From Lentisphaerae bacterium GWF2_49_21 (GTDB lineage: Bacteria > Verrucomicrobiota > Lentisphaeria > Victivallales > GWF2-50-93), in the NCBI GenBank assembly GCA_001804805.1, contig MHBH01000066.1, forward strand, positions 1 through 64,000: a stretch of 64,000 bases of DNA, read 5' to 3'. The translations under genes and the position numbers were made by a program. Shown here piece after piece: positions 1-64,000 of the stretch. Within the stretch, counting starts at the first letter, position 1. Every line of letters begins with the position of its first letter. The notes beneath the pieces were generated by a model, which did no database searches, had not been told where the DNA came from, and saw only the letters and a list, made by a program, of their open reading frames with translations.

Positions 1-6
1 TATCCT

Positions 7-70
7 CGTGACTCCTTTCTGTTTAACTTCTGGAGATATTATATATCCCCAAAAGGAGTCACGCTTTTTT
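7..70 (+). terminator. Hairpin terminator of an upstream plus-strand gene
   Basis: A 12-bp stem (cgtgactccttt with its complement at 52-63) encloses a loop that holds a second short stem (ggagatat/atatcccc). The right arm runs straight into a six-T tract at 64-69. This fits a rho-independent terminator for a gene left of the window. It also lies just past the stop of the minus-strand gene at 69, so it may serve both strands. Confidence 0.6.
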
Positions 71-836
71 AAAAGCTATTTAGGACAAGACTGATATCAG
101 ATGATTTTTTATAATCATAATAAATTTTCACTAATGGTACCGCAAGAACTGGATCTAAATCCAGAGGCAATCCAACATTTGCATGTACCGAATTAGTCTT
201 TGTGCTGTCAGCCCAGATTCCCTGTTTAGATCTTTTTGTTATGTTGAACCACGCGACATCAGAATCTCTCCTGCAATCAAGTTCCAAGTTTGAGATAACT
301 GGCAGATCCCATTTTTCCTTTGAAATAACAGCAAAACCCCCAACTATTAATTTAGTATGTAATGAAGAAAATGTAACAAAGCCCTGCCATTCGTTGAGAA
401 GAAGTATATTTGCCAAGACGTACCCGGGCATCTGATTGTCTGCCTCGTAGTAATCGAGTCGAACTTTACTTCCTTTAGGCAACAGAATGCGCATGTAATT
501 TACTATAGCGGGAATCTGTCTTGCATAAAAACTTAATTCTTTCTGCGTAATTTGTGGATACCCATGATCGTCTTTCACCGCCTGCTTAATCTCATCACCC
601 GATGCAATCCAGCGAACCTTGACAACTTCCTCTTTCCCATGATATAGAACCTTGATTTTGCCAACGTCAAGAACTTCAATAATTTCAGCAAGAAAGGGTT
701 CATGCTTTTCTTTAAATTCTTCACTTTTGGGACTAATTGCTCTCATATCATAAGCAATAGAATTACCGGCAAAATGAATTATCACTGACAAGGACAAGAA
801 GAAGAGAAATAAGATTTTATTAGTTGTTTTTTCCAT
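69..836 (-). CDS. Secreted thermonuclease (SNase)-fold protein, probably inactive
   Basis: The protein has 255 aa when started at the ATG at 836, which has GGTGGAG upstream; an ATG at 905 has no such site. Residues 1-28 form a signal peptide (basic start, FLFFLSLSVIIHFAG core, cleavage near SIA-YD). The segment from FLAEIIEVLDVGKIKVLYHG to LANILLLNEWQGFV resembles the five-strand TNase fold: the I-x-VLDVG-IKV strand pair, KVRWIAS where active enzymes have RLxGIDTPE, and a later PGYVLANILL strand. Of the three catalytic residues, only the first arginine (KVRWI) is clear. The DTPE acidic pair and the DRYGR arginine are not seen. A non-catalytic binding role is therefore more likely than nuclease activity. 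It is alone in its operon. Confidence 0.55.
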   Translation of the reverse strand: MEKTTNKILFLFFLSLSVIIHFAGNSIAYDMRAISPKSEEFKEKHEPFLAEIIEVLDVGKIKVLYHGKEEVVKVRWIASGDEIKQAVKDDHGYPQITQKELSFYARQIPAIVNYMRILLPKGSKVRLDYYEADNQMPGYVLANILLLNEWQGFVTFSSLHTKLIVGGFAVISKEKWDLPVISNLELDCRRDSDVAWFNITKRSKQGIWADSTKTNSVHANVGLPLDLDPVLAVPLVKIYYDYKKSSDISLVLNSF

Positions 837-983
837 GTGCCCATCTCCACCTTTTACTGGATAGGTTTGCTTCTGATAATTTGTCTTTAAATTCATTCTT
901 TTCAATATCTTCTCTCTTGAATGAAAAACGGGTAAGTTTAAACGAACACATTCATTACTAGAAAATGTTCTTTTCTACTTGAC

Positions 984-1027
984 ATCTCAATGGATTGAGA
1001 TAATTTACTCAATGGATTGAGATAATT
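984..1027 (+). promoter_or_regulatory. Two tandem palindromes upstream of the ATPase gene (operator candidate)
   Basis: The word ctcaatggattgagataatt occurs twice, at 986 and 1008. Each copy contains the perfect dyad CTCAAT-GG-ATTGAG. The copies are 22 bp apart, about two helical turns, so two dimers could bind the same face. The second copy ends 6 bp before the ATG at 1034. Repression or autoregulation is an inference. Confidence 0.55.
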
Positions 1028-1033
1028 GTTAAT

Positions 1034-2245
1034 ATGAGGCTAAATTTCAACGTTATGAATCGTCAATTTACAGAGATTCTGGCAAAAAGGCTAAAGGACA
1101 GGAGGAATTTCATCCAAATCGTGTCAGGCCCGCGCCAAGTCGGAAAAACAACAGGAGCAATGCAGGTATCCAAGGCTCTTGACATCCCCTGTCATTTTGC
1201 CTCGGCCGACGAGCCGCTCTTAAAAAATTCAGTCTGGCTTGATGAACAATGGGAAATTGCCAGGACTAAATGCACCACTTCCAAGTCACACCTGGGAGAA
1301 GCTGTCCTTTTCATTGATGAAGTCCAGAAGATCCAGGATTGGGCAGAAAGGGTAAAGTTCCTGTGGGACAGGGATACTTCACAGAATAAGCCACTGAAGG
1401 TCGTTCTCCTTGGAAGCGCAAAGCTCGCAGTGCACAAGGGGCTGACAGAAAGCCTCGCCGGACGTTTCGAAGTGATACCGGTCACCCACTGGTCCTATGG
1501 GGAAATGAAGACTGCCTTCGGATGGAATCTGGAAAAGTTCATATATTTTGGCGGCTATCCTTCTTCAGCCAAGCTGGTTGATGATGAAGTAAGATGGAGG
1601 AGATATGTCCGTGACTCTCTTATCGAGACAACCGTGTCACGGGATCTGATCCTGCTTTCACCGGTGCTGAAACCTTCCCTCTTCAGGAGACTGATGCAGC
1701 TCGCATGTGAATATTCGGGAGAGATATTGTCATACCAGAAAATGACAGGTCAGCTTAAGGATGCCGGAAACACAACTACTCTTGCCCATTATCTTGACCT
1801 GCTCGATGCCGCAGGGCTTGTCCGCGGGCTTCATAAATATTCCGGACAGAACCTGAGAGTCAGAGCCTCTTCGCCGAAGCTCCAGGTCTACAACAATGCC
1901 CTTAAGTCAGCGTTGATGGATACTGATTTTAACTCAATACATGGAGATGCCTCGCGTTGGGGTCGCTTTGTCGAATCCGCCGCAGGAGCCCATCTTTTAA
2001 ACAGTGCAGTGCAGGACGATATTCCGGTATATTATTGGAGGAGCGGAGACGCAGAGGTGGATTTTGTTGTTAAACACAAGGGAAAGCTGATCGGTTTTGA
2101 AATCAAGAGCGGTGGAAGGACAGGTTCCTCGGATGGATTCTGCTCCTTCTTAAAACATTATCCTGATGCTCATCCTCTTGTAGTTGGAACAGGAGGAATA
2201 AATCTCGAGGAATTCTTCTTGACGTCCATATCTGAATGGTTCTGA
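1034..2245 (+). CDS. AAA-type ATPase with DUF4143-like C-terminal domain
   Basis: The 403-aa protein belongs to the widespread AAA_14/DUF4143 ATPases, whose cellular role is poorly known; some have been linked to toxin-antitoxin-like or DNA-processing functions. It has a Walker A motif (GPRQVGKTT, about residues 32-40), a Walker B motif (VLFIDEVQ, about 91-98) and a sensor-like VLLGSAKL. The C-terminal half ends with GDAEVDFVVKHKGKLIGFEIKSG, a D...E-x-K arrangement like PD-(D/E)XK nuclease folds. The start is uncertain: ATG 1034 has no ribosome site, and ATG 1055 (MNRQFTEIL) is closer to the usual family start. It is monocistronic and preceded by two tandem palindromes, which suggests tight control. 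Neighbours give no functional link. Confidence 0.85.
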   Translation: MRLNFNVMNRQFTEILAKRLKDRRNFIQIVSGPRQVGKTTGAMQVSKALDIPCHFASADEPLLKNSVWLDEQWEIARTKCTTSKSHLGEAVLFIDEVQKIQDWAERVKFLWDRDTSQNKPLKVVLLGSAKLAVHKGLTESLAGRFEVIPVTHWSYGEMKTAFGWNLEKFIYFGGYPSSAKLVDDEVRWRRYVRDSLIETTVSRDLILLSPVLKPSLFRRLMQLACEYSGEILSYQKMTGQLKDAGNTTTLAHYLDLLDAAGLVRGLHKYSGQNLRVRASSPKLQVYNNALKSALMDTDFNSIHGDASRWGRFVESAAGAHLLNSAVQDDIPVYYWRSGDAEVDFVVKHKGKLIGFEIKSGGRTGSSDGFCSFLKHYPDAHPLVVGTGGINLEEFFLTSISEWF

Positions 2246-2251
2246 AGATTT

Positions 2252-3469
2252 CTATTTCGACGGGAAGTGCGTGTAGTTCTCCAGGGGGAAGACCTTGCCC
2301 TTGACGGCCCATGTCACACCAAGCTCGCTGAAGAGCTTCTCCTTGTCATAGGCATCCTTGACTATTTCGCCGACACCCTTGGCCACATGCAGTTTTGATT
2401 CGGTCTGGGTGTAGGCGTCCTTTATTGTCAGGACATGTATCAGCTTTTCATCTATCTGGTGTATTTCCGAGGACTCATGTACGCCGTTGGCGGCCAGAGT
2501 CTGGGTTCCGGCTATGTCGAGATCGCAGATGAAGGCATTCTTGTCGCCAACCCTCTTCAGTATGCTATCCATGACGCAGGTCCTGAGGCCTTCCTGGTTC
2601 TGATTTACGATCTCCTCAGTCTTGCCTGAAATGGTCATGATAGTCTTTGACGGCTCCCATTTTATCTCGCCTTTTTCGCATGCGATAGTCATCTGGGGAC
2701 CAACATTCTTTTCGCAGCAGTGGGTTACTATGAAATAAAGAGGCAGTCCGTCCTTTGTCATTATCCTCATGCAGGCGGTATCGGCACTTTCAATCTTGTT
2801 GGCCCGGTAGAGTTCGGCCTGTATCGACTTCAATTCTGCGGATTTCGCAACTTCCTTCCCGGCAAGGAAACAGATGAGGTTCAGGTAATGAGCAAGCGCA
2901 TTGTTGTAGGGGGAATCGAGAACCCAGTCGTTCTTCAGCTTCAGTTTGCCCGCCCAATTGTTGCGGCTGTAATACGCCTCGGCCCTGGGCCAGAGCGCGT
3001 AGCATTTTATGACATTGATCTTCCCGAGCTTTCCGGAGCATAAGGCTGTCTTTATCTTCATGACTTCCGGAGTATACATCGTCTGATATCCGACCGCCGC
3101 AAATTTTCCGGAGGCTTTCTGCGCCTTCTTCATCTCAATGACATCCTGGATTGTCGCAGCAAGAGGTTTTTCGACATAGACATTCATCCCTGCCTCAAGA
3201 GCCGCAACAGTCATAGGCTTGTGGAGATGGATTCCGGTAGGTATGAAGCACACCTCCACCTTCCCCTTGAAATCGGCAAGCATCTGCTTGTAGTCAGTGT
3301 ATATCTTGCAGCCAAGAGAACGGAGCTTCTCGCATTTCTCCTTCTCCTCGTCCTGGTTTATTATCGTGGCGGCGCATATTTCAAGCAGGCCCTTGCCCTG
3401 ATAGTTCATCAGGTCCCTGTAGTGGACGTTCCCGAAACCTGAGACTCCGATAATTGCAGTTTTTATCAT
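2252..3469 (-). CDS. Gfo/Idh/MocA-family NAD(P)-dependent oxidoreductase
   Basis: The 405-aa protein has an N-terminal Rossmann fold with a GVSGFGNVH dinucleotide loop (residues 8-16), the family EKP motif at 100-102 (VYVEKPLAA) and the usual C-terminal alpha/beta substrate domain. Members oxidise or reduce sugars and related polyols. The substrate cannot be told from sequence. It starts 9 nt after the ftsH stop on the same strand, so it is probably co-transcribed with ftsH although there is no obvious functional link. It is one of three such enzymes here; the others are at 14644 and 23500. Confidence 0.92.
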   Translation of the reverse strand: MIKTAIIGVSGFGNVHYRDLMNYQGKGLLEICAATIINQDEEKEKCEKLRSLGCKIYTDYKQMLADFKGKVEVCFIPTGIHLHKPMTVAALEAGMNVYVEKPLAATIQDVIEMKKAQKASGKFAAVGYQTMYTPEVMKIKTALCSGKLGKINVIKCYALWPRAEAYYSRNNWAGKLKLKNDWVLDSPYNNALAHYLNLICFLAGKEVAKSAELKSIQAELYRANKIESADTACMRIMTKDGLPLYFIVTHCCEKNVGPQMTIACEKGEIKWEPSKTIMTISGKTEEIVNQNQEGLRTCVMDSILKRVGDKNAFICDLDIAGTQTLAANGVHESSEIHQIDEKLIHVLTIKDAYTQTESKLHVAKGVGEIVKDAYDKEKLFSELGVTWAVKGKVFPLENYTHFPSK

Positions 3470-3478
3470 AAAATTCCA

Positions 3479-5473
3479 TCAAACAGTTTTTATTTCCGCA
3501 GGCTTGTCCGGAACCGGCTTGATTTCCGCCCTTGGTTCCACCGGCTTCTTTTCCTCAAAACCAAGAAGTTTTCTGACTTCCACGCCATCCATGGTCTCAA
3601 CTTCCAGCAGCTTATTTGCAAGAAGTTCGAGCTTCGCCTTGTTCTCGGTGAGAATGTGCATTGCCCGTTTCATGGCTTCGTCCACAAGTTTCTTTATTTC
3701 AAGATCAATCTCGCGGGCGGTCTCCTCGCTGTAGCCCTCTGATCTCACAATATCCCTGCCGAGATAGATATGCTCGTCGCGGCTGCCATACTGCATGGTC
3801 CCCATCTTGGTGCTCATGCCGAACGAGCAGACCATGATCCTCGCAATCTTTGTCGCCTGTTCGATGTCGGATGCGGCTCCGCTCGTTATATCTCCGAAAA
3901 TGATTTCCTCAGCCGCGCGTCCTCCCATATAAATGGCAATCTGGTCGACCAGTTCGGATCTGCGCTGCGTATAGCGATCCTCATCGGGAAGATGCATTGT
4001 TGCGCCTAGATATGCGATACCTCTTGGAATTATCGTGACTTTATGGATAGGAATTCCCTTGGGGCAGTTGAGGGAGACAAGAGTGTGTCCGGATTCGTGA
4101 TAGGCGGTGATCTTGCGTTCGTCGTCGGTGATCTTCCTGCTCTTGCGCTCCCTGCCCCAGCGGACTTTGTCACGAGCCTCCTCCATCTCCGACATGCCTG
4201 CGGCCTTTTTGTCGCGCCTTGCCGCCAGAAGAGCGGCCTCGTTTATGAGATTTGCGAGATCGGCACCGCTGAATCCCGGAGTCCCACGGGCTATCACATC
4301 AAAATTCACATCCGGATCAACTTTTACATTTTTAGAATGGACATCCAATATCTGCCTTCTCCCCTTGATGTCGGGAAGATCGAGCACTATCTGCCTGTCG
4401 AACCTGCCGGGCCTGAGGAGCGCCGGATCGAGTACGTCAGGCCTGTTGGTCGCGGCAATTATTATTACACCTTCCTGCGTCTCGAGACCGTCCATTTCTA
4501 CGAGAAGCGCGTTCAACGTCTGCTCCCTCTCGTCGTGTCCGCCGCCGATACCGCTGAAGCGCGAACGTCCGACGGCGTCTATTTCATCTATGAAGATAAT
4601 GCATGGAGCATGTTTTCTCGCCTGTTCGAACATGTCGCGGACACGGCTTGCGCCGACTCCGACGAACATTTCCACGAAATCCGAGCCACTTATCGAGAAG
4701 AAGGGTACTTCAGCTTCGCCGGCGATAGCCTTTGCGAGGAGCGTCTTTCCAGTACCCGGAGGCCCCATCAGGAGCGCGCCCTTGGGGATTCTTCCGCCAA
4801 TCAGCTTGAACTTGAGCGGATCCTTGAGGAAGTCGATTATCTCCTTGGTCTCCTCTTTGGCCTCGTCGGCGCCAGCGACATCGTTGAAGGTGATCTTCTT
4901 GTCGCTCGGCAGGATCATCCTGGCCTTGCTCTTTCCGAACTGCAAAGCGCCTTTCCCGGCCATCTTGATCTGTCTTGAGAAAAGGAAATAAAGCAGGCCG
5001 ACCAGGATGATTATCGGAAGAATCATGACCACCAGATTCTTGAGCCAGGGATCCTTGTTTTCGATTTTCCGCATTATCTCAGGATGGCTCCTGAGCATCT
5101 CGTCTATCTTTTCGGTGTAGATGATCTTTGTCCTGTAGTAGTAATCCCCGTTCTCGGCCTGCAGAGCGGCCTCTCCTGGAGAACTTGGCTTGAATTTCCC
5201 GTCGACATAGTAGACCTTGTCGTTTTCCGGGGAAAGATTGGCAGTCAGGATGTTTCCAGCAGCAAGCTCCTTTTCGAACTTAGTCTGTTCCCACTCGGTG
5301 AGATCCTTCTTGTTATGGTTGTATACGAAGAGAACGCCAAGGGAGAGGAATATCAGCAGCCAGACGAATATCGCCATCTGAGGAGGTTTCCTCGATGGCG
5401 GAGGCGAAGACGAGGGCTGTTTCTTCTTTTCATCCCTCTTATATTCGTCATTGTTGATATTCTTGTTGCTCAT
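3479..5473 (-). CDS. ftsH: ATP-dependent zinc metalloprotease FtsH
   Basis: The 664-aa protein is a membrane-anchored AAA+ protease that degrades misfolded membrane proteins and regulators. It has two transmembrane segments (about 34-51 and 143-165) flanking the periplasmic domain. The ATPase has Walker A GPPGTGKT (227-234), Walker [10 protein letters not shown] (272-280) and the second-region-of-homology arginines (RPGRFDR). The zinc site is HESGH (449-453), with the third ligand Asp in [10 protein letters not shown]. Length and order are normal. The N-terminus has a Pro/Ser-rich cytosolic tail and the C-terminus a Pro/Lys/Glu-rich tail. It follows the FHA gene on the same strand and precedes a Gfo/Idh gene. 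Confidence 0.98.
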
Positions 5474-5546
5474 GAAAAACTCCGGATAGTGGTGTTGCTG
5501 AAAAGCCCGTCAGGGCCTAATTGGGTTTGGATCAATCGGATTGACA

Positions 5547-6119
5547 TCACACCTGAACCTGCTCAAACGTCTTTCGAATCTCCGCGCCAGGCTGGGGAGA
5601 CGCCTTGAAAAACATCATATGGACCACATATGCGATAAGACCCAGTATCACGACAACAAGCAGAACGACGATAAAAATCATCAGCTTCTGGCTTTTCCCG
5701 CTCTTGTTGCTGGCCGCAAAAGGCGAGAAGTTGTCCATTTCCTTTATTGTTGAAATGCCGACCTGGGCGCCTTGTAGGTTGATTCCTGTCTGGGTCTTGA
5801 GCGCGGTTGTGACGGTCTTGTCCTCGCAGTCATAGAGGATTTCAACGCCGCCGACCTGCAGTATGTCGCTGCTCTGGAGGTCCTGTTCGCCGGTTATTGG
5901 AATATTGTTGACGCGTGTGCCATTGGTGCTCTGGCAGTCCTTAATGGTATAAGTGCCACCCTTCTTGATGAATTCGCAATGGTACGTGCTGACCGTAGGA
6001 TCCTTTATGCAGATTTCCCGCTGATCCACTCGGCCCACCGAATACTTGTCGTTTAACAGTTCAAAGCTTTTCCCTCTGAACTGCTCCGATAGAATTATTA
6101 ATTTAGGTACTCCAGCCAT
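5547..6119 (-). CDS. FHA-domain protein with C-terminal membrane anchor
   Basis: The 190-aa protein has an N-terminal forkhead-associated domain (about residues 5-105) with the hallmark stretches YSVGR, STYHCEF and QSTNGTRVNN. FHA domains bind phosphothreonine peptides, so this protein likely reads Ser/Thr kinase signals. A Lys-flanked hydrophobic helix near residues 145-170 (LMIFIVVLLVVVILGLIAY) would anchor it with the FHA domain in the cytosol. It is the first gene of the FHA-ftsH-oxidoreductase run and is divergent from tig. Its partner is unknown. Confidence 0.88.
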   Translation of the reverse strand: MAGVPKLIILSEQFRGKSFELLNDKYSVGRVDQREICIKDPTVSTYHCEFIKKGGTYTIKDCQSTNGTRVNNIPITGEQDLQSSDILQVGGVEILYDCEDKTVTTALKTQTGINLQGAQVGISTIKEMDNFSPFAASNKSGKSQKLMIFIVVLLVVVILGLIAYVVHMMFFKASPQPGAEIRKTFEQVQV

Positions 6120-6401
6120 TATTGTTGAAACCTGATTTTAAAAAATTTTATTATAAATAAAGTCAAAATATACCGTTAATGGGGTTAAAAGTCAAAAACA
6201 TTTTACAAAAAACTTAAAATCATTGATTTTTATTTGACTTCCCGCTCAAAACCACTGGAAAATATGCACTTCCAATATATATTAAAAGTTTTTGAATTTT
6301 AACCCGATTGCCCTGGCCCATTATCCGGACCCTGCGCCTTCATGTTAATATTCACGTTAGTCCATTAGATAATAGATTATAGCATAGGAATTAAAAACTA
6401 C
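6120..6401. promoter_or_regulatory. A/T-rich divergent promoter region between FHA gene and tig
   Basis: This 282-bp gap lies between divergent genes and is much richer in A and T than the flanking coding DNA. It must hold promoters for both the ftsH-side operon and the tig-clpP-clpX run. A block near 6366-6390 (atagattatagcatagga) resembles a block at 28970 upstream of another gene and may be a -10 region. No clean -35/-10 pair could be assigned. Confidence 0.4.
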
Positions 6402-7739
6402 ATGACAGCGAAACAGAAAAGTCTGAATGATTCGATAGTAATCGATATCAGCGGCACTGAGCCGTGCGTGAAAAACGTAAAATTCTCGATTCCGGCCGAG
6501 GCCGTCGACAATGAGATGAATTCAATGCTCAAGGAATTCGCGAAATTCGCGCAGGTTCCCGGATTCAGGCCCGGAAAAACACCTGCTGCCATTATCAAGA
6601 ACCGTTTCCTCCCCAGGATCGAAGCTGAAACCATAAAGAGCTTCTATTCGGCGGCATTCGAGAAAATCGGAGCCGAGAAGAAACTGGACATTGTCAGCTA
6701 CGGCTTCCCAAAGGCAGATCAGCAGAAGCTGGAACCCGGCAAGGAATATTCATTCACGGTATCATTCAATGTCTCCCCTGAATTCAAGCTCCCGTCATAC
6801 AAGGGCATCAAGATCTCCCCTCCGGAGGTGAAAGTTCCCGGCACGAAGCTTGAAGAGGAAATCAAAAACCTCAGGGAGCTTTACGGGGACTTCAGCAAGA
6901 TCGATGGTCCCGCAGCCAAGGGTGACATGGTCAAGATTTCATACAAGTCCGACTTCGAGGCCCCCAAGGAGGCTGCTGGAAAATTGAAGCTCCTTCTGGA
7001 GACACCCGAAACATGGGCCTGGATTTCAGAGCCTGAGATGATTCCCGGAATCAACAAGGTCCTTGAAGGCGCATCCATCGGAAAGGACTGCGTGCTGGAT
7101 GCCGATTTTCCAGCTGACTTCAGGGAAAAGGAGATTGCCGGCAAGAAGATCAAATACACTATCAAGGTGATTGAGATCCAGAGAAGGGTTCCCATAGCCT
7201 CCGACGATGATCTTGTAAAGAAGCTCAATGCCAAGAACATGGATGAGCTGAAGGAAAGGCTCAAGACAAGCCTGGAATTCCAGGAAAAGCAGAAATCCGA
7301 TGCGGAATCGAAGAAGCAGGTCATGGAAAAGATACTTTCCGAAGCCGGAGAGTTCCCTCTTCCACCTGCGGTCGTCGCCGAGTCCGAACAGAAGGAGTTC
7401 AGGCTGATCGCCAGCAGGGAAGTGAAAAAGGAGTCGGACATCGAGAAATTCAAGACAGAAAAGGACAAGTTCCTGGCCGAAGCGAAGAAGTCCGCCACCG
7501 ACCGCCTGCGCAGATATTTTGTACTTAGGAAGATCGCCCAGGAGGAGAAAATAACGGTCGAGCAGGATGAATTCAACAGCCATGTCCAGGGCATAAGCAA
7601 ATACTACGGAGTCAAGGAGCAGGAATTCAGGAGCCAGATTGAATCAAGCGGTGGGATGGAGGACCTGCAGATGGACATGCTCATGGCGAAGGTCACGGAT
7701 TTCATCGTCAAGAACGCCGAGACACCAAAACCGAATTAA
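6402..7739 (+). CDS. tig: Trigger factor (ribosome-bound chaperone)
   Basis: The 445-aa protein binds at the ribosome exit tunnel and shields nascent chains. The N-terminal ribosome-binding domain carries the signature GFRPGKTP at residues 54-61. A PPIase/FKBP-like domain follows (about 165-260, starting GDMVKISY), and then a long helical C-terminal chaperone domain. Length is usual. The PPIase domain is divergent and contains a loop with EAPKEAAGK, so isomerase activity is uncertain. It leads the tig-clpP-clpX run, a gene order common in many bacteria. Confidence 0.95.
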   Translation: MTAKQKSLNDSIVIDISGTEPCVKNVKFSIPAEAVDNEMNSMLKEFAKFAQVPGFRPGKTPAAIIKNRFLPRIEAETIKSFYSAAFEKIGAEKKLDIVSYGFPKADQQKLEPGKEYSFTVSFNVSPEFKLPSYKGIKISPPEVKVPGTKLEEEIKNLRELYGDFSKIDGPAAKGDMVKISYKSDFEAPKEAAGKLKLLLETPETWAWISEPEMIPGINKVLEGASIGKDCVLDADFPADFREKEIAGKKIKYTIKVIEIQRRVPIASDDDLVKKLNAKNMDELKERLKTSLEFQEKQKSDAESKKQVMEKILSEAGEFPLPPAVVAESEQKEFRLIASREVKKESDIEKFKTEKDKFLAEAKKSATDRLRRYFVLRKIAQEEKITVEQDEFNSHVQGISKYYGVKEQEFRSQIESSGGMEDLQMDMLMAKVTDFIVKNAETPKPN

Positions 7740-7762
7740 CAAATCCAGGGAGATAATATAAA

Positions 7763-8350
7763 ATGTCAGTACTTGTTCCAATGGTGGTAGAGCAGACCGG
7801 CCAGGGTGAAAGAGGCTATGATATATATTCACGCCTGCTCAAGGACAGGATAATCCTCCTCGGGACTCCCATCGACGACAACATAGCAAACCTGATTGTC
7901 GCCCAGCTTCTCTTCCTCCAGTCAGAGGATCCCAAGAAGGACATCGACATGTATATAAATTCTCCCGGAGGATCTGTCACGTCCGGCCTTGCGATCTATG
8001 ACACGATGAGAATCCTCACATGTGGGATAAAGACATACTGCCTCGGACAGGCCACCAGCATGGGTGCGGTGCTTCTCTGCGCCGGAACAAAAGGAAAAAG
8101 ATATGCGCTCCCGAATTCGAGGATCATGATACACCAGCCCTGGGGAGGGGCCGAAGGGACTGCGGCCGACATCGACATCCAGGCCAAGGAAATCCTCAGG
8201 CTCAGGGCGAACTTGCACAAGATACTGTCTCATCATACCGGACAGACACTGACCAAGATAGCCGCGGACACGGAGAGGGATTTCTTCATGTCGGCGGATG
8301 AAGCCAAGGATTATGGAATAGTCGACCACGTATTTATAAAGAACAAGTGA
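7763..8350 (+). CDS. clpP: ATP-dependent Clp protease proteolytic subunit
   Basis: The 195-aa serine protease forms the double-ring proteolytic core that works with ClpX. The catalytic triad is visible: Ser99 (GQATSMGAV), His124 (MIHQPWGG) and Asp173 (RDFFMSADE). The length matches the mature core with almost no propeptide. AGGGAGAT precedes the ATG. It lies 23 nt after tig and 3 nt before clpX, so the three genes are very likely one operon. Confidence 0.98.
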
Positions 8351-8353
8351 CCT

Positions 8354-9673
8354 ATGAATGACAGAAGAATAAGCCAGAGCAAGACAAGATGTTCGTTCTG
8401 CGGACAGCCCGCCGAAAAGGCAGGTCCTCTCATTTCGAGCCCTTCCGGCTCCACGATATGCCGCAACTGCATTGAGATATGCATGGGCATGTACAAGGAC
8501 GAGGACAAGACTTCCGACAAGAAGATCCCCCCTCAGTCAATACCTCCTCTCAAGATCCCGAATCCCCAGAAGATCAAGGAGGAGCTCGACAGATATGTCA
8601 TTGGACAGGAATATGCGAAGAAGGTGCTCTCCGTCGCCGTACATAACCACTACAAGCGCCTGGTCTGCCACAAGAACAGGACGACCTTCAACAGGGAGGA
8701 AGATGTTGAAATAGAAAAAAGCAATGTCCTTCTCATCGGACCGACAGGATCCGGAAAAACCCTTCTTGCGCGGACGCTCGCCAAGCTTCTTGATGTCCCC
8801 ATCAGCATTTCAGATGCGACGACCGTCACTGAGGCGGGATATGTGGGAGAAGATGTTGAAAATATAATCCTGAGACTGCTCCAGGCGGCAAATTATGATG
8901 TCCAGAAGGCACAGATAGGAATCATATATATCGATGAAATCGACAAGATCGCCAGGAAAACTGAAAATGTCTCCATCACCAGGGACGTATCAGGAGAGGG
9001 AGTCCAGCAGGCCCTCCTGAAGATCCTCGAAGGAACTGTTTCAAACATTCCTCCGAAGGGAGGAAGGAAGCATCCCCACCAGGAGTTCATACAGGTCGAC
9101 ACGACGAACATCCTATTCATCTGCGGAGGAGCTTTTGTCGGCTTGGACAGGATGATCCGGAGGAGGATAGGGAAGCATGTCCTCGGATTCAGGCAGCTGG
9201 AGGAGCAGAACAAGCAGGAGATTTCCGTCAACAGCGATGAGATCCTGCGTCTTGCCGAACCGGAGGATTTCATAAAGTTCGGATTCATACCGGAATTCAT
9301 CGGAAGACTCCCGGTAGTTACAGACCTCTCCCCTTTGAAGAAGGAGGATCTCATACGGATTCTGACTGAGCCCAAGAACGCACTCGTCAGGCAGTACGTC
9401 AAGCTCATGGAAATGGAGAATGTGAAACTTGTATTCGAGGAGGACGCCTTGGACGCCCTCGCCGACAAGGCGGTATCGAAAGGCACTGGCGCACGCGGTC
9501 TGAGATCCATTCTCGAGGAGCTCATGCTCGACATCATGTATTCAGTCCCCTCCCAGATGGAGATCTCGGAATGCACAATCACCGCCGAAACGGTGAAGGG
9601 ATCGCCGCCTGTGCTGAAAAAAAGGCCCGCCAGGACAAAGGAACAGCATCCCAAGGAACGGCTGACTGCTTAA
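8354..9673 (+). CDS. clpX: ATP-dependent Clp protease ATP-binding subunit ClpX
   Basis: The 439-aa AAA+ unfoldase feeds substrates to ClpP. It has an N-terminal four-cysteine zinc-binding domain (Cys13, 16, 36, 39), Walker A GPTGSGKT (129-136), Walker B IIYIDEID (190-197), pore loop GYVGED (162-167) and an RKH-type loop (GRKHPHQ). The C-terminal small domain has the GARGLRS sensor-2 arginine. Order and length are typical. Translation is closely coupled to clpP (3 nt gap). Confidence 0.98.
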
Positions 9674-9718
9674 GGGATCTTAATTTTATAGAATAACTAC
9701 ACCACGGAGGATTCATCA

Positions 9719-10903
9719 ATGGCTCTTGAAATGTCATATGTATTGATAACACCCTATACTATTCTCAAGTCGCGCACCGGCGGTGTCGTCGCCCGTCTTC
9801 TCTCGCGGACGGATCTTGAACTCGTCGCCTCCCAGATGCTGACCCCCACCAAGGATCTTGCCGAAAAATATGCCGCCATCCTCAAAAAGTCAGTTTCATC
9901 CAAGGCTGCGGATCTCCTTTCTGACTATGTGCTCAACAGCTTCATCCCAAACGAGGATGGATCAAAGAGACGGGTACTGATGCTTCTCTTCAAAGGTGAG
10001 AACGCCTGCTCGAAACTTTATTCAATCGCCGGAAGGCTTTCCCCTGAATCAAGAGGGGCCGGAGAAATGAGGATCACAGGTGAAACCGTCCGCGACACCT
10101 ACGCCGATCTGGTATTCGACAGGGATGGGAAACTGAAGTATTTCGAACCAGCCGTCCTTCTCCCCCTGGATCAGAACTTCGCCATGGAAAAACTCAAGCT
10201 CTTCGCAAATTTCGTAGAATCACATCCGAATATAGTCGATATAAACTACGATGACAAGACCGACGTCGAACGGACGCTTGTCATTATCAAGCCTGACAAC
10301 TGGCGCTACCCCAGCTCCAAGCCGGGCAACATAATCGACATGTTCAGCAGGACCGGGCTGAGGATCATCGCGACAAAGATATATCAGATGTCGGTCTCCG
10401 AAGCGCTGGAGTTCTACGGCCCGGTTCAGACCGTCCTCAGGGAGAAACTCGCTCCTAAGATCGGAGACAAGGCCAAGACGCTTCTGGAGACAGAGTTGAA
10501 ATTGAAGCTTCCTGAGAACGCTTCTTCAAAGCTTTCGGAAATCGTCGGCGTACCGTTTGCCGACGACCAGTTCTCGCAGATTGTCGAATTCATGTCGGGC
10601 ATGCGGCCAGAAAGCTGCCCGAAGAACAAGATAAACGAACCCGGCCTGGTGAAGACCATGGTCCTTGTATATGAAGGAAAGAAGGCCGTGAAGAAGATCC
10701 GCGACGTGCTCGGTCCTACGGATCCGACAAAGGCCCCTAGCGGCACGATCAGGAAGGAATACGGGCAGGACGTCATGGTCAACACCGCCCATGCTTCAGA
10801 TTCTCCCGAGAACGCCATAAGGGAGATGAAGATAATCAAGATACAGGAAAACAACCTTTGCAGGATGATAAAGGAGTTTTTAGCTGAGAAAGGCTATAAA
10901 TGA
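9719..10903 (+). CDS. Tandem nucleoside diphosphate kinase-like protein
   Basis: The 394-aa protein appears to contain two NDK-fold copies. The C-terminal copy (about residues 183-380) starts ERTLVIIKPDNWR and carries the active-site signature NTAHASDS with His358, plus LGPTDPTKAPSGTIR, so it could transfer phosphate between nucleotides. It has an insertion of about 40-60 residues before the VKTMVLVYEG strand. The N-terminal copy (about 1-150) begins SYVLITPYTILKSRTGGVVARLLSR and has RRVLMLLFKGENACSKL, which fits the same fold. Where the catalytic histidine should be it reads RDTYADLVFD, so this copy looks inactive. A normal NDK has about 140-150 aa. The gene overlaps the next by 4 nt (ATGA). 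Confidence 0.8.
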   Translation: MALEMSYVLITPYTILKSRTGGVVARLLSRTDLELVASQMLTPTKDLAEKYAAILKKSVSSKAADLLSDYVLNSFIPNEDGSKRRVLMLLFKGENACSKLYSIAGRLSPESRGAGEMRITGETVRDTYADLVFDRDGKLKYFEPAVLLPLDQNFAMEKLKLFANFVESHPNIVDINYDDKTDVERTLVIIKPDNWRYPSSKPGNIIDMFSRTGLRIIATKIYQMSVSEALEFYGPVQTVLREKLAPKIGDKAKTLLETELKLKLPENASSKLSEIVGVPFADDQFSQIVEFMSGMRPESCPKNKINEPGLVKTMVLVYEGKKAVKKIRDVLGPTDPTKAPSGTIRKEYGQDVMVNTAHASDSPENAIREMKIIKIQENNLCRMIKEFLAEKGYK

Positions 10904-12081
10904 AGGAACTGAAAACCTCAAAGGGGACGATGGGCTCCCTTGAATTGTCCGCAACTCTCTCGATCACGGCTAAGGCTAAGGCCATGAAGGCCGCAGGCGA
11001 CGATGTACTGAGCCTATGCGCGGGCGAACCGGATTTCGACACTCCGGACCATATCAAGAACGCAGCAATCGAGGCGCTTAAAAGAGGTGAGACAAAATAC
11101 ACTCCGGAAAGTGGAAGACCCGATCTGAAAGAGGCCTGTGCCGAAAAACTGATGAAGGAGAATAATATTCCTTCATCCCCAGCGCAGATCGTCGTAGGAC
11201 CAGGCGCCAAATTCAGCATTTTCACCGCCATCGCCGCCCTCTGCGGTCCGGGCGATGAAGTCATTCTCGGCTCCCCATATTGGGTAAGCTATCCTGAAAT
11301 GATCAAAGCGAGCGGCGCAAAGCCGGTGATAATCCCCTGCAGGGCGGAAGACAACTACGAGCTCAATCCCGATCAGCTTTCTGCCGCTGTAAATCAGAAT
11401 ACAAAACTTCTCATCCTCAATTCCCCGAGCAACCCGACCGGTGCAGTCTACAGGAAGGAGACCCTCGAAAAAATTGCGAACCTCGCAGCAAGCAGGAATT
11501 TCATGATCCTTTCCGACGAGATCTATGAAAAGCTCACCTACGATCCGAAGTTCCCGCATGCCAGCATCGCATCCTTCTCGCAGGAAATCGCCGACCTCAC
11601 GATCACTGTCAACGGTTTCAGCAAGGCATATTCCATGACGGGATGGCGTCTCGGCTATCTATCCGCACCCAAGTGGCTGACTGACAGGATATGCGCCCTC
11701 CAGAGCAACACCACTTCCAATCCGACTACTTTCGCGCAGTTCGGTGCAATCGCCGCACTCAAAGGCGACCAGACCTGCGTCGAGACGATGCGCCAGGCGT
11801 TCTCAAAGAGAAGAGATCTCATCTACGGACTCATGAGCGCGATCCCCGGCGTGAAATGCATCAGGCCCCAGGGCGCCTTCTATATCTTCTGCGACATTTC
11901 GTCCTTCGGGCTGAATTCATGGGATTTTTCCGGAAAACTCCTCAGCGAAACCAAGACCGCTGTCATTCCAGGACAGCCTTTCGGAGCTGAAGGACATATC
12001 CGACTTTCATACGCCTGCTCAGACCAGACAATCCAGAAATCAGTGGAAAGGATAAGGAACTTCTGTTCCGGACTCAAATGA
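10900..12081 (+). CDS. Class I aminotransferase, probably aspartate aminotransferase
   Basis: The 393-aa fold-type I PLP enzyme transfers amino groups between an amino acid (probably aspartate) and 2-oxoglutarate in the cytosol. The PLP lysine is Lys232 in NGFSKAYSMTGWRLGY. SPSNPTGAVY (165-174) and SDEIYEKLTYD are the other family signatures, and SYACSD near the C-terminus holds the carboxylate-binding region. Length is normal for the aspC/aspB subgroup. It overlaps the NDK-like gene by 4 nt upstream and the VOC gene by 4 nt downstream, so the three are translated together. Exact substrate range is an inference. Confidence 0.92.
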   Translation: MKELKTSKGTMGSLELSATLSITAKAKAMKAAGDDVLSLCAGEPDFDTPDHIKNAAIEALKRGETKYTPESGRPDLKEACAEKLMKENNIPSSPAQIVVGPGAKFSIFTAIAALCGPGDEVILGSPYWVSYPEMIKASGAKPVIIPCRAEDNYELNPDQLSAAVNQNTKLLILNSPSNPTGAVYRKETLEKIANLAASRNFMILSDEIYEKLTYDPKFPHASIASFSQEIADLTITVNGFSKAYSMTGWRLGYLSAPKWLTDRICALQSNTTSNPTTFAQFGAIAALKGDQTCVETMRQAFSKRRDLIYGLMSAIPGVKCIRPQGAFYIFCDISSFGLNSWDFSGKLLSETKTAVIPGQPFGAEGHIRLSYACSDQTIQKSVERIRNFCSGLK

Positions 12082-12464
12082 AAATAGAACACATAGGTTT
12101 TCAGGTCGGAGATCCGGCGGCGATGGCCGAATGGTATGTCAAGAACCTTGGATTTTCAATAAAACGCTCATCTGACGAACCTGTCCCAGTAAGGTTCATT
12201 GGCGACGGATCTGGAAAAGTCATGCTGGAAGTATATAAGAATCCAAAAGTAGATGTTCCTGATTATCCATCAATTGATCCCCTGACATTCCATATCGCAT
12301 ACGAGTGTGGCGACATATCCAGGGTCACTGAAAAACTTATCAGGGCAGGAGCCACTCTGGTGTCACCTTTGGAGAATCTTCCCAACGGCGACCAGATCGC
12401 GATACTCAGGGATCCCTGGGGAATTGTAATCCAGCTCTGCAACCGCAAGAACCCTATGGTTTGA
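12078..12464 (+). CDS. Glyoxalase/bleomycin-resistance (VOC) superfamily protein
   Basis: The 128-aa protein is one VOC module: paired beta-alpha-beta-beta-beta units beginning MKIEHIGFQVGDPAAMAEWY and RVTEKLIRAGATLV. Possible metal ligands are His5, Glu in VMLEVYKN, His in LTFHIAYE and the Glu/Gln side of IVIQLCNR. The family includes isomerases, lyases and dioxygenases, and sequence alone does not choose among them. It is the third gene of the NDK-aminotransferase-VOC run. A perfect hairpin begins inside its stop codon. Confidence 0.85.
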   Translation: MKIEHIGFQVGDPAAMAEWYVKNLGFSIKRSSDEPVPVRFIGDGSGKVMLEVYKNPKVDVPDYPSIDPLTFHIAYECGDISRVTEKLIRAGATLVSPLENLPNGDQIAILRDPWGIVIQLCNRKNPMV

Positions 12465-12483
12465 TTTTCGGTTGCCGAAAATC
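12463..12483 (+). terminator. Hairpin overlapping the VOC stop codon
   Basis: The arms gattttcgg and ccgaaaatc pair perfectly over 9 bp with a 3-nt loop. The left arm starts with the last two bases of the TGA stop. No T tract follows, so it is either a weak terminator or an mRNA 3-prime stabiliser. Confidence 0.5.
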
Positions 12484-12605
12484 ATATCATTCCGATATCT
12501 ATCATCATGAAACAAATGTCACAGGCATGGAGTTATTGTATCCGGATTTAACATCCTTGGCTCTCCATCTCGCAAGGCATATTTCGGGGCATGCTTGCAG
12601 CTTTC

Positions 12606-13700
12606 CTACCCTCCGATCGGCGTACTCCATAGAGGACGGAGCTCTCCAAATGAGAACCGGGAAAATGTGTGCAGGTGCCCTTTATGTCCTTTCCCCTGCC
12701 CTACAAAAAGCACGCTGTTTGTCGTGCCATAGTCATTAGGGACCAGTTCCTTGCACTCAGGAGAGTTGCACCAGTTTCCATTCACTATGAACTTGTATTC
12801 GATCCTTCCCTCGGGCATAAGGACCGTGGCGACATATTTTCCTTTTTTCTCATCTTCAAGCCTGATCTCCATGGGATTCCATTTGTTGAAAGTTCCTGCG
12901 ACGAACACATCCGCTCCCGGAGGTGCATGGAACTTGAATGTAACCCATGCACTGCCTTCCTTCTTCTGCAAATGTTCGAGGAGCTTGTACTCATAATCAA
13001 TGCTGAAGGGCTTGGATGGATCATATGCCGGGCTTTTCCTGACAGCATTCCGGGAGATGTCCACAAAGACCTTCTCTTCATCCCAGCTCACCCTGTTAAT
13101 CCAGCAGGGTGAAACGAGCACGCGCCTGCCAGGCAGCCAATTCTGCAAATCAACTATGAGATAGCGGATGTCCCATGTCTTTTTGTTTACAATGAAATCC
13201 TCCACATGCCCGATATCTCCGTCCTTCGCATGAATATGGTAGCCTATTATCTCACTCGTACTGCGTAGATTGTGCTCTATCTTCCGAGTCGTAAATTGCG
13301 GATCTTCCTTTTTTTTCTTGCCTTCGGGTGGATAAAACATGTCCATTCCGGATCCGGGCAGCACATAGAATCCTCCGCCCCAGTAAGTGTTCCATGAGTA
13401 ATACGCTTGCAAAACTGTCTCAAATTTGCGGGGGACAGCCTTGCCCGTGTCAACAGAAGGACTGTTGCGCACTTGTTCGCGGTTGAGATTCACATGAAAA
13501 ACGTGTGCAGCCCAATCCGATTTACTAATGGAGGAATGGGCAATAAGCACCTCCCGTCCTGACAACCATTCTCCGGTTTCCACGACCATATAGCGGAAAG
13601 TCCAGGTCAGGTCATCGAAGTAAAAATCCTTCAGTTTGCCCAGTTCGCCATCAACTCCATTGACCGTAAACCCGATCATGCTGCCTGCAATCTGCTGCAT
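12606..13700 (-). CDS. Two PRC-barrel domains fused to a CBM48-type glycogen-binding domain
   Basis: The 364-aa protein has no signal peptide. Residues 3-80 and 147-223 are PRC-barrel units: each has the IG-VNGVDGELGKLKDFYFDD or IIGYHIHAKDGDIGHVEDF start followed by a W-x-(F/I)-RYM/LIV strand and a GR-VL strand. Residues about 250-335 (VTFKFHAPPGADVFVAGTFNKWNP...EYKFIVNGNW) are an AMPK/isoamylase-N-type carbohydrate-binding module with the two tryptophans expected to stack on glucan. PRC barrels are adaptor domains in RNA processing and photosynthetic reaction centres. A role in recruiting something to glycogen is inference. It is isolated from other genes. Confidence 0.82.
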   Translation of the reverse strand: MQQIAGSMIGFTVNGVDGELGKLKDFYFDDLTWTFRYMVVETGEWLSGREVLIAHSSISKSDWAAHVFHVNLNREQVRNSPSVDTGKAVPRKFETVLQAYYSWNTYWGGGFYVLPGSGMDMFYPPEGKKKKEDPQFTTRKIEHNLRSTSEIIGYHIHAKDGDIGHVEDFIVNKKTWDIRYLIVDLQNWLPGRRVLVSPCWINRVSWDEEKVFVDISRNAVRKSPAYDPSKPFSIDYEYKLLEHLQKKEGSAWVTFKFHAPPGADVFVAGTFNKWNPMEIRLEDEKKGKYVATVLMPEGRIEYKFIVNGNWCNSPECKELVPNDYGTTNSVLFVGQGKGHKGHLHTFSRFSFGELRPLWSTPIGG

Positions 13701-14288
13701 AAGTCCCCCTGCTGTAATTTTGGTTATCCTTTATGTAATGTATTCCATCATTCTTGCTTTTTCCAAAAAAAATAAGCCTTATGGCATGGGGTATAACCCT
13801 ACCCGGGAACCCCCTTATTTACAACTATGCACATGAAATAGTTACAGGTTTACCCCAAAGCTCTCGCCCTAGATACTCTCGGCGGAAGTCCTTCCGCACG
13901 AGATTATCTGTCAAAGATTACGTCTCACGAGGATTGCGCCTGCATTGAAAGGCAGATCTTAACAGCTTAGCTGGCAATGTGTTATAATGCGCGCTGAACA
14001 TGTTGTGCCATATTGAAAAACGTCGTCTATGCGTTTGCTTGTCGGCGACCTGTGATAAACAACCGGGCAGGCATTACCGGACAGGTCAAAGCTTCCGACG
14101 TTAAAGAGGACTGTTGCGAATCTCGCAGGGGAACCAGACTATTAAGATGGATATTCCTCCTTCCTGCGGAGGCTCTGTTAAAAGATTCTGTTCATCAGCC
14201 CTCGCAGAGGGTGGCATGTTGTAGCCCAAGGCATCATCCCTATCTGCTATACGCATTTTGGAATACAATAAGTTGATGTGTACTGACT
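13701..14288. other. Gene-free stretch without recognisable features
   Basis: Between the PRC-barrel gene and the repeat element at 14289 no open frame has a ribosome site or recognisable protein. A pair of short GC-rich words near 13780-13860 (gggtataaccctacccggg) could form a weak stem. Otherwise I see nothing assignable. Confidence 0.4.
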
Positions 14289-14489
14289 GTCCCGGCTGGG
14301 ACAGGATGAGAATAGGCAGGGGCTTCAGCCCCTGTTGAATGGATTATATGTATTTAGGCGTACCGTAGGCACGCCATGAAAACTATAAAACCGAGACATT
14401 AACATCGCGTACCTATGGCACGCGAACACAACCACGGCAATAAACAGGGGCTGAAGCCCCTGCCTATTTCCATTTCGTCCCTCTGGGAC
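14289..14489. repeat. 201-bp MITE-like element of nested hairpins
   Basis: The outer ends are gtcccggctgggac (14289-14302) and gtccctctgggac (14477-14489). Inside them a 26-bp word (14311-14336) is repeated as a perfect inverted copy at 14443-14468; each copy is itself palindromic (aggggcttcagcccct). The centre holds two related hairpins, ggcgtaccgtaggcacgcc and cgcgtacctatggcacgcg. No protein is encoded. The symmetry is that of a non-autonomous mobile or REP-type intergenic element. Confidence 0.75.
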
Positions 14490-14643
14490 TCAAACAATGC
14501 AGAGATATTTCTTATATGCAAATATGCGAATAGTAGACAGGGCATCAGCCTTGGGAACGTAAAAGAAATAATAAATTAGAGTCCCCGCAGAGCGATAAGA
14601 ACTTATTATTCCTGCACTATCCATTCCCATATTTCCAAAGCGC

Positions 14644-15792
14644 CTATTTCATCTCAGGTACATCAACCCAGGCTTTCTTCTCGCATGATTTGAATGCGAC
14701 TTCCGCAAGCTGCACGCCTTTGGCCCCTTCAAGCAGAGTCCATCGGAACGGCGTACCGCATACAACATGCTTCAGGAAAAGCTCCCATTGTATCTTGAAT
14801 GCGTTGTCATAGCTGGCAGTGTCGGGAACCGGCGTCCAGCCATCATAGAAGTTGATCGGATTGTCGATATCTGGATTCCATACCGCCTTCGGAGTTCCTG
14901 CGGCGGCCTGGAAAAGACATTTCCTGAGTCCGGCAACCGCCGATCCCTTTGTACCGTCGACCTGCATCGTGAAAAGATCGTCCCTGCGCACCCTCACGCA
15001 CCATGATGAATTGAACTGCGCGATTGTCCCGTTTTCCAGTTCGAACGTGGCATATGCTGAATCATCCGCCGTACATTTGTATTCCTTGCCTTTTTCATCA
15101 CGTCTTTTTGGAATATGTGTTGTTCCGAGGCATGACACCGACTTTATTTCTCCGAAAAGATTGTCTATCACATAACGCCAGTGCGGGAACATGTCCAGTA
15201 TCATGCTGCCTCCATCTTCCTTCCTGTAGTTCCATGAAGGCCTCTGTGCTGGAATTATGTCTCCTTCAAAGACCCAGTATCCGAACTCACCCCTGACGGA
15301 AAGGATTTTGCCGAAGAAACCTGAATCAATGAGCATCTTCAATTTCAGAAGTCCTGGAAGCCAGAGCTTGTCCTGGACAACGCCGTTCTTCAGCCCGGCT
15401 TTTTTCGCGAGGGAGTAAAGTTCATATGCGTCCTTGCTGTTCAGTGCTATCGGCTTCTCGCAGTAGACATGCTTCCCGGCCTTGATTGCCTTTTTCACGG
15501 CTTCGACGCGCCTGTCGGTGGTCTGGGAGTCAAAATATATCGTGTATGCGGAATCCTTGAGCACCGCATCAAGATCCGTTGAATATTTGCTGATCCCTGA
15601 AAGCTTGGCAAGCTCTTCAAGCTTTACCTCGTTCCTTCCGATCATTATCGGATCCGGCATGATGGCCTCGGTGTCGGATATCCTAACTCCGCCCTGCTTG
15701 ATGATCGCCACTATGGACCTCATGAGATGCTGGTTCGTCCCCATGCGCCCAGTAACCCCGTTCATGATGATTCCAACCTTCTTAAGTTTCAT
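14644..15792 (-). CDS. Gfo/Idh/MocA-family oxidoreductase
   Basis: The 382-aa protein begins KKVGIIMNGVTGRMG, a Rossmann start with an altered glycine loop (NGVTGRMG) as in a subgroup of this family. It keeps the EKP motif (VYCEKPIAL). The C-terminal domain has GGSMILDMFPHWRYV, with a His-containing motif typical of the sugar-binding face. It is expected to oxidise a sugar or sugar acid with NAD(P). It is the last gene of a minus-strand group with the cupin at 15921 and the XRE-cupin regulator at 16407, suggesting a shared substrate with the divergent aldolase operon. Confidence 0.9.
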   Translation of the reverse strand: MKLKKVGIIMNGVTGRMGTNQHLMRSIVAIIKQGGVRISDTEAIMPDPIMIGRNEVKLEELAKLSGISKYSTDLDAVLKDSAYTIYFDSQTTDRRVEAVKKAIKAGKHVYCEKPIALNSKDAYELYSLAKKAGLKNGVVQDKLWLPGLLKLKMLIDSGFFGKILSVRGEFGYWVFEGDIIPAQRPSWNYRKEDGGSMILDMFPHWRYVIDNLFGEIKSVSCLGTTHIPKRRDEKGKEYKCTADDSAYATFELENGTIAQFNSSWCVRVRRDDLFTMQVDGTKGSAVAGLRKCLFQAAAGTPKAVWNPDIDNPINFYDGWTPVPDTASYDNAFKIQWELFLKHVVCGTPFRWTLLEGAKGVQLAEVAFKSCEKKAWVDVPEMK

Positions 15793-15920
15793 GATATTCC
15801 CCTTAATTAATTTATATATTGATATTTTATTGTTTTATATTCTTCATTCATTCGATGTTGAATGTTCGAAGTTCAGTTTCTTTTCTCCGGTACTCCGTCA
15901 TGCCGACACTTCGTTACTTC

Positions 15921-16367
15921 TTACTTCGGCTTCTCCGTACATTGTGGTGTTGCACCATCCGGAAGAGGCGGCGCCTCGACGCCCGCCTTAGGCAGCGTAC
16001 CCTCGAGTTCCTGCTTCCAGTGCGCGACATCGCCGGACGGACCGTAGCAGTAGATCATCTTGGCAGGCTTATTTGAAATATTGGTCACCTGATGGAACAT
16101 TTTTGAGGGGATGTATACGGCCTGACCGGATTTTATGATCTTCCTCTCCGTGCCAAGACACATCTCTGCTTCACCTTCCAGAAGGAAATAAACTTCCTCC
16201 TGCTCCTGGTTGTGCCATGGAACCTGTCCGCCGTCGGCCTCAAGCGTCACAAGCCCGATCGAGAAGTTCTTTGCCTGCACTGGAGAAACTCCTCCCACAA
16301 CGTTCTGCGTCCTGCGCCGCGCAGGATATGTCCGTCCCTTTATCTCAGAAAGATCTGCTATAGTCAT
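15921..16367 (-). CDS. Small cupin-domain protein
   Basis: The 148-aa protein has a single cupin fold. Motif 1 is PWHNQEQEEVYFLLEGEAEM, with one His and Glu residues as likely metal ligands. Motif 2 is PSKMFHQVTN, with the second His. Function could be a sugar isomerase or epimerase or a sensor. There is no signal peptide. It lies between the XRE-cupin regulator and a Gfo/Idh gene on the same strand, which favours a role in the same sugar pathway. Confidence 0.85.
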   Translation of the reverse strand: MTIADLSEIKGRTYPARRRTQNVVGGVSPVQAKNFSIGLVTLEADGGQVPWHNQEQEEVYFLLEGEAEMCLGTERKIIKSGQAVYIPSKMFHQVTNISNKPAKMIYCYGPSGDVAHWKQELEGTLPKAGVEAPPLPDGATPQCTEKPK

Positions 16368-16384
16368 ATGTCTCCTTGCACTTT

Positions 16385-16418
16385 AAAAGATTTTAGTGCG
16401 TCTGCGCTAAAATCTTTT
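16385..16418 (-). terminator. Long hairpin overlapping the stop codon of the XRE-cupin gene
   Basis: A 15-bp stem (aaaagattttagtgc with gcgctaaaatctttt, one G-U pair, 4-nt loop) spans the end of the XRE-cupin gene. The gene's stop TAG at 16407-16409 lies in one arm, and its last codons are repeated as the inverted arm. On the minus strand it ends in a short T run (tctttt). Confidence 0.55.
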
Positions 16419-16952
16419 ACCCTTCTTTATATGTATAATAAGGACTTTGCAGTCCTCGATCACTTCGTATGCGTGCTCCATAAGGGCGTCGAACTGTATC
16501 GCCTCTCCATTCTTGAGCTCGTGCTTCTCATAAGGAAGATGCGCGATGAGCTTCCCTGAAATCACCCAGCATATTTCATAGTCATCCTTGTGGATCTCCG
16601 GACGGGAGGTCCTGCTTCCGGCCTTTCCGGTGCCGTACAAGCATCTTATGTTGCCATAATTGATTTCGGTGAACCGGAATCCATCCGACGTATGCGTGGA
16701 TGAATTCATCTTGTGCGCGGACCGTGATTCGGCGAAGTTCAGAAGCTCTGAAGGATTCATGCCGAACACGCGTCCGAGCTTGTAGAGCGTTTCGAGTTCG
16801 GCAGAGCATTGGTTTCTTTCAAGCTTGGATATGACAGCGACAGACACTCCGGACTTGCTTGAGACATCCTGTATGCTCAGTTCCTCGTTCTTGCGCAGGG
16901 CGCGCAGGACGGAAAAGTCATACATTGATATTTTTGATCTGTTTTTTTTCAT
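16407..16952 (-). CDS. XRE-family regulator with C-terminal cupin sensor
   Basis: The 181-aa protein has an N-terminal XRE helix-turn-helix (about residues 10-70, SIQDVSSKSGVSVAVISKLERNQ) followed by a cupin ligand-binding domain (about 90-178, with HKDDYEICWVISGKL and HAYEVIEDC). This two-domain layout is typical of repressors or activators of small-molecule catabolism. It is divergent from the KDPG-aldolase operon. A 14-bp inverted repeat in the 112-bp gap overlaps that operon's -35 box, so direct control of eda and autoregulation are likely. Confidence 0.9.
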   Translation of the reverse strand: MKKNRSKISMYDFSVLRALRKNEELSIQDVSSKSGVSVAVISKLERNQCSAELETLYKLGRVFGMNPSELLNFAESRSAHKMNSSTHTSDGFRFTEINYGNIRCLYGTGKAGSRTSRPEIHKDDYEICWVISGKLIAHLPYEKHELKNGEAIQFDALMEHAYEVIEDCKVLIIHIKKGKRF

Positions 16953-16977
16953 AATAATTTCAATTTCATTTGAATTT

Positions 16978-17022
16978 ATTCTTTGACAATATATTTATAT
17001 CATTATTTTATTGTTAAAGAAT
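16978..17022. promoter_or_regulatory. Inverted-repeat operator candidate between XRE-cupin gene and eda
   Basis: The arm attctttgacaata (16978-16991) faces tattgttaaagaat (17009-17022); 13 of 14 positions are complementary, with 17 bp between. The left arm contains the TTGACA -35 box of the eda promoter. A dimeric XRE protein bound here would block that promoter. This is inferred from position and symmetry. Confidence 0.55.
16983..17010 (+). promoter_or_regulatory. Promoter of the eda-SDR-FAD operon
   Basis: A consensus TTGACA at 16983-16988 is followed after 16 bp by ATTTTA (17005-17010), a weaker -10. The start would be near 17017, giving a leader of about 48 nt to the ATG at 17065 with AAGGAG before it. 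Confidence 0.5.
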
Positions 17023-17064
17023 AATTCGTTTGGAACCTAAGTCAAGTCTTTATAAGGAGAAAAT

Positions 17065-17718
17065 ATGAAAAAAGAAAACAAGCTCGCCGAACTGGTGGCT
17101 GAAAAGCTCAAGGCATGCAGAATCATCCCCGTCCTCGTGATCAATACCGTTGAAGAAGGCGTGAAGATATGCGAGATCCTCTACAAGGCCGGACTCCCTT
17201 CCGCCGAAATCACCTTCAGGACATCTGCCGCCGAAGGCACCATCCGGGAGGTCATGAAAAGATTCCCCGACATGACCGCCGGCGCCGGAACCATCCTCAA
17301 CATCGCCGATCTGGAAAAAGCCGCCGCGGCAGGTGCGAAATTCGCAGTCGCACCGGGATGCAATCCCAAAATCATGCAGGCCGCTGAAAAGATAGGTCTT
17401 CCTTTTTTCCCGGGCGTCTGCACGCCCAGCGACATTGAAACAGCCTATGAGAACGGTGCAAGAGTCATGAAATTCTTCCCGGCGGAAGCGTCAGGAGGCC
17501 TACCAATGCTGAAAGCGCTTATCGGCCCATACAAGCATCTCGGGATAAAATTCATCCCCCTTGGCGGAATTGACGCTTCAAACGTTAAGAAGTATTTTGA
17601 TCTCAAGGAAGTTTTGGCGGCTGGAGGTTCCTGGATGGTCAAACAGGAAGATGTCACGGCAGGAAAATGGGATCTGATAGAGAAAAATGTCCGTGAAGCA
17701 GCAGCGCTGGTGAAGTAA
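17065..17718 (+). CDS. eda: KDPG/KHG aldolase (2-dehydro-3-deoxyphosphogluconate aldolase)
   Basis: The 217-aa class I aldolase cleaves 2-keto-3-deoxy-6-phosphogluconate to pyruvate and glyceraldehyde 3-phosphate. The Schiff-base lysine is Lys136 (RVMKFFPAE) and the catalytic Glu48 lies in AEITFR; GAGTI and GGI-phosphate-binding loops (FIPLGGID) are present. Length is normal. AAGGAGA precedes the ATG. It heads an operon with an SDR and an FAD protein and is divergent from an XRE-cupin regulator, which points to uronate or other sugar-acid catabolism. Confidence 0.93.
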   Translation: MKKENKLAELVAEKLKACRIIPVLVINTVEEGVKICEILYKAGLPSAEITFRTSAAEGTIREVMKRFPDMTAGAGTILNIADLEKAAAAGAKFAVAPGCNPKIMQAAEKIGLPFFPGVCTPSDIETAYENGARVMKFFPAEASGGLPMLKALIGPYKHLGIKFIPLGGIDASNVKKYFDLKEVLAAGGSWMVKQEDVTAGKWDLIEKNVREAAALVK

Positions 17719-17720
17719 AG

Positions 17721-17783
17721 GTAGGACGGCTCTCTCCGAGAGCGCCGAATTTGGAACGGACGGCTCGGAGAGCCATCCCTACC
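17721..17783. repeat. GTAGG...CCTAC inverted-repeat unit after eda
   Basis: The arms gtaggacggctctctccgag (17721-17740) and ctcggagagccatccctac (17764-17782) are imperfect inverted repeats around a 23-nt loop. The unit begins 2 nt after the eda stop TAA. Its ends resemble those of the GTAGGTACG family at 45568, 48058, 48137, 48858 and 62839. Confidence 0.6.
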
Positions 17784-17826
17784 TCTAAACAAACAAAATA
17801 GATCTTAAACATAAAGGTTTATACAC

Positions 17827-18597
17827 ATGAAAAAAGTTGCATTGATCACTGGCGGGGCCCGCGGGATCGGATATGGAATCGCGCTCGGTCTTGTCAAGGA
17901 AAACTTCAATATTGCCATTGCGGACATACAGGACGAGCAGAAAGTCGCTGAGAACATCGAGAATCTCCGCAAGGCCGGAGCCGAAGTCCTCTACTGCAAA
18001 TGCGACATCAGCAGTTCGGCTGACCGTAAAAGGATGATTGATGAAGTCAAAAAGAAGTTCGGACATCTGAACGTCCTTGTCAACAACGCCGGCGTCGCTC
18101 CCGCTATCCGCGCCGACATCCTCGATGCGAGCGAGGAAAGTTATGAACGCGTCATGAAGATCAACCTCCAGGGACCTTATTTCCTCACCCAGCTTGCCGC
18201 AAACTGGATGATCGAACAGCAGAAGACTGACAAGGGATTCTCCGGCTGCATAATCAATATCTCCTCCATGTCCTCTACAGTCGCATCTGTCAGCCGGGGC
18301 GAATACTGCATTTCAAAGGCGGGAGTAAGCATGGCTACCAAGCTGTTTGCAGTCAGGCTCGCGGAATTCAACATCCCGGTCTACGAGATCCGTCCGGGGA
18401 TCATAATGACAGACATGACTTCCGCAGTGAAGGAAAAATACGACAAGCTTATCGCCGAAGGTATCCTCCTCCAGAAGCGCTGGGGCCTGCCGGAGGACAT
18501 AAGCAAGGCCGTATCGATGATGGCGAGGGGCGACATCCCCTACTCCACCGGACAGGTGATCATGATCGACGGCGGATTCACAGTGGAAAGACTGTAG
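17827..18597 (+). CDS. Short-chain dehydrogenase/reductase
   Basis: The 256-aa classical SDR has the cofactor loop TGGARGIG (residues 8-15), an NNAG motif (86-89) and the catalytic Tyr160/Lys164 pair (YCISK) with Ser in NISSMSS. It would reduce a keto group or oxidise a hydroxyl of a small substrate, probably a sugar acid given the neighbouring aldolase. It is second in the eda operon, 108 nt after eda with an inverted-repeat unit in between. Annotation as an acyl-carrier reductase would fit the fold but not the context. Confidence 0.9.
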   Translation: MKKVALITGGARGIGYGIALGLVKENFNIAIADIQDEQKVAENIENLRKAGAEVLYCKCDISSSADRKRMIDEVKKKFGHLNVLVNNAGVAPAIRADILDASEESYERVMKINLQGPYFLTQLAANWMIEQQKTDKGFSGCIINISSMSSTVASVSRGEYCISKAGVSMATKLFAVRLAEFNIPVYEIRPGIIMTDMTSAVKEKYDKLIAEGILLQKRWGLPEDISKAVSMMARGDIPYSTGQVIMIDGGFTVERL

Positions 18598-18652
18598 TAT
18601 TTTCGCACAAAGACACAGAGGCACAAAGTTACAAAGATAGTATTGGAGAATC

Positions 18653-20644
18653 ATGCAGAAAAGCAAAATATCTGTTCAGATGGCAAAAGGCAAAAAACTC
18701 TCATTGCCATGCAACAAGATTCACACTCTTGTGATCGGCAGCGGAGCGGCTGGGCTCAATGCGGCCGTACAGCTTCACGCGAACGGTGTGTCGGACATCC
18801 TGATCGTCACGGAAGGCCTTGACAAGGGAACTTCAATAAACACCGGGAGCGACAAGCAGACATATTACAAGATCGGAATGTACGGGGAGAACAATGATTC
18901 TCCATATCTTCTCGCCCAGTCCTTCTTCAACGGCGGAGGCATGCACGGGGATTTATCATTGGTCGAAGCCGCTCTCTCCGGACGCGCATTTTTCAATCTC
19001 GTAAATATTGGTGTTGCTTTCCCCCGTGACAGATACGGCCAGTTCGTCGGTTACAAGACCGACCACGACCCGTTCCGCCGCGCCACTTCAGTCGGGCCCT
19101 ACACTTCCCGTGAAATGTGCAGAGCTCTTATAAAGGAAGTCAAACGCCGCAACATCCAGATCGCCGAGGATCGTGTAGTTGCTTCACTGCTGACAGTCGA
19201 GGAAAATAATGAGAAACGCGCCGCAGGCGCCATAGTCCTCAACCGCAGGGCAAAGACTCCTGGCAGTGCTTTTGAAGCCTATTTTGCCGACAATGTCGTT
19301 TTTGCGACAGGCGGTCCCGGAGGGCTTTATAAGACCAGCGTCTATCCTGAAGTCCACACGGGTGCTATCGGACTGGCGCTCATGGAAGGGGCGAAGGCCC
19401 AGAGCCTGCCCGAATCGCAGTATGGTCTTGCCTCGATTAAATTCCGCTGGAATGTTTCCGGGACCTACATGCAAGTCATACCGAAGTTCATCAGCACTGA
19501 TGCCGACGGTAAAAGCAATGCAAGGGAGTTCATGCGCGACTATTTCGAATCTGCCGGCGAGATGAACAGCATGATTTTCCTCAAAGGTTATCAGTGGCCT
19601 TTCGATCCCCGCAAAGCCGTAGGCGGTTCCTCCATCGTAGATATTCTCGTTTATATCGAGACCGTCTTGAAAGGTCGCAGGGTATATCTTGATTTCCGTT
19701 CCAACTGCAATGGACTCGATTTTAATTCTTTGAGCAAGGAGGCACACGAGTATCTGGAAAAATCAGGCGCCCTTTTCGGAACTCCGATCGAGCGCTTGAC
19801 AAAGATGAACGAGCCGGCCATTTCACTTTATCAGGATCATGGCATAGACATCAGGAAGGAACCTCTTGAGATCGCCGTCTGCGCACAGCACAACAATGGC
19901 GGACTCGCCGGCAATCTATGGTGGGAATCCCTGAACATCAAGCATCTCTTCCCGATCGGTGAAGTCAATGGCTCGCATGGAGTCTATCGTCCGGGTGGAG
20001 CCGCGCTCAATTCCGGACAGGTCTCAGGTTTCAGGGCCGCGGAATATATTTCCAACAAATATTCCAAAGGCTCCCTCAACCAGAGCCTGGCAAAAAAGAA
20101 CGCCGAACAGAAATTGAAGACTCTCCTCGGCTGGCTTGAAAATAGTTCAAAATCTAAGAACAGCTGGAAGGATGCCAGAAGTGAATTCCAGTCGAGAATG
20201 TCAAAGGCCGCCGCACACATCCGCTCCGGAAAAATCCTCAAGGATTCTGTCCAGGAAGCCTGGAAACAGTGGAAAGATCTTAAAAACAGCGGGTGTGCAT
20301 TCAAGGGTGTCAAGGACATGGCGGAAGCAGTACAGAACCTCCAGCTCTGTTTTGCCCATGCTGTTTATCTTGAAGCCGTCTACAAGGCTGTAAAGGACGG
20401 CGTAGGCAGCCGGGGTTCGTCCCTTGTTCTGGACGAAAAGGGAGTACAGGCGCATTCAAAGCTTGGTGGTGAATGGAAATTCATGCAGGAAAATCCCGAG
20501 TTCAGGAACAAGGTCCTTGAAACTGCCGCGACAATTGATGGCAAGGTCGAGAACTGCTGGGTACCAAGGCGTGAATTACCCAACGATGATGCCTGGTTTG
20601 AAAATGCCTGGGCCGCATACCGCAACGGGGAAATTTACAGATAA
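18653..20644 (+). CDS. Large FAD-dependent oxidoreductase of the aspartate-oxidase/fumarate-reductase type
   Basis: The 663-aa protein starts with an FAD-binding Rossmann motif (HTLVIGSGAAGLNAAVQL, residues about 26-42). It carries the family signature VVFATGGPGGLY, PEVHTGAIGLALMEGA, and the C-terminal flavin motif GEVNGSHGVYRPGGAALNSGQVSG. Active-site residues of succinate dehydrogenase are only partly recognisable, so the substrate is open. It has an extended helical C-terminal region (about 470-640). It lacks a signal peptide. As the third gene of the eda operon it probably oxidises an intermediate of sugar-acid breakdown. Confidence 0.85.
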   Translation: MQKSKISVQMAKGKKLSLPCNKIHTLVIGSGAAGLNAAVQLHANGVSDILIVTEGLDKGTSINTGSDKQTYYKIGMYGENNDSPYLLAQSFFNGGGMHGDLSLVEAALSGRAFFNLVNIGVAFPRDRYGQFVGYKTDHDPFRRATSVGPYTSREMCRALIKEVKRRNIQIAEDRVVASLLTVEENNEKRAAGAIVLNRRAKTPGSAFEAYFADNVVFATGGPGGLYKTSVYPEVHTGAIGLALMEGAKAQSLPESQYGLASIKFRWNVSGTYMQVIPKFISTDADGKSNAREFMRDYFESAGEMNSMIFLKGYQWPFDPRKAVGGSSIVDILVYIETVLKGRRVYLDFRSNCNGLDFNSLSKEAHEYLEKSGALFGTPIERLTKMNEPAISLYQDHGIDIRKEPLEIAVCAQHNNGGLAGNLWWESLNIKHLFPIGEVNGSHGVYRPGGAALNSGQVSGFRAAEYISNKYSKGSLNQSLAKKNAEQKLKTLLGWLENSSKSKNSWKDARSEFQSRMSKAAAHIRSGKILKDSVQEAWKQWKDLKNSGCAFKGVKDMAEAVQNLQLCFAHAVYLEAVYKAVKDGVGSRGSSLVLDEKGVQAHSKLGGEWKFMQENPEFRNKVLETAATIDGKVENCWVPRRELPNDDAWFENAWAAYRNGEIYR

Positions 20645-20663
20645 AATCTGCAAGGCAGATTTT
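20643..20663 (+). terminator. Hairpin overlapping the stop of the FAD-protein gene
   Basis: The arms aaaatctgc and gcagatttt (9 bp, 3-nt loop) begin inside the TAA stop at 20642-20644. The right arm ends in TTTT, which fits a short intrinsic terminator. Confidence 0.6.
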
Positions 20664-20668
20664 ATAAT

Positions 20669-20693
20669 GAAATAGAGCCGACGGCTCTATTTC
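20669..20693 (-). terminator. Perfect palindrome overlapping the stop of the cyclase gene
   Basis: A 25-nt palindrome with 12-nt complementary arms (gaaatagagccg and cggctctatttc) covers the stop TAG of the cyclase gene (20687-20689). Together with the hairpin at 20643 it separates two convergent genes. Confidence 0.6.
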
Positions 20694-21619
20694 CTGATAC
20701 GCATACCCTTTTGAAAATCCCAGATGAGTATTTTATCCATCTTCGGAAGGGGGGATTCGTTGAGCTGGTTTATGGATGCGCCATGTTTCCAGTCGGAAGG
20801 GCATATCGCGATAAATCTTGCATAGGCTCCTGTCCCTCCCTGGAACTTTGGGAATCCTATTATGACAAGCGCACCTTTTTCAGGCACCTGATCAAGGTTT
20901 GCAAGAGCTTCAGCTTGTGCATATCCATTGTGCATCAACCAGCTTTCCCCCTCGAGGGAAAGTGTTGAATCCGTATCCATGGGTTCATGCCCATGCATGA
21001 GAATTTTCCTTTCAAGATGAAGAAATTTCAAAGCTTCCAGCCTTACACCTGGTAAAAGGGTCTGGCGCGCAAGCGCCGGTGAAGGCCAGGACTTGGACCA
21101 GTCGGACCTGATGAAGACAACGGATCCTGCCGGTATTACCCCGTTTAACTTTTCCCATTCAAGTATGTCTTCGACCCTTAAATGATAATTGGGATTCCTG
21201 TGGACTTTGTCGGCAATCGAGATGACAACAAGCTGGCGTATTGCGTATGTAACAGGAATTTCGTCTGTCGCGGGATATTCCGGAGCCCAGTGGGCGGGTG
21301 CATCGATATGGGTTCCAAGCTGGTCGCTCGAGAGCATGTATCTCGTGGATTCGAATCCATTCTCCTTGTAGCTGTAAGGATTCCCTGTCTGGGCATTCAT
21401 CGCCGGACCGAACACCGGAGGCCCGAATCCCTCCCATACTGGTATCTCAGGGCTTATCACGTGGGACAGGTCGACATATTTCGCCGTCTTGAAATACTGG
21501 TCGTAGACCTGCCAAAGACTTCCTTCATTATTCACCGGGGTTGCTTTAGGCGATAAAATGGAACATGAAGAAAGGACCATCGTCAAGAACAGAAGCAGAA
21601 GAACTTTGATGTATCTCAT
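20687..21619 (-). CDS. Cyclase/kynurenine-formamidase-family lipoprotein
   Basis: The 310-aa protein starts with a lipoprotein signal (MRYIKVLLLLFLTMVLSSC, lipobox LSSC with Cys19), so it is membrane-anchored on the cell surface side. The body is a cyclase-family (PF04199-type) metal-dependent hydrolase with the hallmark LGTHIDAPAHW; two His and one Asp there bind metal. Further family strands are VVFIRSDWSK and HGHEPMDTDS. Members hydrolyse amides such as formylkynurenine or cyclic esters. The substrate here is unknown. It faces the eda operon convergently. Confidence 0.85.
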   Translation of the reverse strand: MRYIKVLLLLFLTMVLSSCSILSPKATPVNNEGSLWQVYDQYFKTAKYVDLSHVISPEIPVWEGFGPPVFGPAMNAQTGNPYSYKENGFESTRYMLSSDQLGTHIDAPAHWAPEYPATDEIPVTYAIRQLVVISIADKVHRNPNYHLRVEDILEWEKLNGVIPAGSVVFIRSDWSKSWPSPALARQTLLPGVRLEALKFLHLERKILMHGHEPMDTDSTLSLEGESWLMHNGYAQAEALANLDQVPEKGALVIIGFPKFQGGTGAYARFIAICPSDWKHGASINQLNESPLPKMDKILIWDFQKGMRIRK

Positions 21620-21690
21620 TTTATATCACCTTGTCTTTGATTTGGATTGAAATCTACTGTAGAAATGCAGATAATCCAGTTCATATATAT

Positions 21691-21717
21691 TTTTCAATGA
21701 TGCTTCATCATTGAAAA
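21691..21717 (-). terminator. Hairpin directly after the MgtC-family gene
   Basis: The arms ttttcaatgatg and catcattgaaaa pair over 12 bp with a 3-nt loop, starting 3 nt after the stop codon. On the minus strand it is followed by alternating AT rather than a T tract, so it may be a weak terminator. Confidence 0.5.
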
Positions 21718-21719
21718 TA

Positions 21720-22430
21720 TCAGTAGTTATGGTTCCATTTGATGCGTTTGACCGGAATTTTCGCGTTGAAGAAGGCCTGCAGGATGGAATGGGAGAGCTT
21801 GTCAGTTATCCCCTTGTGGAAAAGACGGATGGTGAGCTTCACCGAAGTGGTTCCGGTGTCAAAGTCCCTTTCGAAATCAAAATACAGGATTTTCAGCTCC
21901 TTGAACTGCTTCAGGGGCTTCACTATTTCAGTGAGATCAGTTTCATTGGGGAAGTCAATCACAAGCGTCCTGTATGAATCGCGGGGAAACAGCTTGTCAA
22001 GGTTTTTCAGCACCACAAGACAGACAATGGCAATGAGAGTCGCATAGATTCCAAGCATGTAGAGTCCGGCGCCTACAGCCATGCCAAGCCCGGCGACAAG
22101 CCAGAGGCAGGCGGCGGTCGTAAGCCCCCTGATATTGAAACCTTCCTTGATGATCGCACCGGCGCCGATGAAGCCTATTCCAGTGATTATCTGGGCCGCT
22201 ATGCGGCCCGGATCGGCGAACCTTCCATTTGCTGTGAGCACAACGCTGTTGGCGACCATTTCGGAAATGATCATGAAAAGGGCCGAGCCCATGCTGACAA
22301 GAAGATTCGTCCTCAAACCGGCCGCACGGCCATGCATGTCGCGCTCAAGGCCGATTACCGCCCCGAGCACCGCCGCAAGCAGCAGCTTGAAAACGATTGT
22401 ATTAGTCTCTGAATTTAATAGTTCGTTCAA
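21720..22430 (-). CDS. MgtC/SapB-family membrane protein
   Basis: Started at the TTG at 22430, which has AAGGA 7 nt upstream, the protein has 236 aa, the usual size. A longer frame to 22487 also begins with TTG but has no ribosome site. Four or five N-terminal membrane helices carry the family motifs GLERDMHGRAAGLRTNLLVSMG and QIITGIGFIGAGAI. The C-terminal part (about 150-236) is a soluble ACT-like domain. MgtC proteins influence magnesium homeostasis and ATP synthase in some bacteria; others are of unknown role. It follows the isomerase gene on the same strand after about 95 nt. Confidence 0.88.
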   Translation of the reverse strand: MNELLNSETNTIVFKLLLAAVLGAVIGLERDMHGRAAGLRTNLLVSMGSALFMIISEMVANSVVLTANGRFADPGRIAAQIITGIGFIGAGAIIKEGFNIRGLTTAACLWLVAGLGMAVGAGLYMLGIYATLIAIVCLVVLKNLDKLFPRDSYRTLVIDFPNETDLTEIVKPLKQFKELKILYFDFERDFDTGTTSVKLTIRLFHKGITDKLSHSILQAFFNAKIPVKRIKWNHNY

Positions 22431-22526
22431 CCTATCATCCTTATTTCTAATAAGAGATGATAATAGTATAAGAACTGCAAAATTCAAGCCGGAAACCGGA
22501 ATTGCCCAGGCTGAAATTCCTGGAAA

Positions 22527-23345
22527 TCAGATCTTCGCGAGCCATTTTTTCAGGTTGTCGACCGTCTCGCGGATGTCCTTGACCTGCTGGTCTCCGCTGA
22601 TCTCTCGCTCTATGATAAGTTCTCCCTTGAACCCGATCTCCTTCAGCTTCTTCAGGAATTCAGGGAACCTCACCTTGCCGTCGCCTACCTTGACTTCATG
22701 CCCGAGATTGTCGCCGTTCACCGGATAGAAACCATCCTTGACATGGATGTTCCTGACATATTTTCCGAAGACGTCTAAAGAGTCAATCGGGTTTCCTTTT
22801 CCATATAGGATGAGGTTTGCAGGATCAAGATTGATCCCCAGATTGCCGGTACCGACGCGCTCAATTGTGCGCAGGACGGTCACAGGAGTCTCCTGTCCAG
22901 TCTCGAACCAGAACTCGATCCCGAGCTTCTTGCAGTGGTCGGCGACATCCCTTATCGCCACGATGACTCCGGGATAGTTCGTATCGGTAGGATTTTCCGG
23001 GATGAATCCACAATGCGTTATTATCGCTGGCGACTTGATCATTGCAGCAAAATCGGCCCACTTCTTCAAAGCTTCGATCCTGGGCCAGCGGAATTCCGGA
23101 GGCACAAGCCCGAGCGTGGACGGCCCTTCAACAAAGTTCCATTTCGCTGGTCCGGGCACCCCAGCCCACATCGCACAGACCCTGACCTTCGTCTTCTTTG
23201 ATTCTTTTACTACGGTTTCCGCGATCTCCTTCGTCGCCAGGGAGCTGTCCCAGCTCACGAGCTGACAGACGTTAAGGCCGAACTGGCCCACGTGATCAAA
23301 ACATTTTCCGCCGTTCCTCAAGCCGTTCATTACTCCGATTTCCAT
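22527..23345 (-). CDS. Sugar phosphate isomerase/epimerase (xylose-isomerase-like TIM barrel)
   Basis: The 272-aa protein starts at the ATG at 23345 with AGGAG 7 nt before it; a longer frame to 23390 reads through a repeat and is rejected. It is an AP-endonuclease-2-like TIM barrel with metal ligands expected in IEFWFETGQ, GINLDPANL, RNIHVKDG and ELIIEREI. These enzymes epimerise or isomerise free sugars, keto-sugars or inositols. It lies just downstream of a Gfo/Idh gene with the same orientation; such pairs commonly act together on one sugar. Confidence 0.9.
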   Translation of the reverse strand: MEIGVMNGLRNGGKCFDHVGQFGLNVCQLVSWDSSLATKEIAETVVKESKKTKVRVCAMWAGVPGPAKWNFVEGPSTLGLVPPEFRWPRIEALKKWADFAAMIKSPAIITHCGFIPENPTDTNYPGVIVAIRDVADHCKKLGIEFWFETGQETPVTVLRTIERVGTGNLGINLDPANLILYGKGNPIDSLDVFGKYVRNIHVKDGFYPVNGDNLGHEVKVGDGKVRFPEFLKKLKEIGFKGELIIEREISGDQQVKDIRETVDNLKKWLAKI

Positions 23346-23366
23346 TTTAAAACTCCTTTTTATTAT

Positions 23367-23422
23367 GGAGCGCCAGCGTCTCGCTGGCATTTATCTTATT
23401 GCCGGCAAGATGCCGGCGCTCC
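23367..23422. repeat. GGAGCGCC...GGCGCTCC inverted-repeat unit
   Basis: The 56-bp unit is bounded by ggagcgccagc and gccggcgctcc and contains two small hairpins (gccagcgtctcgctggc and gccggcaagatgccggc). Related units lie at 31194-31219, 39644-39695 and 56774-56952. Confidence 0.65.
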
Positions 23423-23468
23423 TTATTTTAAATTTCCAAGACACGCTAAAGCTGTGAACTCCAACATA

Positions 23469-23512
23469 ATTTCCAGCATCCAGTTTCAAGTTTCCAGTAT
23501 CAAGTCACAATC
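23469..23512 (-). repeat. GATACTGGAAACT phrase repeat, copy 1
   Basis: On the minus strand the end of the Gfo/Idh gene reads into gattgtgacttgatactgg, then two more variants of the 11-14 nt phrase ga(t/a)actggaaactt. The same text occurs at 30960-31003 after another gene. In both cases it begins at the stop codon. Confidence 0.6.
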
Positions 23513-24513
23513 TTCATCCATTTCCTCTTCTCAATCGATTTGTTTTCGAGCATTACGAGCTCCACGCTTTTCTTCGTGCTTTCCGCGGTGCAGACGGTAT
23601 TCTTCTCTTTGCCCTTGATGCTGTCGAAGAAATATTTCAGTTCCCTGTAATAACCGTTCTCCTTCGTAGGCAGATCGACCTTCCTGAATTCCTTTTCACC
23701 TTTGACCTTAACCCTGAGGGCGGTATCCGGATGAATTCCGAAATCCATGGCCGCATTTTCGAAGAACGCCTGGAACGACATGCTGAACGTCTGGTACATC
23801 CAGCTTCCGCGGATCGACACGATGCAATCCTCATACTGCCAGATGGCCGTGACATCATCGACTTCTCCCGTGATTCCTTTTAATCCTGAGGCGACCAGCG
23901 CCTTCGGAAGCCCGAGCGCATGCTGTACCCAGTCGACATCGTGCAGGTGCAGATCAAGTATCGCTCCTCCGGAAATCTTCCCGTCGTTGAACCATTCCGC
24001 CCAGGCGCTATAGCCGCCGATGCGGATCATCGTCAATGCTTTCAAAGGTCCGTAGGTTTTTTCTTCGGCAGCCTTTTTCAGGATTTCATATTCCGGCCAG
24101 AAACGGAGGCACTGCCCGATCTGCAGCTGTACCTTGTTATCATCCCTAGCCTTGATCATCTTGTCGCATTCCCTGACTTTCAACGCCATAGGTTTCTCGC
24201 TGAAGACATGGAGTCCTTCCTTCATCGCCATGACTGCGTATTCCGCATGGATATTGGTGGGAAGAGCAGTGACAACCGCATCAAGCTTCTCCTTCTTGAG
24301 CATCTTGCGGAAATCCAAGTAGGTCCTGCAGTTCCTGATGTCGAAGACCGGACCGTTGGTCTCGATGTTTATCTTAACTTCCTTTGATTCGAGCTTCTTC
24401 GGATTATTGTCGCAGACCGCGACGATCTCGACATCTTCCATACCCATCATGCTTCCGACATGAACTCTTCCAAGTCCTCCATATCCGCATATTCCGACCT
24501 TGAGTTTTTCCAT
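23500..24513 (-). CDS. Gfo/Idh/MocA-family oxidoreductase
   Basis: The 337-aa enzyme starts at the ATG at 24513, with AAGGAG 8 nt upstream; a frame extending to 24588 runs into the divergent promoter. It has the Rossmann motif GICGYGGLGRVH, the family EKP motif (VFSEKPMAL) and the sugar-face motif GGAILDLHLHDVDW with the catalytic-type His. The TIM-barrel isomerase gene follows on the same strand, and an AraC regulator is divergent 93 bp away, so this is probably an inducible sugar-conversion operon. Confidence 0.93.
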   Translation of the reverse strand: MEKLKVGICGYGGLGRVHVGSMMGMEDVEIVAVCDNNPKKLESKEVKINIETNGPVFDIRNCRTYLDFRKMLKKEKLDAVVTALPTNIHAEYAVMAMKEGLHVFSEKPMALKVRECDKMIKARDDNKVQLQIGQCLRFWPEYEILKKAAEEKTYGPLKALTMIRIGGYSAWAEWFNDGKISGGAILDLHLHDVDWVQHALGLPKALVASGLKGITGEVDDVTAIWQYEDCIVSIRGSWMYQTFSMSFQAFFENAAMDFGIHPDTALRVKVKGEKEFRKVDLPTKENGYYRELKYFFDSIKGKEKNTVCTAESTKKSVELVMLENKSIEKRKWMKIVT

Positions 24514-24578
24514 TTTTATCGCTCCTTGCATTGATAAATCATACACGTGCTGATAAATTATTTTAACAATTACGCGAA

Positions 24579-24584
24579 TATAAT
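24579..24584 (+). promoter_or_regulatory. -10 box of the AraC-family gene
   Basis: A perfect TATAAT lies 22 nt before the ATG at 24607 in the gap shared with the divergent Gfo/Idh gene. No good -35 box is seen at normal spacing, which fits a promoter that needs an activator. Confidence 0.4.
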
Positions 24585-24606
24585 ACAATAGGCTGTTCTG
24601 ATTTAC

Positions 24607-25467
24607 ATGGATAATTCAATCATAAACAATGCCAATATCAAGCATACCGGCTGCAACGTGCACAGGATGCCGGAGGGACGGCAGGAAGTCCACGAGAAAT
24701 ACGGACTCTGGATATGCAGATATGGACGTGACGGCGCGTCTCGGCCGCAGAAACCTCCGAACGAACCTAGATATTTCGAATTCTACTGCATCTCTCATCT
24801 CATAAAAGGATCTGGATGGTACTGGGTTCCGGGAAGGCCGCTTGAGATCTTTGAAGAAGGCAGGGCTGTCTTTGTAACTCCGCGCTTCATTCACTGCTAC
24901 AGCGGACACAACACAAACTATGTCGAGGACACTATTTGTTTTTCCGGCATCATCGCCGACTGTCTTTTCAAGACCGGGATTTTCAAGGACGGTATCATTG
25001 AGATTGGAAAGGCGAGACGGCTTCTTCCTATAATAGAAAAGGCTTCGGATCCTTCGCGAAATTCGCAGATCCAGGCGAACATCGAACTCCAGAACCTTCT
25101 TGTCGAACTTTATTTCGAGAACAGGAACATGAAAGGAAAGGGGAAATATCCTTATCTGAACAACCTGATCGAGGAAATCAAGAACTCCCGGGAGAAATGG
25201 TGGACTGTTTCCGAGATGGCGGAGTTCTGCAGCCTGAGCGAGGCGCAGCTCCGACGCGTGTTCTATGCACACACCGGGACATCCCCGAAGGATTATATCG
25301 ACAGGCTGAAGATAATGCAGGCGGCCGAGACTCTTTCAAATTCCACAGAGAGCATTGCGAACATCGCAATGTTGTTCGGATACTCCGATCCGTTCCATTT
25401 CAGCCGCCGCTTCAAGCAGATCACAGGCCTCTCCCCGGAAAAATACCGTATGGAGATGAAGAGATAA
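24607..25467 (+). CDS. AraC-family transcriptional regulator
   Basis: The 286-aa regulator has an N-terminal cupin-like sensing domain (about residues 30-120) and a C-terminal pair of helix-turn-helix motifs (about 190-285): WTVSEMAEFCSLSEAQLRRVF and SIANIAMLFGYSDPFHFSRRFKQ, ending with the family GLSPEKYR. It is divergent from the Gfo/Idh-isomerase operon and most likely activates it in response to a sugar. Its stop codon lies inside a palindrome shared with the next, convergent gene. Confidence 0.93.
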   Translation: MDNSIINNANIKHTGCNVHRMPEGRQEVHEKYGLWICRYGRDGASRPQKPPNEPRYFEFYCISHLIKGSGWYWVPGRPLEIFEEGRAVFVTPRFIHCYSGHNTNYVEDTICFSGIIADCLFKTGIFKDGIIEIGKARRLLPIIEKASDPSRNSQIQANIELQNLLVELYFENRNMKGKGKYPYLNNLIEEIKNSREKWWTVSEMAEFCSLSEAQLRRVFYAHTGTSPKDYIDRLKIMQAAETLSNSTESIANIAMLFGYSDPFHFSRRFKQITGLSPEKYRMEMKR

Positions 25468-25490
25468 TTTCAAAAGGATTTTGAAATTAT
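25464..25490. terminator. Bidirectional hairpin holding both stop codons of convergent genes
   Basis: The arms ataatttcaaaa and ttttgaaattat are perfectly complementary (12 bp, loop gga). The TAA of the AraC gene (25465-25467) lies in one arm and the TAA of the minus-strand small gene (25487-25489) at the mirror position in the other. Confidence 0.65.
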
Positions 25491-25699
25491 TGTTTCTTCT
25501 TGAAAAATGATGCGCAGCCAAGGCGTGGATTGTTCTTTGCCGCCTGAAACAGGAAATAATTTGTACTGGAAAGCCAGAGAATCCTCTGTCTCGGGGTAAG
25601 TTCAGCAAAATCCGTGTGCCCGTCGAAATATTCGGAAGGAAGTTCGGAAATTTTCCTGAGCATCGAATTCCTGCTGGTCTTTTGACGCGGCTTATTCAT
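25487..25699 (-). CDS. Small hypothetical protein
   Basis: A 70-aa basic protein starts at the ATG at 25699 with AAGGA 9 nt upstream. It has a Lys/Arg-rich start (MNKPRQKTSRNSMLRK), a central ELTPRQRILWLSSTNYFLFQ helix and a KKKQ end. It is not recognised. It is supported by its ribosome site, a typical coding composition and the shared stop-codon hairpin with the convergent AraC gene. Confidence 0.5.
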   Translation of the reverse strand: MNKPRQKTSRNSMLRKISELPSEYFDGHTDFAELTPRQRILWLSSTNYFLFQAAKNNPRLGCASFFKKKQ

Positions 25700-25929
25700 C
25701 TCCAATAATCCTTTTCAGATTCAGGCATAAAAACTCCAGATATATAAAAGAATTTAAACCTTTTAGAGAAGATTATCAAGGGAGGTGAATTCAAACTAAA
25801 TGAGGCTTTCCCATAATCGTTTGAAAAAATGTCTTATCGGATGAAGCTTCCTGCAGGCATCCTTATTGCAAGGCATTACATTTCCTGAAGGATATTATAT
25901 AAGATTTCAGCGAATAAGTAAAGGCAAGT

Positions 25930-26026
25930 TGGTATGCCCGGAGGAACCCCGCTTCAGCGGGACCCCAACCTTCCCGAGACCCGCCATGGCGGCGTGCTCG
26001 GGACGCTCTATCCGGCAACCGGCGCA
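25930..26026 (-). pseudogene. Decayed tRNA-Arg-like copy interrupted by GC palindromes
   Basis: On the minus strand the segment matches the adjacent functional tRNA-Arg in blocks: GCGCC at the 5-prime end, GGATAGAGCGTC, AAGGTTGGGG and TCCGGGC-TACCA at the 3-prime end. The anticodon arm is replaced by a hairpin with ccgccatggcgg, and the T arm by one with cccgctgaagcggg. The D stem is partly missing and the acceptor stem has two mismatches, so it cannot form a normal tRNA. Confidence 0.6.
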
Positions 26027-26053
26027 ATGAGATATTGATCGACTGGATGAAAT

Positions 26054-26130
26054 TGGTACGCCCGGAGGGATTTGAACCCCCAACCTTCTGGTCCGTAGCC
26101 AGACGCTCTATCCAATTGAGCTACGGGCGC
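26054..26130 (-). tRNA. tRNA-Arg (anticodon ACG)
   Basis: The minus strand gives a full cloverleaf: acceptor GCGCCCG with CGGGCGT, D arm GCTCAATTGGATAGAGC, anticodon stem TCTGG/CCAGA around the 7-nt loop CTACGGA (anticodon ACG), T arm GGGGGTTCAAATCCCTC and encoded CCA (26054-26056). The terminal pair is G-U. ACG after deamination reads the CGN arginine codons. Confidence 0.95.
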
Positions 26131-26263
26131 ACAAAGAAATTGCGAGATTGGATGATTGTTTGAACCCAGAAAATCCATCAGTCCGCAAACTTCGCAGCCC
26201 AATATAATAATTTTATAATCTGCTTCTTCAAGCCGCCATTCATAAAATCTTGTATATATAGGC

Positions 26264-26291
26264 TTGCTATTGCAGGTCTCAATGGTATAAT
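26264..26291 (+). promoter_or_regulatory. Promoter of rpsB-tsf
   Basis: TTGCTA (26264-26269), a 16-bp spacer and a perfect TATAAT (26286-26291) lie upstream of rpsB. The start would be near 26298, leaving a leader of about 117 nt, long enough for the S2-dependent leader structure found in many bacteria; I could not verify a fold. Confidence 0.6.
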
Positions 26292-26414
26292 ACACACCTT
26301 TTCGTCCCCGCAGAATGGCAGATCGCCCTTCCGGGAATAATTAAACCAATGGCTTTCTTCGCTGTCCTGCATGGACATGCGCAAAGATGCCGCAAACGCA
26401 AGATGGAGGCTTTA

Positions 26415-27491
26415 ATGGCTAAAGTAACGATCAAGGACCTGATGGAAGCGGGTGTCCACTTCGGACATCAGACAAAACGATGGAACCCCAAGATGAAGGA
26501 ATATGTCTTCGGGGAAAAGAACGGAATCTACATAATCGACCTCACAAAAACGATGCGCCAGATCGCCGAGGCCAGCAATTTCCTCCAGAGAACCGTCATG
26601 AACGGCGGAACCATACTTTTCGTAGGGACAAAGAGGCAGTCACAGGAAGTCGTCAAGGAAGCAGCCATCAAAAGCGCCATGTCCCATGTAACTGAACGCT
26701 GGCTTGGCGGAACACTCACAAACAATACTACAATCCAGAAGAGCGTCTCAAAAATGCTCGAGTCCGACGCCATAATCGCAAATCCCGAAAACTCCGGCTT
26801 GAAGAAGAAGGAAATTTCATCCCTCCAGAGGGACACTTTGAAACAGCACAAGAACCTCGATGGTATCGTAAAGATGAAGAAACTACCCGCTGCACTTGTC
26901 ATAGTCGACATCTGCAAGGAAGATATCGCTGTAAGAGAGGCCAGGAAGCTTAAGATACCAGTTGTCGCACTCGTCGACACGAACGCCGACATCGACCTGG
27001 TCGATTATCCAATAGTTGCAAACGACGACGCCGTCAGATCCATCAAGGTCATAGTCGACGTCCTCGCCGAAAGCGTATGCTACGCCAATGAGATCTACCA
27101 GAGGGGCGCAGGAGAACGCAAGGCCGCTGAAGATGCCGAAAGGGCGGCAAGACAGGCCGAACAGAAGGATGCTCCTCCGCAGAAAAGACGTCCTCCGAGA
27201 AGAGGTGGACAAGGCGGACAGAGAAGAGATGGTGGTGGACATGGACAGAGAAGAGACGCCGGTCATGGTGCACATGGTCCGAGAAAAGCCGCAGGCGCCC
27301 CCAAGGCTCCCGAGAAGAAGGCCGCAGTTCCTGCTGCTGCTGCAGCCCCTGCAAAGGAAGCCGAAGTGAAGGCTGAAGCCGCCGCCCCTGCCGCTGAAAA
27401 AACCGCCAAGGCTGAAAAACCAAAGGCCGCCAAGAAGCCTGAAGCCAAGAAACATGACAAGCCTGCGGAAAAGACTGAAGAGAAAAAATAA
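26415..27491 (+). CDS. rpsB: 30S ribosomal protein S2 with long low-complexity tail
   Basis: The start at ATG 26415 (MAKVTIKDLMEAGVHFGHQ) has GGAGG 5 nt upstream; the frame extends upstream to 26349 but without support. The 358-aa protein has the S2 core to about residue 235, with signatures GVHFGHQTKRWNPKM and PVVALVDTNADIDLVDYPIVANDD. A tail of about 120 residues follows, first Gly/Arg/His-rich (RRGGQGGQRRDGGGHGQRR) and then Ala/Lys/Pro/Glu-rich. Normal S2 has about 230-260 aa. The tail is likely disordered and could bind RNA. It is followed by tsf, the normal order. Confidence 0.97.
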   Translation: MAKVTIKDLMEAGVHFGHQTKRWNPKMKEYVFGEKNGIYIIDLTKTMRQIAEASNFLQRTVMNGGTILFVGTKRQSQEVVKEAAIKSAMSHVTERWLGGTLTNNTTIQKSVSKMLESDAIIANPENSGLKKKEISSLQRDTLKQHKNLDGIVKMKKLPAALVIVDICKEDIAVREARKLKIPVVALVDTNADIDLVDYPIVANDDAVRSIKVIVDVLAESVCYANEIYQRGAGERKAAEDAERAARQAEQKDAPPQKRRPPRRGGQGGQRRDGGGHGQRRDAGHGAHGPRKAAGAPKAPEKKAAVPAAAAAPAKEAEVKAEAAAPAAEKTAKAEKPKAAKKPEAKKHDKPAEKTEEKK

Positions 27492-27516
27492 CTGAATAAT
27501 GGAGATATGAATATTT

Positions 27517-28320
27517 ATGGCTGAGATAAGTGCATTACAGGTCAAGGAACTCCGCGAGAAGACGGGCGCAGGCATGATGGACTGCCGCAAGGCCCTCGTC
27601 GATACGAATGGAAATATGGAAAACGCAGTTGACATCCTCAGGAAATCCGGTGCCGCCAAGGCAGAAAAGAAGGCTAGCAGGACCGTCAAGGAGGGAATCA
27701 TCTCCTCCTGCATCAGCGGAAACAAGGGAACCCTTGTTGAAGTCCTCTGCGAAACAGATTTCGTGGCGAAGAACGAGAAGTTCCGCGAATTCGTCAAGGG
27801 CATTGCCAGCAACACTGCGAATATTCCCGGCGACGGCGACGTCATCGCGAAAGTCGTTGAAAAAGAGAAGGAAGCCCTCACCCAGAACATAGCTGTCACA
27901 GGCGAGAACATGCAGATCCGCCGTGCCGTGAAATGGGAGAGCAAAGGCACATGCGCAATGTACCTCCACATGGGCGGAAAGATCGGCGTCATGATCGATG
28001 TCGAAGGCAATATTTCCAATACTGCCGCCCTTAACGACATCTGCATGCACATCGCCGCGTTCAAGCCCCAGTACCTGAATCCGGAAAGCATCCCTGCAGA
28101 CATCATCACCAAGGAGAAGGAAATCGCGGCAGCACAGCTCGGAGACAAGCCGGCTGCAATGCTCGAGAAGATCCTCCTGGGCAAGATCAACAAATGGTAC
28201 ACCGAAGTCTGCCTGACAAAACAGCCCTGGCTCAGGGACGACAAGCAGTCCGTCGAAAAAGCCAATCCGGGCGTTGTCATCAAACGTTTCCTCCGCTGGG
28301 AAGTCGGCGAGGAGATCTGA
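27517..28320 (+). CDS. tsf: Translation elongation factor Ts
   Basis: The 267-aa nucleotide exchange factor recycles EF-Tu. It has the N-terminal UBA-like module with ELREKTGAGMMDCRKAL and the core motif LCETDFVAKNEKF that inserts into EF-Tu. The C-terminal core subdomains end in WYTEVCLTKQPWL. It follows rpsB by 25 nt and is closed by a strong terminator. Confidence 0.97.
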   Translation: MAEISALQVKELREKTGAGMMDCRKALVDTNGNMENAVDILRKSGAAKAEKKASRTVKEGIISSCISGNKGTLVEVLCETDFVAKNEKFREFVKGIASNTANIPGDGDVIAKVVEKEKEALTQNIAVTGENMQIRRAVKWESKGTCAMYLHMGGKIGVMIDVEGNISNTAALNDICMHIAAFKPQYLNPESIPADIITKEKEIAAAQLGDKPAAMLEKILLGKINKWYTEVCLTKQPWLRDDKQSVEKANPGVVIKRFLRWEVGEEI

Positions 28321-28342
28321 ATGTTGCGAGATTCGCAAATCC

Positions 28343-28372
28343 AAAAGCCCGCCATCCGGCGGGCTTTTTTTT
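28343..28372 (+). terminator. Rho-independent terminator of rpsB-tsf
   Basis: A 10-bp GC-rich stem (aaagcccgcc with ggcgggcttt, loop atcc) is followed by an eight-T tract. Confidence 0.9.
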
Positions 28373-28379
28373 GCCTGAT

Positions 28380-28407
28380 TTGAAAAATCGCATGTAATTG
28401 ATATCTT
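28380..28407 (+). promoter_or_regulatory. Promoter candidate of the toxin-antitoxin pair
   Basis: TTGAAA (28380-28385) and TATCTT (28402-28407), spaced 16 bp, lie just before the antitoxin ATG at 28414. The short distance would give a nearly leaderless mRNA. Confidence 0.4.
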
Positions 28408-28413
28408 AATACT

Positions 28414-28644
28414 ATGACTAAAACAATGGAACAAGTAATGGATCAGGCTCTTGGACTCCCCGTCCAGGCAAGGGCCTTTATCGCGGAAAAACTTCTTGAA
28501 AGCCTTGATTCCGGAGACAATTTCGAAATATCCCCGAAATGGAAAAAGGAAATAAGAAAAAGATGCCAGGAAATTGACAAGGGGCTTGTTGAACTGGTTC
28601 CAGCGGAAAGAGTTTTTGAAGAGGCTTTCAGGAGAATTGGATGA
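28414..28644 (+). CDS. Antitoxin of the putative addiction-module component family
   Basis: The 76-aa protein resembles the addiction-module component family (PF09720 type): an N-terminal MEQVMDQALGLPVQARAFIAEKLLESLD helix region followed by W(K)KEI-RRCQEID-G and a C-terminal VPAERVFEEA-RR segment. It would bind and neutralise the toxin encoded next and repress the operon. It overlaps the toxin gene by 4 nt (ATGA). Confidence 0.85.
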   Translation: MTKTMEQVMDQALGLPVQARAFIAEKLLESLDSGDNFEISPKWKKEIRKRCQEIDKGLVELVPAERVFEEAFRRIG

Positions 28645-28940
28645 AATCCGTCAAATTTCATCCGCAATCTCAAATAGAGCTGTTTGAGGCGGCTCAGTAT
28701 TATGAAAACCAGCAGAAAGATCTTGGCAAAAGATTCCTTCTCTCACTCCAGGACTCCATCTTAAGCATTCAAATTAATCCGCTTGTTTACCAACTCGCCG
28801 ATGACAATTTCCGAAAATGCCGTGTCAGCAAATTCCCTTATGGCATTGTATTTCGCGAAGGAAAGTATTCCATTGAAATAATCGCCGTCATCCACCTGAA
28901 ACGCAGGCCGGGTTACTGGAAAAAGAGAATTCTGGATTAA
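28641..28940 (+). CDS. RelE/ParE-family toxin
   Basis: The 99-aa protein is a RelE/ParE-superfamily toxin: SVKFHPQSQIELFEAAQYYENQ, LGKRFLLSLQDSI, RVSKFPYGIVFR and a C-terminal IAVIHLKRRPGYWKKR. The pattern is closer to ParE (gyrase inhibitor type) than to ribosome-cutting RelE, but this is not certain. The antitoxin gene lies directly upstream with an overlap, the standard type II layout. Confidence 0.88.
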   Translation: MKSVKFHPQSQIELFEAAQYYENQQKDLGKRFLLSLQDSILSIQINPLVYQLADDNFRKCRVSKFPYGIVFREGKYSIEIIAVIHLKRRPGYWKKRILD

Positions 28941-29025
28941 TCTATCTTGCCCCTGTCCTCTTCAAATGATAGATTATACAGTATAGGAAATTGAATTTTA
29001 GTAATCTTTATGATTGCGTCGCAAT

Positions 29026-29129
29026 CTTTTGGAGTGCGCAGTGTCAGCTGCGCTTTTGGTTTGTCTTAAAGCGGTGTCCCGAGAGCCGTTGTCCTCGGGA
29101 TGTAGCACTTACACACCGCACTCCGAAAG
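29026..29129. repeat. Inverted-repeat element upstream of the small membrane protein
   Basis: The ends cttttggagtgcgcagtgt (29026-29044) and acaccgcactccgaaag (29113-29129) are imperfect inverted repeats. Inside lies the hairpin tcccgag/ctcggga. Nothing is encoded. Confidence 0.5.
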
Positions 29130-29205
29130 ACGCTCCGCGTCAAAAATCCGGCGAAGGCTATTATTTCATATCAAGTTGAAGCTTATACTCCAAGGGGGGG
29201 GATAA

Positions 29206-29688
29206 ATGAACGCTGAACCTGTTCCAGCCTTGAATCTTTCTCTTTCCAACAGTATTTCTACATCCTGCTGGAGACCGACTGCGTCTGCCGTTTTTCTTTT
29301 ACTATGGGAGGTATTCGCCTGTATTGTCATTTTAATCCTGTTCTTCATCTGCATCAAGATGTTGATGAAAAAGGATATGGCTCCTAAAGAAATTGGCAAG
29401 GTTGAATATTTGAAGACCATTCTCAGATTCCTTGTCCTTTCACTCTTTGGTTCATGGATTGTAGTTTTCACCCTCACGCTCTACTATAATTCATTGAATA
29501 TCATCTATTGGTGGCCAATTAAGGAATTAAGCGATACTCTGAAAGAAATGCTGAAAGCCAACCTTGACCCTATAGTTTATTTTTCATATGCTTTTTTCTA
29601 TGGCACCTTGCTCCTCGGATTTGTCGAGATAGTCTTCGCCTACCGGAAAAGGGTCCTGAAAGAGAATGCCAAACCAATGTCGGACTAA
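29206..29688 (+). CDS. Hypothetical membrane protein
   Basis: The 160-aa protein has three predicted membrane helices (about residues 27-53, 69-97 and 120-146) with charged loops and a Lys-rich end. It is not recognised. The ATG is preceded by a G-rich ribosome site (aaggggggggataa). It stands alone between an inverted-repeat element and the RdgC-like gene, so the context gives no role. Confidence 0.6.
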   Translation: MNAEPVPALNLSLSNSISTSCWRPTASAVFLLLWEVFACIVILILFFICIKMLMKKDMAPKEIGKVEYLKTILRFLVLSLFGSWIVVFTLTLYYNSLNIIYWWPIKELSDTLKEMLKANLDPIVYFSYAFFYGTLLLGFVEIVFAYRKRVLKENAKPMSD

Positions 29689-29863
29689 AGTCCAACCTAC
29701 TTTTACAGACACAGGCCTTGCGGGCTTGGCTACAAACGAATTCCTTGGATAAATCTTTCAAACTGAAATAGAAATTGTTGGAATGTTATATAGATTAAAC
29801 CGATTTTACGAAAACTAATCGCGGACAAGAATGTCCACGTTACTTAATTAAGGAGCCATGCAC

Positions 29864-30958
29864 ATGTCATTTGAAAGAGGATCATTTGCGCTTACAATCT
29901 TACGTCTTCCTGAGAAGCTTCCCAACGACGCCCTTGAACTTTTCGAGTCCAAGGCCGCCGGAAAATTGGACAATGTCAAGGATGAGCAGTCGGTCGGCTG
30001 GGTCAGCGGAAGGCATCTGCTTGAAAGCAGCATCAACGAGGGAACCGCCCTCTGCGGCGGTCACTTCTATCTCAACCTGCGTACGGCCCAGCGCAAGATC
30101 CCTGCATCCCTGCTCAACGCAGAATGCCGCAAGGAGGAGCTTGCATACATGCAGATGAACAAACTGCTCTTTGTACCGAACAAGGTCCGCAGGCAGATCA
30201 AGAAGGACATCGAGGAGAAGCGTATCATGAGCATGCCTCCGATGATCTCTGGAATCCCATTTGTGATCGACAAGACCTCCGGCATGCTTTATCTCGGAAC
30301 ATCGTCACCGAAGAAAATGGATACATTTCTGAGTTTTTTCCAGGACACCTTCAAGATGGAGCCGGTCCAGGTCGGAATTTATGACATGATGTTCAGGATG
30401 TTCAAGCAGGACGTCGACGCGCTTAGGCCAGTAAGGTTCTCGAAGAACTGCAAAGCTGAATCAAATCCCGGCAGGGATTTTGTCACATGGCTCTGGTTCT
30501 ACAGCGAGGAAATGGGCGGAAAGCTCAAGACAAAGGATTTCGGCGAATTTGAAATCATGATCGAAGGCCCGATCACTTTCGCGCTCAGCGACGAGGCTGA
30601 AGGTTCGGGAGAGACCGTCGTCCGCAAGGGAAATCCCCTCAGGAGCGCGGAAGCCAAGGCCGCTCTCGACGTCGGCAAGAAGATCAAGAAGGCGAAGTTC
30701 ACGCTTGCACGCGACAAGGAAATATGGTCAGGTTCAATCGATGCCGACCTTCTGACATTCAGCGGACTCAAACTTCCCGAAGGCGAAAAGCTCGATGATC
30801 CGGGCAGCGTATTCGCGGAACGCGTCAATCTCCTGCACATCTTCCAGAACGTGGTACAGGAATATTTCAGGCTCTTCGCATCATCTGTCAGAGGCGAAAA
30901 ATGGTCGAAGGACGAAGCCGACATCCTCAAGTGGAGCACGGAGAAGAAGGCTTATTAA
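29864..30958 (+). CDS. rdgC: RdgC-like recombination-associated protein
   Basis: The protein has about 364 aa from ATG 29864 (AAGGAG 8 nt upstream; a second ATG at 29858 is nearer to the site). It resembles RdgC by order of elements: an N-terminal strand followed by VGWVSGRHLLE, LRTAQRKIPASLLNAEC, LFVPNKVRRQIKKDIEEK...MPPMISGIPFVIDKTSGMLYLGTSSPKKMDTFLSFF, then DFVTWLWFYSEE and a C-terminal part with FTLARDKEIWSGSIDADLLTFSGLKLPEG. RdgC forms a ring on DNA and limits RecA. The match is to the fold-level pattern and is not strong in every block. Confidence 0.62.
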   Translation: MSFERGSFALTILRLPEKLPNDALELFESKAAGKLDNVKDEQSVGWVSGRHLLESSINEGTALCGGHFYLNLRTAQRKIPASLLNAECRKEELAYMQMNKLLFVPNKVRRQIKKDIEEKRIMSMPPMISGIPFVIDKTSGMLYLGTSSPKKMDTFLSFFQDTFKMEPVQVGIYDMMFRMFKQDVDALRPVRFSKNCKAESNPGRDFVTWLWFYSEEMGGKLKTKDFGEFEIMIEGPITFALSDEAEGSGETVVRKGNPLRSAEAKAALDVGKKIKKAKFTLARDKEIWSGSIDADLLTFSGLKLPEGEKLDDPGSVFAERVNLLHIFQNVVQEYFRLFASSVRGEKWSKDEADILKWSTEKKAY

Positions 30959-30959
30959 A

Positions 30960-31003
30960 GATTGTAACTCGATACTGGAAACTTGATACTGGATACTGGA
31001 AAT
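30960..31003 (+). repeat. GATACTGGAAACT phrase repeat, copy 2
   Basis: Three variants of the phrase gatactggaaactt follow the RdgC stop codon directly. The same text lies at the end of the Gfo/Idh gene at 23469-23512. Confidence 0.6.
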
Positions 31004-31056
31004 TTGGAGCCTATTCTGATTTCAAGTAAAAGTCTCACCTGCGATTTATCTATGGA

Positions 31057-31162
31057 TTTTGTTCGTAGTTAAGCCCGTGAGGGCTGTTCTTACTCTTACG
31101 AGCAGTCATGTGCTTCAGCATATACTTTAAGAACATGTCTTGCGACATTGACTACAAACAAA
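31057..31162. repeat. Inverted-repeat element with TTTGT-CGTAGTT ends
   Basis: The ends ttttgttcgtagttaag (31057) and attgactacaaacaaa (31147-31162) are inverted repeats. A related pair lies at 45485-45557 (tgtttgtagttaacgc and gcttgactacgaaca). Internal short palindromes include aagcccgtgagggct. Confidence 0.5.
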
Positions 31163-31193
31163 TCCCAAACTATTTCCCGCTGGCAAGTGCGAA

Positions 31194-31219
31194 TTATTGC
31201 CGGCAAGATGCCGGCGCTC
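31194..31219. repeat. Partial GGAGCGCC-family unit
   Basis: The half unit attgccggcaagatgccggc plus gctcc matches the right half of the unit at 23367-23422. Confidence 0.5.
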
Positions 31220-31220
31220 C

Positions 31221-31243
31221 GAAAAACAGGCTGGAAAGCCTGT
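31221..31243 (-). terminator. Terminator of dxs
   Basis: Immediately after the dxs stop, the minus strand forms acaggcttt-ccagcctgt (stem acaggct/agcctgt) followed by five T. The same hairpin words occur after ppx. Confidence 0.7.
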
Positions 31244-31244
31244 C

Positions 31245-33098
31245 TTACTTAAGAATCTCTGCAGCGATTGCTTCGGCGGTGAAACCGCTTTTCTTCCTGA
31301 TGCCGGCTATCGTTCCATGTGGAATTACGTCATTGCCCCATCCAAAATGAAAGACACCTTTGTGTCCGGCTTTAATGAGCGTTTCATCCACAATGCTTCC
31401 GAGTCCGCCCTGGATCTGGCAGTCCTCGATCGTGGCGACAGGCATTTTTGCGGCATGCTGGAGAAGAAGATCGTTGTCAAACGGTTTCATGAATCTTGCG
31501 TTCACAACAGTTGCAGTTTTTCCTGATTTGGCAAGTATCTCAGCGACTTCAATTGCCGTTGAAAGTTCCCTTCCAGAAGCCCAGATCGCAATATCCTTCC
31601 CTTCCTTGAGGACAAAAGATTTTCCCCAGGGAATCAATTCAACCGGTTCTGTCCCTGGTTTTCTCACTGCTGATCCTCTCGGATATCTTATTACGACAGG
31701 CTCCTTCCTTTCATACGCCGTGAAAAGCATGTTGCGAAGTTCGCAGCCGTCTGCAGGACAGAGTATCGAAATGTTCGGCATGTTCCTCAGGAACGAAAGG
31801 TCATGGATTCCGTGGTGCGTGGCGCCGTCCTCGACGATTCCGCTGCGATCTTCGCAAATTATGACCGGAAGTTTCTGGAGGCAGACGTCGTGGAGGACAT
31901 AATCGAGCGCCCTTTGGAGGAAGGTGGAATAGATTGCGACGACAGGGACAAATCCCTGAGTCGCCATTCCTGCTGCAAAGACGATCGCATGCTCCTCGGC
32001 GATACCGACATCGAAGAATTTGTCGGGATATTTCTTTGAGAACTCAAGAAGGCCGGTTCCTGTGCACATTCCTGCGGTGATCGCAACTACATTCTTTTGT
32101 TTCTCAGCCAGCTCTGAAACCGCATTCCCGAAAACTGTTGAGAATGAAGGCATAGAAGAACCGTTGATAGCTTCGCCGGTTTCCGGATCAAAGCTCGCAA
32201 GACCGTGGAATTTCTCCGGTGCGTCCTCGGCAAGCTTGTAGCCACGGCCTTTTTCTGTTATGACATGGACGATCACCGGCTTTTCAAATTCCCTGACTCC
32301 TTCGAAGGTCCTCGTCATTTCCTCTATGTTGTGCCCGTCGATGGGGCCGACGTAACGGAATCCGAGCTCTTCAAAAAGAACGCCTGGAACGAGTATGCTC
32401 TTGGTGGCCTCCTCGAATTTACCTATCATGCCGGTAATGGTCGAACCGACGCGCGGAATCTTCTCGACAAAGGTCCTTGCGGCATTCTTGAACTTGTTAT
32501 ATCCGCGGCCGGTGATGATCCTGTTGAGGTAGCGCGACATGCCGCCGACGTTCTTGGATATGGACATCTTATTGTCATTGAGTATGATTATGAAATCCTT
32601 CGTTGTTTCGGCGACATGGTTGAGGGCTTCGAAGGAGACACCGCAGTTGAGGGAGCCGTCTCCGACGACCGCCACAATTTTTTCCTTTCCGTTCTTCCTG
32701 TCACGTGCCGCCGCCATGCCAAGCGCCGCGGAGATCGCCGTACCGGCGTGCCCTGCCCCGAAAACATCATATTCTGATTCGTCTCGGGAAAGGAAGCCGA
32801 GGCATCCCTCGTCCATGCGTAGCGTCTTGAAGAACTCCCTCCTGCCCGTGAGGATCTTGTGGACGTAGGCCTGGTGCCCGATATCCCAGACAATCTTATC
32901 CTCAGGCATCTTGAACGCGCAGTGGAGCGCGATTGTAAGTTCTACGACGCCCAAGTTCGGGGCGAGATGTCCGCCGTTCTTCGAAATGACATCTATCAGT
33001 TCGTCGCGGATCTCTCCTGCAAGCTGTTCCTTCGCCTCAAATGTAAGAATCCTGAGATCTGCGGGACTGCCTATCTTATCTAAAATTTTTGTTTCCAT
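31245..33098 (-). CDS. dxs: 1-deoxy-D-xylulose-5-phosphate synthase
   Basis: The 617-aa thiamine-diphosphate enzyme condenses pyruvate and glyceraldehyde 3-phosphate in the first step of the MEP isoprenoid pathway. The ThDP-binding motif is VGDGSLNCGVSFEALNHV with the preceding GHAGTAISAALGMA. The pyrimidine-domain glutamate lies in DVGIAEEHAIVFAAGMA. The C-terminal transketolase domain is complete. Length matches the family. It is divergent from the ppx/gppA gene and closed by a hairpin terminator. Confidence 0.97.
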   Translation of the reverse strand: METKILDKIGSPADLRILTFEAKEQLAGEIRDELIDVISKNGGHLAPNLGVVELTIALHCAFKMPEDKIVWDIGHQAYVHKILTGRREFFKTLRMDEGCLGFLSRDESEYDVFGAGHAGTAISAALGMAAARDRKNGKEKIVAVVGDGSLNCGVSFEALNHVAETTKDFIIILNDNKMSISKNVGGMSRYLNRIITGRGYNKFKNAARTFVEKIPRVGSTITGMIGKFEEATKSILVPGVLFEELGFRYVGPIDGHNIEEMTRTFEGVREFEKPVIVHVITEKGRGYKLAEDAPEKFHGLASFDPETGEAINGSSMPSFSTVFGNAVSELAEKQKNVVAITAGMCTGTGLLEFSKKYPDKFFDVGIAEEHAIVFAAGMATQGFVPVVAIYSTFLQRALDYVLHDVCLQKLPVIICEDRSGIVEDGATHHGIHDLSFLRNMPNISILCPADGCELRNMLFTAYERKEPVVIRYPRGSAVRKPGTEPVELIPWGKSFVLKEGKDIAIWASGRELSTAIEVAEILAKSGKTATVVNARFMKPFDNDLLLQHAAKMPVATIEDCQIQGGLGSIVDETLIKAGHKGVFHFGWGNDVIPHGTIAGIRKKSGFTAEAIAAEILK

Positions 33099-33100
33099 AA

Positions 33101-33137
33101 ATTCATCCCGAGTTCCATTATTGTACTCGGAATGAAT
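33101..33137. promoter_or_regulatory. Inverted repeat just upstream of dxs
   Basis: The arms attcatcccgagt and actcggaatgaat (12 of 13 pairs, 11-nt loop) lie a few bases upstream of the dxs ATG, in its 5-prime leader. They could be an operator or an attenuating hairpin. Confidence 0.4.
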
Positions 33138-33163
33138 CTACATTGTGTTAAAAAACAATTCAA

Positions 33164-33186
33164 ATAAGGGAACAGGGTTCCCTTAT
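33164..33186. promoter_or_regulatory. Perfect 10-bp hairpin in the dxs-ppx gap
   Basis: The arms ataagggaac and gttcccttat are complementary with a 3-nt loop. Placed between divergent genes it cannot be a terminator for either, so an operator is more likely. Confidence 0.4.
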
Positions 33187-33263
33187 GATTTGGAAAATCT
33201 CAATTGGAGAGGTATCTTATTCACCCTTGCAGAAGTATTCATTGACCAAGGCCACAGAATCCC

Positions 33264-34805
33264 ATGAAAATACAGAAAAAAGATGGAAAAACGCTGTTTT
33301 CAGTGATCGACCTCGGATCTCATTCCGTCAGGATGGAGATTGTACAGATCTCCGCCGACGGCAATTGCGAAGTTTTGGAGAATGTCTCAAATGTCATCCC
33401 CATCGGCAGGGATGTCTTCACGAACAGCACGATCTCACCGGAAAGCACGGCTCTCGTCGCGAAAATACTCTGTGACTACCAGAAGATAATGAAGGGGTAC
33501 GGTGTCGAGTCGTTCAAGGCCGTGGCGACAAGCGCTGTCAGGGAGGCGGACAACCGGGATCTTTTCCTGGAAAGGATCGAGCATCTGAGCGGAATCCGGC
33601 TTGACGTCCTGGAGGCCTCGGAGGAAGTAAGGCTCATCTATCTTGCGGTGAAGGACACCCTCGAGAAAAAATATCCCCTGTCAAAACAGGATGCCGTGAT
33701 CTGCATAATCGGGACAGGCTCCACACATATAGTCCTCGTACAGGATGGAAAAGTGAGCAGCGCCGAATCGTTCAGGATTGGAACCCTGAGGCTCTACGAG
33801 GAGATCGGAACAGCGACAGGTGGAAAAAAGGCCAAGGACATAATCGACATCTTCGTGGGATGCGTGGTCGATGACATCTCCAAGAATTATCCCAAGAGCA
33901 AGAAACCAAGCCTCTTCGTGGCCGTCGGCGCGCCTGTCAGGGCCCTTCTCGGCACCTTCAGCGGTGAGAAGCAGGAGCAGAGGATACTCTCAGTCTCGAA
34001 AAAGGCGCTTGAAACTGTCCGCGCATCAGTCGCCGGAATTCCCTCGGAGAAACTTGCTGAGACATACAAGCTTTCAGATCTGATCGCCCAGAGCCTGGAG
34101 CCGTGCTGCGACATACTGGAACATTTCATAGAGATCACCGACGCACAGAAGCTGTATGTGCCGATGATAAGCACCAGGGATGCAATGATAGACGAAGTCT
34201 CCAGGGAGCTTGCGGGCAAGGAGGATCCATTCATTCCGGACATCATCTCCTCAGCGGAATTCCTAGGGGAGAAATACAGCTATGACGCCGGCCACGCGAG
34301 ATGCGTAACGGACATCGCCCTTTCCATTTTTGACGCCATGCAGCCCGTGCACGGGATCAAAGGCAATGGCAGGCTCCTCTTCGAAGTCGCCGGAATACTG
34401 CATGATATCGGCCAGTATGTGAACAATCGCCAGCATCACAAGCATTCATATTATCTGATAAGCAACAGCCAGCTTCCGGGAATCTCCCCTGATGATCTCG
34501 AGGTTGTTGCAATGATCTCACGTTATCACCGCCGGGGACTGCCCAAGGAATCGCATCTGGAATATATGGCGCTTCCATCTGATAAAAGGGTGCTCGTGAA
34601 CAAGCTGGCCGGAATCCTGAGGGTCGCCGACGCACTCGACCGCTCGCACAGCCACAAGATACGCAATATAAAGGCCTCGTATGACAACGAGAATCTGACT
34701 ATCAAGACAAATGCCTCGTTCGATCTGACGCTGGAAGGGATGGAGATGAAGAAGAAGGACAACCTCTTCTATGAAACCTTCGGGCTGAGAGTGGTGGTGG
34801 AGTAA
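33264..34805 (+). CDS. Exopolyphosphatase/guanosine pentaphosphate phosphohydrolase with HD domain
   Basis: The 513-aa Ppx/GppA protein has an actin-like ATPase-fold phosphatase (about residues 10-310) with the start FSVIDLGSHSVRMEIV and phosphate loop CIIGTGSTHIVLV. An HD domain follows (about 330-480) with HARCVTDIALSIF, LLFEVAGILHDIGQYVN and HHKHSYYLI. It degrades polyphosphate or pppGpp. The DIGTGSTEL-type loop is slightly altered (IIGTGSTHI). ppk follows 67 nt later, so synthesis and breakdown of polyphosphate are encoded together. Confidence 0.92.
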   Translation: MKIQKKDGKTLFSVIDLGSHSVRMEIVQISADGNCEVLENVSNVIPIGRDVFTNSTISPESTALVAKILCDYQKIMKGYGVESFKAVATSAVREADNRDLFLERIEHLSGIRLDVLEASEEVRLIYLAVKDTLEKKYPLSKQDAVICIIGTGSTHIVLVQDGKVSSAESFRIGTLRLYEEIGTATGGKKAKDIIDIFVGCVVDDISKNYPKSKKPSLFVAVGAPVRALLGTFSGEKQEQRILSVSKKALETVRASVAGIPSEKLAETYKLSDLIAQSLEPCCDILEHFIEITDAQKLYVPMISTRDAMIDEVSRELAGKEDPFIPDIISSAEFLGEKYSYDAGHARCVTDIALSIFDAMQPVHGIKGNGRLLFEVAGILHDIGQYVNNRQHHKHSYYLISNSQLPGISPDDLEVVAMISRYHRRGLPKESHLEYMALPSDKRVLVNKLAGILRVADALDRSHSHKIRNIKASYDNENLTIKTNASFDLTLEGMEMKKKDNLFYETFGLRVVVE

Positions 34806-34872
34806 GTAAGGCGGGCTTTCCAGCCCGCCAGCTAAAGGAATTTTTGACAGGCTGAAAAGCCTGCCGTACTTT
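34806..34872 (+). repeat. Double-hairpin repeat between ppx and ppk
   Basis: Hairpins ggcgggctttccagcccgcc (34810-34829) and caggctgaaaagcctg (34848-34863) sit between end words gtaag and gtactt. The unit starts at the ppx stop and runs up to the ppk ATG, so ppk has no recognisable ribosome site. Confidence 0.65.
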
Positions 34873-36939
34873 ATGAAAATAACAAATGAACATCTGATAA
34901 GCCGCGATCTGAGCTGGCTGGATTTCAACTCGCGCGTCCTTGAGGAGGCCGAGGATAAGATGAATCCTGTTATCGAACGGCTGAAATTCATTGCGATATT
35001 CGCAAACAACCTTGATGAGTTCTTCATGGTGCGCGTCGCCGGGCTCAGGCAGCTGAAACCAGATGCCGTAAGCTCGGACAGTGCAGGCCTTGCCGCCAAG
35101 GAACAGCTCGAAGGAATCCGAAAGAAAGTCACTTCCCTTGTCGAGAAACAGTATTCCTGTCTCAACAACGACATCCTGCCGGAACTCAAGAAGGCAAATA
35201 CCATCATCCTGAAATGGACCGAGCTTTCCGACGACGAAAAGGGGAATCTCAGGAAATATTTCCAGAACCAGATATTCCCCGCCCTGACTCCTATAGCCGT
35301 TGACTCGAGCCATCCGTTTCCGATAATCAACAGTGGTGCGATAGAGCTGGCAGTGAGATTGAAGGAATCCGGCTCGAACAGGACGGTCCAGTCTTTTGTG
35401 GAAGTTCCGCTGGTGCTGCCGCGCTTCATACCCGTTGCAAGCGCACAGTACAAGGATGCAAGATGCTACATCCTGCTGGAAGATCTTATAATCGAGAACA
35501 TCGGGCTTCTATTCGCGAAATGCGAAATCCTGGAGGTGATGCAGTTCAGGATAACCAGGGACATGGACCTCACCGTGGATGAGGACGGCATCTCCGACCT
35601 GCTTGTGCATATCCAGGAGAAGCTGCTTCACCGCAAGAAGAGGAATGTCATAAGGATCGAACTGATCCAGAAAAAAGAGAACATCGCCTTTGAAGAATGG
35701 CTCATGAAGAAATTGGAACTCGACGAAAACACCAGATACTATGTTCCAGGCCCTCTTCATCCAGCCAACTTCTTCGAGCTTGTTGCGAAGGAAGCAAGGC
35801 CAGGATTGACCGAGGAGGAATGGGCACCGCTTCCCGTAAATGGAATTGATGAAAAGAAAACCATATTTGAATCTATGAAGAAGGAAGGCCTCATCCCGAT
35901 ATTCCTGCCTTTCCAGAAATTTGATCCGATAGTCCGCCTTCTCGAGGAAGCCGCGGAAGATCCATCAGTCCTGGCAATAAAGCAGACTCTCTACCGTGTC
36001 AGTGGAGATTCTCCTATAGTCAAAGCCCTGCAGAAGGCGGCTGAAAACGGGAAGCAGGTCACGGTCATAGTCGAGCTGAAGGCCCGTTTCGACGAGAACA
36101 ACAACATCCTCCGTGCAAGGAAGCTCGAGGAGTCCGGAGCACATGTCATCTATGGTATTTCAGGACTTAAGATCCACTGCAAGAGCCTTCTGATAATAAG
36201 GAAGGAGGCAGGGACGATCCGCAGGTATCTTCATCTTTCGACGGGAAACTACAACGAGAAGACCGCCAGGATATACACTGATATCGGCATCCTGACAACG
36301 GATCCGGAACTGTGCTCGGACATATCCGCGCTCTTCAATGTCATGACCGGCTATGCCGCGGCTCCGGAACGCTGGAGCAAGATCGCGGTCGCCCCATACG
36401 ATCTCAGGGAGAAGTTCATCACTCTCATCGACCGCGAGATCAGGCTTTCCGACAAACATAATCCAGGACGGATAATCGTGAAGATAAATTCGCTTGTCGA
36501 CAATTCCATCATTGAGAAGCTTTACGAAGCAGCCTATGCAGGAGTCAAGATAGATCTCATCGTCCGGGGAATCTGCTCCTTGAAGCCCGGAATAAAAACC
36601 GAGAACATCAATGTTGTCAGCATAGTTGACAGGTTCCTCGAGCACAGCAGGATCTATTATTTCGGCAACGGCGGCAATTCCGAATACTATCTTTCGAGCG
36701 CCGACTGGATGCCAAGAAACCTCTATAAGCGGATTGAAGTGCTTTTCCCTGTCGAGCATCCTGGGACCTGCAAGATCCTTAAGAAAATACTGGATCTTGA
36801 GCTGGGAGACGCCAGGAAGGGCCGCATCATGGGGAAAGATGGAATCTATTCGGCCACGGCCCCGCTTGGGAACAAGAACACCTCATCGCGGAGCCAGAAG
36901 AAGATCTACGATTATTTCCGCCCGGAACCAAGTCCCTGA
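34873..36939 (+). CDS. ppk: Polyphosphate kinase 1
   Basis: The 688-aa enzyme reversibly polymerises the terminal phosphate of ATP. The N-terminal start ISRDLSWLDFNSRVLEEAED is standard. The catalytic histidine is His435 (GLKIHCKSLL), with RYLHLSTGNYNEKTARIYTD following. The second conserved histidine is His591 (FLEHSRIYYFGNG). Length is typical. The start is fixed by homology because a repeat unit occupies the upstream region and leaves no Shine-Dalgarno sequence. Confidence 0.97.
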   Translation: MKITNEHLISRDLSWLDFNSRVLEEAEDKMNPVIERLKFIAIFANNLDEFFMVRVAGLRQLKPDAVSSDSAGLAAKEQLEGIRKKVTSLVEKQYSCLNNDILPELKKANTIILKWTELSDDEKGNLRKYFQNQIFPALTPIAVDSSHPFPIINSGAIELAVRLKESGSNRTVQSFVEVPLVLPRFIPVASAQYKDARCYILLEDLIIENIGLLFAKCEILEVMQFRITRDMDLTVDEDGISDLLVHIQEKLLHRKKRNVIRIELIQKKENIAFEEWLMKKLELDENTRYYVPGPLHPANFFELVAKEARPGLTEEEWAPLPVNGIDEKKTIFESMKKEGLIPIFLPFQKFDPIVRLLEEAAEDPSVLAIKQTLYRVSGDSPIVKALQKAAENGKQVTVIVELKARFDENNNILRARKLEESGAHVIYGISGLKIHCKSLLIIRKEAGTIRRYLHLSTGNYNEKTARIYTDIGILTTDPELCSDISALFNVMTGYAAAPERWSKIAVAPYDLREKFITLIDREIRLSDKHNPGRIIVKINSLVDNSIIEKLYEAAYAGVKIDLIVRGICSLKPGIKTENINVVSIVDRFLEHSRIYYFGNGGNSEYYLSSADWMPRNLYKRIEVLFPVEHPGTCKILKKILDLELGDARKGRIMGKDGIYSATAPLGNKNTSSRSQKKIYDYFRPEPSP

Positions 36940-36989
36940 CGGAAATAATAACTATTGTAAACAAAAGAATGTGGTACTTCAGTGAATAT

Positions 36990-37775
36990 TTACTGCGCAA
37001 ACAAGACAGGATTCTTCGAGGCGATGTCGGAGACGTTTTCAGCAGTCACCAGGATATATCTTTCATCAAAGGCCTTCTGCGGATCGGATGGCACCTTGCC
37101 GGGCAGAGTCGCTCCAAGCTTTTCAATCACACAAGCAGGGACTATTCCTGCTGATATGGCGTTCTTAAGCTTATAGGAGTCGCAGAGCAGGAATGCGAAC
37201 TTCTGTCTGACTGCCGCCCCTTCCTCGAAAATCTTCATTTCCTCCAAGTTGGATGGGATTACAAGGCTTACGACCAGTGCGCAATCGGGATTTTTTTCAA
37301 TGATGGCGTCGAAATCCGATGCTTTCGGCTTGCTCATCAATGTTCCCGCCCCCGAAGCTGGTCCTGAATCAGGAATGAAACCTACGACGCTCACGTCCTT
37401 GATATCGCCGCCAAAACCTTCCTTGAGGGACTGGATCATTCTTGACTGCATGAGATCGCTGCTGAAGTGAGGCCTGGCAATTATGAGGACTTTCTGTCCT
37501 TTGAACTTCTGTGCGAGGTGCTTCCCAAGGATGAAAGAAGCTGACATGACATACTTCTCATTGTTTTTCATCTGGGTCTTATCACTTCCACCTCCACCGA
37601 AATATCCCTGGCTTCCCATGAAGCAAAGGCACAATATGAACAGCAGTACCATAAGCCCCCCGGCTGCGGGCTTTGAAGCAGGATGATCCTTGTATTTCTT
37701 CCAGCCCAGGACGATGCCGATGAGACATAGAGCCATAAGAAGAAGAAGAAAGAGAGAAAGCAACGTGATTTCCAT
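36990..37775 (-). CDS. Hypothetical membrane-anchored protein
   Basis: The protein has 261 aa from the ATG at 37775 (GGAG 9 nt upstream). Two membrane helices (about residues 3-25 and 40-60) with a short basic loop precede a soluble domain of about 200 residues. That domain has alternating beta-alpha pattern: KVLIIARPHFSSDLMQSRMIQSLKEGF, KDVSVVGFIPD, CALVVSLVIPSN and FAFLLCDSYKLKNAI. This resembles a Rossmann or periplasmic-binding half but I do not recognise the family. It is the last gene of the minus-strand polysaccharide cluster, 55 nt after a pseudopilin. Confidence 0.65.
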   Translation of the reverse strand: MEITLLSLFLLLLMALCLIGIVLGWKKYKDHPASKPAAGGLMVLLFILCLCFMGSQGYFGGGGSDKTQMKNNEKYVMSASFILGKHLAQKFKGQKVLIIARPHFSSDLMQSRMIQSLKEGFGGDIKDVSVVGFIPDSGPASGAGTLMSKPKASDFDAIIEKNPDCALVVSLVIPSNLEEMKIFEEGAAVRQKFAFLLCDSYKLKNAISAGIVPACVIEKLGATLPGKVPSDPQKAFDERYILVTAENVSDIASKNPVLFAQ

Positions 37776-37830
37776 ATTATTAATCTCCAATGATATTCCT
37801 TGGTTTCCTAATTATCCTCAGTCATATCGA

Positions 37831-38667
37831 CTATTCCCTGTCATAATACCAGTCCTTAGTCGTATTTCCATTCCTGTCCCAGCGGCTCGTGAGCGGACCT
37901 TCCAGCGACGAGCCGCTGCCGTAGAAAAGATCAACAGGGCTTCTTCCGTAGGCACCGTCGGCATGCCCGTCTATCCAAGTGACAATACAGACATTCTTGT
38001 GTCTTCCGTAGGCAAGAGGATTGTAGTCGGTATTGCAATATGGATATATATGGTAATAACCGAAATTTTTTCCAATGTTCCAAAGTGCCGATGATTCAGT
38101 AGTAAGGATTGTCAAGGAGGGTTTTTTGATCCTGTCAACTCTTGCCGCCGTACCATAAGTGTTATATGGCGCGCTCCATACATCAACAAACCAGGTTACC
38201 GGACCATCATCATTATTCGGACTCTGCCCGCCAAGGCAGTGATTGTTGTAGCCATAGCTGACCTGTCCATACAACAAACGTCCATCCCGGGTCTTTTCCG
38301 GACTTTCCGTGTCCGAAGGACAGAAGAAAATATCCGATGGTTTATTCTCCATCAGCAAATGATACCAGCCGTTGGTCAATGTATTAGGTCCTGGATCAAG
38401 CCCCTTGGACTGCATCAGACTGGCATAATTGTCGTTGTAGACGTAGGCCAGGACCCCAATCTGCTTGGAATTATTGGTGCAGTAAATTTTTCTCGCAGAC
38501 TCCTTTGCGTTGCTCAATGCAGGAAGAAGCAGCGCCGCCAGAATTGCGATGATCGCAATCACCACCAGGAGCTCAATCAGGGTGAACCTGCTTGAGCGCT
38601 TCGCCCGAGAGGCTACGCCTGGCGCAGCGAGTAATTCAATCAAAGTGAAAAAACCTCTTTTCCCCAT
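37831..38667 (-). CDS. Pseudopilin 1 with duplicated FTLIELL motif
   Basis: The 278-aa secreted protein has a type II secretion/type IV pilin start. Unlike a normal pilin it reads FTLIELL twice (residues 7-13 and 28-34), separated by a 14-residue basic insert ([14 protein letters not shown]). The second copy continues into the usual [17 protein letters not shown] helix and the [16 protein letters not shown] amphipathic stretch. The C-terminal domain has the H-x-DG hallmark ([18 protein letters not shown]). AGGAG precedes the ATG by 8 nt. Secretion by a T2SS-like machine is expected. Position -1 of the first motif is Phe rather than Gly. Confidence 0.88.
38566..38649 (-). repeat. In-frame palindromic insert in pseudopilin 1
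   Basis: The two FTLIELL copies lie at 38629-38649 and 38566-38586, offset by 63 nt (21 codons). Between them is the palindrome-like gcgcttcgcccgagaggcta continuing to cgcctggcgc (38596-38625). Confidence 0.7.
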
Positions 38668-38735
38668 AACTAGTTCTCCTGGCTAAAATAAAATTCATCC
38701 TTGTATTATGTGACTGTAGATAACGATAGACCTTG

Positions 38736-39548
38736 TCATCTATCCCAGAGGAAGTATTTCTGATCCCCCCAGACGTTCCCCAGTGGCCCATTGTTTGCAT
38801 AGAATGATGCACAGGATGCTCCTGCGGAGACACCATCAGCATGCCCGTCCACCCACGAAATAAGACATAAGTTCTTCTGGTGCCTCCCGTATGCAAGAGG
38901 ATTATTCGCATCAGCCCAGGGCCAGATATGATAATAGCCTTTAAGATTTCCACTATTCCAGCAGGCCGCGCTATCTAGGGCAAAGACTGTGTTTGGCGGA
39001 TCTCTGATCTCCTTCAGATATGCAGCTCTTCCATAGTTTACATATTTTGCCCCACCCCATGTACTGATTCCAGTAGCTCCATCCCCGCCCAGCATTCTTT
39101 GATTATAACCATAGCTTATCCTGCCGTAGTTAATTCTATGATCTGAAGTATAGCAGCTCTGGTCGTCGGTCGGACAGAAAAAAGATTCCCATGTCGCTGA
39201 TTTCAATTCAAGGAAAAGCTGATACCAGCCGCCGGTCAAATCATTGGTTCCTCCATTTAATCCTTTTTTAGGCGGGAATACCCCATCGTATTCACCCATA
39301 TACATGTGGTTCATGTATGCAATCTGCTTTAGATTGTTTGTACAGTAGGATTTTCTGGCCGACTCCTTTGCTGCAGAAAGAGCCGGAAGGAGAAGCGCGG
39401 CAAGTATTGCGATGATCGCAATTACCACGAGCAGCTCGATTAAGGTAAATCGTGCTGCTCTCGCCGTCGCTCCCCGCTGTCGCGGGGCAGCTATGGCGGG
39501 CACAGCGACGAGTAATTCAATCAAAGTGAATTTCTCTGAGATTTTCAT
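38736..39548 (-). CDS. Pseudopilin 2 with duplicated FTLIELL motif
   Basis: The 270-aa protein starts at ATG 39548 (GGAGG 5 nt upstream; a frame to 39584 is not supported). FTLIELL occurs at residues 7-13 and 34-40 with a 20-residue insert ([20 protein letters not shown]). The second copy leads into [17 protein letters not shown]. The mature domain has Trp/Tyr/Gly-rich strands and ends with [19 protein letters not shown]. Its sequence is close to pseudopilin 1, so the two are tandem duplicates. The residue before the first motif is Lys rather than Gly. Confidence 0.88.
39429..39530 (-). repeat. In-frame palindromic insert in pseudopilin 2
   Basis: FTLIELL copies lie at 39510-39530 and 39429-39449, offset by 81 nt (27 codons). 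The insert contains gcccgccatagctgccccgc and its inverted partner gcggggagcgacggcgag around a short loop. Confidence 0.75.
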
Positions 39549-39643
39549 GAATCCTCCCCTCCCGCTAAAAAAACATAGCCACACATGGTTATTATATCAA
39601 ATTCAAAACCCAAAGTAAACAGGCCATAATTACTTATTCTCAA

Positions 39644-39695
39644 GGAGCGCCGGCGTCTCGCCGGCTATAATAAGCCACCAAGATGGTGGCGCTCC
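39644..39695. repeat. GGAGCGCC-family unit after the large hydrolase gene
   Basis: The unit is bounded by ggagcgccggc and ggcgctcc and carries hairpins gccggcgtctcgccggc and gccaccaagatggtggc. It begins 6 nt after the stop of the minus-strand hydrolase gene. Confidence 0.65.
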
Positions 39696-39701
39696 GCATG
39701 C

Positions 39702-42700
39702 TTATTCCAGCAGCAGCAGGTCTCCGACGAGATCCAGCTGTTTGGAATGCGCACAGCCGAACCAGCCCATGAAACTCGCTCTTCCCGGACCGTCATCCTC
39801 GTTTATGATGGTGCAAAATCCAAGATCGTTCCCGACTCCCGGAACGAACGGCGCAAGCCTCTGCCACGGAATCGCAATCTCATAGGTCCTGCTTCCAGTA
39901 CCATCTGTCGCCTTGGTGACCTTGATGATGATGTCCTTGACCTCTCCTGTCTGTGTCGACGGTGCAGCCGAGTAGTTGCACCATGCCTGCGGCCCCTTCG
40001 TGCCTTCAGCAAGCGAATACTCATACTTTCCGTTCTTCTCACTGGACTCCCTGGCGGAGTCTACGAGAATCTGCAATCCGTCCATGTTCCATATATCGAC
40101 ATCCGCCTTCGGATTGGCGTATTTGTCGTCCTTGACGTCCATCCTCATGTAGAGGTTTTTGTCATCCCAGAGGAAACGAAGTTTCCCAGAAAGATCATCC
40201 ACGCCCTTCCATTTCACGTCCTTGCCCAGGAGGAAATATTGTCTCTCCTCGTTGAGATTGAGGACCGGCGCCTTCTGCCATTCGGCCTCATCTGCCGCAA
40301 GCTCCATCTTCAGCGGATCCTTCACCTTCTGAACTCCTACGAATCCGGAAATGAACCTGTCCTTGTACATTGTCTTGCCTGAGGAATCAGTGAGATTGAC
40401 CTTCACGGTGTAGATGTTGAGCGGATTGAAATTCGAGACTGAAAGGCTTATTTCCTTCTGGCTCTTTCCTTCAATAATCATTTTCCCTTCAGTCTGACCG
40501 CTTATCTCGGCAGTAAACGGTTTTGCTTCCGCCTTGTTGAAAGTGCCTTTCGCCATCAAGGTCTCCTCAGGTATGTAGATCGAATAGCTGACTTCTTCTT
40601 TTTCAGATGAATTGTTCTTCAGGACAACCTTCACTCCAGCCTTGCCATCCTTGAACGGCTCCGGAACCACTCTCATGGAAATCTTTCCGGAAATCTGCAT
40701 CGGGAGAGTGAGTTCTCCTCCTTTATTCTTCATTGCGAGCAAGAGCCTTCCTTCTCGCGCGGTAGTATTTTCCGGAGGAGTGACAGCAAAGCTCACATCT
40801 TTTCCTGCCGCTGCAAGCTTCTTCACCTTCCAGTTCGGAGGAGTCATTATTGAAAGATCATCCGTGGAAATCCCTTCAACGGTGAAAGCCACCTTCGTGT
40901 CGATTCCCTTGATCACCGGATCAAGAGTTCCTGCTACTGCAACCAGGGGTTTCTCGAACTTGTCTGCAAGTTTCATGTCGGCTGAGTCAAAGAACAGCAG
41001 CAGCGGATCTTCTGAGACTGTCAGCGTAAGCCCCTTCCCCTGGGCGTCAAGCTCTGTAGAACTGCCGTCAATTCTGATCATCTTCACCTTGCCGACGCCC
41101 TTCATCGGGAAGAACGCATCCTGGCGTTCCCTTTCCTTGTAGAGGATCACAAGGCATTTGTTGTCCTTGTCCCTGAACAGGAAGGCTTCCGCCTCGTCCA
41201 TATATTTCGCCCTCTGCACGAATTTCTTGATGCAGATTCCATTGACCATGTTGTAATAGCAGACCGCATCGAGCTTAGGCCTGTAGAGGCTGTATTTGCT
41301 GGAGAACACGTCGAATGATTCGCCATTGCTCCCGACATTCTTTCCTTCGGAATCCGGATACAGCAGATCGAACCAGGACATGTGCGCGCCGCCGTTCGCA
41401 AAGAACACCGCGAACTTCCTGATCATGTCGCGGGTTATCGCAATGCGAGTCATTCCCTGGCTGTTGAGCCCGATCTCGGTCGTGCATATCGGTTTCTTTC
41501 CGCCGTATTTCGCAAAGAGCTCCTCATACTTCTTGAAAGCGCCTTCCGCGCTTTTCGGATCCTCGTAGCAGTGGAAGTCGTAGATGTCCTGATACGCCTG
41601 GAATCCCTGCTTGAAATACTCTTCAACCGGTCCGCAGGAGGTTCCGATCACGATCACGTTCGGATCAGCGGCCTTCACTCCCTCGTATATCGGCTTGTAG
41701 GCGGCAATGTTCTCCTTCACCCTGTCAGGCGTGCTTGGCGGCTCGTTGCCGGTACTTATCATGATCGGCAGCTGATCCTTGTACTGGAGGACCAGCTTCT
41801 TCGCTCCTTCGCGGAACGCAATCTCATCGTAATCCTTGTAATTGCCATGATGCCCTTCAACTGCACTTGCCGGAGTTCCAAGCACCGCCCCCATGCCAAG
41901 CTCCTTGCAGAGTTCGATCCCCGGAGCATGCGTATTATATGGAGGCTTGGCGTCCCAGCCGCTCCAAATCCCGCACCATCTGAGGCCAAGCCTGTCGGAC
42001 AGTATGAAATATTCCCTTATGCGGTTGTCCCAGTCCCTGGATGTAAAAGGAATTTCAACGGGCTTGTAGTTTTTCGTGACCGCCTTCGGCAGAATCACGA
42101 ACGCCGACACATCATTGAACGGTTCGGTACTTGCGAATGTCGCAAGAGCGCGGATCTCGTAATATTTTCCCATCTCGAATTTCATTCCGCTGAGATCTAG
42201 CACTCCGGAATATTTCGTCTTGCCTTTATCCCTCTTTCCTTTCTCAAGCTTAACTTTGATAGGATCCGCGTATTCCGCACCCCAGTAATCCTTGATGAAG
42301 CAGGTGACGTCCTTCGTCTCGGCCGGCCACGCCTTGGTGCATTCCACCGTGACATCGAAAATTATCTTGTCTTCCGGGTAGAACATGTTTCCCAAGGACT
42401 TCGATGCGAATTTTATCGCCGAGAAAATACTATTCTGTTTCGGTGATGCGGAAACATATGCTGCAGAAAGTTCGTCTATGCTGAATTTGCCGTAGGTCTT
42501 GTTCATAACAATCTTAAACCTTGCGGAAGTCGCATTTTTCGGAATATCTGCGAGTTTCTTGAACTCATTCCATCCATTCTGCTTAGTGATCAGGAAAAAC
42601 TCATTGGTGTCGATGACCTTTCCTCCACTATCCAGAGATTCAAGATAGACTGTTCCGTTGTAGGACGAGTCGGGAGAATAGAGGTCTGACTTATAGGACA

Positions 42701-44054
42701 GGCCTAGTTCCCAGAGTCCTTCCTTTATCGGAAACGCATCCATCACGAGTGAAGTTGAGTTGTCGACATCCTTCTCGGCGCGGTCGAATGCAATCGAATT
42801 GGCACCCTTCGCCGCATCCTTCGTCTCGAGCGACACCTTGCCCTGCACCTTCCATGATTTCGGAATTTCCTTGAGATCCTCAAAGCTTCCGTTAAATGAC
42901 GAAGCCTGCGCTGAGCCTTTCACGATCGTGTCAGCGGAAATATCCGCAATGAGCATCACCGGCTTGGGGTCGCCGCCTTTTCCGATGTTGATTGCAAGAA
43001 AAGCGGCCGGTCCGTGCCATTTGCCGTCGTTCGCTCCACCCCAGTGCTCGCCGCCGGCGATCGCATCAGGTTTGATTATCACATCATGCCACTTGCCGTC
43101 GTTCTGGATCTTGAAACCGCCACGCTGATGGCACTGCCCTGTGGAATCACCGAGCCTTACTGAAACGGCAGTTACATTGTCCGATTTAATCTTCATCTTG
43201 ATCGCGGAAATGTCGGAAGGAAGATCCTTGAGATCTTTTTCCGCCGAGACATAAGCTCCGCCGCCTGTGAAATCTCCGGAGAGCTTGATGGCAGACTTGC
43301 CCTTTTCAAAACCGTCCTTGACAAATTCCATTCCACCTTTGGCTCCGGGAAACTCCTGTCCGAGACTGAAATTCCAGTCGAGTTCATCATCTACGAATTC
43401 GTCCATCCTGACATTCTTCTTGAGGGCCGGAGCCTTCTCTGAACCTGCTGCTGCATCATCAGCCTTTCCTTTGACTTTCAGATCTGTCACCCAGAGAGTC
43501 GGAGTCTTTGTCTTTTCGCCAGGTCCGATGATGAGGACGATATATTTTGCCGGACCGTGCCATTTGCCGTCGTTTGATCCGCCCCAGTTCTCGTACTTCA
43601 AAACAACTTCGGCGGCGGGAGAATTGCCTTTTTCGGCGAGATACGAGCCGATGTCGAAATTGAACTTCTGCCAGTCGGGACTGTTCTTGATCTTCAGATT
43701 GATCTGGTGGCACTGCCCACTGCTGTCGCCGATGCGCATGGTGAAACCGGAGGCGTCAGGATATTTGAGAAGAAATGAGAGCGAGGTGATGTCCGTGTCT
43801 TCGAGCTGTGTCATTGCCTGGACGTAGTTTCCGCCCTTGGTGAAATCACCATCGAGCCTAAGCGCATCCTTTTCCGCTGCATCCACGCTGAGCTTTCCGG
43901 TGGCTCCTGGAAACTCCTGCCCGTTGTCGAATGTCCAGCCGTAGTTCTCGAGCGACTTGTCGGAAAGCAGTTCCATCGTCTTTTCAGCGGCATAGCAGGC
44001 CGAACCTGCGACGAATGCAAGAGCCGTCAGCAATATCAATCCCAGTTTTCTCAT
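39702..44054 (-). CDS. Large secreted multi-module glycoside hydrolase (GH39/GH5-like)
   Basis: The 1450-aa protein has a signal peptide (residues 1-22). Two homologous beta-sandwich modules follow (about 25-197 and 212-378), each with GQEFPGA-G, GDS-GQCHQ and WGG-NDGKWHGPA. A third, CBM4/9-like module spans about 385-535. A TIM-barrel hydrolase spans about 665-960, with acid/base candidate Glu771 (STGNEPPS) and nucleophile candidate Glu860 (TTEIGLNS), as in clan A enzymes. A linker Ig-like region precedes a C-terminal CBM9/DOMON-like module (about 1240-1450). Substrate is unknown; the modules suggest binding of an extracellular polysaccharide. The paralogues at 45732 and 48210 correspond to parts of it. 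Confidence 0.82.
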   Translation of the reverse strand: MRKLGLILLTALAFVAGSACYAAEKTMELLSDKSLENYGWTFDNGQEFPGATGKLSVDAAEKDALRLDGDFTKGGNYVQAMTQLEDTDITSLSFLLKYPDASGFTMRIGDSSGQCHQINLKIKNSPDWQKFNFDIGSYLAEKGNSPAAEVVLKYENWGGSNDGKWHGPAKYIVLIIGPGEKTKTPTLWVTDLKVKGKADDAAAGSEKAPALKKNVRMDEFVDDELDWNFSLGQEFPGAKGGMEFVKDGFEKGKSAIKLSGDFTGGGAYVSAEKDLKDLPSDISAIKMKIKSDNVTAVSVRLGDSTGQCHQRGGFKIQNDGKWHDVIIKPDAIAGGEHWGGANDGKWHGPAAFLAINIGKGGDPKPVMLIADISADTIVKGSAQASSFNGSFEDLKEIPKSWKVQGKVSLETKDAAKGANSIAFDRAEKDVDNSTSLVMDAFPIKEGLWELGLSYKSDLYSPDSSYNGTVYLESLDSGGKVIDTNEFFLITKQNGWNEFKKLADIPKNATSARFKIVMNKTYGKFSIDELSAAYVSASPKQNSIFSAIKFASKSLGNMFYPEDKIIFDVTVECTKAWPAETKDVTCFIKDYWGAEYADPIKVKLEKGKRDKGKTKYSGVLDLSGMKFEMGKYYEIRALATFASTEPFNDVSAFVILPKAVTKNYKPVEIPFTSRDWDNRIREYFILSDRLGLRWCGIWSGWDAKPPYNTHAPGIELCKELGMGAVLGTPASAVEGHHGNYKDYDEIAFREGAKKLVLQYKDQLPIMISTGNEPPSTPDRVKENIAAYKPIYEGVKAADPNVIVIGTSCGPVEEYFKQGFQAYQDIYDFHCYEDPKSAEGAFKKYEELFAKYGGKKPICTTEIGLNSQGMTRIAITRDMIRKFAVFFANGGAHMSWFDLLYPDSEGKNVGSNGESFDVFSSKYSLYRPKLDAVCYYNMVNGICIKKFVQRAKYMDEAEAFLFRDKDNKCLVILYKERERQDAFFPMKGVGKVKMIRIDGSSTELDAQGKGLTLTVSEDPLLLFFDSADMKLADKFEKPLVAVAGTLDPVIKGIDTKVAFTVEGISTDDLSIMTPPNWKVKKLAAAGKDVSFAVTPPENTTAREGRLLLAMKNKGGELTLPMQISGKISMRVVPEPFKDGKAGVKVVLKNNSSEKEEVSYSIYIPEETLMAKGTFNKAEAKPFTAEISGQTEGKMIIEGKSQKEISLSVSNFNPLNIYTVKVNLTDSSGKTMYKDRFISGFVGVQKVKDPLKMELAADEAEWQKAPVLNLNEERQYFLLGKDVKWKGVDDLSGKLRFLWDDKNLYMRMDVKDDKYANPKADVDIWNMDGLQILVDSARESSEKNGKYEYSLAEGTKGPQAWCNYSAAPSTQTGEVKDIIIKVTKATDGTGSRTYEIAIPWQRLAPFVPGVGNDLGFCTIINEDDGPGRASFMGWFGCAHSKQLDLVGDLLLLE

Positions 44055-44100
44055 AGTATCCCCTTATAATTTATAAAATAACTATCAACAAATTAAATCA

Positions 44101-44196
44101 ATGAACTTCGAACATCCAACATTGAACTTCCAACTTCGAATGAATTAATTTCCAAATTCGATGTTCGATGTTGAAAGTTGAATGTTCAAAGTTCAT
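44101..44196. repeat. Inverted GAACTTCCAAC phrase repeat
   Basis: Two 41-bp arms are imperfect inverted repeats (atgaacttcgaacatccaac... and its counterpart ending aaagttcat). Each arm is built from 8-10 nt variants of gaactt(c)caac. A fragment with the same words (attcgatgttgaatgttcg) lies at 15845-15875. Confidence 0.65.
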
Positions 44197-44201
44197 GTAT
44201 T

Positions 44202-45467
44202 TTACTTAGCATATGCTCTCACGTAATCCACTTCCATCACCGACGGATTCGGGGTCTTGTCGATCGGCCAGCCGCTTCCGAGGGCGAGATTGAGGAGGAT
44301 CATCAGGGGCTTGTTGTGCTCCTTGGGCGTCTTTGTCTTCCAGACCTCGATTCCGTCGAAATACATGGTGGTGAAATCAGGTTCGACCATGCACCCGTAA
44401 TTGTGGAATCCGCTGCTGGCTTCATCCGGCTTAGTCATTATGCTGGTGCCTTCACCCCAGTGCGGCTTCGGTTCCCAGACATGCATCGTAGCGGTATATG
44501 AATTCGGGGCATGCCCGTAATATTCTATTATATCAATCTCAACACAACCTGTTTCCCCTCCCTTGGGATTTTTCCTGTCAAAGCTCGAAGACAGCCAGAA
44601 CGCCGGCCAGACGCCCGGTCCTTTAGGCATCTTTGCGCGCATTTCGAAATAACCATATTGCTGTGAGAAACCATTTCCCTTGGGATCGTTCGAGCAGAGG
44701 AGTCCTGATTTCCACGGTCTTTTCCACTGATCCTTCGCCTTGAAGGCTTCATCCTTGCGGGCTTCAATGTATAGGATTCCTTTTTCAACCTTGCATGAGA
44801 AATCATCACCGGGATCTGTGAATCTCGCATCTCCAAAATCTCCGTTCCATGGAGTATGGCAGATCCAGCGCGTTCCCGGACCCCATGCAGAGACATCAAG
44901 CGGCTTGTCGAACTCCTCGCTGAACGTCATCTTGAATCCATCCAGCTTCAAAGTTGCAGCCTTTTCAGTGTCGCCCTTGGTCCAAGGAGCGTTTTTGTCG
45001 ATGGTGAAAGAGCCGACATCATAGTTCTTTTCACCGAGATCCTTCACGCCCTGGCCCACTTTGAGAGCCAGGCGGTCCTTGATGTAGAGCCCGATTACTA
45101 TCCTGTAGGTGCCGTCTGCGAGGTTCACAGGAGTCACAACCCTGTTCTCGTAGCTCACGCCTCCGATCCAACCGGGAGTACCAGTGCCGACAGGTGGATT
45201 GTGGTCGCCCTGAAATACTCTCTTTCCGCTAGCATCATAGTAATGGATAAAAACAGTATATGCTGATTTAAGGGGCTTCACCGCCTGCCAGTTCAGCTTG
45301 AGCTTGAAAAACGATCCGGCAGGAACTGTGGAAGGACTTACGACGGCAGGAAGCACGGTTGTCAACTCCGCATCCTCCACAACAGTTGCAGGCTTGTCCT
45401 GGGCAAGACAGAATGAACATGCAGCAATGGAAATTGTGGCTGAAGCAAACAACTTGACACTTGTCAT
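44202..45467 (-). CDS. Secreted glycoside hydrolase family 16 enzyme
   Basis: The 421-aa protein has a signal peptide (residues 1-22) and an N-terminal beta-sandwich of about 130 residues with YTVFIHYYDASG and YRIVIGLYI. The GH16 jelly roll follows (about 170-420). The catalytic signature EIDIIEYYG gives nucleophile Glu310, Asp312 and acid/base Glu315. GPGVWPAFWLSS and the C-terminal MEVDYVRAY are also typical. GH16 cuts beta-1,3/1,4-glucans, agar, carrageenan or porphyran; the exact substrate is not clear. It sits between two paralogous large hydrolases on the same strand. Confidence 0.93.
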   Translation of the reverse strand: MTSVKLFASATISIAACSFCLAQDKPATVVEDAELTTVLPAVVSPSTVPAGSFFKLKLNWQAVKPLKSAYTVFIHYYDASGKRVFQGDHNPPVGTGTPGWIGGVSYENRVVTPVNLADGTYRIVIGLYIKDRLALKVGQGVKDLGEKNYDVGSFTIDKNAPWTKGDTEKAATLKLDGFKMTFSEEFDKPLDVSAWGPGTRWICHTPWNGDFGDARFTDPGDDFSCKVEKGILYIEARKDEAFKAKDQWKRPWKSGLLCSNDPKGNGFSQQYGYFEMRAKMPKGPGVWPAFWLSSSFDRKNPKGGETGCVEIDIIEYYGHAPNSYTATMHVWEPKPHWGEGTSIMTKPDEASSGFHNYGCMVEPDFTTMYFDGIEVWKTKTPKEHNKPLMILLNLALGSGWPIDKTPNPSVMEVDYVRAYAK

Positions 45468-45484
45468 CTTGTCCTCCGTGTGTT

Positions 45485-45557
45485 CTGTTTGTAGTTAACG
45501 CATTATTGCGTGTCTCTTTCCAAACCCACAGCCAAAAATGGCTTGACTACGAACATG
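45485..45557. repeat. TTTGTAGTT inverted-repeat unit upstream of the GH16 gene
   Basis: The ends ctgtttgtagttaacgc and ggcttgactacgaacatg are inverted repeats. The right end, followed by tttcc-aaaagtaggtacg, also occurs at 48833, so this unit and the next one travel together. Confidence 0.5.
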
Positions 45558-45567
45558 TTTCCAAAAA

Positions 45568-45676
45568 GTAGGTACGCCCTTTAGGGTGTACCATTCTTCT
45601 CTCCGTTTCTCAATTCATGGTACAGGCTTCCGTCTTCGTCCAAGGGCTACGCCGGACACAGAAAGCCCGTACCTAC
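45568..45676 (-). repeat. GTAGGTACG-family unit, interrupted copy
   Basis: The unit runs from gtaggtacgccctttagggt to cccgtacctact and is nearly identical to the copy at 48137-48212. It contains an extra 32-33 bp palindrome at 45629-45660 where the other copy reads caggctgaagcccg without interruption. Confidence 0.75.
45629..45660. repeat. Small palindrome inserted into another repeat
   Basis: The inserted word is tccgtcttcgtccaagggct followed by acgccgga and a few bases. Its layout (TCCG-CTTCG-n-AGGGCTACG-CGGA) resembles the CCGCCATAGCT...AGCGACGGCGG units found in the pseudopilin genes. Confidence 0.65.
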
Positions 45677-45720
45677 TCAATTCAGTGACAGCCGAGACGG
45701 CTGTCCTACATTCTTAACAC

Positions 45721-45746
45721 GTAAATGTTCGCTAGCGAACATTTAC
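45721..45746 (-). terminator. Perfect palindrome centred on a stop codon
   Basis: The 26-nt sequence is fully self-complementary (half arm gtaaatgttcgct). The stop TAG of the hydrolase gene (45732-45734) lies at the centre, so the last coding triplets are repeated in inverted form after the stop. Confidence 0.6.
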
Positions 45747-48014
45747 CGGCAGATAAAAGGCCAACTCGCCGTTCTTGTTCTTGAAACTGACAAGTATCGT
45801 CGCCTTCCTCGTCCCGGTCACTGCAGGAGCCGTAACGTTGAAACTGATCTCCTTTCCGGAAACTTCAGCTTTTCCAACGGTCCATGCCATCGGCACCGCG
45901 AGCGATATCTCGTCGGCCTTGACGCCTTCAGAGGTGAACGTAATCTTCTGCGAACCTCCTTTGACCACTGGATCAAAGGTGTCGTTCAGTTTTAGCGCCG
46001 GAGCACCGAGCTTGTCTGCAAGCTTGAGGTCGGCAGAATCAAAGAGAAGAAGGATTGGATCTTCGGAAATCGTGAGATTGAGTCCTTTCCCCTGGGCATC
46101 GAGCTCAATGGAGCTTCCATCAATTCTGACAAGCCTGACCTGTCTGACATTGGGAAGAGGGAAGAACGCATCCATCCGGTCTTCTTCCTTCCACAATACC
46201 GCCAGGCATTTGTTGTCCTTGTCACGGAAGAGCACTGCATCGGCTCCTCGTTCGTAGATCTTCTCCTGCACGAATTTCTTTATGCAGATTCCATTGACCA
46301 TGTTGTAGTAGGAGACGGCATCAAGCCTCGGAGCATAGAGGCTGTATTTGCATTTGAAGACGTTCATCGACTCGCCTGTAGTGCCGTCGTTCTTGCCATC
46401 GCCGTCCGGATACAGTATGTCGAACCATGACATGTTCTCTCCGCCACACGCGAAGAATACCGCGAACTTCTTTATCATGTCACGTGTTATCGCAAGCCTG
46501 GTCTGTCCGGCGCTGTTCAATCCTATTTCAGTCGACCATATCGGTTTCTTCTGTCCATACTTCTTGAAGAACCCGTCATATTTCTTGAACGCCTCCCTGA
46601 TGTTGTTCGGAGATTCATATAGATGGAAGTCATAGACGTCCTGGTACGGCTGGAATCCCTGCTTGAAGAACTCCTCGTCGAGTCCGCACGAAGTTCCGAT
46701 GACGATGATCTTCGGATCTATCTTCTTCACTTCCTCATATACGGCCTTGTACGCCGGAATGTCATCCTTCACCCTGTCGGGCTGGCCATTCGGCTCATTC
46801 CCAAGAGTTATCATTATTGGAAGTAAGTCCTTGTACTTGTTCACAAGATTCTTCGCGCCTTCCCTCAGGGCTGTCTCATTGTATTCCTTGTAGTTGCCGT
46901 GACGTCCCTCTATCGCACTGCACGGCGTGCCGAGTACGGCGCCCATGTCGAGTTCCTTGCACAATTCTATTGTCGGAGCTGTCGGATTATATGGAGGCTT
47001 CGCCTCCCATCCGCTCCAGATCCCGCACCATCTGACGCCAATCCTGTCGGAAAGACGGAAATAGTCGGGCAGGCGGTTGTCCCAATTCCTCGATGTGAAC
47101 GGAATCTCAGCGGGCTTGTAATTCTTCGTCACCGCCTTTGGCAGGATTACAAAAGAAGATCTTTCCTTCAACGGATCGGAATTGCCGAAGAGAGCTTCGA
47201 CATAGATTTCGTGGAATTTCCCGATCTCGAACTTCTGGGCGCTCAGATCAAGAACTCCCTTGTACTTGGTCCCACCGGCATTTTCAAACTTGACCTTGAC
47301 CGGTTCAATAATCTCGGAGCCGCAGTAGTCCCTGATGATAAAAGTCAGCTGCCTGTTGTCCGTGGCCCAGTCCTTGTTGCATTCCACTGTGATATCGAAG
47401 ACGACCTTGTCTTCCGGATAGAACATTCCACCAAGTACTTTCGGCGCCATCTTGACGGCCTTGAATATGCAGTTCACGCGGGGTGAAACTGAGATGTATG
47501 CCGATGAGAACTCGTCGACACTGAATTTACCATACGTCTTGCTGACGACGATCTTGAATCTTGCGGAAGCCGTTCCTGTAGGCAGATCTATCTTCTTCTT
47601 GAACTCCTTCCAGTCATTCTTGCCCTTGATCAAGGCGAATTCGCCGGAGTCGATGACTTTTCCGCCGGCATCGAGGGATTCAAGATAGACCATGCCGTTG
47701 TATGAGTCGTCGGGGGAATAAAGATCAGACTTGAAGACTACGCCGAATTCCCATATGCCCTCTTTCGCAGGAAAAGCCTCCATGATCAATGAAGTCGGGT
47801 TGTCTATATCCTTCTCAGCCCTCTCAAAACAAATGGAGTTCCTGCCCTTGAACGCCTCCTTGGAATCAACGGTGACCTTGCCTTCGGCCTTCCATGATTT
47901 CGGGATCTGGGTCAGCTTCTCGAATCCGCCGTCGAAAGGATCGGCGGACCAGGCAAGAGGCTGTACGATGGCAAGAGCAAAGACCGTTAATGCGAGCAGT
48001 TTTATTTTCCGCAT
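45732..48014 (-). CDS. Secreted glycoside hydrolase (GH39/GH5-like)
   Basis: The 760-aa protein has a signal peptide (residues 1-24), a CBM4/9-like module (about 25-180), an Ig-like region and a TIM-barrel hydrolase (about 295-620). Candidate catalytic residues are Glu407 (TLGNEPNG) and Glu496 (STEIGLNS). It aligns along its whole length with residues 385-1130 of the 1450-aa protein at 39702, but lacks that protein's two N-terminal modules and the C-terminal CBM9-like part. The missing N-terminal module exists as a separate gene directly upstream (48210). Its stop lies in a perfect palindrome. Confidence 0.82.
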   Translation of the reverse strand: MRKIKLLALTVFALAIVQPLAWSADPFDGGFEKLTQIPKSWKAEGKVTVDSKEAFKGRNSICFERAEKDIDNPTSLIMEAFPAKEGIWEFGVVFKSDLYSPDDSYNGMVYLESLDAGGKVIDSGEFALIKGKNDWKEFKKKIDLPTGTASARFKIVVSKTYGKFSVDEFSSAYISVSPRVNCIFKAVKMAPKVLGGMFYPEDKVVFDITVECNKDWATDNRQLTFIIRDYCGSEIIEPVKVKFENAGGTKYKGVLDLSAQKFEIGKFHEIYVEALFGNSDPLKERSSFVILPKAVTKNYKPAEIPFTSRNWDNRLPDYFRLSDRIGVRWCGIWSGWEAKPPYNPTAPTIELCKELDMGAVLGTPCSAIEGRHGNYKEYNETALREGAKNLVNKYKDLLPIMITLGNEPNGQPDRVKDDIPAYKAVYEEVKKIDPKIIVIGTSCGLDEEFFKQGFQPYQDVYDFHLYESPNNIREAFKKYDGFFKKYGQKKPIWSTEIGLNSAGQTRLAITRDMIKKFAVFFACGGENMSWFDILYPDGDGKNDGTTGESMNVFKCKYSLYAPRLDAVSYYNMVNGICIKKFVQEKIYERGADAVLFRDKDNKCLAVLWKEEDRMDAFFPLPNVRQVRLVRIDGSSIELDAQGKGLNLTISEDPILLLFDSADLKLADKLGAPALKLNDTFDPVVKGGSQKITFTSEGVKADEISLAVPMAWTVGKAEVSGKEISFNVTAPAVTGTRKATILVSFKNKNGELAFYLPVNVR

Positions 48015-48057
48015 TTTTCCATCCTTATGTTATGTAACACAGACATCCTTCCTAAAG

Positions 48058-48120
48058 GTAGGTACGTGCTTTAGCATGTACCATCTTCAATTCATGGTAC
48101 AGGCTGAAGCCCGTACCTAC
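48058..48120 (-). repeat. GTAGGTACG-family unit
   Basis: This copy reads gtaggtacgtgctttagcat then gtaccat, a spacer, and atggtacaggctgaagcccg then tacctac. The arms pair as an inverted repeat. Confidence 0.7.
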
Positions 48121-48136
48121 TCAATTCGTGGACTTA

Positions 48137-48212
48137 AGTAGGTACGCCCTTTAGGGTGTACCATTCTTCTCTCCATTTCCCAATTCATGGTACAGGCTGA
48201 AGCCCGTACCTA
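48137..48212 (-). repeat. GTAGGTACG-family unit, intact copy supplying a stop codon
   Basis: This intact copy ends at the stop of the gene at 48210: on the minus strand ...cacgaagTAGgtacgggct, so TAG is part of the repeat end. Confidence 0.7.
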
Positions 48213-48794
48213 CTTCGTGATCAGCTTGAACTCATTGAGCCAGAGCGTCGGGGTCTTGTTCTCCTCGGTCTTTCCTATGAGTATGCATATGAGCTTGGCA
48301 GGGCCATGCCACTTGCCGTCGTTCGCTCCGCCCCAGTTCTCATATTTCTTCACTATTTCCGCCGCCGGGGAGTTCGCTTTTTCAGCAAGATAGGATCCGA
48401 GGTCGAAGTTCACCTTCTGCCAGTCAGGGGAATTCTTGATCTTGAAACTGATCTGGTGGCACTGGTCGCCGCTGTCGATGATCCTTATGGTCAGATGCGA
48501 TGAGCCGGGATATTTTAAGAGGAACGATATCGTGTTGACTTCGACGTTGTCGAGCTTGATCTTCGTCTCGACATAGTTTCCGCCGTTCGTAAAATTGCCT
48601 TCAAGCTTCAGAGCGTCCTTATCGGCGGCATCGATGCTGAGCTTTCCAGTGGCTCCGGGGAATTCCTGCCCGTTGTCGAACGTCCAGCCGTAGTTTTCAG
48701 CCGACTTGTCGCTTGTCAGGTTCTTTTCTCCGGCATAGACGATTCCGACCATGGCCGCCACCATCGCCACAATGATCAAATTTAGTTTCTTCAT
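48210..48794 (-). CDS. Secreted single-module carbohydrate-binding-like protein
   Basis: The 194-aa protein has a signal peptide (residues 1-21) and one beta-sandwich module nearly identical in pattern to residues 25-197 of the 1450-aa hydrolase: NYGWTFDNGQEFPGATGKLSIDAADKDAL, CHQISFKIKNSPDWQKVNFDLGSYLAEK and YENWGGANDGKWHGPA. It has no catalytic domain. It is probably a stand-alone sugar-binding protein working with the hydrolase encoded next. GGAGGAACAGG precedes the ATG. The stop codon TAG is formed by the first bases of a GTAGGTACG repeat. Confidence 0.85.
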   Translation of the reverse strand: MKKLNLIIVAMVAAMVGIVYAGEKNLTSDKSAENYGWTFDNGQEFPGATGKLSIDAADKDALKLEGNFTNGGNYVETKIKLDNVEVNTISFLLKYPGSSHLTIRIIDSGDQCHQISFKIKNSPDWQKVNFDLGSYLAEKANSPAAEIVKKYENWGGANDGKWHGPAKLICILIGKTEENKTPTLWLNEFKLITK

Positions 48795-48857
48795 CCTGTT
48801 CCTCCCTTTATTTTAATTACAACTTAAAATATCTTGACTATGAACATGTTTCCCAAA

Positions 48858-48921
48858 AGTAGGTACGCCCTTTAGGGTGTACCATCTTCAATTTATGGGA
48901 CAGGCTAAAGCCCGTCCCTAC
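48858..48921 (-). repeat. GTAGGTACG-family unit after pseudopilin 3
   Basis: The unit (gtaggtacgccctttagggt ... gcccgtccctac) begins 2 nt after the pseudopilin 3 stop on the minus strand. It is preceded at 48833 by cttgactatgaacatgtttc. Confidence 0.65.
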
Positions 48922-48923
48922 TA

Positions 48924-49778
48924 TCAATAGTTGAACCGTTTCATATCCCTGGTGTAATAGTATTTGGGTTTTGTCGCCGTATTGTTGTACAGATCGGACG
49001 ACGAAAGAATGCTGGCATGCCCGTCGAAATACACATGCACCGCCCTGTTCCTGTGCAGAAGATGTATCCGACCGCTCCAGGCCCCTTCGCCATCGGCATT
49101 GAAATTTCCAATCATGTGCCCGTCCCCCCATGTCGAGTTGGCCCCTCCGTATGAACCGTGGTCTGAGGCCACGTCGGTCAGCATCATGGTGCTTCCGGGC
49201 TCCTGTATTTTCGCAAGGATATGCGTCGCATAGTAGTAATCATATGGCTGCTCCGTGAGCGTAACGTAGTTCCAGAAGTTCCAGTGGTGGCTCTGCATCT
49301 CCCAGTAGCCAGGGGAATAAAGGCCATAACCGCCATTGTTGATCCTGTCGATCCTGGCAAAATCGTCTATGTAATGCTTGTTGGAGGGGCATCCGAAGAC
49401 ATTTGAATTGGTAATATATTTTTCATGGCCTGTTGCCAAATCCTGTCCTGCGATCAGCTGAGGCCACAGGCTAATATGCCCGCCCCAGCCGGGATGCCCA
49501 TTATACCCGGCAAAAAAATCAGGATATCCTCCCCCAACCCACTGAATTATCATTTGCCCCTCGTTGTCGACCGTATATGTCTGGAGTCCAAGAAAGCATT
49601 GCTTCTGGTTGCTGAAACAGACGACCTGCTTGGCGGACTCCTTCGCCCCCTGCAGGGCCGGCAGCAGCAGCGCGACAAGGATCGCGATGATCGCAATTAC
49701 CACGAGCAGCTCGATAAGCGTAAAGGCTTTCCTCTTTCCTGACGACTGACGACCGAAGACTGACAACTGATTTTTCAT
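48924..49778 (-). CDS. Pseudopilin 3, translationally coupled to a GntR/LacI-type regulator
   Basis: The 284-aa protein has a 17-residue leader ending in KRKA, one FTLIELL motif (residues 19-25) and the standard [17 protein letters not shown] helix. The C-terminal part has [15 protein letters not shown], the H-x-DG hallmark. Its ATG overlaps the regulator's TGA (ATGA). The leader peptide is encoded by a CAGTCGTCAGT-type phrase repeat (49741-49770). Position -1 is Ala rather than the usual Gly. It heads the CBM and hydrolase genes downstream on the same strand. Confidence 0.9.
49741..49770 (-). repeat. GACGACTGAC phrase repeat encoding the pseudopilin 3 leader
   Basis: Three variants of the 10-nt phrase gacga(c/a)(t/g)gac occur in a row (gacgactgacgaccgaagac then tgacaactga). 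They encode the leader peptide segment [10 protein letters not shown]. Confidence 0.5.
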
Positions 49779-50872
49779 GACGCCATCCTTGACTCTTTTT
49801 TCCTTGAATGGCCTGCAGCACCTGTCGACTCCCTTATGATCAGATCCGGAACTGTACTTATATGCTTTACAGGGCTTGTATCACCGGCAAGTCGTTTTTT
49901 GACGGTCTGGAACGCTATCTCGGCCCATTTATCAAGCCGGCGGTCCACGGTTGTCAATGCAGGTGAAAAAAACGCGGATTCAGGTATGTTGTCACAGCCT
50001 ATGATGCTCAAGTCCGAAGGGATGCCGATCTTGTGGTCAAGAAGGATCCTGATGACTCCAAGCGCCGGACTGTCGCTCAGTACGAAGAGTCCGGTGAAAT
50101 CCAGCTTTCCACCCTTTATCACCTCTTCAATCTTGTTGTAGGCCTTCGCACTGGCGCTTTCTCCGAACTGCGTGTTGCAGTCATATATCACCGTATCTTC
50201 TATTCCCGAAAGCTTCGCCTGCTTTATAAATCCGGAAATCCTGTTCTGGACGACGGGTATCGCAGGTTCGGGATTGAGGACCGCTATTTTCCTGTGTCCC
50301 GAACTGATAAGGTGGTTTGCCGCAAGCGCACCGCAGTATTCGTCATCGGTTCCGACAGAATCAATATTGATGATCTCAGTGTTTGCCTCCAGGAATACTA
50401 CAGGGAAGGAAAGAGTCTTCACGAACATTATGTCTTCCTTGTCCACAGGCATTTTTTTCGGAAGTATGACGGCGGCGTCGAATTCGGAAGGCCTCAGGTA
50501 TTCCTTGAGGTTCGTCTCCTGATGGACATATATCGTCCTGTAGCTGAATCCGTCGTTCTCCGCGATGTTCTGGAGATTGTTCGCAAGCATGTGGAACTGC
50601 GACGAGGGATAGTCGGGAACGATGATGGCGACATTCTTCTTCTTCACGAGAAGGGCCGAAGCATCCTCCCCTCCGGTCGTATACATTCCATCGCCAACAA
50701 AGCAGACAATGAGCTTTTCATCCTTGAGAGCCCTGAGGACCTTGTCGACAATCCCCTGGCTCAGGGAGTATTTCCTCATTATCTCCCTGACGGTGAGGAT
50801 TCTTGTCCTGGAAGGAAGGGAGACTATGCTGTCTTTCAGTGCCTTGTAAAGATATTCTTCTTTTTTGGTCAT
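49775..50872 (-). CDS. GntR-type HTH fused to LacI-type sugar-binding domain (regulator 1)
   Basis: The protein has 365 aa from ATG 50872 (AGG 7 nt upstream; a start at 50908 lies in the leader). Residues 1-75 form a winged helix ([30 protein letters not shown], then a wing with VGDGMYTT). The rest is a periplasmic-binding-like sensor ([60 protein letters not shown]) typical of LacI-family sugar response. It overlaps the pseudopilin 3 gene by 4 nt. A consensus promoter lies upstream. It is highly similar to the regulator at 58131. Confidence 0.92.
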
Positions 50873-51201
50873 TGAAAACCTGCGCTCCGCTTCTGGATTT
50901 CCAGGCATAATTAATATTAATTACATTCTATTATATCTATTGTATTTTATTTGTCAAATAAAAAAACATGGTTTCCGGATTATATTCCATAACCTCTTGC
51001 AGTCAAGCTTATTTTACTTAATTATTATCTTCGCATTATTTCCGGCAAATATATCATTTCCTCATTGACTTGGCTGATTTACGCTACATTATTAATAATT
51101 GTATTTAATGTATTGATTTTAATTTAAACTATTTTGTGGATTCATCCAATATCAAATCATGATCTTTTATGATATAATACGGGAAGCGAGGATTAAGGAA
51201 G
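50873..51201. promoter_or_regulatory. Divergent regulatory gap between regulator 1 and pseudopilin 4
   Basis: This A/T-rich gap holds the consensus minus-strand promoter at 50930-50957. For the plus strand it holds TTGACT at 51065 and a perfect TATAAT at 51173-51178, 23 nt before the pseudopilin 4 start. No gene is seen in it. Confidence 0.5.
50930..50957 (-). promoter_or_regulatory. Consensus promoter of regulator 1
   Basis: On the minus strand TTGACA (50952-50957), a 16-bp spacer containing ATACAATAGA and TATAAT (50930-50935) give a near-perfect sigma-70 promoter. Its strength suggests that a repressor, perhaps the gene's own product, controls it. Confidence 0.75.
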
Positions 51202-52080
51202 ATGATAAACATGCAGAATTCTCCAGGTGCAAATTTTTTCTTTTCGTCACCGGAAAGGAAAAATAATTTCACTTTAATCGAGCTATTGGTCGCTGCGCCC
51301 GCCATAGCTGCCCCGCGCCTGCGGGGAGCGACGGCGAGAGTAGTTCGATTCACTCTAATCGAGCTACTCGTGGTAATTGCGATCATCGCAATCCTCGCGG
51401 CGCTGCTCCTGCCAGCGCTTCAGGGCGCTCGTGAGAAGGCGAAGGAAATCGTCTGCGTGAACAACCAGAAGCAATGCACTCTCGGAATTTTCAGCTACGC
51501 CGAGGACTATAACAACCAGCTTACGGTATTATGGGTCATTGGCGGCCACATCGATCTCTGGTCCCAGTTCGTCTCAGGCACCGGCAGGGCGTCGGCAGGA
51601 GCGAGATACATAGGTAATCCGGGCGTCTTCGGATGCCCCTCCAACAAGCATTACGACAGGATATTCTCCAACTGGAATTTCGACAACCAGGCTTATGGGA
51701 TGTATATGGACGACATGAATCTTGGTTTCTGCACATACCACCCCTTCGATCCCGCCGATCCATATGGCGACGGATATTCGCCAATTGTCTTTGCAAAAGT
51801 CACAAAGCCGTCAACCCTTGTAATGCTTGCCGATTCGGCCTCAAACCACGGATCTTTCGGCTGGCCAAATCCCGGCGATGGCTATATGATCGCAAATTTC
51901 AAGGCCAAGGGAGGATCGAACTGGAACGGGCGCATACAACTGCTGCACAGCAAGAGAAACGCCGTCCATATCTATTTCGACGGACATGCGGAATCCCTCT
52001 CATCAAAGGACCTGTACAACAACACTGCGGCAAAATTGAAATATTTCTTCGCCTATGACATGACACCATTCAATTATTGA
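51202..52080 (+). CDS. Pseudopilin 4 with duplicated FTLIELL motif
   Basis: The 292-aa protein (or 289 aa from the ATG at 51211; AAGGAA lies before both) has an N-terminal [11 protein letters not shown] leader like its unduplicated paralogues. FTLIELL occurs twice, 27 codons apart, separated by [20 protein letters not shown]. The second copy continues into [17 protein letters not shown] and [16 protein letters not shown]. The C-terminus has [16 protein letters not shown]. It is close in sequence to pseudopilin 3. Secretion through a T2SS-like system is expected. Confidence 0.9.
51268..51369 (+). repeat. In-frame palindromic insert in pseudopilin 4
   Basis: FTLIELL copies lie at 51268-51288 and 51349-51369, offset by 81 nt. 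The insert core (51297-51337) is gcccgccatagctgccccgc, a short loop and gcggggagcgacggcgag. The paralogues at 55078 and 55927 lack it. Confidence 0.8.
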
Positions 52081-52233
52081 CGGTCGGAAATCCTCACATG
52101 CCGGTCACCCCAGCCACCTGCGTCCATTTCGGCGCTGGTAAAGGTCTTGGTCACGCCGCACACGACCGACCGCATCCACCGTGCGGAGCAGCGGTTGGAT
52201 GCAGAGGCATGGTTAAAATTCTAAATTCATTCC

Positions 52234-52437
52234 CTCGCACTAAGCCACTGAGCCACAAAATCGAAGATCCCGGGCCTGAAAGATCTCGGGACGGGTTCTT
52301 TCTCCTTGTCCCGCCATAGCTCTTAGCGACGGCAGAAGACTCTTTCCAGACTTGCTGGATTAATTCCGAACTTGTAGCGCATGGCGCTAAGCATTTGCTC
52401 CATTTATTTGCCTTGTGGCTCTGTGCCTTTGTGCGAG
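52234..52437. repeat. 204-bp inverted-repeat element with CTCGCAC...GCCACAA ends
   Basis: The left end ctcgcactaagccactgagc (continuing cacaa) and the right end (52413-52437) match as 25-bp inverted repeats with three mismatches. The same words (cgcacaaagacacagaggca) occur at 18604 upstream of the FAD gene. Confidence 0.6.
52310..52336. repeat. CCCGCCATAGCT palindrome, intergenic copy
   Basis: The sequence cccgccatagctcttagcga followed by cggcag is the simplest copy of the family found inside the pseudopilin genes. Confidence 0.6.
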
Positions 52438-52894
52438 AATATATGCTTTGTTTTTAACATTGGCATTGGCCGCTCCAAGATTGTTCACGACAAGGGCAAA
52501 GCGGTTCAGATTCTGGCTGAATGGAAGATAAGGAAGAATGGTGCCCGTCCTGTCAGCAGGAAAGATTCTTGAATCTTTTTTCATATCAGCCTCCCTTTTT
52601 TATAATTTACAATACGCTTATATACAATTATATTAACCGTATTTTATTTAAGGAAACAATATTATTCCGAGTATATATTCCTGTTCTTCAACAAGTACAT
52701 TATCACTCTATTTTAACATGCCAAAAGGATAAAAACATATAAATAAAAGACTATTCCGACTACCTGAATATCTGTATTTTTAGATAAATCATCTAGTACG
52801 GTATCAAAAAAGCTTGAAAAGCATTGTTATACATTTATATAATTATCATTATCAATTAGTTATATATATTTTATAACATTTTGTTATATCTATC

Positions 52895-52923
52895 TTGCAA
52901 TACATTGGCTTTTATTATATAAT
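52895..52923 (+). promoter_or_regulatory. Promoter of regulator 2
   Basis: TTGCAA (52895-52900), a 17-bp spacer and a perfect TATAAT (52918-52923) lie 32 nt before the ATG at 52956. Confidence 0.7.
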
Positions 52924-52955
52924 TAGAATGTATCCTGGCAGTTCAAGGAGGCGCA

Positions 52956-54059
52956 ATGAGACGCAGCAAATACATAGCTGTCGCGGAAAGATTGTCCAAG
53001 AGGATTCGCAATGGAGACTACCACATCCACGGAATCCCCGCTGAACGTGAACTGGCGCTAGATGTCGGCGTCAGCCACATGACCGCACGCAAGGCCCTCC
53101 GCAAACTCCTGGATGACGGACTCCTCTACCGTCTGCCGAACGGACGCCTGGACATCTGCGCAAATGGACACTCCGACAGAATCATCCAGACCCAGATCGC
53201 CCTGCTTGCTCCCGCCTTTGAATCCGGTGAGACAAGCGCCTGGAACATCGCTCTTTTCCAGTTGTCGGGAACCTATAACTTCTCTTCAAGGCTTGTCTAT
53301 TATACCCATTCCGATGATCCGATAATCAAAAATACCGTGGAAAGCTTCGACTGCACATTCATATTGCCCCCGGATCCAAGTGAATCCCTTGTACTGGAAC
53401 TCAAGAAGACCGGAAATCCTTTTTTCATCGTCAATAGCGACTGGACCCGCCTGGGAATCCCTTCAATAATGCTGTTCCCTCCCGTCTTCATCCGGAAACT
53501 TCTCGATCATCTTGCGTCGCTAGGCCATAAAAGGATCGACTGCATGAACGTCCAGCCGGGAATGACAGTGATACCTGACCGTATCGGACAGTGGAAAAAC
53601 TGGCTCGGGAAAAATGGTTTGAAAGGAAAGCTCTTCGATGATCCCGTCAGAACTTTCACGGATCCGCTTTCAGGCGCATATGATTTTGTCGATCGCCTGA
53701 TCAAGGAAGGGAAGTTCGACTCCAAGGCCTTGTTCTGCACCACCGCTCCGACCGCGTTCGGAGCTATGAGCGCTATGATAGATCATGGCATACGTCCGGG
53801 AACTGATGTCGCCGTCTGCACTTCCGACTCCGGCGGATTCTGCGAATATTACAAGCCAAGCCTTACTTCCATGGAGGCGATAGATCCTTCCCCCTATCTT
53901 GAAATATGCCTCAAATGGCTGCACGCCAGAAAACGCAGATGGACCGGCTCCCTTCTCATCCAGCCGGAAAACATCGATGTTGTCGTCCGACAGTCGACAG
54001 TCCCAGTCATAGACAAGTTAAAGTATCCGCAACGCACGCTGCGGAAGGAGGCCTTATGA
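52956..54059 (+). CDS. GntR-type HTH fused to LacI-type sugar-binding domain (regulator 2)
   Basis: The 367-aa regulator has an N-terminal GntR winged helix (about residues 1-70: [38 protein letters not shown]) and a LacI-like effector domain ([44 protein letters not shown]). It is only distantly related to regulators 1 and 3. AAGGAGG precedes the ATG. Its last codons overlap pseudopilin 5 by ATGA, repeating the regulator-pseudopilin arrangement seen at 49775. Confidence 0.9.
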
Positions 54060-55081
54060 GACACAAAATTGCCAATTGCCAATTGCCGACGCGTCCCTCG
54101 AAGCCACATGGGCGAAGTGGGATTGCCGATTTGAAATTAGAAAATAAAATCGGAAATCGGAAATCCGCCGTCGCTAAGAAGCTATGTCGGACGCAGTCGG
54201 AAATCGGAAATAAATTCACTCTAATCGAGCTACTCGTGGCCGTGCCCCCCGTAGCTGCCCCGTGTCTGCGGGGAGCGACTGTGTCCCCCATAGCTCCTTG
54301 GCGACGGGGGAAGGGGAGAGCAATCTCAATCAGGTTCACACTGATTGAGTTGCTCGTGGTAATTGCGATCATCGCAATTCTCGCGGCCCTTCTCCTTCCT
54401 GCCCTGCAGCAGGCGAAGGAACAGGCCTACAGCGCCGTTTGCCTGGGCAACCAGAAACAGAACGGGGTCGCTTTCGCATGCTATGCCGTGGATTTCAATG
54501 GATGGACGACCGGCTCAAACATCTGGATAGGGCCTGCCTGGGGGGATTTTAAAAAGTGGTCTCAGCTGTTTCAGGGCTCAGGTTCACTGGACTATATCAG
54601 TTCCAGCAAGAGGGATGTCCTTTTCTGCCCCAAGAACAACCAAGGCCCCTACGCAGGCGGGAACTATGGTGTCTACGATGGAGATTCCAGCTGGGCGAAT
54701 CCTGCTTATCAGGATCGCAAATATCTTGTCTACGACCATGATTACTCATGGTACTATTATCCTTCTAAAATAAAACAGCCTGACAATTATTTCTGGCTCG
54801 GATGCACTTCCGCCGCAGGAATATGGAGGCAGGAGTTCTATACCGGCTGCCAGGGATTCCGTCCCGCCATGTTCTGGTCGGGAGGAAGCTGGGACCAGCA
54901 GGGGCTCTGGATGGCACACGGCGGCGTAAACGGCATCTTTGTCGACGGCCATGCGCAGACCTGCATGGGCGCCGATCTCCTTAACGTCGGAAACCACCGC
55001 AGAATAACAGATCCGGGTTCAGGACAGCCTGGAGGAATCCGGGCATGGAAAACTAAAAAAGGCGTTGCGGTGACCAATTGA
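54056..55081 (+). CDS. Pseudopilin 5 with duplicated FTLIELL motif and repeat-derived leader
   Basis: The start is ATG 54056 (GGAAGGAGG 5 nt upstream, overlapping the regulator stop), giving 341 aa. The leader of about 53 residues is unusually long; its DNA holds phrase repeats (aaatcggaaatcggaaat) and a palindrome (54164-54191). FTLIELL occurs twice, 40 codons apart, with a Pro/Arg-rich insert. The second copy continues into [23 protein letters not shown]. The C-terminus has the [14 protein letters not shown] hallmark. Confidence 0.88.
54164..54191 (+). repeat. CCGCC-type palindrome in the pseudopilin 5 leader
   Basis: The word tccgccgtcgctaagaagct followed by atgtcgga is the inverted form of the intergenic copy at 52310 (cccgccatagctcttagcga). 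Confidence 0.65.
54215..54355 (+). repeat. Double in-frame palindromic insert in pseudopilin 5
   Basis: FTLIELL copies lie at 54215-54235 and 54335-54355, offset by 120 nt. The insert has two units: ccccccgtagctgccccgtg...cggggagcgact (54244-54280) and tcccccatagctccttggcg...acggggga (54283-54312). Confidence 0.75.
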
Positions 55082-55917
55082 ACCAGGCACAGCACAAAAT
55101 AAAATCCACATTGATGAATTTTTTCTTTTCGCTTCCGAAAAGAAAAAATTTATTTACACTGATAGAATTACTCGTCGTAATTGCGATCATCGCAATACTC
55201 GCCGCCCTGCTCCTGCCCGCCCTCCAGGCGGCAAAGGACAAGGCCAAGGCGATACTCTGTTTGAACAATATGAAGCAGTCGTCGCTGGCGATTTTCGGCT
55301 ATGCAATGGACAATGCTGATATTGCAAACGTAAAATATTTCATAGGTGGAACGGATTTTTTCTGGACGAGCTTCCTTACCGGCACATCCTCAATCCCGAA
55401 CGGCGAGAAATACACGACGCCACAGTCAATGTACTGTCCGGCCAACCAGTACTACGACGAAGACGTCACTTGGAACTGGAACAGCGGAGCCACCGGGCAG
55501 GTAGGCCATTCAAAATGCGGGACCCGCGGCGGCAACGGCGGTTTCGGCATTTATTATCCCGAGTACAACGCAGGCACCGAACTTCCTGCAAGGAATTTCA
55601 GCAGATGGTGGAAGTCGGAAAACAACGGATCATGGAACCGTCAGTACATCATAACAAAGTCGGTCGGCCTGCCTTCAAGTTCGATGCTGTTTGCAGATAC
55701 GGCCAGCCTTCCCGGAGGACATTCCCTCGCATATTTCCAGGCGATCGAATGGTCAAGATGGAGTACGGGGATCTACCTGCTTCACATGGGCAAGTCGGGA
55801 GTCGCATTCCTGGACGGACACGCCGAGGATCTCAACCAGTACGAGATGAGGAACGACACAAAGACGGCGGCAAAACGCTTCGTGTTGAAAAACAAGCAAA
55901 CAATAATTCTTCCATAG
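55078..55917 (+). CDS. Pseudopilin 6, no insert
   Basis: The protein has 279 aa from TTG 55078 (overlapping the previous stop) or 267 aa from ATG 55114; neither has a strong ribosome site, so coupling to pseudopilin 5 is likely. It has one FTLIELL motif preceded by [11 protein letters not shown], the standard [24 protein letters not shown] helix and a C-terminal [16 protein letters not shown] hallmark. It lacks the palindromic insert seen in its neighbour and so serves as an empty-site comparison. Confidence 0.88.
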
Positions 55918-55926
55918 GAGAAATTA

Positions 55927-56742
55927 ATGAAATCTGCCTTCTTTGATTTTTTCTTTCCGAAGCCGGAAAGAAAAAATATATTTACACTGATAGAGTTATT
56001 GGTAGTAATTGCGATCATCGCAATTCTTGTCGCGCTCCTGTTGCCGGCCCTGAGCATGGCGAAAGAGTCGGCGAAGCTGGTCACCTGCATGAGCAACAAG
56101 AAGCAGGTCGGCATATGCTTCGGACTGTACGCCACAGACCACGAGATGATCATCCCGAACAACAGCTACACTACCGCCGGCGGATGGAAGAACTACCGCT
56201 GGAGATTCTTCCACTGGAACGCCGGATACATGGACAACCTCTGGCCCACGATATGCCCCAAGTACAGATCCTCATACCAGAGGAACAATCTGGCCGACAT
56301 AAACGGGGAACGCGGATATGACGGAATGTACGCCTTTTCAATCGATAAATTCGCCATGAAGGAGGCCGACGCCACGATCCGGGAATCATGGGACGGCGGC
56401 ATATTCTCCGCCACTAGGATGGCGACTCTCTACAGGCCTGAAGCCATGATGGGAGTCTGCTGCCTCTCTTCGGAGAAAAACAACTGGGGGCCCTACCAGC
56501 AGTGCGGCGGAGCGGGTTTCGGCATTCACGACTACACCTACGGCGGAGGTGCGGCTACATATCCATGGCTTACGCATATCAACAAGGCCGCCTGCCTCTT
56601 CATGGACGCCCATGCGGAACCTGTCGACATGAACCGGATGACAAATGAGGTCGCCAACGGAACCACAAAGAGCGGTTCGGCCAACGGCATACGTCACTTC
56701 CTATATAACAATGAGACTCTCTCTACAGATTATTACCCGTAG
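55927..56742 (+). CDS. Pseudopilin 7, no insert
   Basis: The 271-aa protein has AGGAG 6 nt before the ATG. The leader [17 protein letters not shown] is followed by a single [16 protein letters not shown] motif and the mature domain, with [15 protein letters not shown] at the C-terminus (DA in place of DG). It is the last gene of the regulator 2 operon. Position -1 is Ile rather than Gly. Confidence 0.88.
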
Positions 56743-56773
56743 CCTATTTTTTTTGAAATTGGAGATTTAAAAA

Positions 56774-56952
56774 GGAGCGCTGGCCTCCGGCCGGCAATTC
56801 TTTAAGAATGTGGTACAGGCGCGTGCCTTGGCGAAGTTTCGCAACGTAGCCAGGTCCCGCCCGTAATTGGAATTTGAAATAAGACAAGATGGGATACACA
56901 GGCAGGATGCCTGTGCTATATTTTTAAATTGCCGGCGGGACGCCGGCGCTCC
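56774..56952. repeat. GGAGCGCC-family unit split by other repeats
   Basis: The outer ends ggagcgctggcc and gccggcgctcc are those of the family. Between them lie a fragment of the GTAGGTACG type (tggtacaggcg) with gccttggcgaagtttcgcaa and cgtagccagg, and a hairpin acaggcaggatgcctgt. A further hairpin acagccgagacggctgt follows at 56967. The gap to 57067 holds no gene. Confidence 0.6.
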
Positions 56953-57067
56953 ATTATAAGAAATTACAGCCGAGACGGCTGTACCACTTTTCTATTGCCT
57001 TCCTCACCTGCATGGATATATTATCCTTGCAAAACAAAAGGTCTTCATCAACAAGCGATCTTATCCA

Positions 57068-57592
57068 ATGAAAGAGCGGGAATGCAAAGATACCCCTGCA
57101 AGTCGTAAGATCCCGGCCACGAAGTGCGCCGGGAATCCAGGTGTTCTCGCAAGGCACGCCAGCTCCCTGTGGAAAACTTTCGCTTCCCTTGGAACCAAGG
57201 AGAAGATATTCTGGGGGATTCTCGCCCTTGTCCTGCTTTCCTTCACTTTTCCCATTTGGAAACACACGCCATGCCTCTGGAAAAACATCACAGGCATTCC
57301 CTGTCCTGGATGCGGCATGACCAGAGCCTGCACCGCCGTGTTTCATCTCGACCTGCAAAGCGCCTTCCAGCACCATCCTCTCTTCCTCATCATTCCCTTT
57401 CTAGCCTACCTTTTTCTCTTTCCCGGAAGCTGGCTGGGGCGAAGGCTGGTTGCAAACAATCTTTTCTGGTGCATCATCGGCGGATTGTTCATAGGAGCCT
57501 ATGTCATCAGGATGATCGTCCTATTCCCCGACCATTCTCCGATGACCGGTCTTCATCCCTGCTTGATAGATCTGGTGAGAAATCTCTTCTGA
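57068..57592 (+). CDS. DUF2752-family membrane protein
   Basis: The 174-aa protein carries the DUF2752 hallmark GIPCPGCGMTRA (Cys-Pro-x-Cys-Gly) after a first membrane helix (about residues 46-62). Two more helices follow (about 103-120 and 135-155). The family is widespread and of unknown function. The ATG lacks a ribosome site; a later start is possible because the first 40 residues are not family-like. Confidence 0.85.
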   Translation: MKERECKDTPASRKIPATKCAGNPGVLARHASSLWKTFASLGTKEKIFWGILALVLLSFTFPIWKHTPCLWKNITGIPCPGCGMTRACTAVFHLDLQSAFQHHPLFLIIPFLAYLFLFPGSWLGRRLVANNLFWCIIGGLFIGAYVIRMIVLFPDHSPMTGLHPCLIDLVRNLF

Positions 57593-57644
57593 ACCAGCTT
57601 CATCAATAAAGGGAACCTCTAAAAGGCGTGAAATCCCGGATGGA

Positions 57645-57678
57645 CAAAAAAAAGGATCCCCTCCAGAAGGGGATCCTT
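57645..57678 (-). terminator. Terminator of the DUF4234-type gene
   Basis: An 11-bp stem (aaggatcccct with aggggatcctt, 5-nt loop) is followed on the minus strand by a run of seven T. It lies 24 nt beyond the stop. Confidence 0.85.
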
Positions 57679-57701
57679 GTAATAATCTCAAAAAAATCTC
57701 T

Positions 57702-57995
57702 TCAGATGCTGTTGAACTTGGACTGGACAACTGCCATGCCGATCGAGCCCAGCAGAAGAATCAACAGGAAAGCAACCGGGCCGGTCATAGCCTTGTTCGT
57801 CACCTTTTCCACGCCTTCGCAATACTTCCAGAGCCAGTAGATATTGATAAAAGGAAGGATCAGCAGCCAGGCTGTAGGGATGGCAGTTCCCTGTGCATTC
57901 ATCTCCTCCTTCGTCTTCACATACCACACAATGGCGTAAATTCCACAGGTGATCATGGGCAGGATAAATACCGCTATCGGACTTCTCTTCGTCAT
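57702..57995 (-). CDS. Small DUF4234-type membrane protein
   Basis: The 97-aa protein has three hydrophobic segments and starts SPIAVFILPMITCGIYAIVWYVKTKEEM, the usual DUF4234 opening, with PFINIYWLWKYCEGVE in the middle. Function is unknown. A G-rich ribosome site precedes the ATG, and a strong terminator follows. Confidence 0.8.
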   Translation of the reverse strand: MTKRSPIAVFILPMITCGIYAIVWYVKTKEEMNAQGTAIPTAWLLILPFINIYWLWKYCEGVEKVTNKAMTGPVAFLLILLLGSIGMAVVQSKFNSI

Positions 57996-58130
57996 TTCAA
58001 ACCCCCTTTGTTAATACTTTGTTCCATGACGGTCTAACCATCACTTTGATTAAAAAATCCTTCAATTCAAAAAGATAGCCGAATGGGACTATAAATCAAG
58101 CTTGCCAATCCATTCAACTTAAATCCAGAA

Positions 58131-59213
58131 TTATTTTTTCCTGGTCTTCTCGATGTCCGACGCCACTGCCGTGGACTCCCTCTTGATCAGCTCAGGAACG
58201 ATGTTGATGTGCTTCGCATCGGACTTGTCGCCGTTGAACCGGCTCCTGATGATCTCGAACGCATGCACCGCCCACTTGTCGATGTTCTTGTCGATCGTCG
58301 TCAGAGGCGGAGAGAAAAATGCGGACTCGGGAATATTGTCGCAGCCTATTATGCTGAACTGGGAAGGAACCGCAATTCCTTTCTCGCGCAGCAGCTTCTT
58401 GACACCGAGAGCCGAACCGTCGCTGATTATGAAAAGCCCCGTGAAGTCCAGCTTTCTGCCTTCTATCAGCACCTTCATCTTATCATAGGCCTTAACAGGC
58501 GCGCTCATGCCGAATTCGGTGCCGCAATCGATAAGATGCGCATCAATTCCGGAAAGCCTCGCCTGTTTCAGGAAACCGGTGATCCGGCTCTGGGCAGTAG
58601 GGGTCATGGGCTCAGGATTCATAACCGCGATCCTACGGTGGCCCAGGCTTACCAGATGGTTCGCCGCAATCGCCCCGCAGTATTCATCGTCGGTGCCGAC
58701 GGAATCAATGTTCACGACTTCAGTGTTCAGCTCCAGGACTACGACGGGTACTGCGAGCGACTTTATGAAAATGATGTCCTGCTTGTCAATTGGCATTTTT
58801 TTCGGCAGTATGACCGCCGCATCAAAAATCACACTCTTCAGGCATTCCCTCAGGCCTGACTCTTCGTGGACATAGATCACCCTTCCCATCAAATCCTCAT
58901 TCTCCGCCTGCCTTTTCAGGCACTCGGTAACCATTGCAGTATGCGAAGACGGATAATCAGGAACGACAATCACCACCTTCTTCCTCTTCTCAAGGGTAAG
59001 AATGTCCTCTCCTCCGGTCGTATACATCCCGTCACCGACAAATGAGACGATCAGCTTCTCCTCCTTGAGTTTCCTCAGGACGCGGTCAATGATGCACTGG
59101 CTGATGGAATACTTCCTCATCATCTCCCGGACGGTCAGTATCCTTGTCCTCGGAGGGAGTGATTCGACAAGCTCCTTGAGCTCCTTGTATAAATATTTTT
59201 CCTTCTTGGTCAT
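58131..59213 (-). CDS. GntR-type HTH fused to LacI-type sugar-binding domain (regulator 3)
   Basis: The protein has 360 aa from ATG 59213 (AGGAG 5 nt upstream; a TTG at 59249 is rejected). It is a close paralogue of regulator 1: same winged helix (TVREMMRKYSISQCIIDRVLRKLKEEKLIV), same [12 protein letters not shown] wing, and same sensor signatures ([39 protein letters not shown]). Differences concentrate in the sensor, suggesting a different sugar. It is divergent from the GH39-like gene at 59466 and probably represses it. Confidence 0.92.
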   Translation of the reverse strand: MTKKEKYLYKELKELVESLPPRTRILTVREMMRKYSISQCIIDRVLRKLKEEKLIVSFVGDGMYTTGGEDILTLEKRKKVVIVVPDYPSSHTAMVTECLKRQAENEDLMGRVIYVHEESGLRECLKSVIFDAAVILPKKMPIDKQDIIFIKSLAVPVVVLELNTEVVNIDSVGTDDEYCGAIAANHLVSLGHRRIAVMNPEPMTPTAQSRITGFLKQARLSGIDAHLIDCGTEFGMSAPVKAYDKMKVLIEGRKLDFTGLFIISDGSALGVKKLLREKGIAVPSQFSIIGCDNIPESAFFSPPLTTIDKNIDKWAVHAFEIIRSRFNGDKSDAKHINIVPELIKRESTAVASDIEKTRKK

Positions 59214-59245
59214 AATGGCTCCTGTATTTTTCCCGGTATTTCTCA

Positions 59246-59274
59246 ACAATAAAATAGAAACAATATTTTGTCAA
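59246..59274 (-). promoter_or_regulatory. Promoter of regulator 3
   Basis: On the minus strand TTGACA (59269-59274), a 17-bp spacer and TATTGT (59246-59251) lie 33 nt before the ATG. Confidence 0.55.
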
Positions 59275-59386
59275 GGCTGTTTGCTATATTTATTGTATCT
59301 TGGCCCAACACTATCTTATTTGATACCATATGCTTATATTTTTTTCATTTCATGAAAAAAATATTATGCATTTTCCGGTTCCCAGC

Positions 59387-59424
59387 TTGACTATGATACA
59401 ATAAACGATACAATAGTTATTGTA
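59387..59424 (+). promoter_or_regulatory. Promoter and operator of the GH39-like operon
   Basis: TTGACT (59387-59392) and TACAAT (59409-59414) are spaced 16 bp. The -10 is the left arm of a perfect 16-nt palindrome TACAATAGTTATTGTA (59409-59424). The word gatacaata occurs twice (59395 and 59407). A LacI-type dimer bound here would cover the -10 and the start point. Confidence 0.6.
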
Positions 59425-59465
59425 GTGTTTTATTTGTATTGATTAGTCCGCATTTCGGAGGAAAT

Positions 59466-60902
59466 ATGAATCATAAACTGCGTGGACTCGGAATCTGCAC
59501 CCATTTTGGACGGCGCAGCAAGGGCTGGAAGGCTGAACATCTCGTCCCTCTCGCAAAGGAGATGGGAGCATCCCTCGTCCGCGACGAGATCGAATGGCAC
59601 GGTGTTGAAAAGGAAAAAGGGAAATATGCCATCTCGGCGGAAAACCATGACTGGTTGAAACGGGTGTCCGCCGCCGGCCTGGGGATAAATTTTGTGCTCC
59701 TCTACGGAAACAGCATCTACGAGAATCCCCTCGATCCAAAAGCGTTTGCGAATTTCGCAAAATTCATGGCAAAGGAACTGGCCGGAAAATACAATATCGT
59801 GTCCTTCGAGCTCTGGAACGAACCTACAAACTTCCAGTTCCTGAAACATTACGGAGGCCCGTGGAGCGGAATAGAACCATGCCTCTGGCTTGAAAAATTC
59901 GCGGAGCTTGTCGAGTTGACAGCTGCCACGCTTAAAAAGGAAGTTCCCCGGATGCCGCTGATCGTCGCCCCAGGAGATCCTCAGTTTTTCCACATGGCGA
60001 TGCGTCATCCCGAATCCCTGAAGGACATCGACGCATATGCTTCACACCCCTACCCCAGCCGTTTCCCTCCGGAAACCGTACCCTGGGGCGGAGCACAGAT
60101 ACATGGGCGCGACGGCATATCCGTCGCCGACGACGACCACAGCTATATGTCACTCTGGCGCTGCGCCAGGGAACATTGCAGGAAACATCTCGGACGCGAA
60201 CTTGCCATGCATGCCACCGAATGGGGCTACTCCACATACGACCATCACCGCAAAGGGCATAACATGGCGGGATATTCCGAAGAGGCCCAGGCGGCATATA
60301 TCGCAAGAGGAGTGATCCTCTCCTTCGCGGCAGGACTCGAATCGATATGCCTCTACGACTTCATGGACGACGGCCTGGACCGCTATGAGCTCGAAGATAA
60401 TTTCGGAATGGTCAGGCACGAGGAGAGGCATTATGAGCACAAGCCCTCATGGTTCATCCTCCGCCGCCTCTCGGAAATCCTTTCCCCGGGCTGGGAACAT
60501 ATCAAGACCTCTCCGGCAAGGCTGGCTGCCGATATAAATCCCCTTCCATTCAACAATGATCTCTGGCAGCACCCAGTTACGGAACCCTACCTTCTTATCA
60601 ATTCTCCGCAGTGTTTCTGGTTTAAAGTTGGAAAAGACGTGGTATCTTTTGTATGGAAAGGTGGCCGTATTAGCGGCGAATACAGGGATCCGTGCGGATC
60701 GATCGAATGGGAAGATGCGCCTGAGTTCAGACGCATCGAGATGACAGATCTGTCCACCGGCAAGCCCCTGCCCGCCAATCCGGTCATTGAAAACAAAAAG
60801 CTGATCCTGCCGGACGTTCCAGTAGGCGGATCTCCGGTAGCGGTCCGTTGGATGCCTTCGGACCCGGGATCGCTTTTTACAAAACTGTGCAGAGCCACAT
60901 AA
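59466..60902 (+). CDS. Cytosolic glycoside hydrolase (GH39/GH5-like)
   Basis: The 478-aa protein starts at ATG 59466 (GGAGG 4 nt upstream) and has no signal peptide. It is a TIM-barrel hydrolase with acid/base candidate Glu119 (SFELWNEPTNF) and nucleophile candidate Glu252 (HATEWGYS), followed by a small beta-sandwich at the C-terminus. It probably trims oligosaccharides after uptake. It is the first gene of the operon divergent from regulator 3, followed by an FHA protein, a secreted protein and a GH38-like protein. Confidence 0.82.
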   Translation: MNHKLRGLGICTHFGRRSKGWKAEHLVPLAKEMGASLVRDEIEWHGVEKEKGKYAISAENHDWLKRVSAAGLGINFVLLYGNSIYENPLDPKAFANFAKFMAKELAGKYNIVSFELWNEPTNFQFLKHYGGPWSGIEPCLWLEKFAELVELTAATLKKEVPRMPLIVAPGDPQFFHMAMRHPESLKDIDAYASHPYPSRFPPETVPWGGAQIHGRDGISVADDDHSYMSLWRCAREHCRKHLGRELAMHATEWGYSTYDHHRKGHNMAGYSEEAQAAYIARGVILSFAAGLESICLYDFMDDGLDRYELEDNFGMVRHEERHYEHKPSWFILRRLSEILSPGWEHIKTSPARLAADINPLPFNNDLWQHPVTEPYLLINSPQCFWFKVGKDVVSFVWKGGRISGEYRDPCGSIEWEDAPEFRRIEMTDLSTGKPLPANPVIENKKLILPDVPVGGSPVAVRWMPSDPGSLFTKLCRAT

Positions 60903-60918
60903 CAATCGGGGGTTGACA

Positions 60919-62067
60919 ATGACTAGCCAGAAGAAAGTTTCAGATGCGACCGTATCCTACATACCGGAAGGTCATCAGGCCGCAGGCGGGAAAAAAATAA
61001 GGAGCGCCAGCGCGACAGGCGGCTACCAGCCTGTTGATTTTACGTATACCGAACACTATCCCGGCGCCGGAACATTCATCAAGTCCCAGGGCGAATTTTC
61101 CGAACAGCTTTACATCTACAGGCAGGGCTGGACAAAATGGACTTCGTCCATCTTCACTCCCGGCAAGACAACGATAAGGATAGGGTCCGTCAAGGAGAAA
61201 AACGACATCCTCATAGAGGACGACGGCGACGTGGATGGAATACACACCTCGATAGTCTATCTCGGCCATACGATCTTCATCATTGAAAGAGGTGCCAGGA
61301 ACATCACCTTCGTCAACGGTGTGAAGACTCCGAACGCCATGCTCGACGACAAGAATCCGATTCTCCTGACTGTCGGCAAGACCACTTTCATAATCAGGCC
61401 CAAGAGGAGCATTCCCGCCAAAGGTCAGCCAAGAGGAGAATTTTTCACCCTCAAGTCCCCGAAAAGCGAACAGCAGGCGGATTTCAGGAGGTTCAACCTG
61501 CTGGGTTCGCATTCCGTATGCGACCTGAAGTTCGAAGGTCCGGAATTCGCCGGAATGATCATGCCATACGGGAAAAACCTCTACTTGATTCCCCTGGCGG
61601 ACATTACATACAACGGAAGCGCCTTGCAGGCGCTCCAGCCTGTAGAACTCGTTTCAGGCCATATCATAAACACACTGGAGGCCTCTGTCGTGATCCCCGA
61701 TGGCCTGACAGGCGGAGATGTTTTTGATTTCCAGGCCCAGGCCCCTTCAAGCCTGAAGTTCACAGAGATCCTCGCATCCGAGGAGATCGGCTCGATCAAG
61801 ATGAAACTCCCGCCCGCCGGGGCCACTTTCATCATAAGCAGGAAGAAGGCAAACGAATACTTCTACATAAAAAGCGAATTCATTTCCAGGGAGCATGCAC
61901 AGGTGATCGTTTATGACAGATCCATCATCGTCGAAGATCTCAAAAGCAAGAACGGATCCTATGTCAATGGCGAGAAGATAAACAGGAAAGTAATATGGCC
62001 GGGGGATTTCCTGAGCGTCGGAGACAAGACGTTCCTGGTGGGGTACTCCGTCAAAAATCAAAATTAA
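60919..62067 (+). CDS. Protein with three FHA-like domains
   Basis: The 382-aa cytosolic protein starts at ATG 60919 (GGGGG 6 nt upstream). The C-terminal FHA domain (about residues 305-380) is canonical: FIISR, SREHAQVIV, KSKNGSYVNGEKI. Two degenerate copies precede it: about 80-165 (TIRIGSVKEKNDILI, HTSIVYL, NITFVNGVKT) and about 180-270 (LGSHSVCDLKFEG, ITYNGSALQ). Phosphothreonine binding is likely only for the last. It lies inside a glycoside-hydrolase operon, linking it to Ser/Thr phosphorylation signals. Confidence 0.82.
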   Translation: MTSQKKVSDATVSYIPEGHQAAGGKKIRSASATGGYQPVDFTYTEHYPGAGTFIKSQGEFSEQLYIYRQGWTKWTSSIFTPGKTTIRIGSVKEKNDILIEDDGDVDGIHTSIVYLGHTIFIIERGARNITFVNGVKTPNAMLDDKNPILLTVGKTTFIIRPKRSIPAKGQPRGEFFTLKSPKSEQQADFRRFNLLGSHSVCDLKFEGPEFAGMIMPYGKNLYLIPLADITYNGSALQALQPVELVSGHIINTLEASVVIPDGLTGGDVFDFQAQAPSSLKFTEILASEEIGSIKMKLPPAGATFIISRKKANEYFYIKSEFISREHAQVIVYDRSIIVEDLKSKNGSYVNGEKINRKVIWPGDFLSVGDKTFLVGYSVKNQN

Positions 62068-62087
62068 AAAAGGGGAAGAAGGTAATA

Positions 62088-62837
62088 ATGAAGAAGGTGA
62101 ATCTGAAATTCCTGACCGTGATGCTTGCGCTGGCTGCATTTTCCATCTCAGCAGCCATGGCCGCCGCAAAGGATGAGAAAAAGGACGCGAAGGACAAGAA
62201 GGAGGAAGGCGAGGGAATCCAGATAAAGCTCGGCAAGGACATCAATCGCGACTGGAAGGATGTGATGTCCGACAAGTATGCGTATGGTCCGAAGCAGGAC
62301 TATGATTCAAAGACGAAAGTCACGCATATCTATCTTCCATACGGGAATAATCTGAAGCTCTACGGTGAAGTCACAGGAAGATTCACGGATCCGGTATCGG
62401 GGCATGTGGCGACATTCCACAGCGTCGACGGGAGCACGAATGCGATACTCACCTACAAGCTGGTCTTCGACAAGCCGATCGGCGATTTCATCCTGGCCGG
62501 CGGACATTTTGAATATGGGCTCAACAGGGACACCTGCGCCGGAGTCGAATTCAGCATCGATGGAAATGCATGGAGGACGATCAGGGAGGTCAAGGGCACT
62601 ACAGACGGAGTCGATGAAGGTACCATTGATTCGATCTCAACTGAAGCCAAGGTCGAAAAGTTGAAGACCAGGACCCTCTACATCAGATATTATTCGCGCA
62701 GCATTAAAAACCCCAAGGAACTCTTTGGTCCCGCACGATGGATCAAGCTCTGGATGGCTGGAGATCCTGCCTGGGGTGATGTGGCGACCACGTTTTTCAA
62801 GATTCAGCCGCAGATTTGGGTGACGGCCGCGAAATGA
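62088..62837 (+). CDS. Secreted hypothetical protein, possible carbohydrate-binding
   Basis: The protein has 249 aa from ATG 62088 (AGAAGG 5 nt upstream); the frame continues upstream within the FHA gene but is a shadow there. A signal peptide (residues 1-25) is followed by a Lys/Glu/Asp-rich linker (KDEKKDAKDKKEEGEG) and a beta-rich domain of about 200 residues with aromatic positions (YGNNLKLYGEVTGRF, FSIDGNAWRTI, ARWIKLWMAG). This pattern suggests a surface-bound sugar-binding or F5/8-like sandwich. I do not recognise the family. Confidence 0.65.
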   Translation: MKKVNLKFLTVMLALAAFSISAAMAAAKDEKKDAKDKKEEGEGIQIKLGKDINRDWKDVMSDKYAYGPKQDYDSKTKVTHIYLPYGNNLKLYGEVTGRFTDPVSGHVATFHSVDGSTNAILTYKLVFDKPIGDFILAGGHFEYGLNRDTCAGVEFSIDGNAWRTIREVKGTTDGVDEGTIDSISTEAKVEKLKTRTLYIRYYSRSIKNPKELFGPARWIKLWMAGDPAWGDVATTFFKIQPQIWVTAAK

Positions 62838-62838
62838 A

Positions 62839-62900
62839 GGTAGGTGCGGGCTTCAGCCTGCACCAGTATTTATGGTACAGCCTGAAGGCCGTACCTGCTT
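62839..62900 (+). repeat. GTAGGTACG-family unit before the GH38-like gene
   Basis: The unit (gtaggtgcgggcttcagcct ... gaaggccgtacctgc) starts 3 nt after a TGA stop and ends 3 nt before the ribosome site of the next gene. Confidence 0.65.
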
Positions 62901-62913
62901 ATAAGGAATTGAA

Positions 62914-64000
62914 ATGAAGACAAAAGTTCATATCGTGGCAAACAACCACATCGACAGGGAATGGACCTACGACGCACAACTGACCAGGATGCTCACCGTG
63001 AAGTTCTTCGAGGACCTCCTCGAGACTTTCAAGAAAATCCCTGACTTCCAGTTCGTGCTGGATTCGCAGGCCGTCCCCCTTGAAGACTATCTCGAAATGT
63101 TTCCGGAAAAGAAAAATCTCCTGAAGAAATTCGTCTCCGCCAAAAGGCTCTGGGCCGGCCCTTGGTATTCCGCGCCCGACTGCTTCTACCTGAACGGCGA
63201 ATCGATCGTCAGGAACCTCCTCGTCGGTCACGAGGTCGCAGAATCATTCGGAAATGTCTCCAAGTTCGGATACACTCCGTTCGGCTGGGGGCAGGTTTCA
63301 CAGCTCCCCCAGATATACGCGGGATTCGGGATCGACAGCGTCTTCTTCTACAGGGGCGCGGACACCATCAAGACCAATTACTATAATTGGATCGGCGCTG
63401 ATGGTACAGGATCCTACTGCATAAAATATCATCGCACAAATTTCTTCGACAAGGTCTTCAGGCCGATGACCAAGAAGAGGGATTCCGTTCCGTGGGACAG
63501 GGAGATCAACTACTGCGGTAACGAAGTGCCTTTCATGTTTTGCAATGAAGGCTACAAGTATGACCACGGATTCGTCGTCGACGGTAAATATCACATCCAG
63601 ATGGACAAGATCGACAAGGCGATTGCTGAATTCGTTGAAAAGGAGAAGAACAATTTTGCAGGCGGAATCGTCCTCGGAATGAACGGCATGGACACCTGCT
63701 TCCCTTCAAAGGAAGGACTCCTCGCCATCGACAAGGTCAAGAAGCAGAAGAACGCAGACTATGATCTCGTCTACAGCAGTCTCGACCAGTTCTCGAAGGA
63801 ACTAAAGGCCGCCGTGAAGAAGAACGGCATCAGGCTTGAATCGCATGCCGGCGAGATGAGGAAGTTCGGACCCGGATTCGGCGGCCCCGGCAAGTCCGAG
63901 GTCAAGAGCACCCACTTCTATCTCGCAGCAACGCGCCCGCGCCAGAAATCCAAAAACGCCAAGGCTGAAAACATGCTCTCGAGGAATGCCGAACCTTTCG
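62914..64000 (+). CDS. GH38-like (alpha-mannosidase-type) protein, truncated by window end
   Basis: The reading frame is open from ATG 62914 (AAGGA 6 nt upstream) to the window end, 362 codons. It resembles the N-terminal domain of GH38 enzymes: KVHIVANNHIDREWT (His/Asp metal ligands), LDSQAVPLEDYL and LLVGHEVAESFG, with GWGQVSQLPQIYAGFGIDSVFFYRG in the active-site region. The family usually has an Asp nucleophile in a D-x-FG motif; here it reads YTPFG, so that residue seems to be Thr. Activity is therefore uncertain. No signal peptide is seen. Confidence 0.8.
   Translation, partial: MKTKVHIVANNHIDREWTYDAQLTRMLTVKFFEDLLETFKKIPDFQFVLDSQAVPLEDYLEMFPEKKNLLKKFVSAKRLWAGPWYSAPDCFYLNGESIVRNLLVGHEVAESFGNVSKFGYTPFGWGQVSQLPQIYAGFGIDSVFFYRGADTIKTNYYNWIGADGTGSYCIKYHRTNFFDKVFRPMTKKRDSVPWDREINYCGNEVPFMFCNEGYKYDHGFVVDGKYHIQMDKIDKAIAEFVEKEKNNFAGGIVLGMNGMDTCFPSKEGLLAIDKVKKQKNADYDLVYSSLDQFSKELKAAVKKNGIRLESHAGEMRKFGPGFGGPGKSEVKSTHFYLAATRPRQKSKNAKAENMLSRNAEPF

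Follow-up and report, generated by a model that had tools for sequence, protein, structure and literature searches.

REP hairpins in the genome of Lentisphaerae bacterium GWF2_49_21 and of its sister species show precise insertion polymorphism at their apices, caused by a short palindrome that we call P1. P1 is probably a nonautonomous, REP-like mobile hairpin of about 33 nt, inserted precisely into the apex loops of REP hairpins without duplication or loss of target nucleotides. The data support other REP hairpins, and specifically their loops, as its unusual target; its movement we infer from the polymorphism between genomes. The spread of REP-type hairpins is still known largely by inference, because elements so short rarely leave clean sites before and after insertion. 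Here, the fixed apex of hundreds of near-identical host hairpins serves as a built-in insertion reporter, and orthologs yield exact junctions.

The window, i.e. the whole analysed stretch of 64,000 nucleotides (contig MHBH01000066.1, positions 1 to 64,000), belongs to the genome designated G000; G001 (the sister species), G002 and G003 are other genomes of the same genus. P1 is a 33-nt hairpin at 45629-45661; it occupies the right-arm loop of a GTAG-type REP pair. Its plus strand letters are TCCGTCTTCGTCCAAGGGCTACGCCGGACACAG; the minus strand reads CTGTG followed by TCCGGCGTAGC..GACGAAGACGGA, a 5-nt head and a 28-nt palindrome. Each host unit is an inverted pair of hairpins, GTAGGTACGCCCTTTAGGGTGTACC ... 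GGTACAGGCTGAAGCCCGTACCTAC, and GTAGGTACG occurs seven times in the window (0.07 expected) and 178 times in the genome. The features are as follows:

45568..45592, plus strand: left arm of the host REP pair, GTAG and hairpin with empty 12-nt apex (GTAGGTACGCCCTTTAGGGTGTACC)
45619..45676, minus strand: right arm of the host REP pair (inverse REP), GTAGGTACGGGCTTT, 33 nt, AGCCTGTACC, with 45-nt apex
45629..45661, minus strand: P1 insert, 33 nt, head CTGTG and hairpin TCCGGCGTAGCCCTTGGACGAAGACGGA; absent in the G001 ortholog
48058..48120: third REP pair, arms 48058-48082 (plus) and 48096-48120 (minus), both empty
48138..48162, plus strand: left arm of the near-identical unit, apex empty
48189..48213, minus strand: right arm of the near-identical unit, empty site GTAGGTACGGGCTTCAGCCTGTACC
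48859..48921: fourth REP pair, neither arm with an insert
54164..54196, minus strand: second P1 copy of the window, hairpin 54164-54191 and head CTGCG

The first-pass annotation had described two almost identical units, the first of them interrupted by a palindrome. Comparison of 45566-45678 with 48136-48214 bears this out, with 97% identity over the first 63 aligned nucleotides, the second unit starting at 48138 rather than at 48137. The interruption amounts to exactly 33 extra nucleotides, which have no counterpart in the second unit, where the junction reads GGCT|GAAGCC. One further difference lies in the loop, CTTT in the filled and CTTC in the empty unit (minus strand). An Rfam scan of the region gave no match near the gathering score.

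The second P1 copy of the window is outside any GTAGG hairpin, between the flanks TTTCCGA^TTTCCG. In pilin-like (N_methyl) genes at 54164-54345 of the window and at two other loci (L033, L054), P1-like palindromes are found in frame close to the N-terminal end; they sit between two copies of the FTLIELL motif, and the orthologous stretch of G001 is without palindromes. Such an arrangement recalls the palindromic elements within Rickettsia genes.

As an addition to the first-pass annotation, the host units can be identified as REP pairs that have a RAYT gene of their own. REP/BIME elements are likewise built of hairpins preceded by a GTAG tag and arranged in inverted pairs (PMC2817692, PMC3733652). 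Both properties of GTAG-type REPs were found: the GTAG hairpin is multicopy, and a Y1/RAYT gene (contig C9, 37025-37336) lies between matching REPs, with GTAGGTACG REPs directly adjoining it on both sides. The REPs beside this cognate gene are empty of P1. Near the gene, single REPs form tandem arrays with a spacing of 40-41 bp (L023, L111; C9:37577-40538). G000 gave 20 Y1_Tnp matches, 18 of them over cut-off, and many of these roughly 20 transposase genes of one genome (L097-L116) are flanked by a distinct palindromic repeat of their own, such as GTTGGAGT..CTTTAG.., GTAGTAGCGC.., GTAACACAGGC.., GTAGCGCAGAC.. or GTAAGGCGGG... As the Y1 genes have different palindromic repeats at their flanks, G000 seems to hold many REP-RAYT systems simultaneously.

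The P1 pattern matched 70 times in G000, the reversed-pattern control not once. Apex lengths of host hairpins in the sampled G000 loci are discrete, namely 12 nt (n=82), 35-36 nt (n=7) and 44-46 nt (n=38), in proportions biased by the selection of the locus sample partly by P1. The 45-nt class equals the 12-nt apex plus the 33 nt of P1, and the 35-nt class the same apex plus 23 nt of a second palindrome, P2 (CCTGTCCTGAGCTTGTCGAAGGA), in the same place. Of the 141 hairpins in the unbiased tiles of G001 (1.97 Mb), 126 are of the 12-nt class, nine contain P1 and one contains P2. Over whole genomes, a GTAG-tag hairpin pattern that covers empty and P2-filled hairpins gave 212 matches in G000, where its reversed control gave one, and 268 in G001. 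It follows from the tiles and the pattern counts that most host copies are empty, contrary to the possibility, raised with the first-pass annotation, that most copies are filled and the unit at 48137 is a deletion.

Mapping of junctions, as had been advised, gave a target-site rule. The insert in GTAGG hairpins is at the apex, CTTY^AG, and P2 uses the site of P1. P1 occupies the apex of other G000 families as well, for example ACAAACTTT^AGTTTGC and GTCGGGTTTT^AACCCGAC. Rule-based sorting of 69 strict P1 copies placed 35 in GTAGGnAC, five in GTTGGAGT and four in GTCGGG hairpins, the remainder being at GTAG^TNAA, TTCGA^T and mixed sites. When families were not named and only pairing of the two flanks was scored (stem score of at least 6), 59% of the own copies paired versus 15% with permuted flanks; the values for other taxa were 14% versus 2%, and beyond this genus and Bradyrhizobium only a minority of the P1 copies lie within hairpins. 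A fixed target word seems unlikely, since the 5' flanks vary (CTTT, CTTC, GCGA, GTAG, TCGA); what about 60% of own copies have in common is a position at a hairpin apex. At three loci (L044, L064, L117) nesting reaches three levels: P1 lies within a GTAGG REP loop, and the GTAGG pair in turn occupies the centre of a REP pair of GTAGTAGCGC type.

The P1 hairpin itself is imperfect. In 62 of the 69 own copies two mismatched positions change together, the combinations being C[G]TAG/GCGA[A]G and C[A]TAG/GCGA[C]G, which suggests that its internal irregularity is maintained. A full-text search of the non-subscription literature with the letters of P1 and P2 listed no paper on a bacterial repeat.

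Orthologous sites were accepted when at least 300 bp aligned and the alignment extended well past the insert on both sides; shorter alignments (130-240 bp), to L178, L197, L198 and L201, probably reflect repeats and were set aside. The window has a syntenic counterpart in G001, whose orthologous intergenic region has the same REP unit and spacer without P1, with the loop GGCTGAAGCCC. Beyond the window unit, six orthologous arms are filled with P1 in just one of the two genomes, some in G000 and some in G001, and one, C32:201854, is filled in both. Sites filled in G000 are empty in G001 at C4:14246 (G001 reads GGGCTTTAGCCT), C33:5654, and C77:111537 and 112644, the last two with differing stems. 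Conversely, P1 is present in G001 at C97 (L224) and C98 (L208) and absent from the corresponding G000 sites, C3:41377 and C61. In the BIME L077/L372, the right arm is filled by P1 in G000 and by an element of about 290 bp in G001, whereas the left arm is empty in G000 and holds a different P1 in G001. Filled and empty orthologs with the same stem (C4, G001 C98, L372 left arm) differ by an insert of 32-34 nt, with no duplication or loss. Although losses in both genomes could mimic this pattern, gain is supported as the simpler reading, because most hosts are empty and P1 is independent of the GTAGG host. The original interpretation of the window units as a filled and an empty site thus gains support from the mostly empty hosts, the G001 ortholog without P1 and the polymorphism of orthologs in both directions.

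The 290-bp element lies in the same REP loops of G001 at several loci (L166:9120-9464 on C108, L178, L372), the site of the window ortholog included. Its ends are 16-bp terminal inverted repeats (TGTCTACTATACGCAT), and 11 bp of the target are apparently duplicated.

P1 also exists apart from the GTAGG hairpins, with eight copies in G002 and 14 in G003, genomes with no such hairpin. A cross-species scan, in which each species was represented by one genome, had among the matches listed Bradyrhizobium, Verrucomicrobia, Kiritimatiellae, Planctomycetes, Bacteroidetes, Acidobacteria, candidate phyla and others, conservation inside P1 being partly built into the scan, as the pattern fixes most letters. 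At least 14 stretches of viral contigs contained P1. The head is mostly CTGTG or CCGTG in G000 and CTTG or CCTG in most other taxa. Three genomes of the unrelated Bradyrhizobium provide an independent case, in which the REP GTAGGGTGGGCAAAGCGA^AGCGTGCCCAC (GCGA^AGCG) is empty in 63, 31 and 55 copies and enlarged by exactly 33 nt in 15, one and nine copies, respectively, one partly filled match of the third genome being set aside. The insert consists of CTTG and a 29-nt P1 hairpin, again without duplication. For Bradyrhizobium GTAG-14 REPs, PMC3733652 describes complementary 'loops' as long as 27 bp and treats them as loop variants; these long 'loops' are probably P1 insertions. Published 'long-loop' REP variants may be explained as insertions.

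As for the mechanism, we propose that P1 would move as single-stranded DNA, cut and joined in trans by a RAYT-like or IS200/IS605-like Y1/HUH nuclease. Its target would be a loop exposed where a REP hairpin is extruded on single-stranded DNA, for example on the lagging-strand template. The filled hairpin may afterwards be copied along with its host, as the same GTAG tag is still followed by a hairpin. The evidence for such an enzyme is circumstantial: Y1 enzymes make no target duplication and use mismatched hairpins, with which P1 agrees (PMC2817692, PMC8266576), and hairpin loops would offer them single-stranded targets. Y1_Tnp was over cut-off in 26 of 32 P1-bearing genomes versus five of 14 controls, which were unmatched for lineage; five of the 32, many genomes being drafts, had no Y1_Tnp at E 0.001. 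Inspection found none of the 20 Y1 genes of G000 flanked by P1, and searches by tblastn and with a home-made profile gave no Y1/RAYT gene close to P1 at 129 loci from other bacteria and from viruses. The characterised TnpA-REP cuts a CT or CA dinucleotide (PMC8266576), from which the 5' flanks of P1 (CTTT, GCGA, GTAG, TCGA) differ. The first-pass claim that the palindromes are, or recently were, mobile without encoding any protein holds; the enzyme acting in trans is our proposal, and recombination between copies may account for part of the spread. The hairpin-loop target rule lends itself to laboratory testing.

Certain filled hairpins are chimeric, with arms of different families or types and P1 at the breakpoint (L125, L134, L087, L078, L063). 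In addition, the filled arms at C77:111537 and 112644 differ in stem from the empty G001 ortholog, several filled hairpins are identical (GTGCTTCCCGTG class), and the filled window copy and its empty sibling are one loop base apart. All this would fit a history in which rare filled hairpins were spread by gene conversion or template switching, so that most filled sites are converted copies. We consider it unlikely as the general explanation, since the same-stem ortholog pairs listed above differ by the insert only, and since conversion inside one family leaves unrelated hosts (GTAGGnAC, GTTGGAGT, GTCGGG and the Bradyrhizobium REP) unexplained. The mixed-arm hairpins nevertheless suggest that P1 also marks points of recombination or template switching, and part of its spread may be due to conversion between copies. 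Alternatively, the host RAYT could move whole P1-bearing hairpins, P1 never moving alone. The RAYT gene between GTAGGTACG REPs and the presence of identical composites at several sites speak for such a composite unit; we regard it as improbable nonetheless, because P1 occurs at non-REP sites and in host-free genomes, and at the polymorphic orthologs it is contradicted, the host pair being present in both genomes with P1 as the sole difference.

Hairpin tops are prone to deletion, and the shared filled site C32:201854 could be a remnant of an ancestral REP with a long hairpin, the top 33 nt of which were lost repeatedly, for instance by replication slippage. Such a course of events is very improbable when about 90% of host hairpins are empty, those beside the cognate RAYT gene among them, when G000 and G001 are empty at different orthologs and when P1 is found without its host in G002, G003 and other phyla. 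Deletion was rejected as the direction of change on the empty majority, the bidirectional orthologs and the host-free P1. Insertion of P1 as a separate unit is the reading that we prefer. A broader one, which we offer tentatively, is that P1 (with P2) may represent a further pan-bacterial class of REP-like hairpins with a CYTG-type head, spreading singly, with no adjacent transposase gene and no fixed target word, and in some genomes homing to single-stranded loops of other REP hairpins, with nesting of up to three levels.

Cyanobacterial small dispersed repeats and the palindromic elements of Rickettsia are, like P1, small noncoding palindromes scattered in genomes. The rickettsial elements are noted for their in-gene location (PMC3733652). 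MITEs of DDE-type transposons differ from P1, which shows no target-site duplication at orthologs or in Bradyrhizobium. There are also features in common with REP, BIME and REPIN elements and their RAYTs: the host units are GTAG-tagged inverted hairpin pairs and flank a RAYT gene, and P1 itself is a short head with an imperfect hairpin. However, the P1 head is CYTG or CYGTG, so that P1 has neither the GTAG nor the CGTC terminal tag of the superfamilies of PMC3733652, and it lands in the loops of other REPs. No cognate RAYT adjoins it, in G000 or at the 129 other loci, unlike a RAYT-mobilised REP. The REPIN doublet has been argued to be the mobile unit (PMC3116915), whereas P1 inserts are single hairpins; were P1 to move on its own, the notion that mobility is restricted to REP doublets would have to be qualified. 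REPINs inserted into or beside REPINs have been noted (PMC3116915), as have REPs within palindromes in T. roseum (GTAG-23, with hundreds of target-palindrome copies), A. variabilis (GTAG-15) and H. neapolitanus (CGTC-1) (PMC3733652). These are likewise hairpin repeats inside other palindromes, but the available part of that paper gives no orthologous empty sites or exact junctions, unlike the case of P1. Insertion sequences that target REPs (PMC1525189) also use REP hairpins as insertion sites; they are full elements with transposase genes, whereas P1 is noncoding and 33 nt long. With the IS200/IS605 family P1 would share hairpin recognition and a single-stranded route, and it shares the lack of larger target-site duplications (PMC2817692, PMC6006769), its filled and empty orthologs and the Bradyrhizobium REPs showing insertion without duplication. 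It differs in that it encodes no transposase, has one hairpin instead of two, and seems to have in place of a fixed short target word a hairpin loop as the common feature of its sites.
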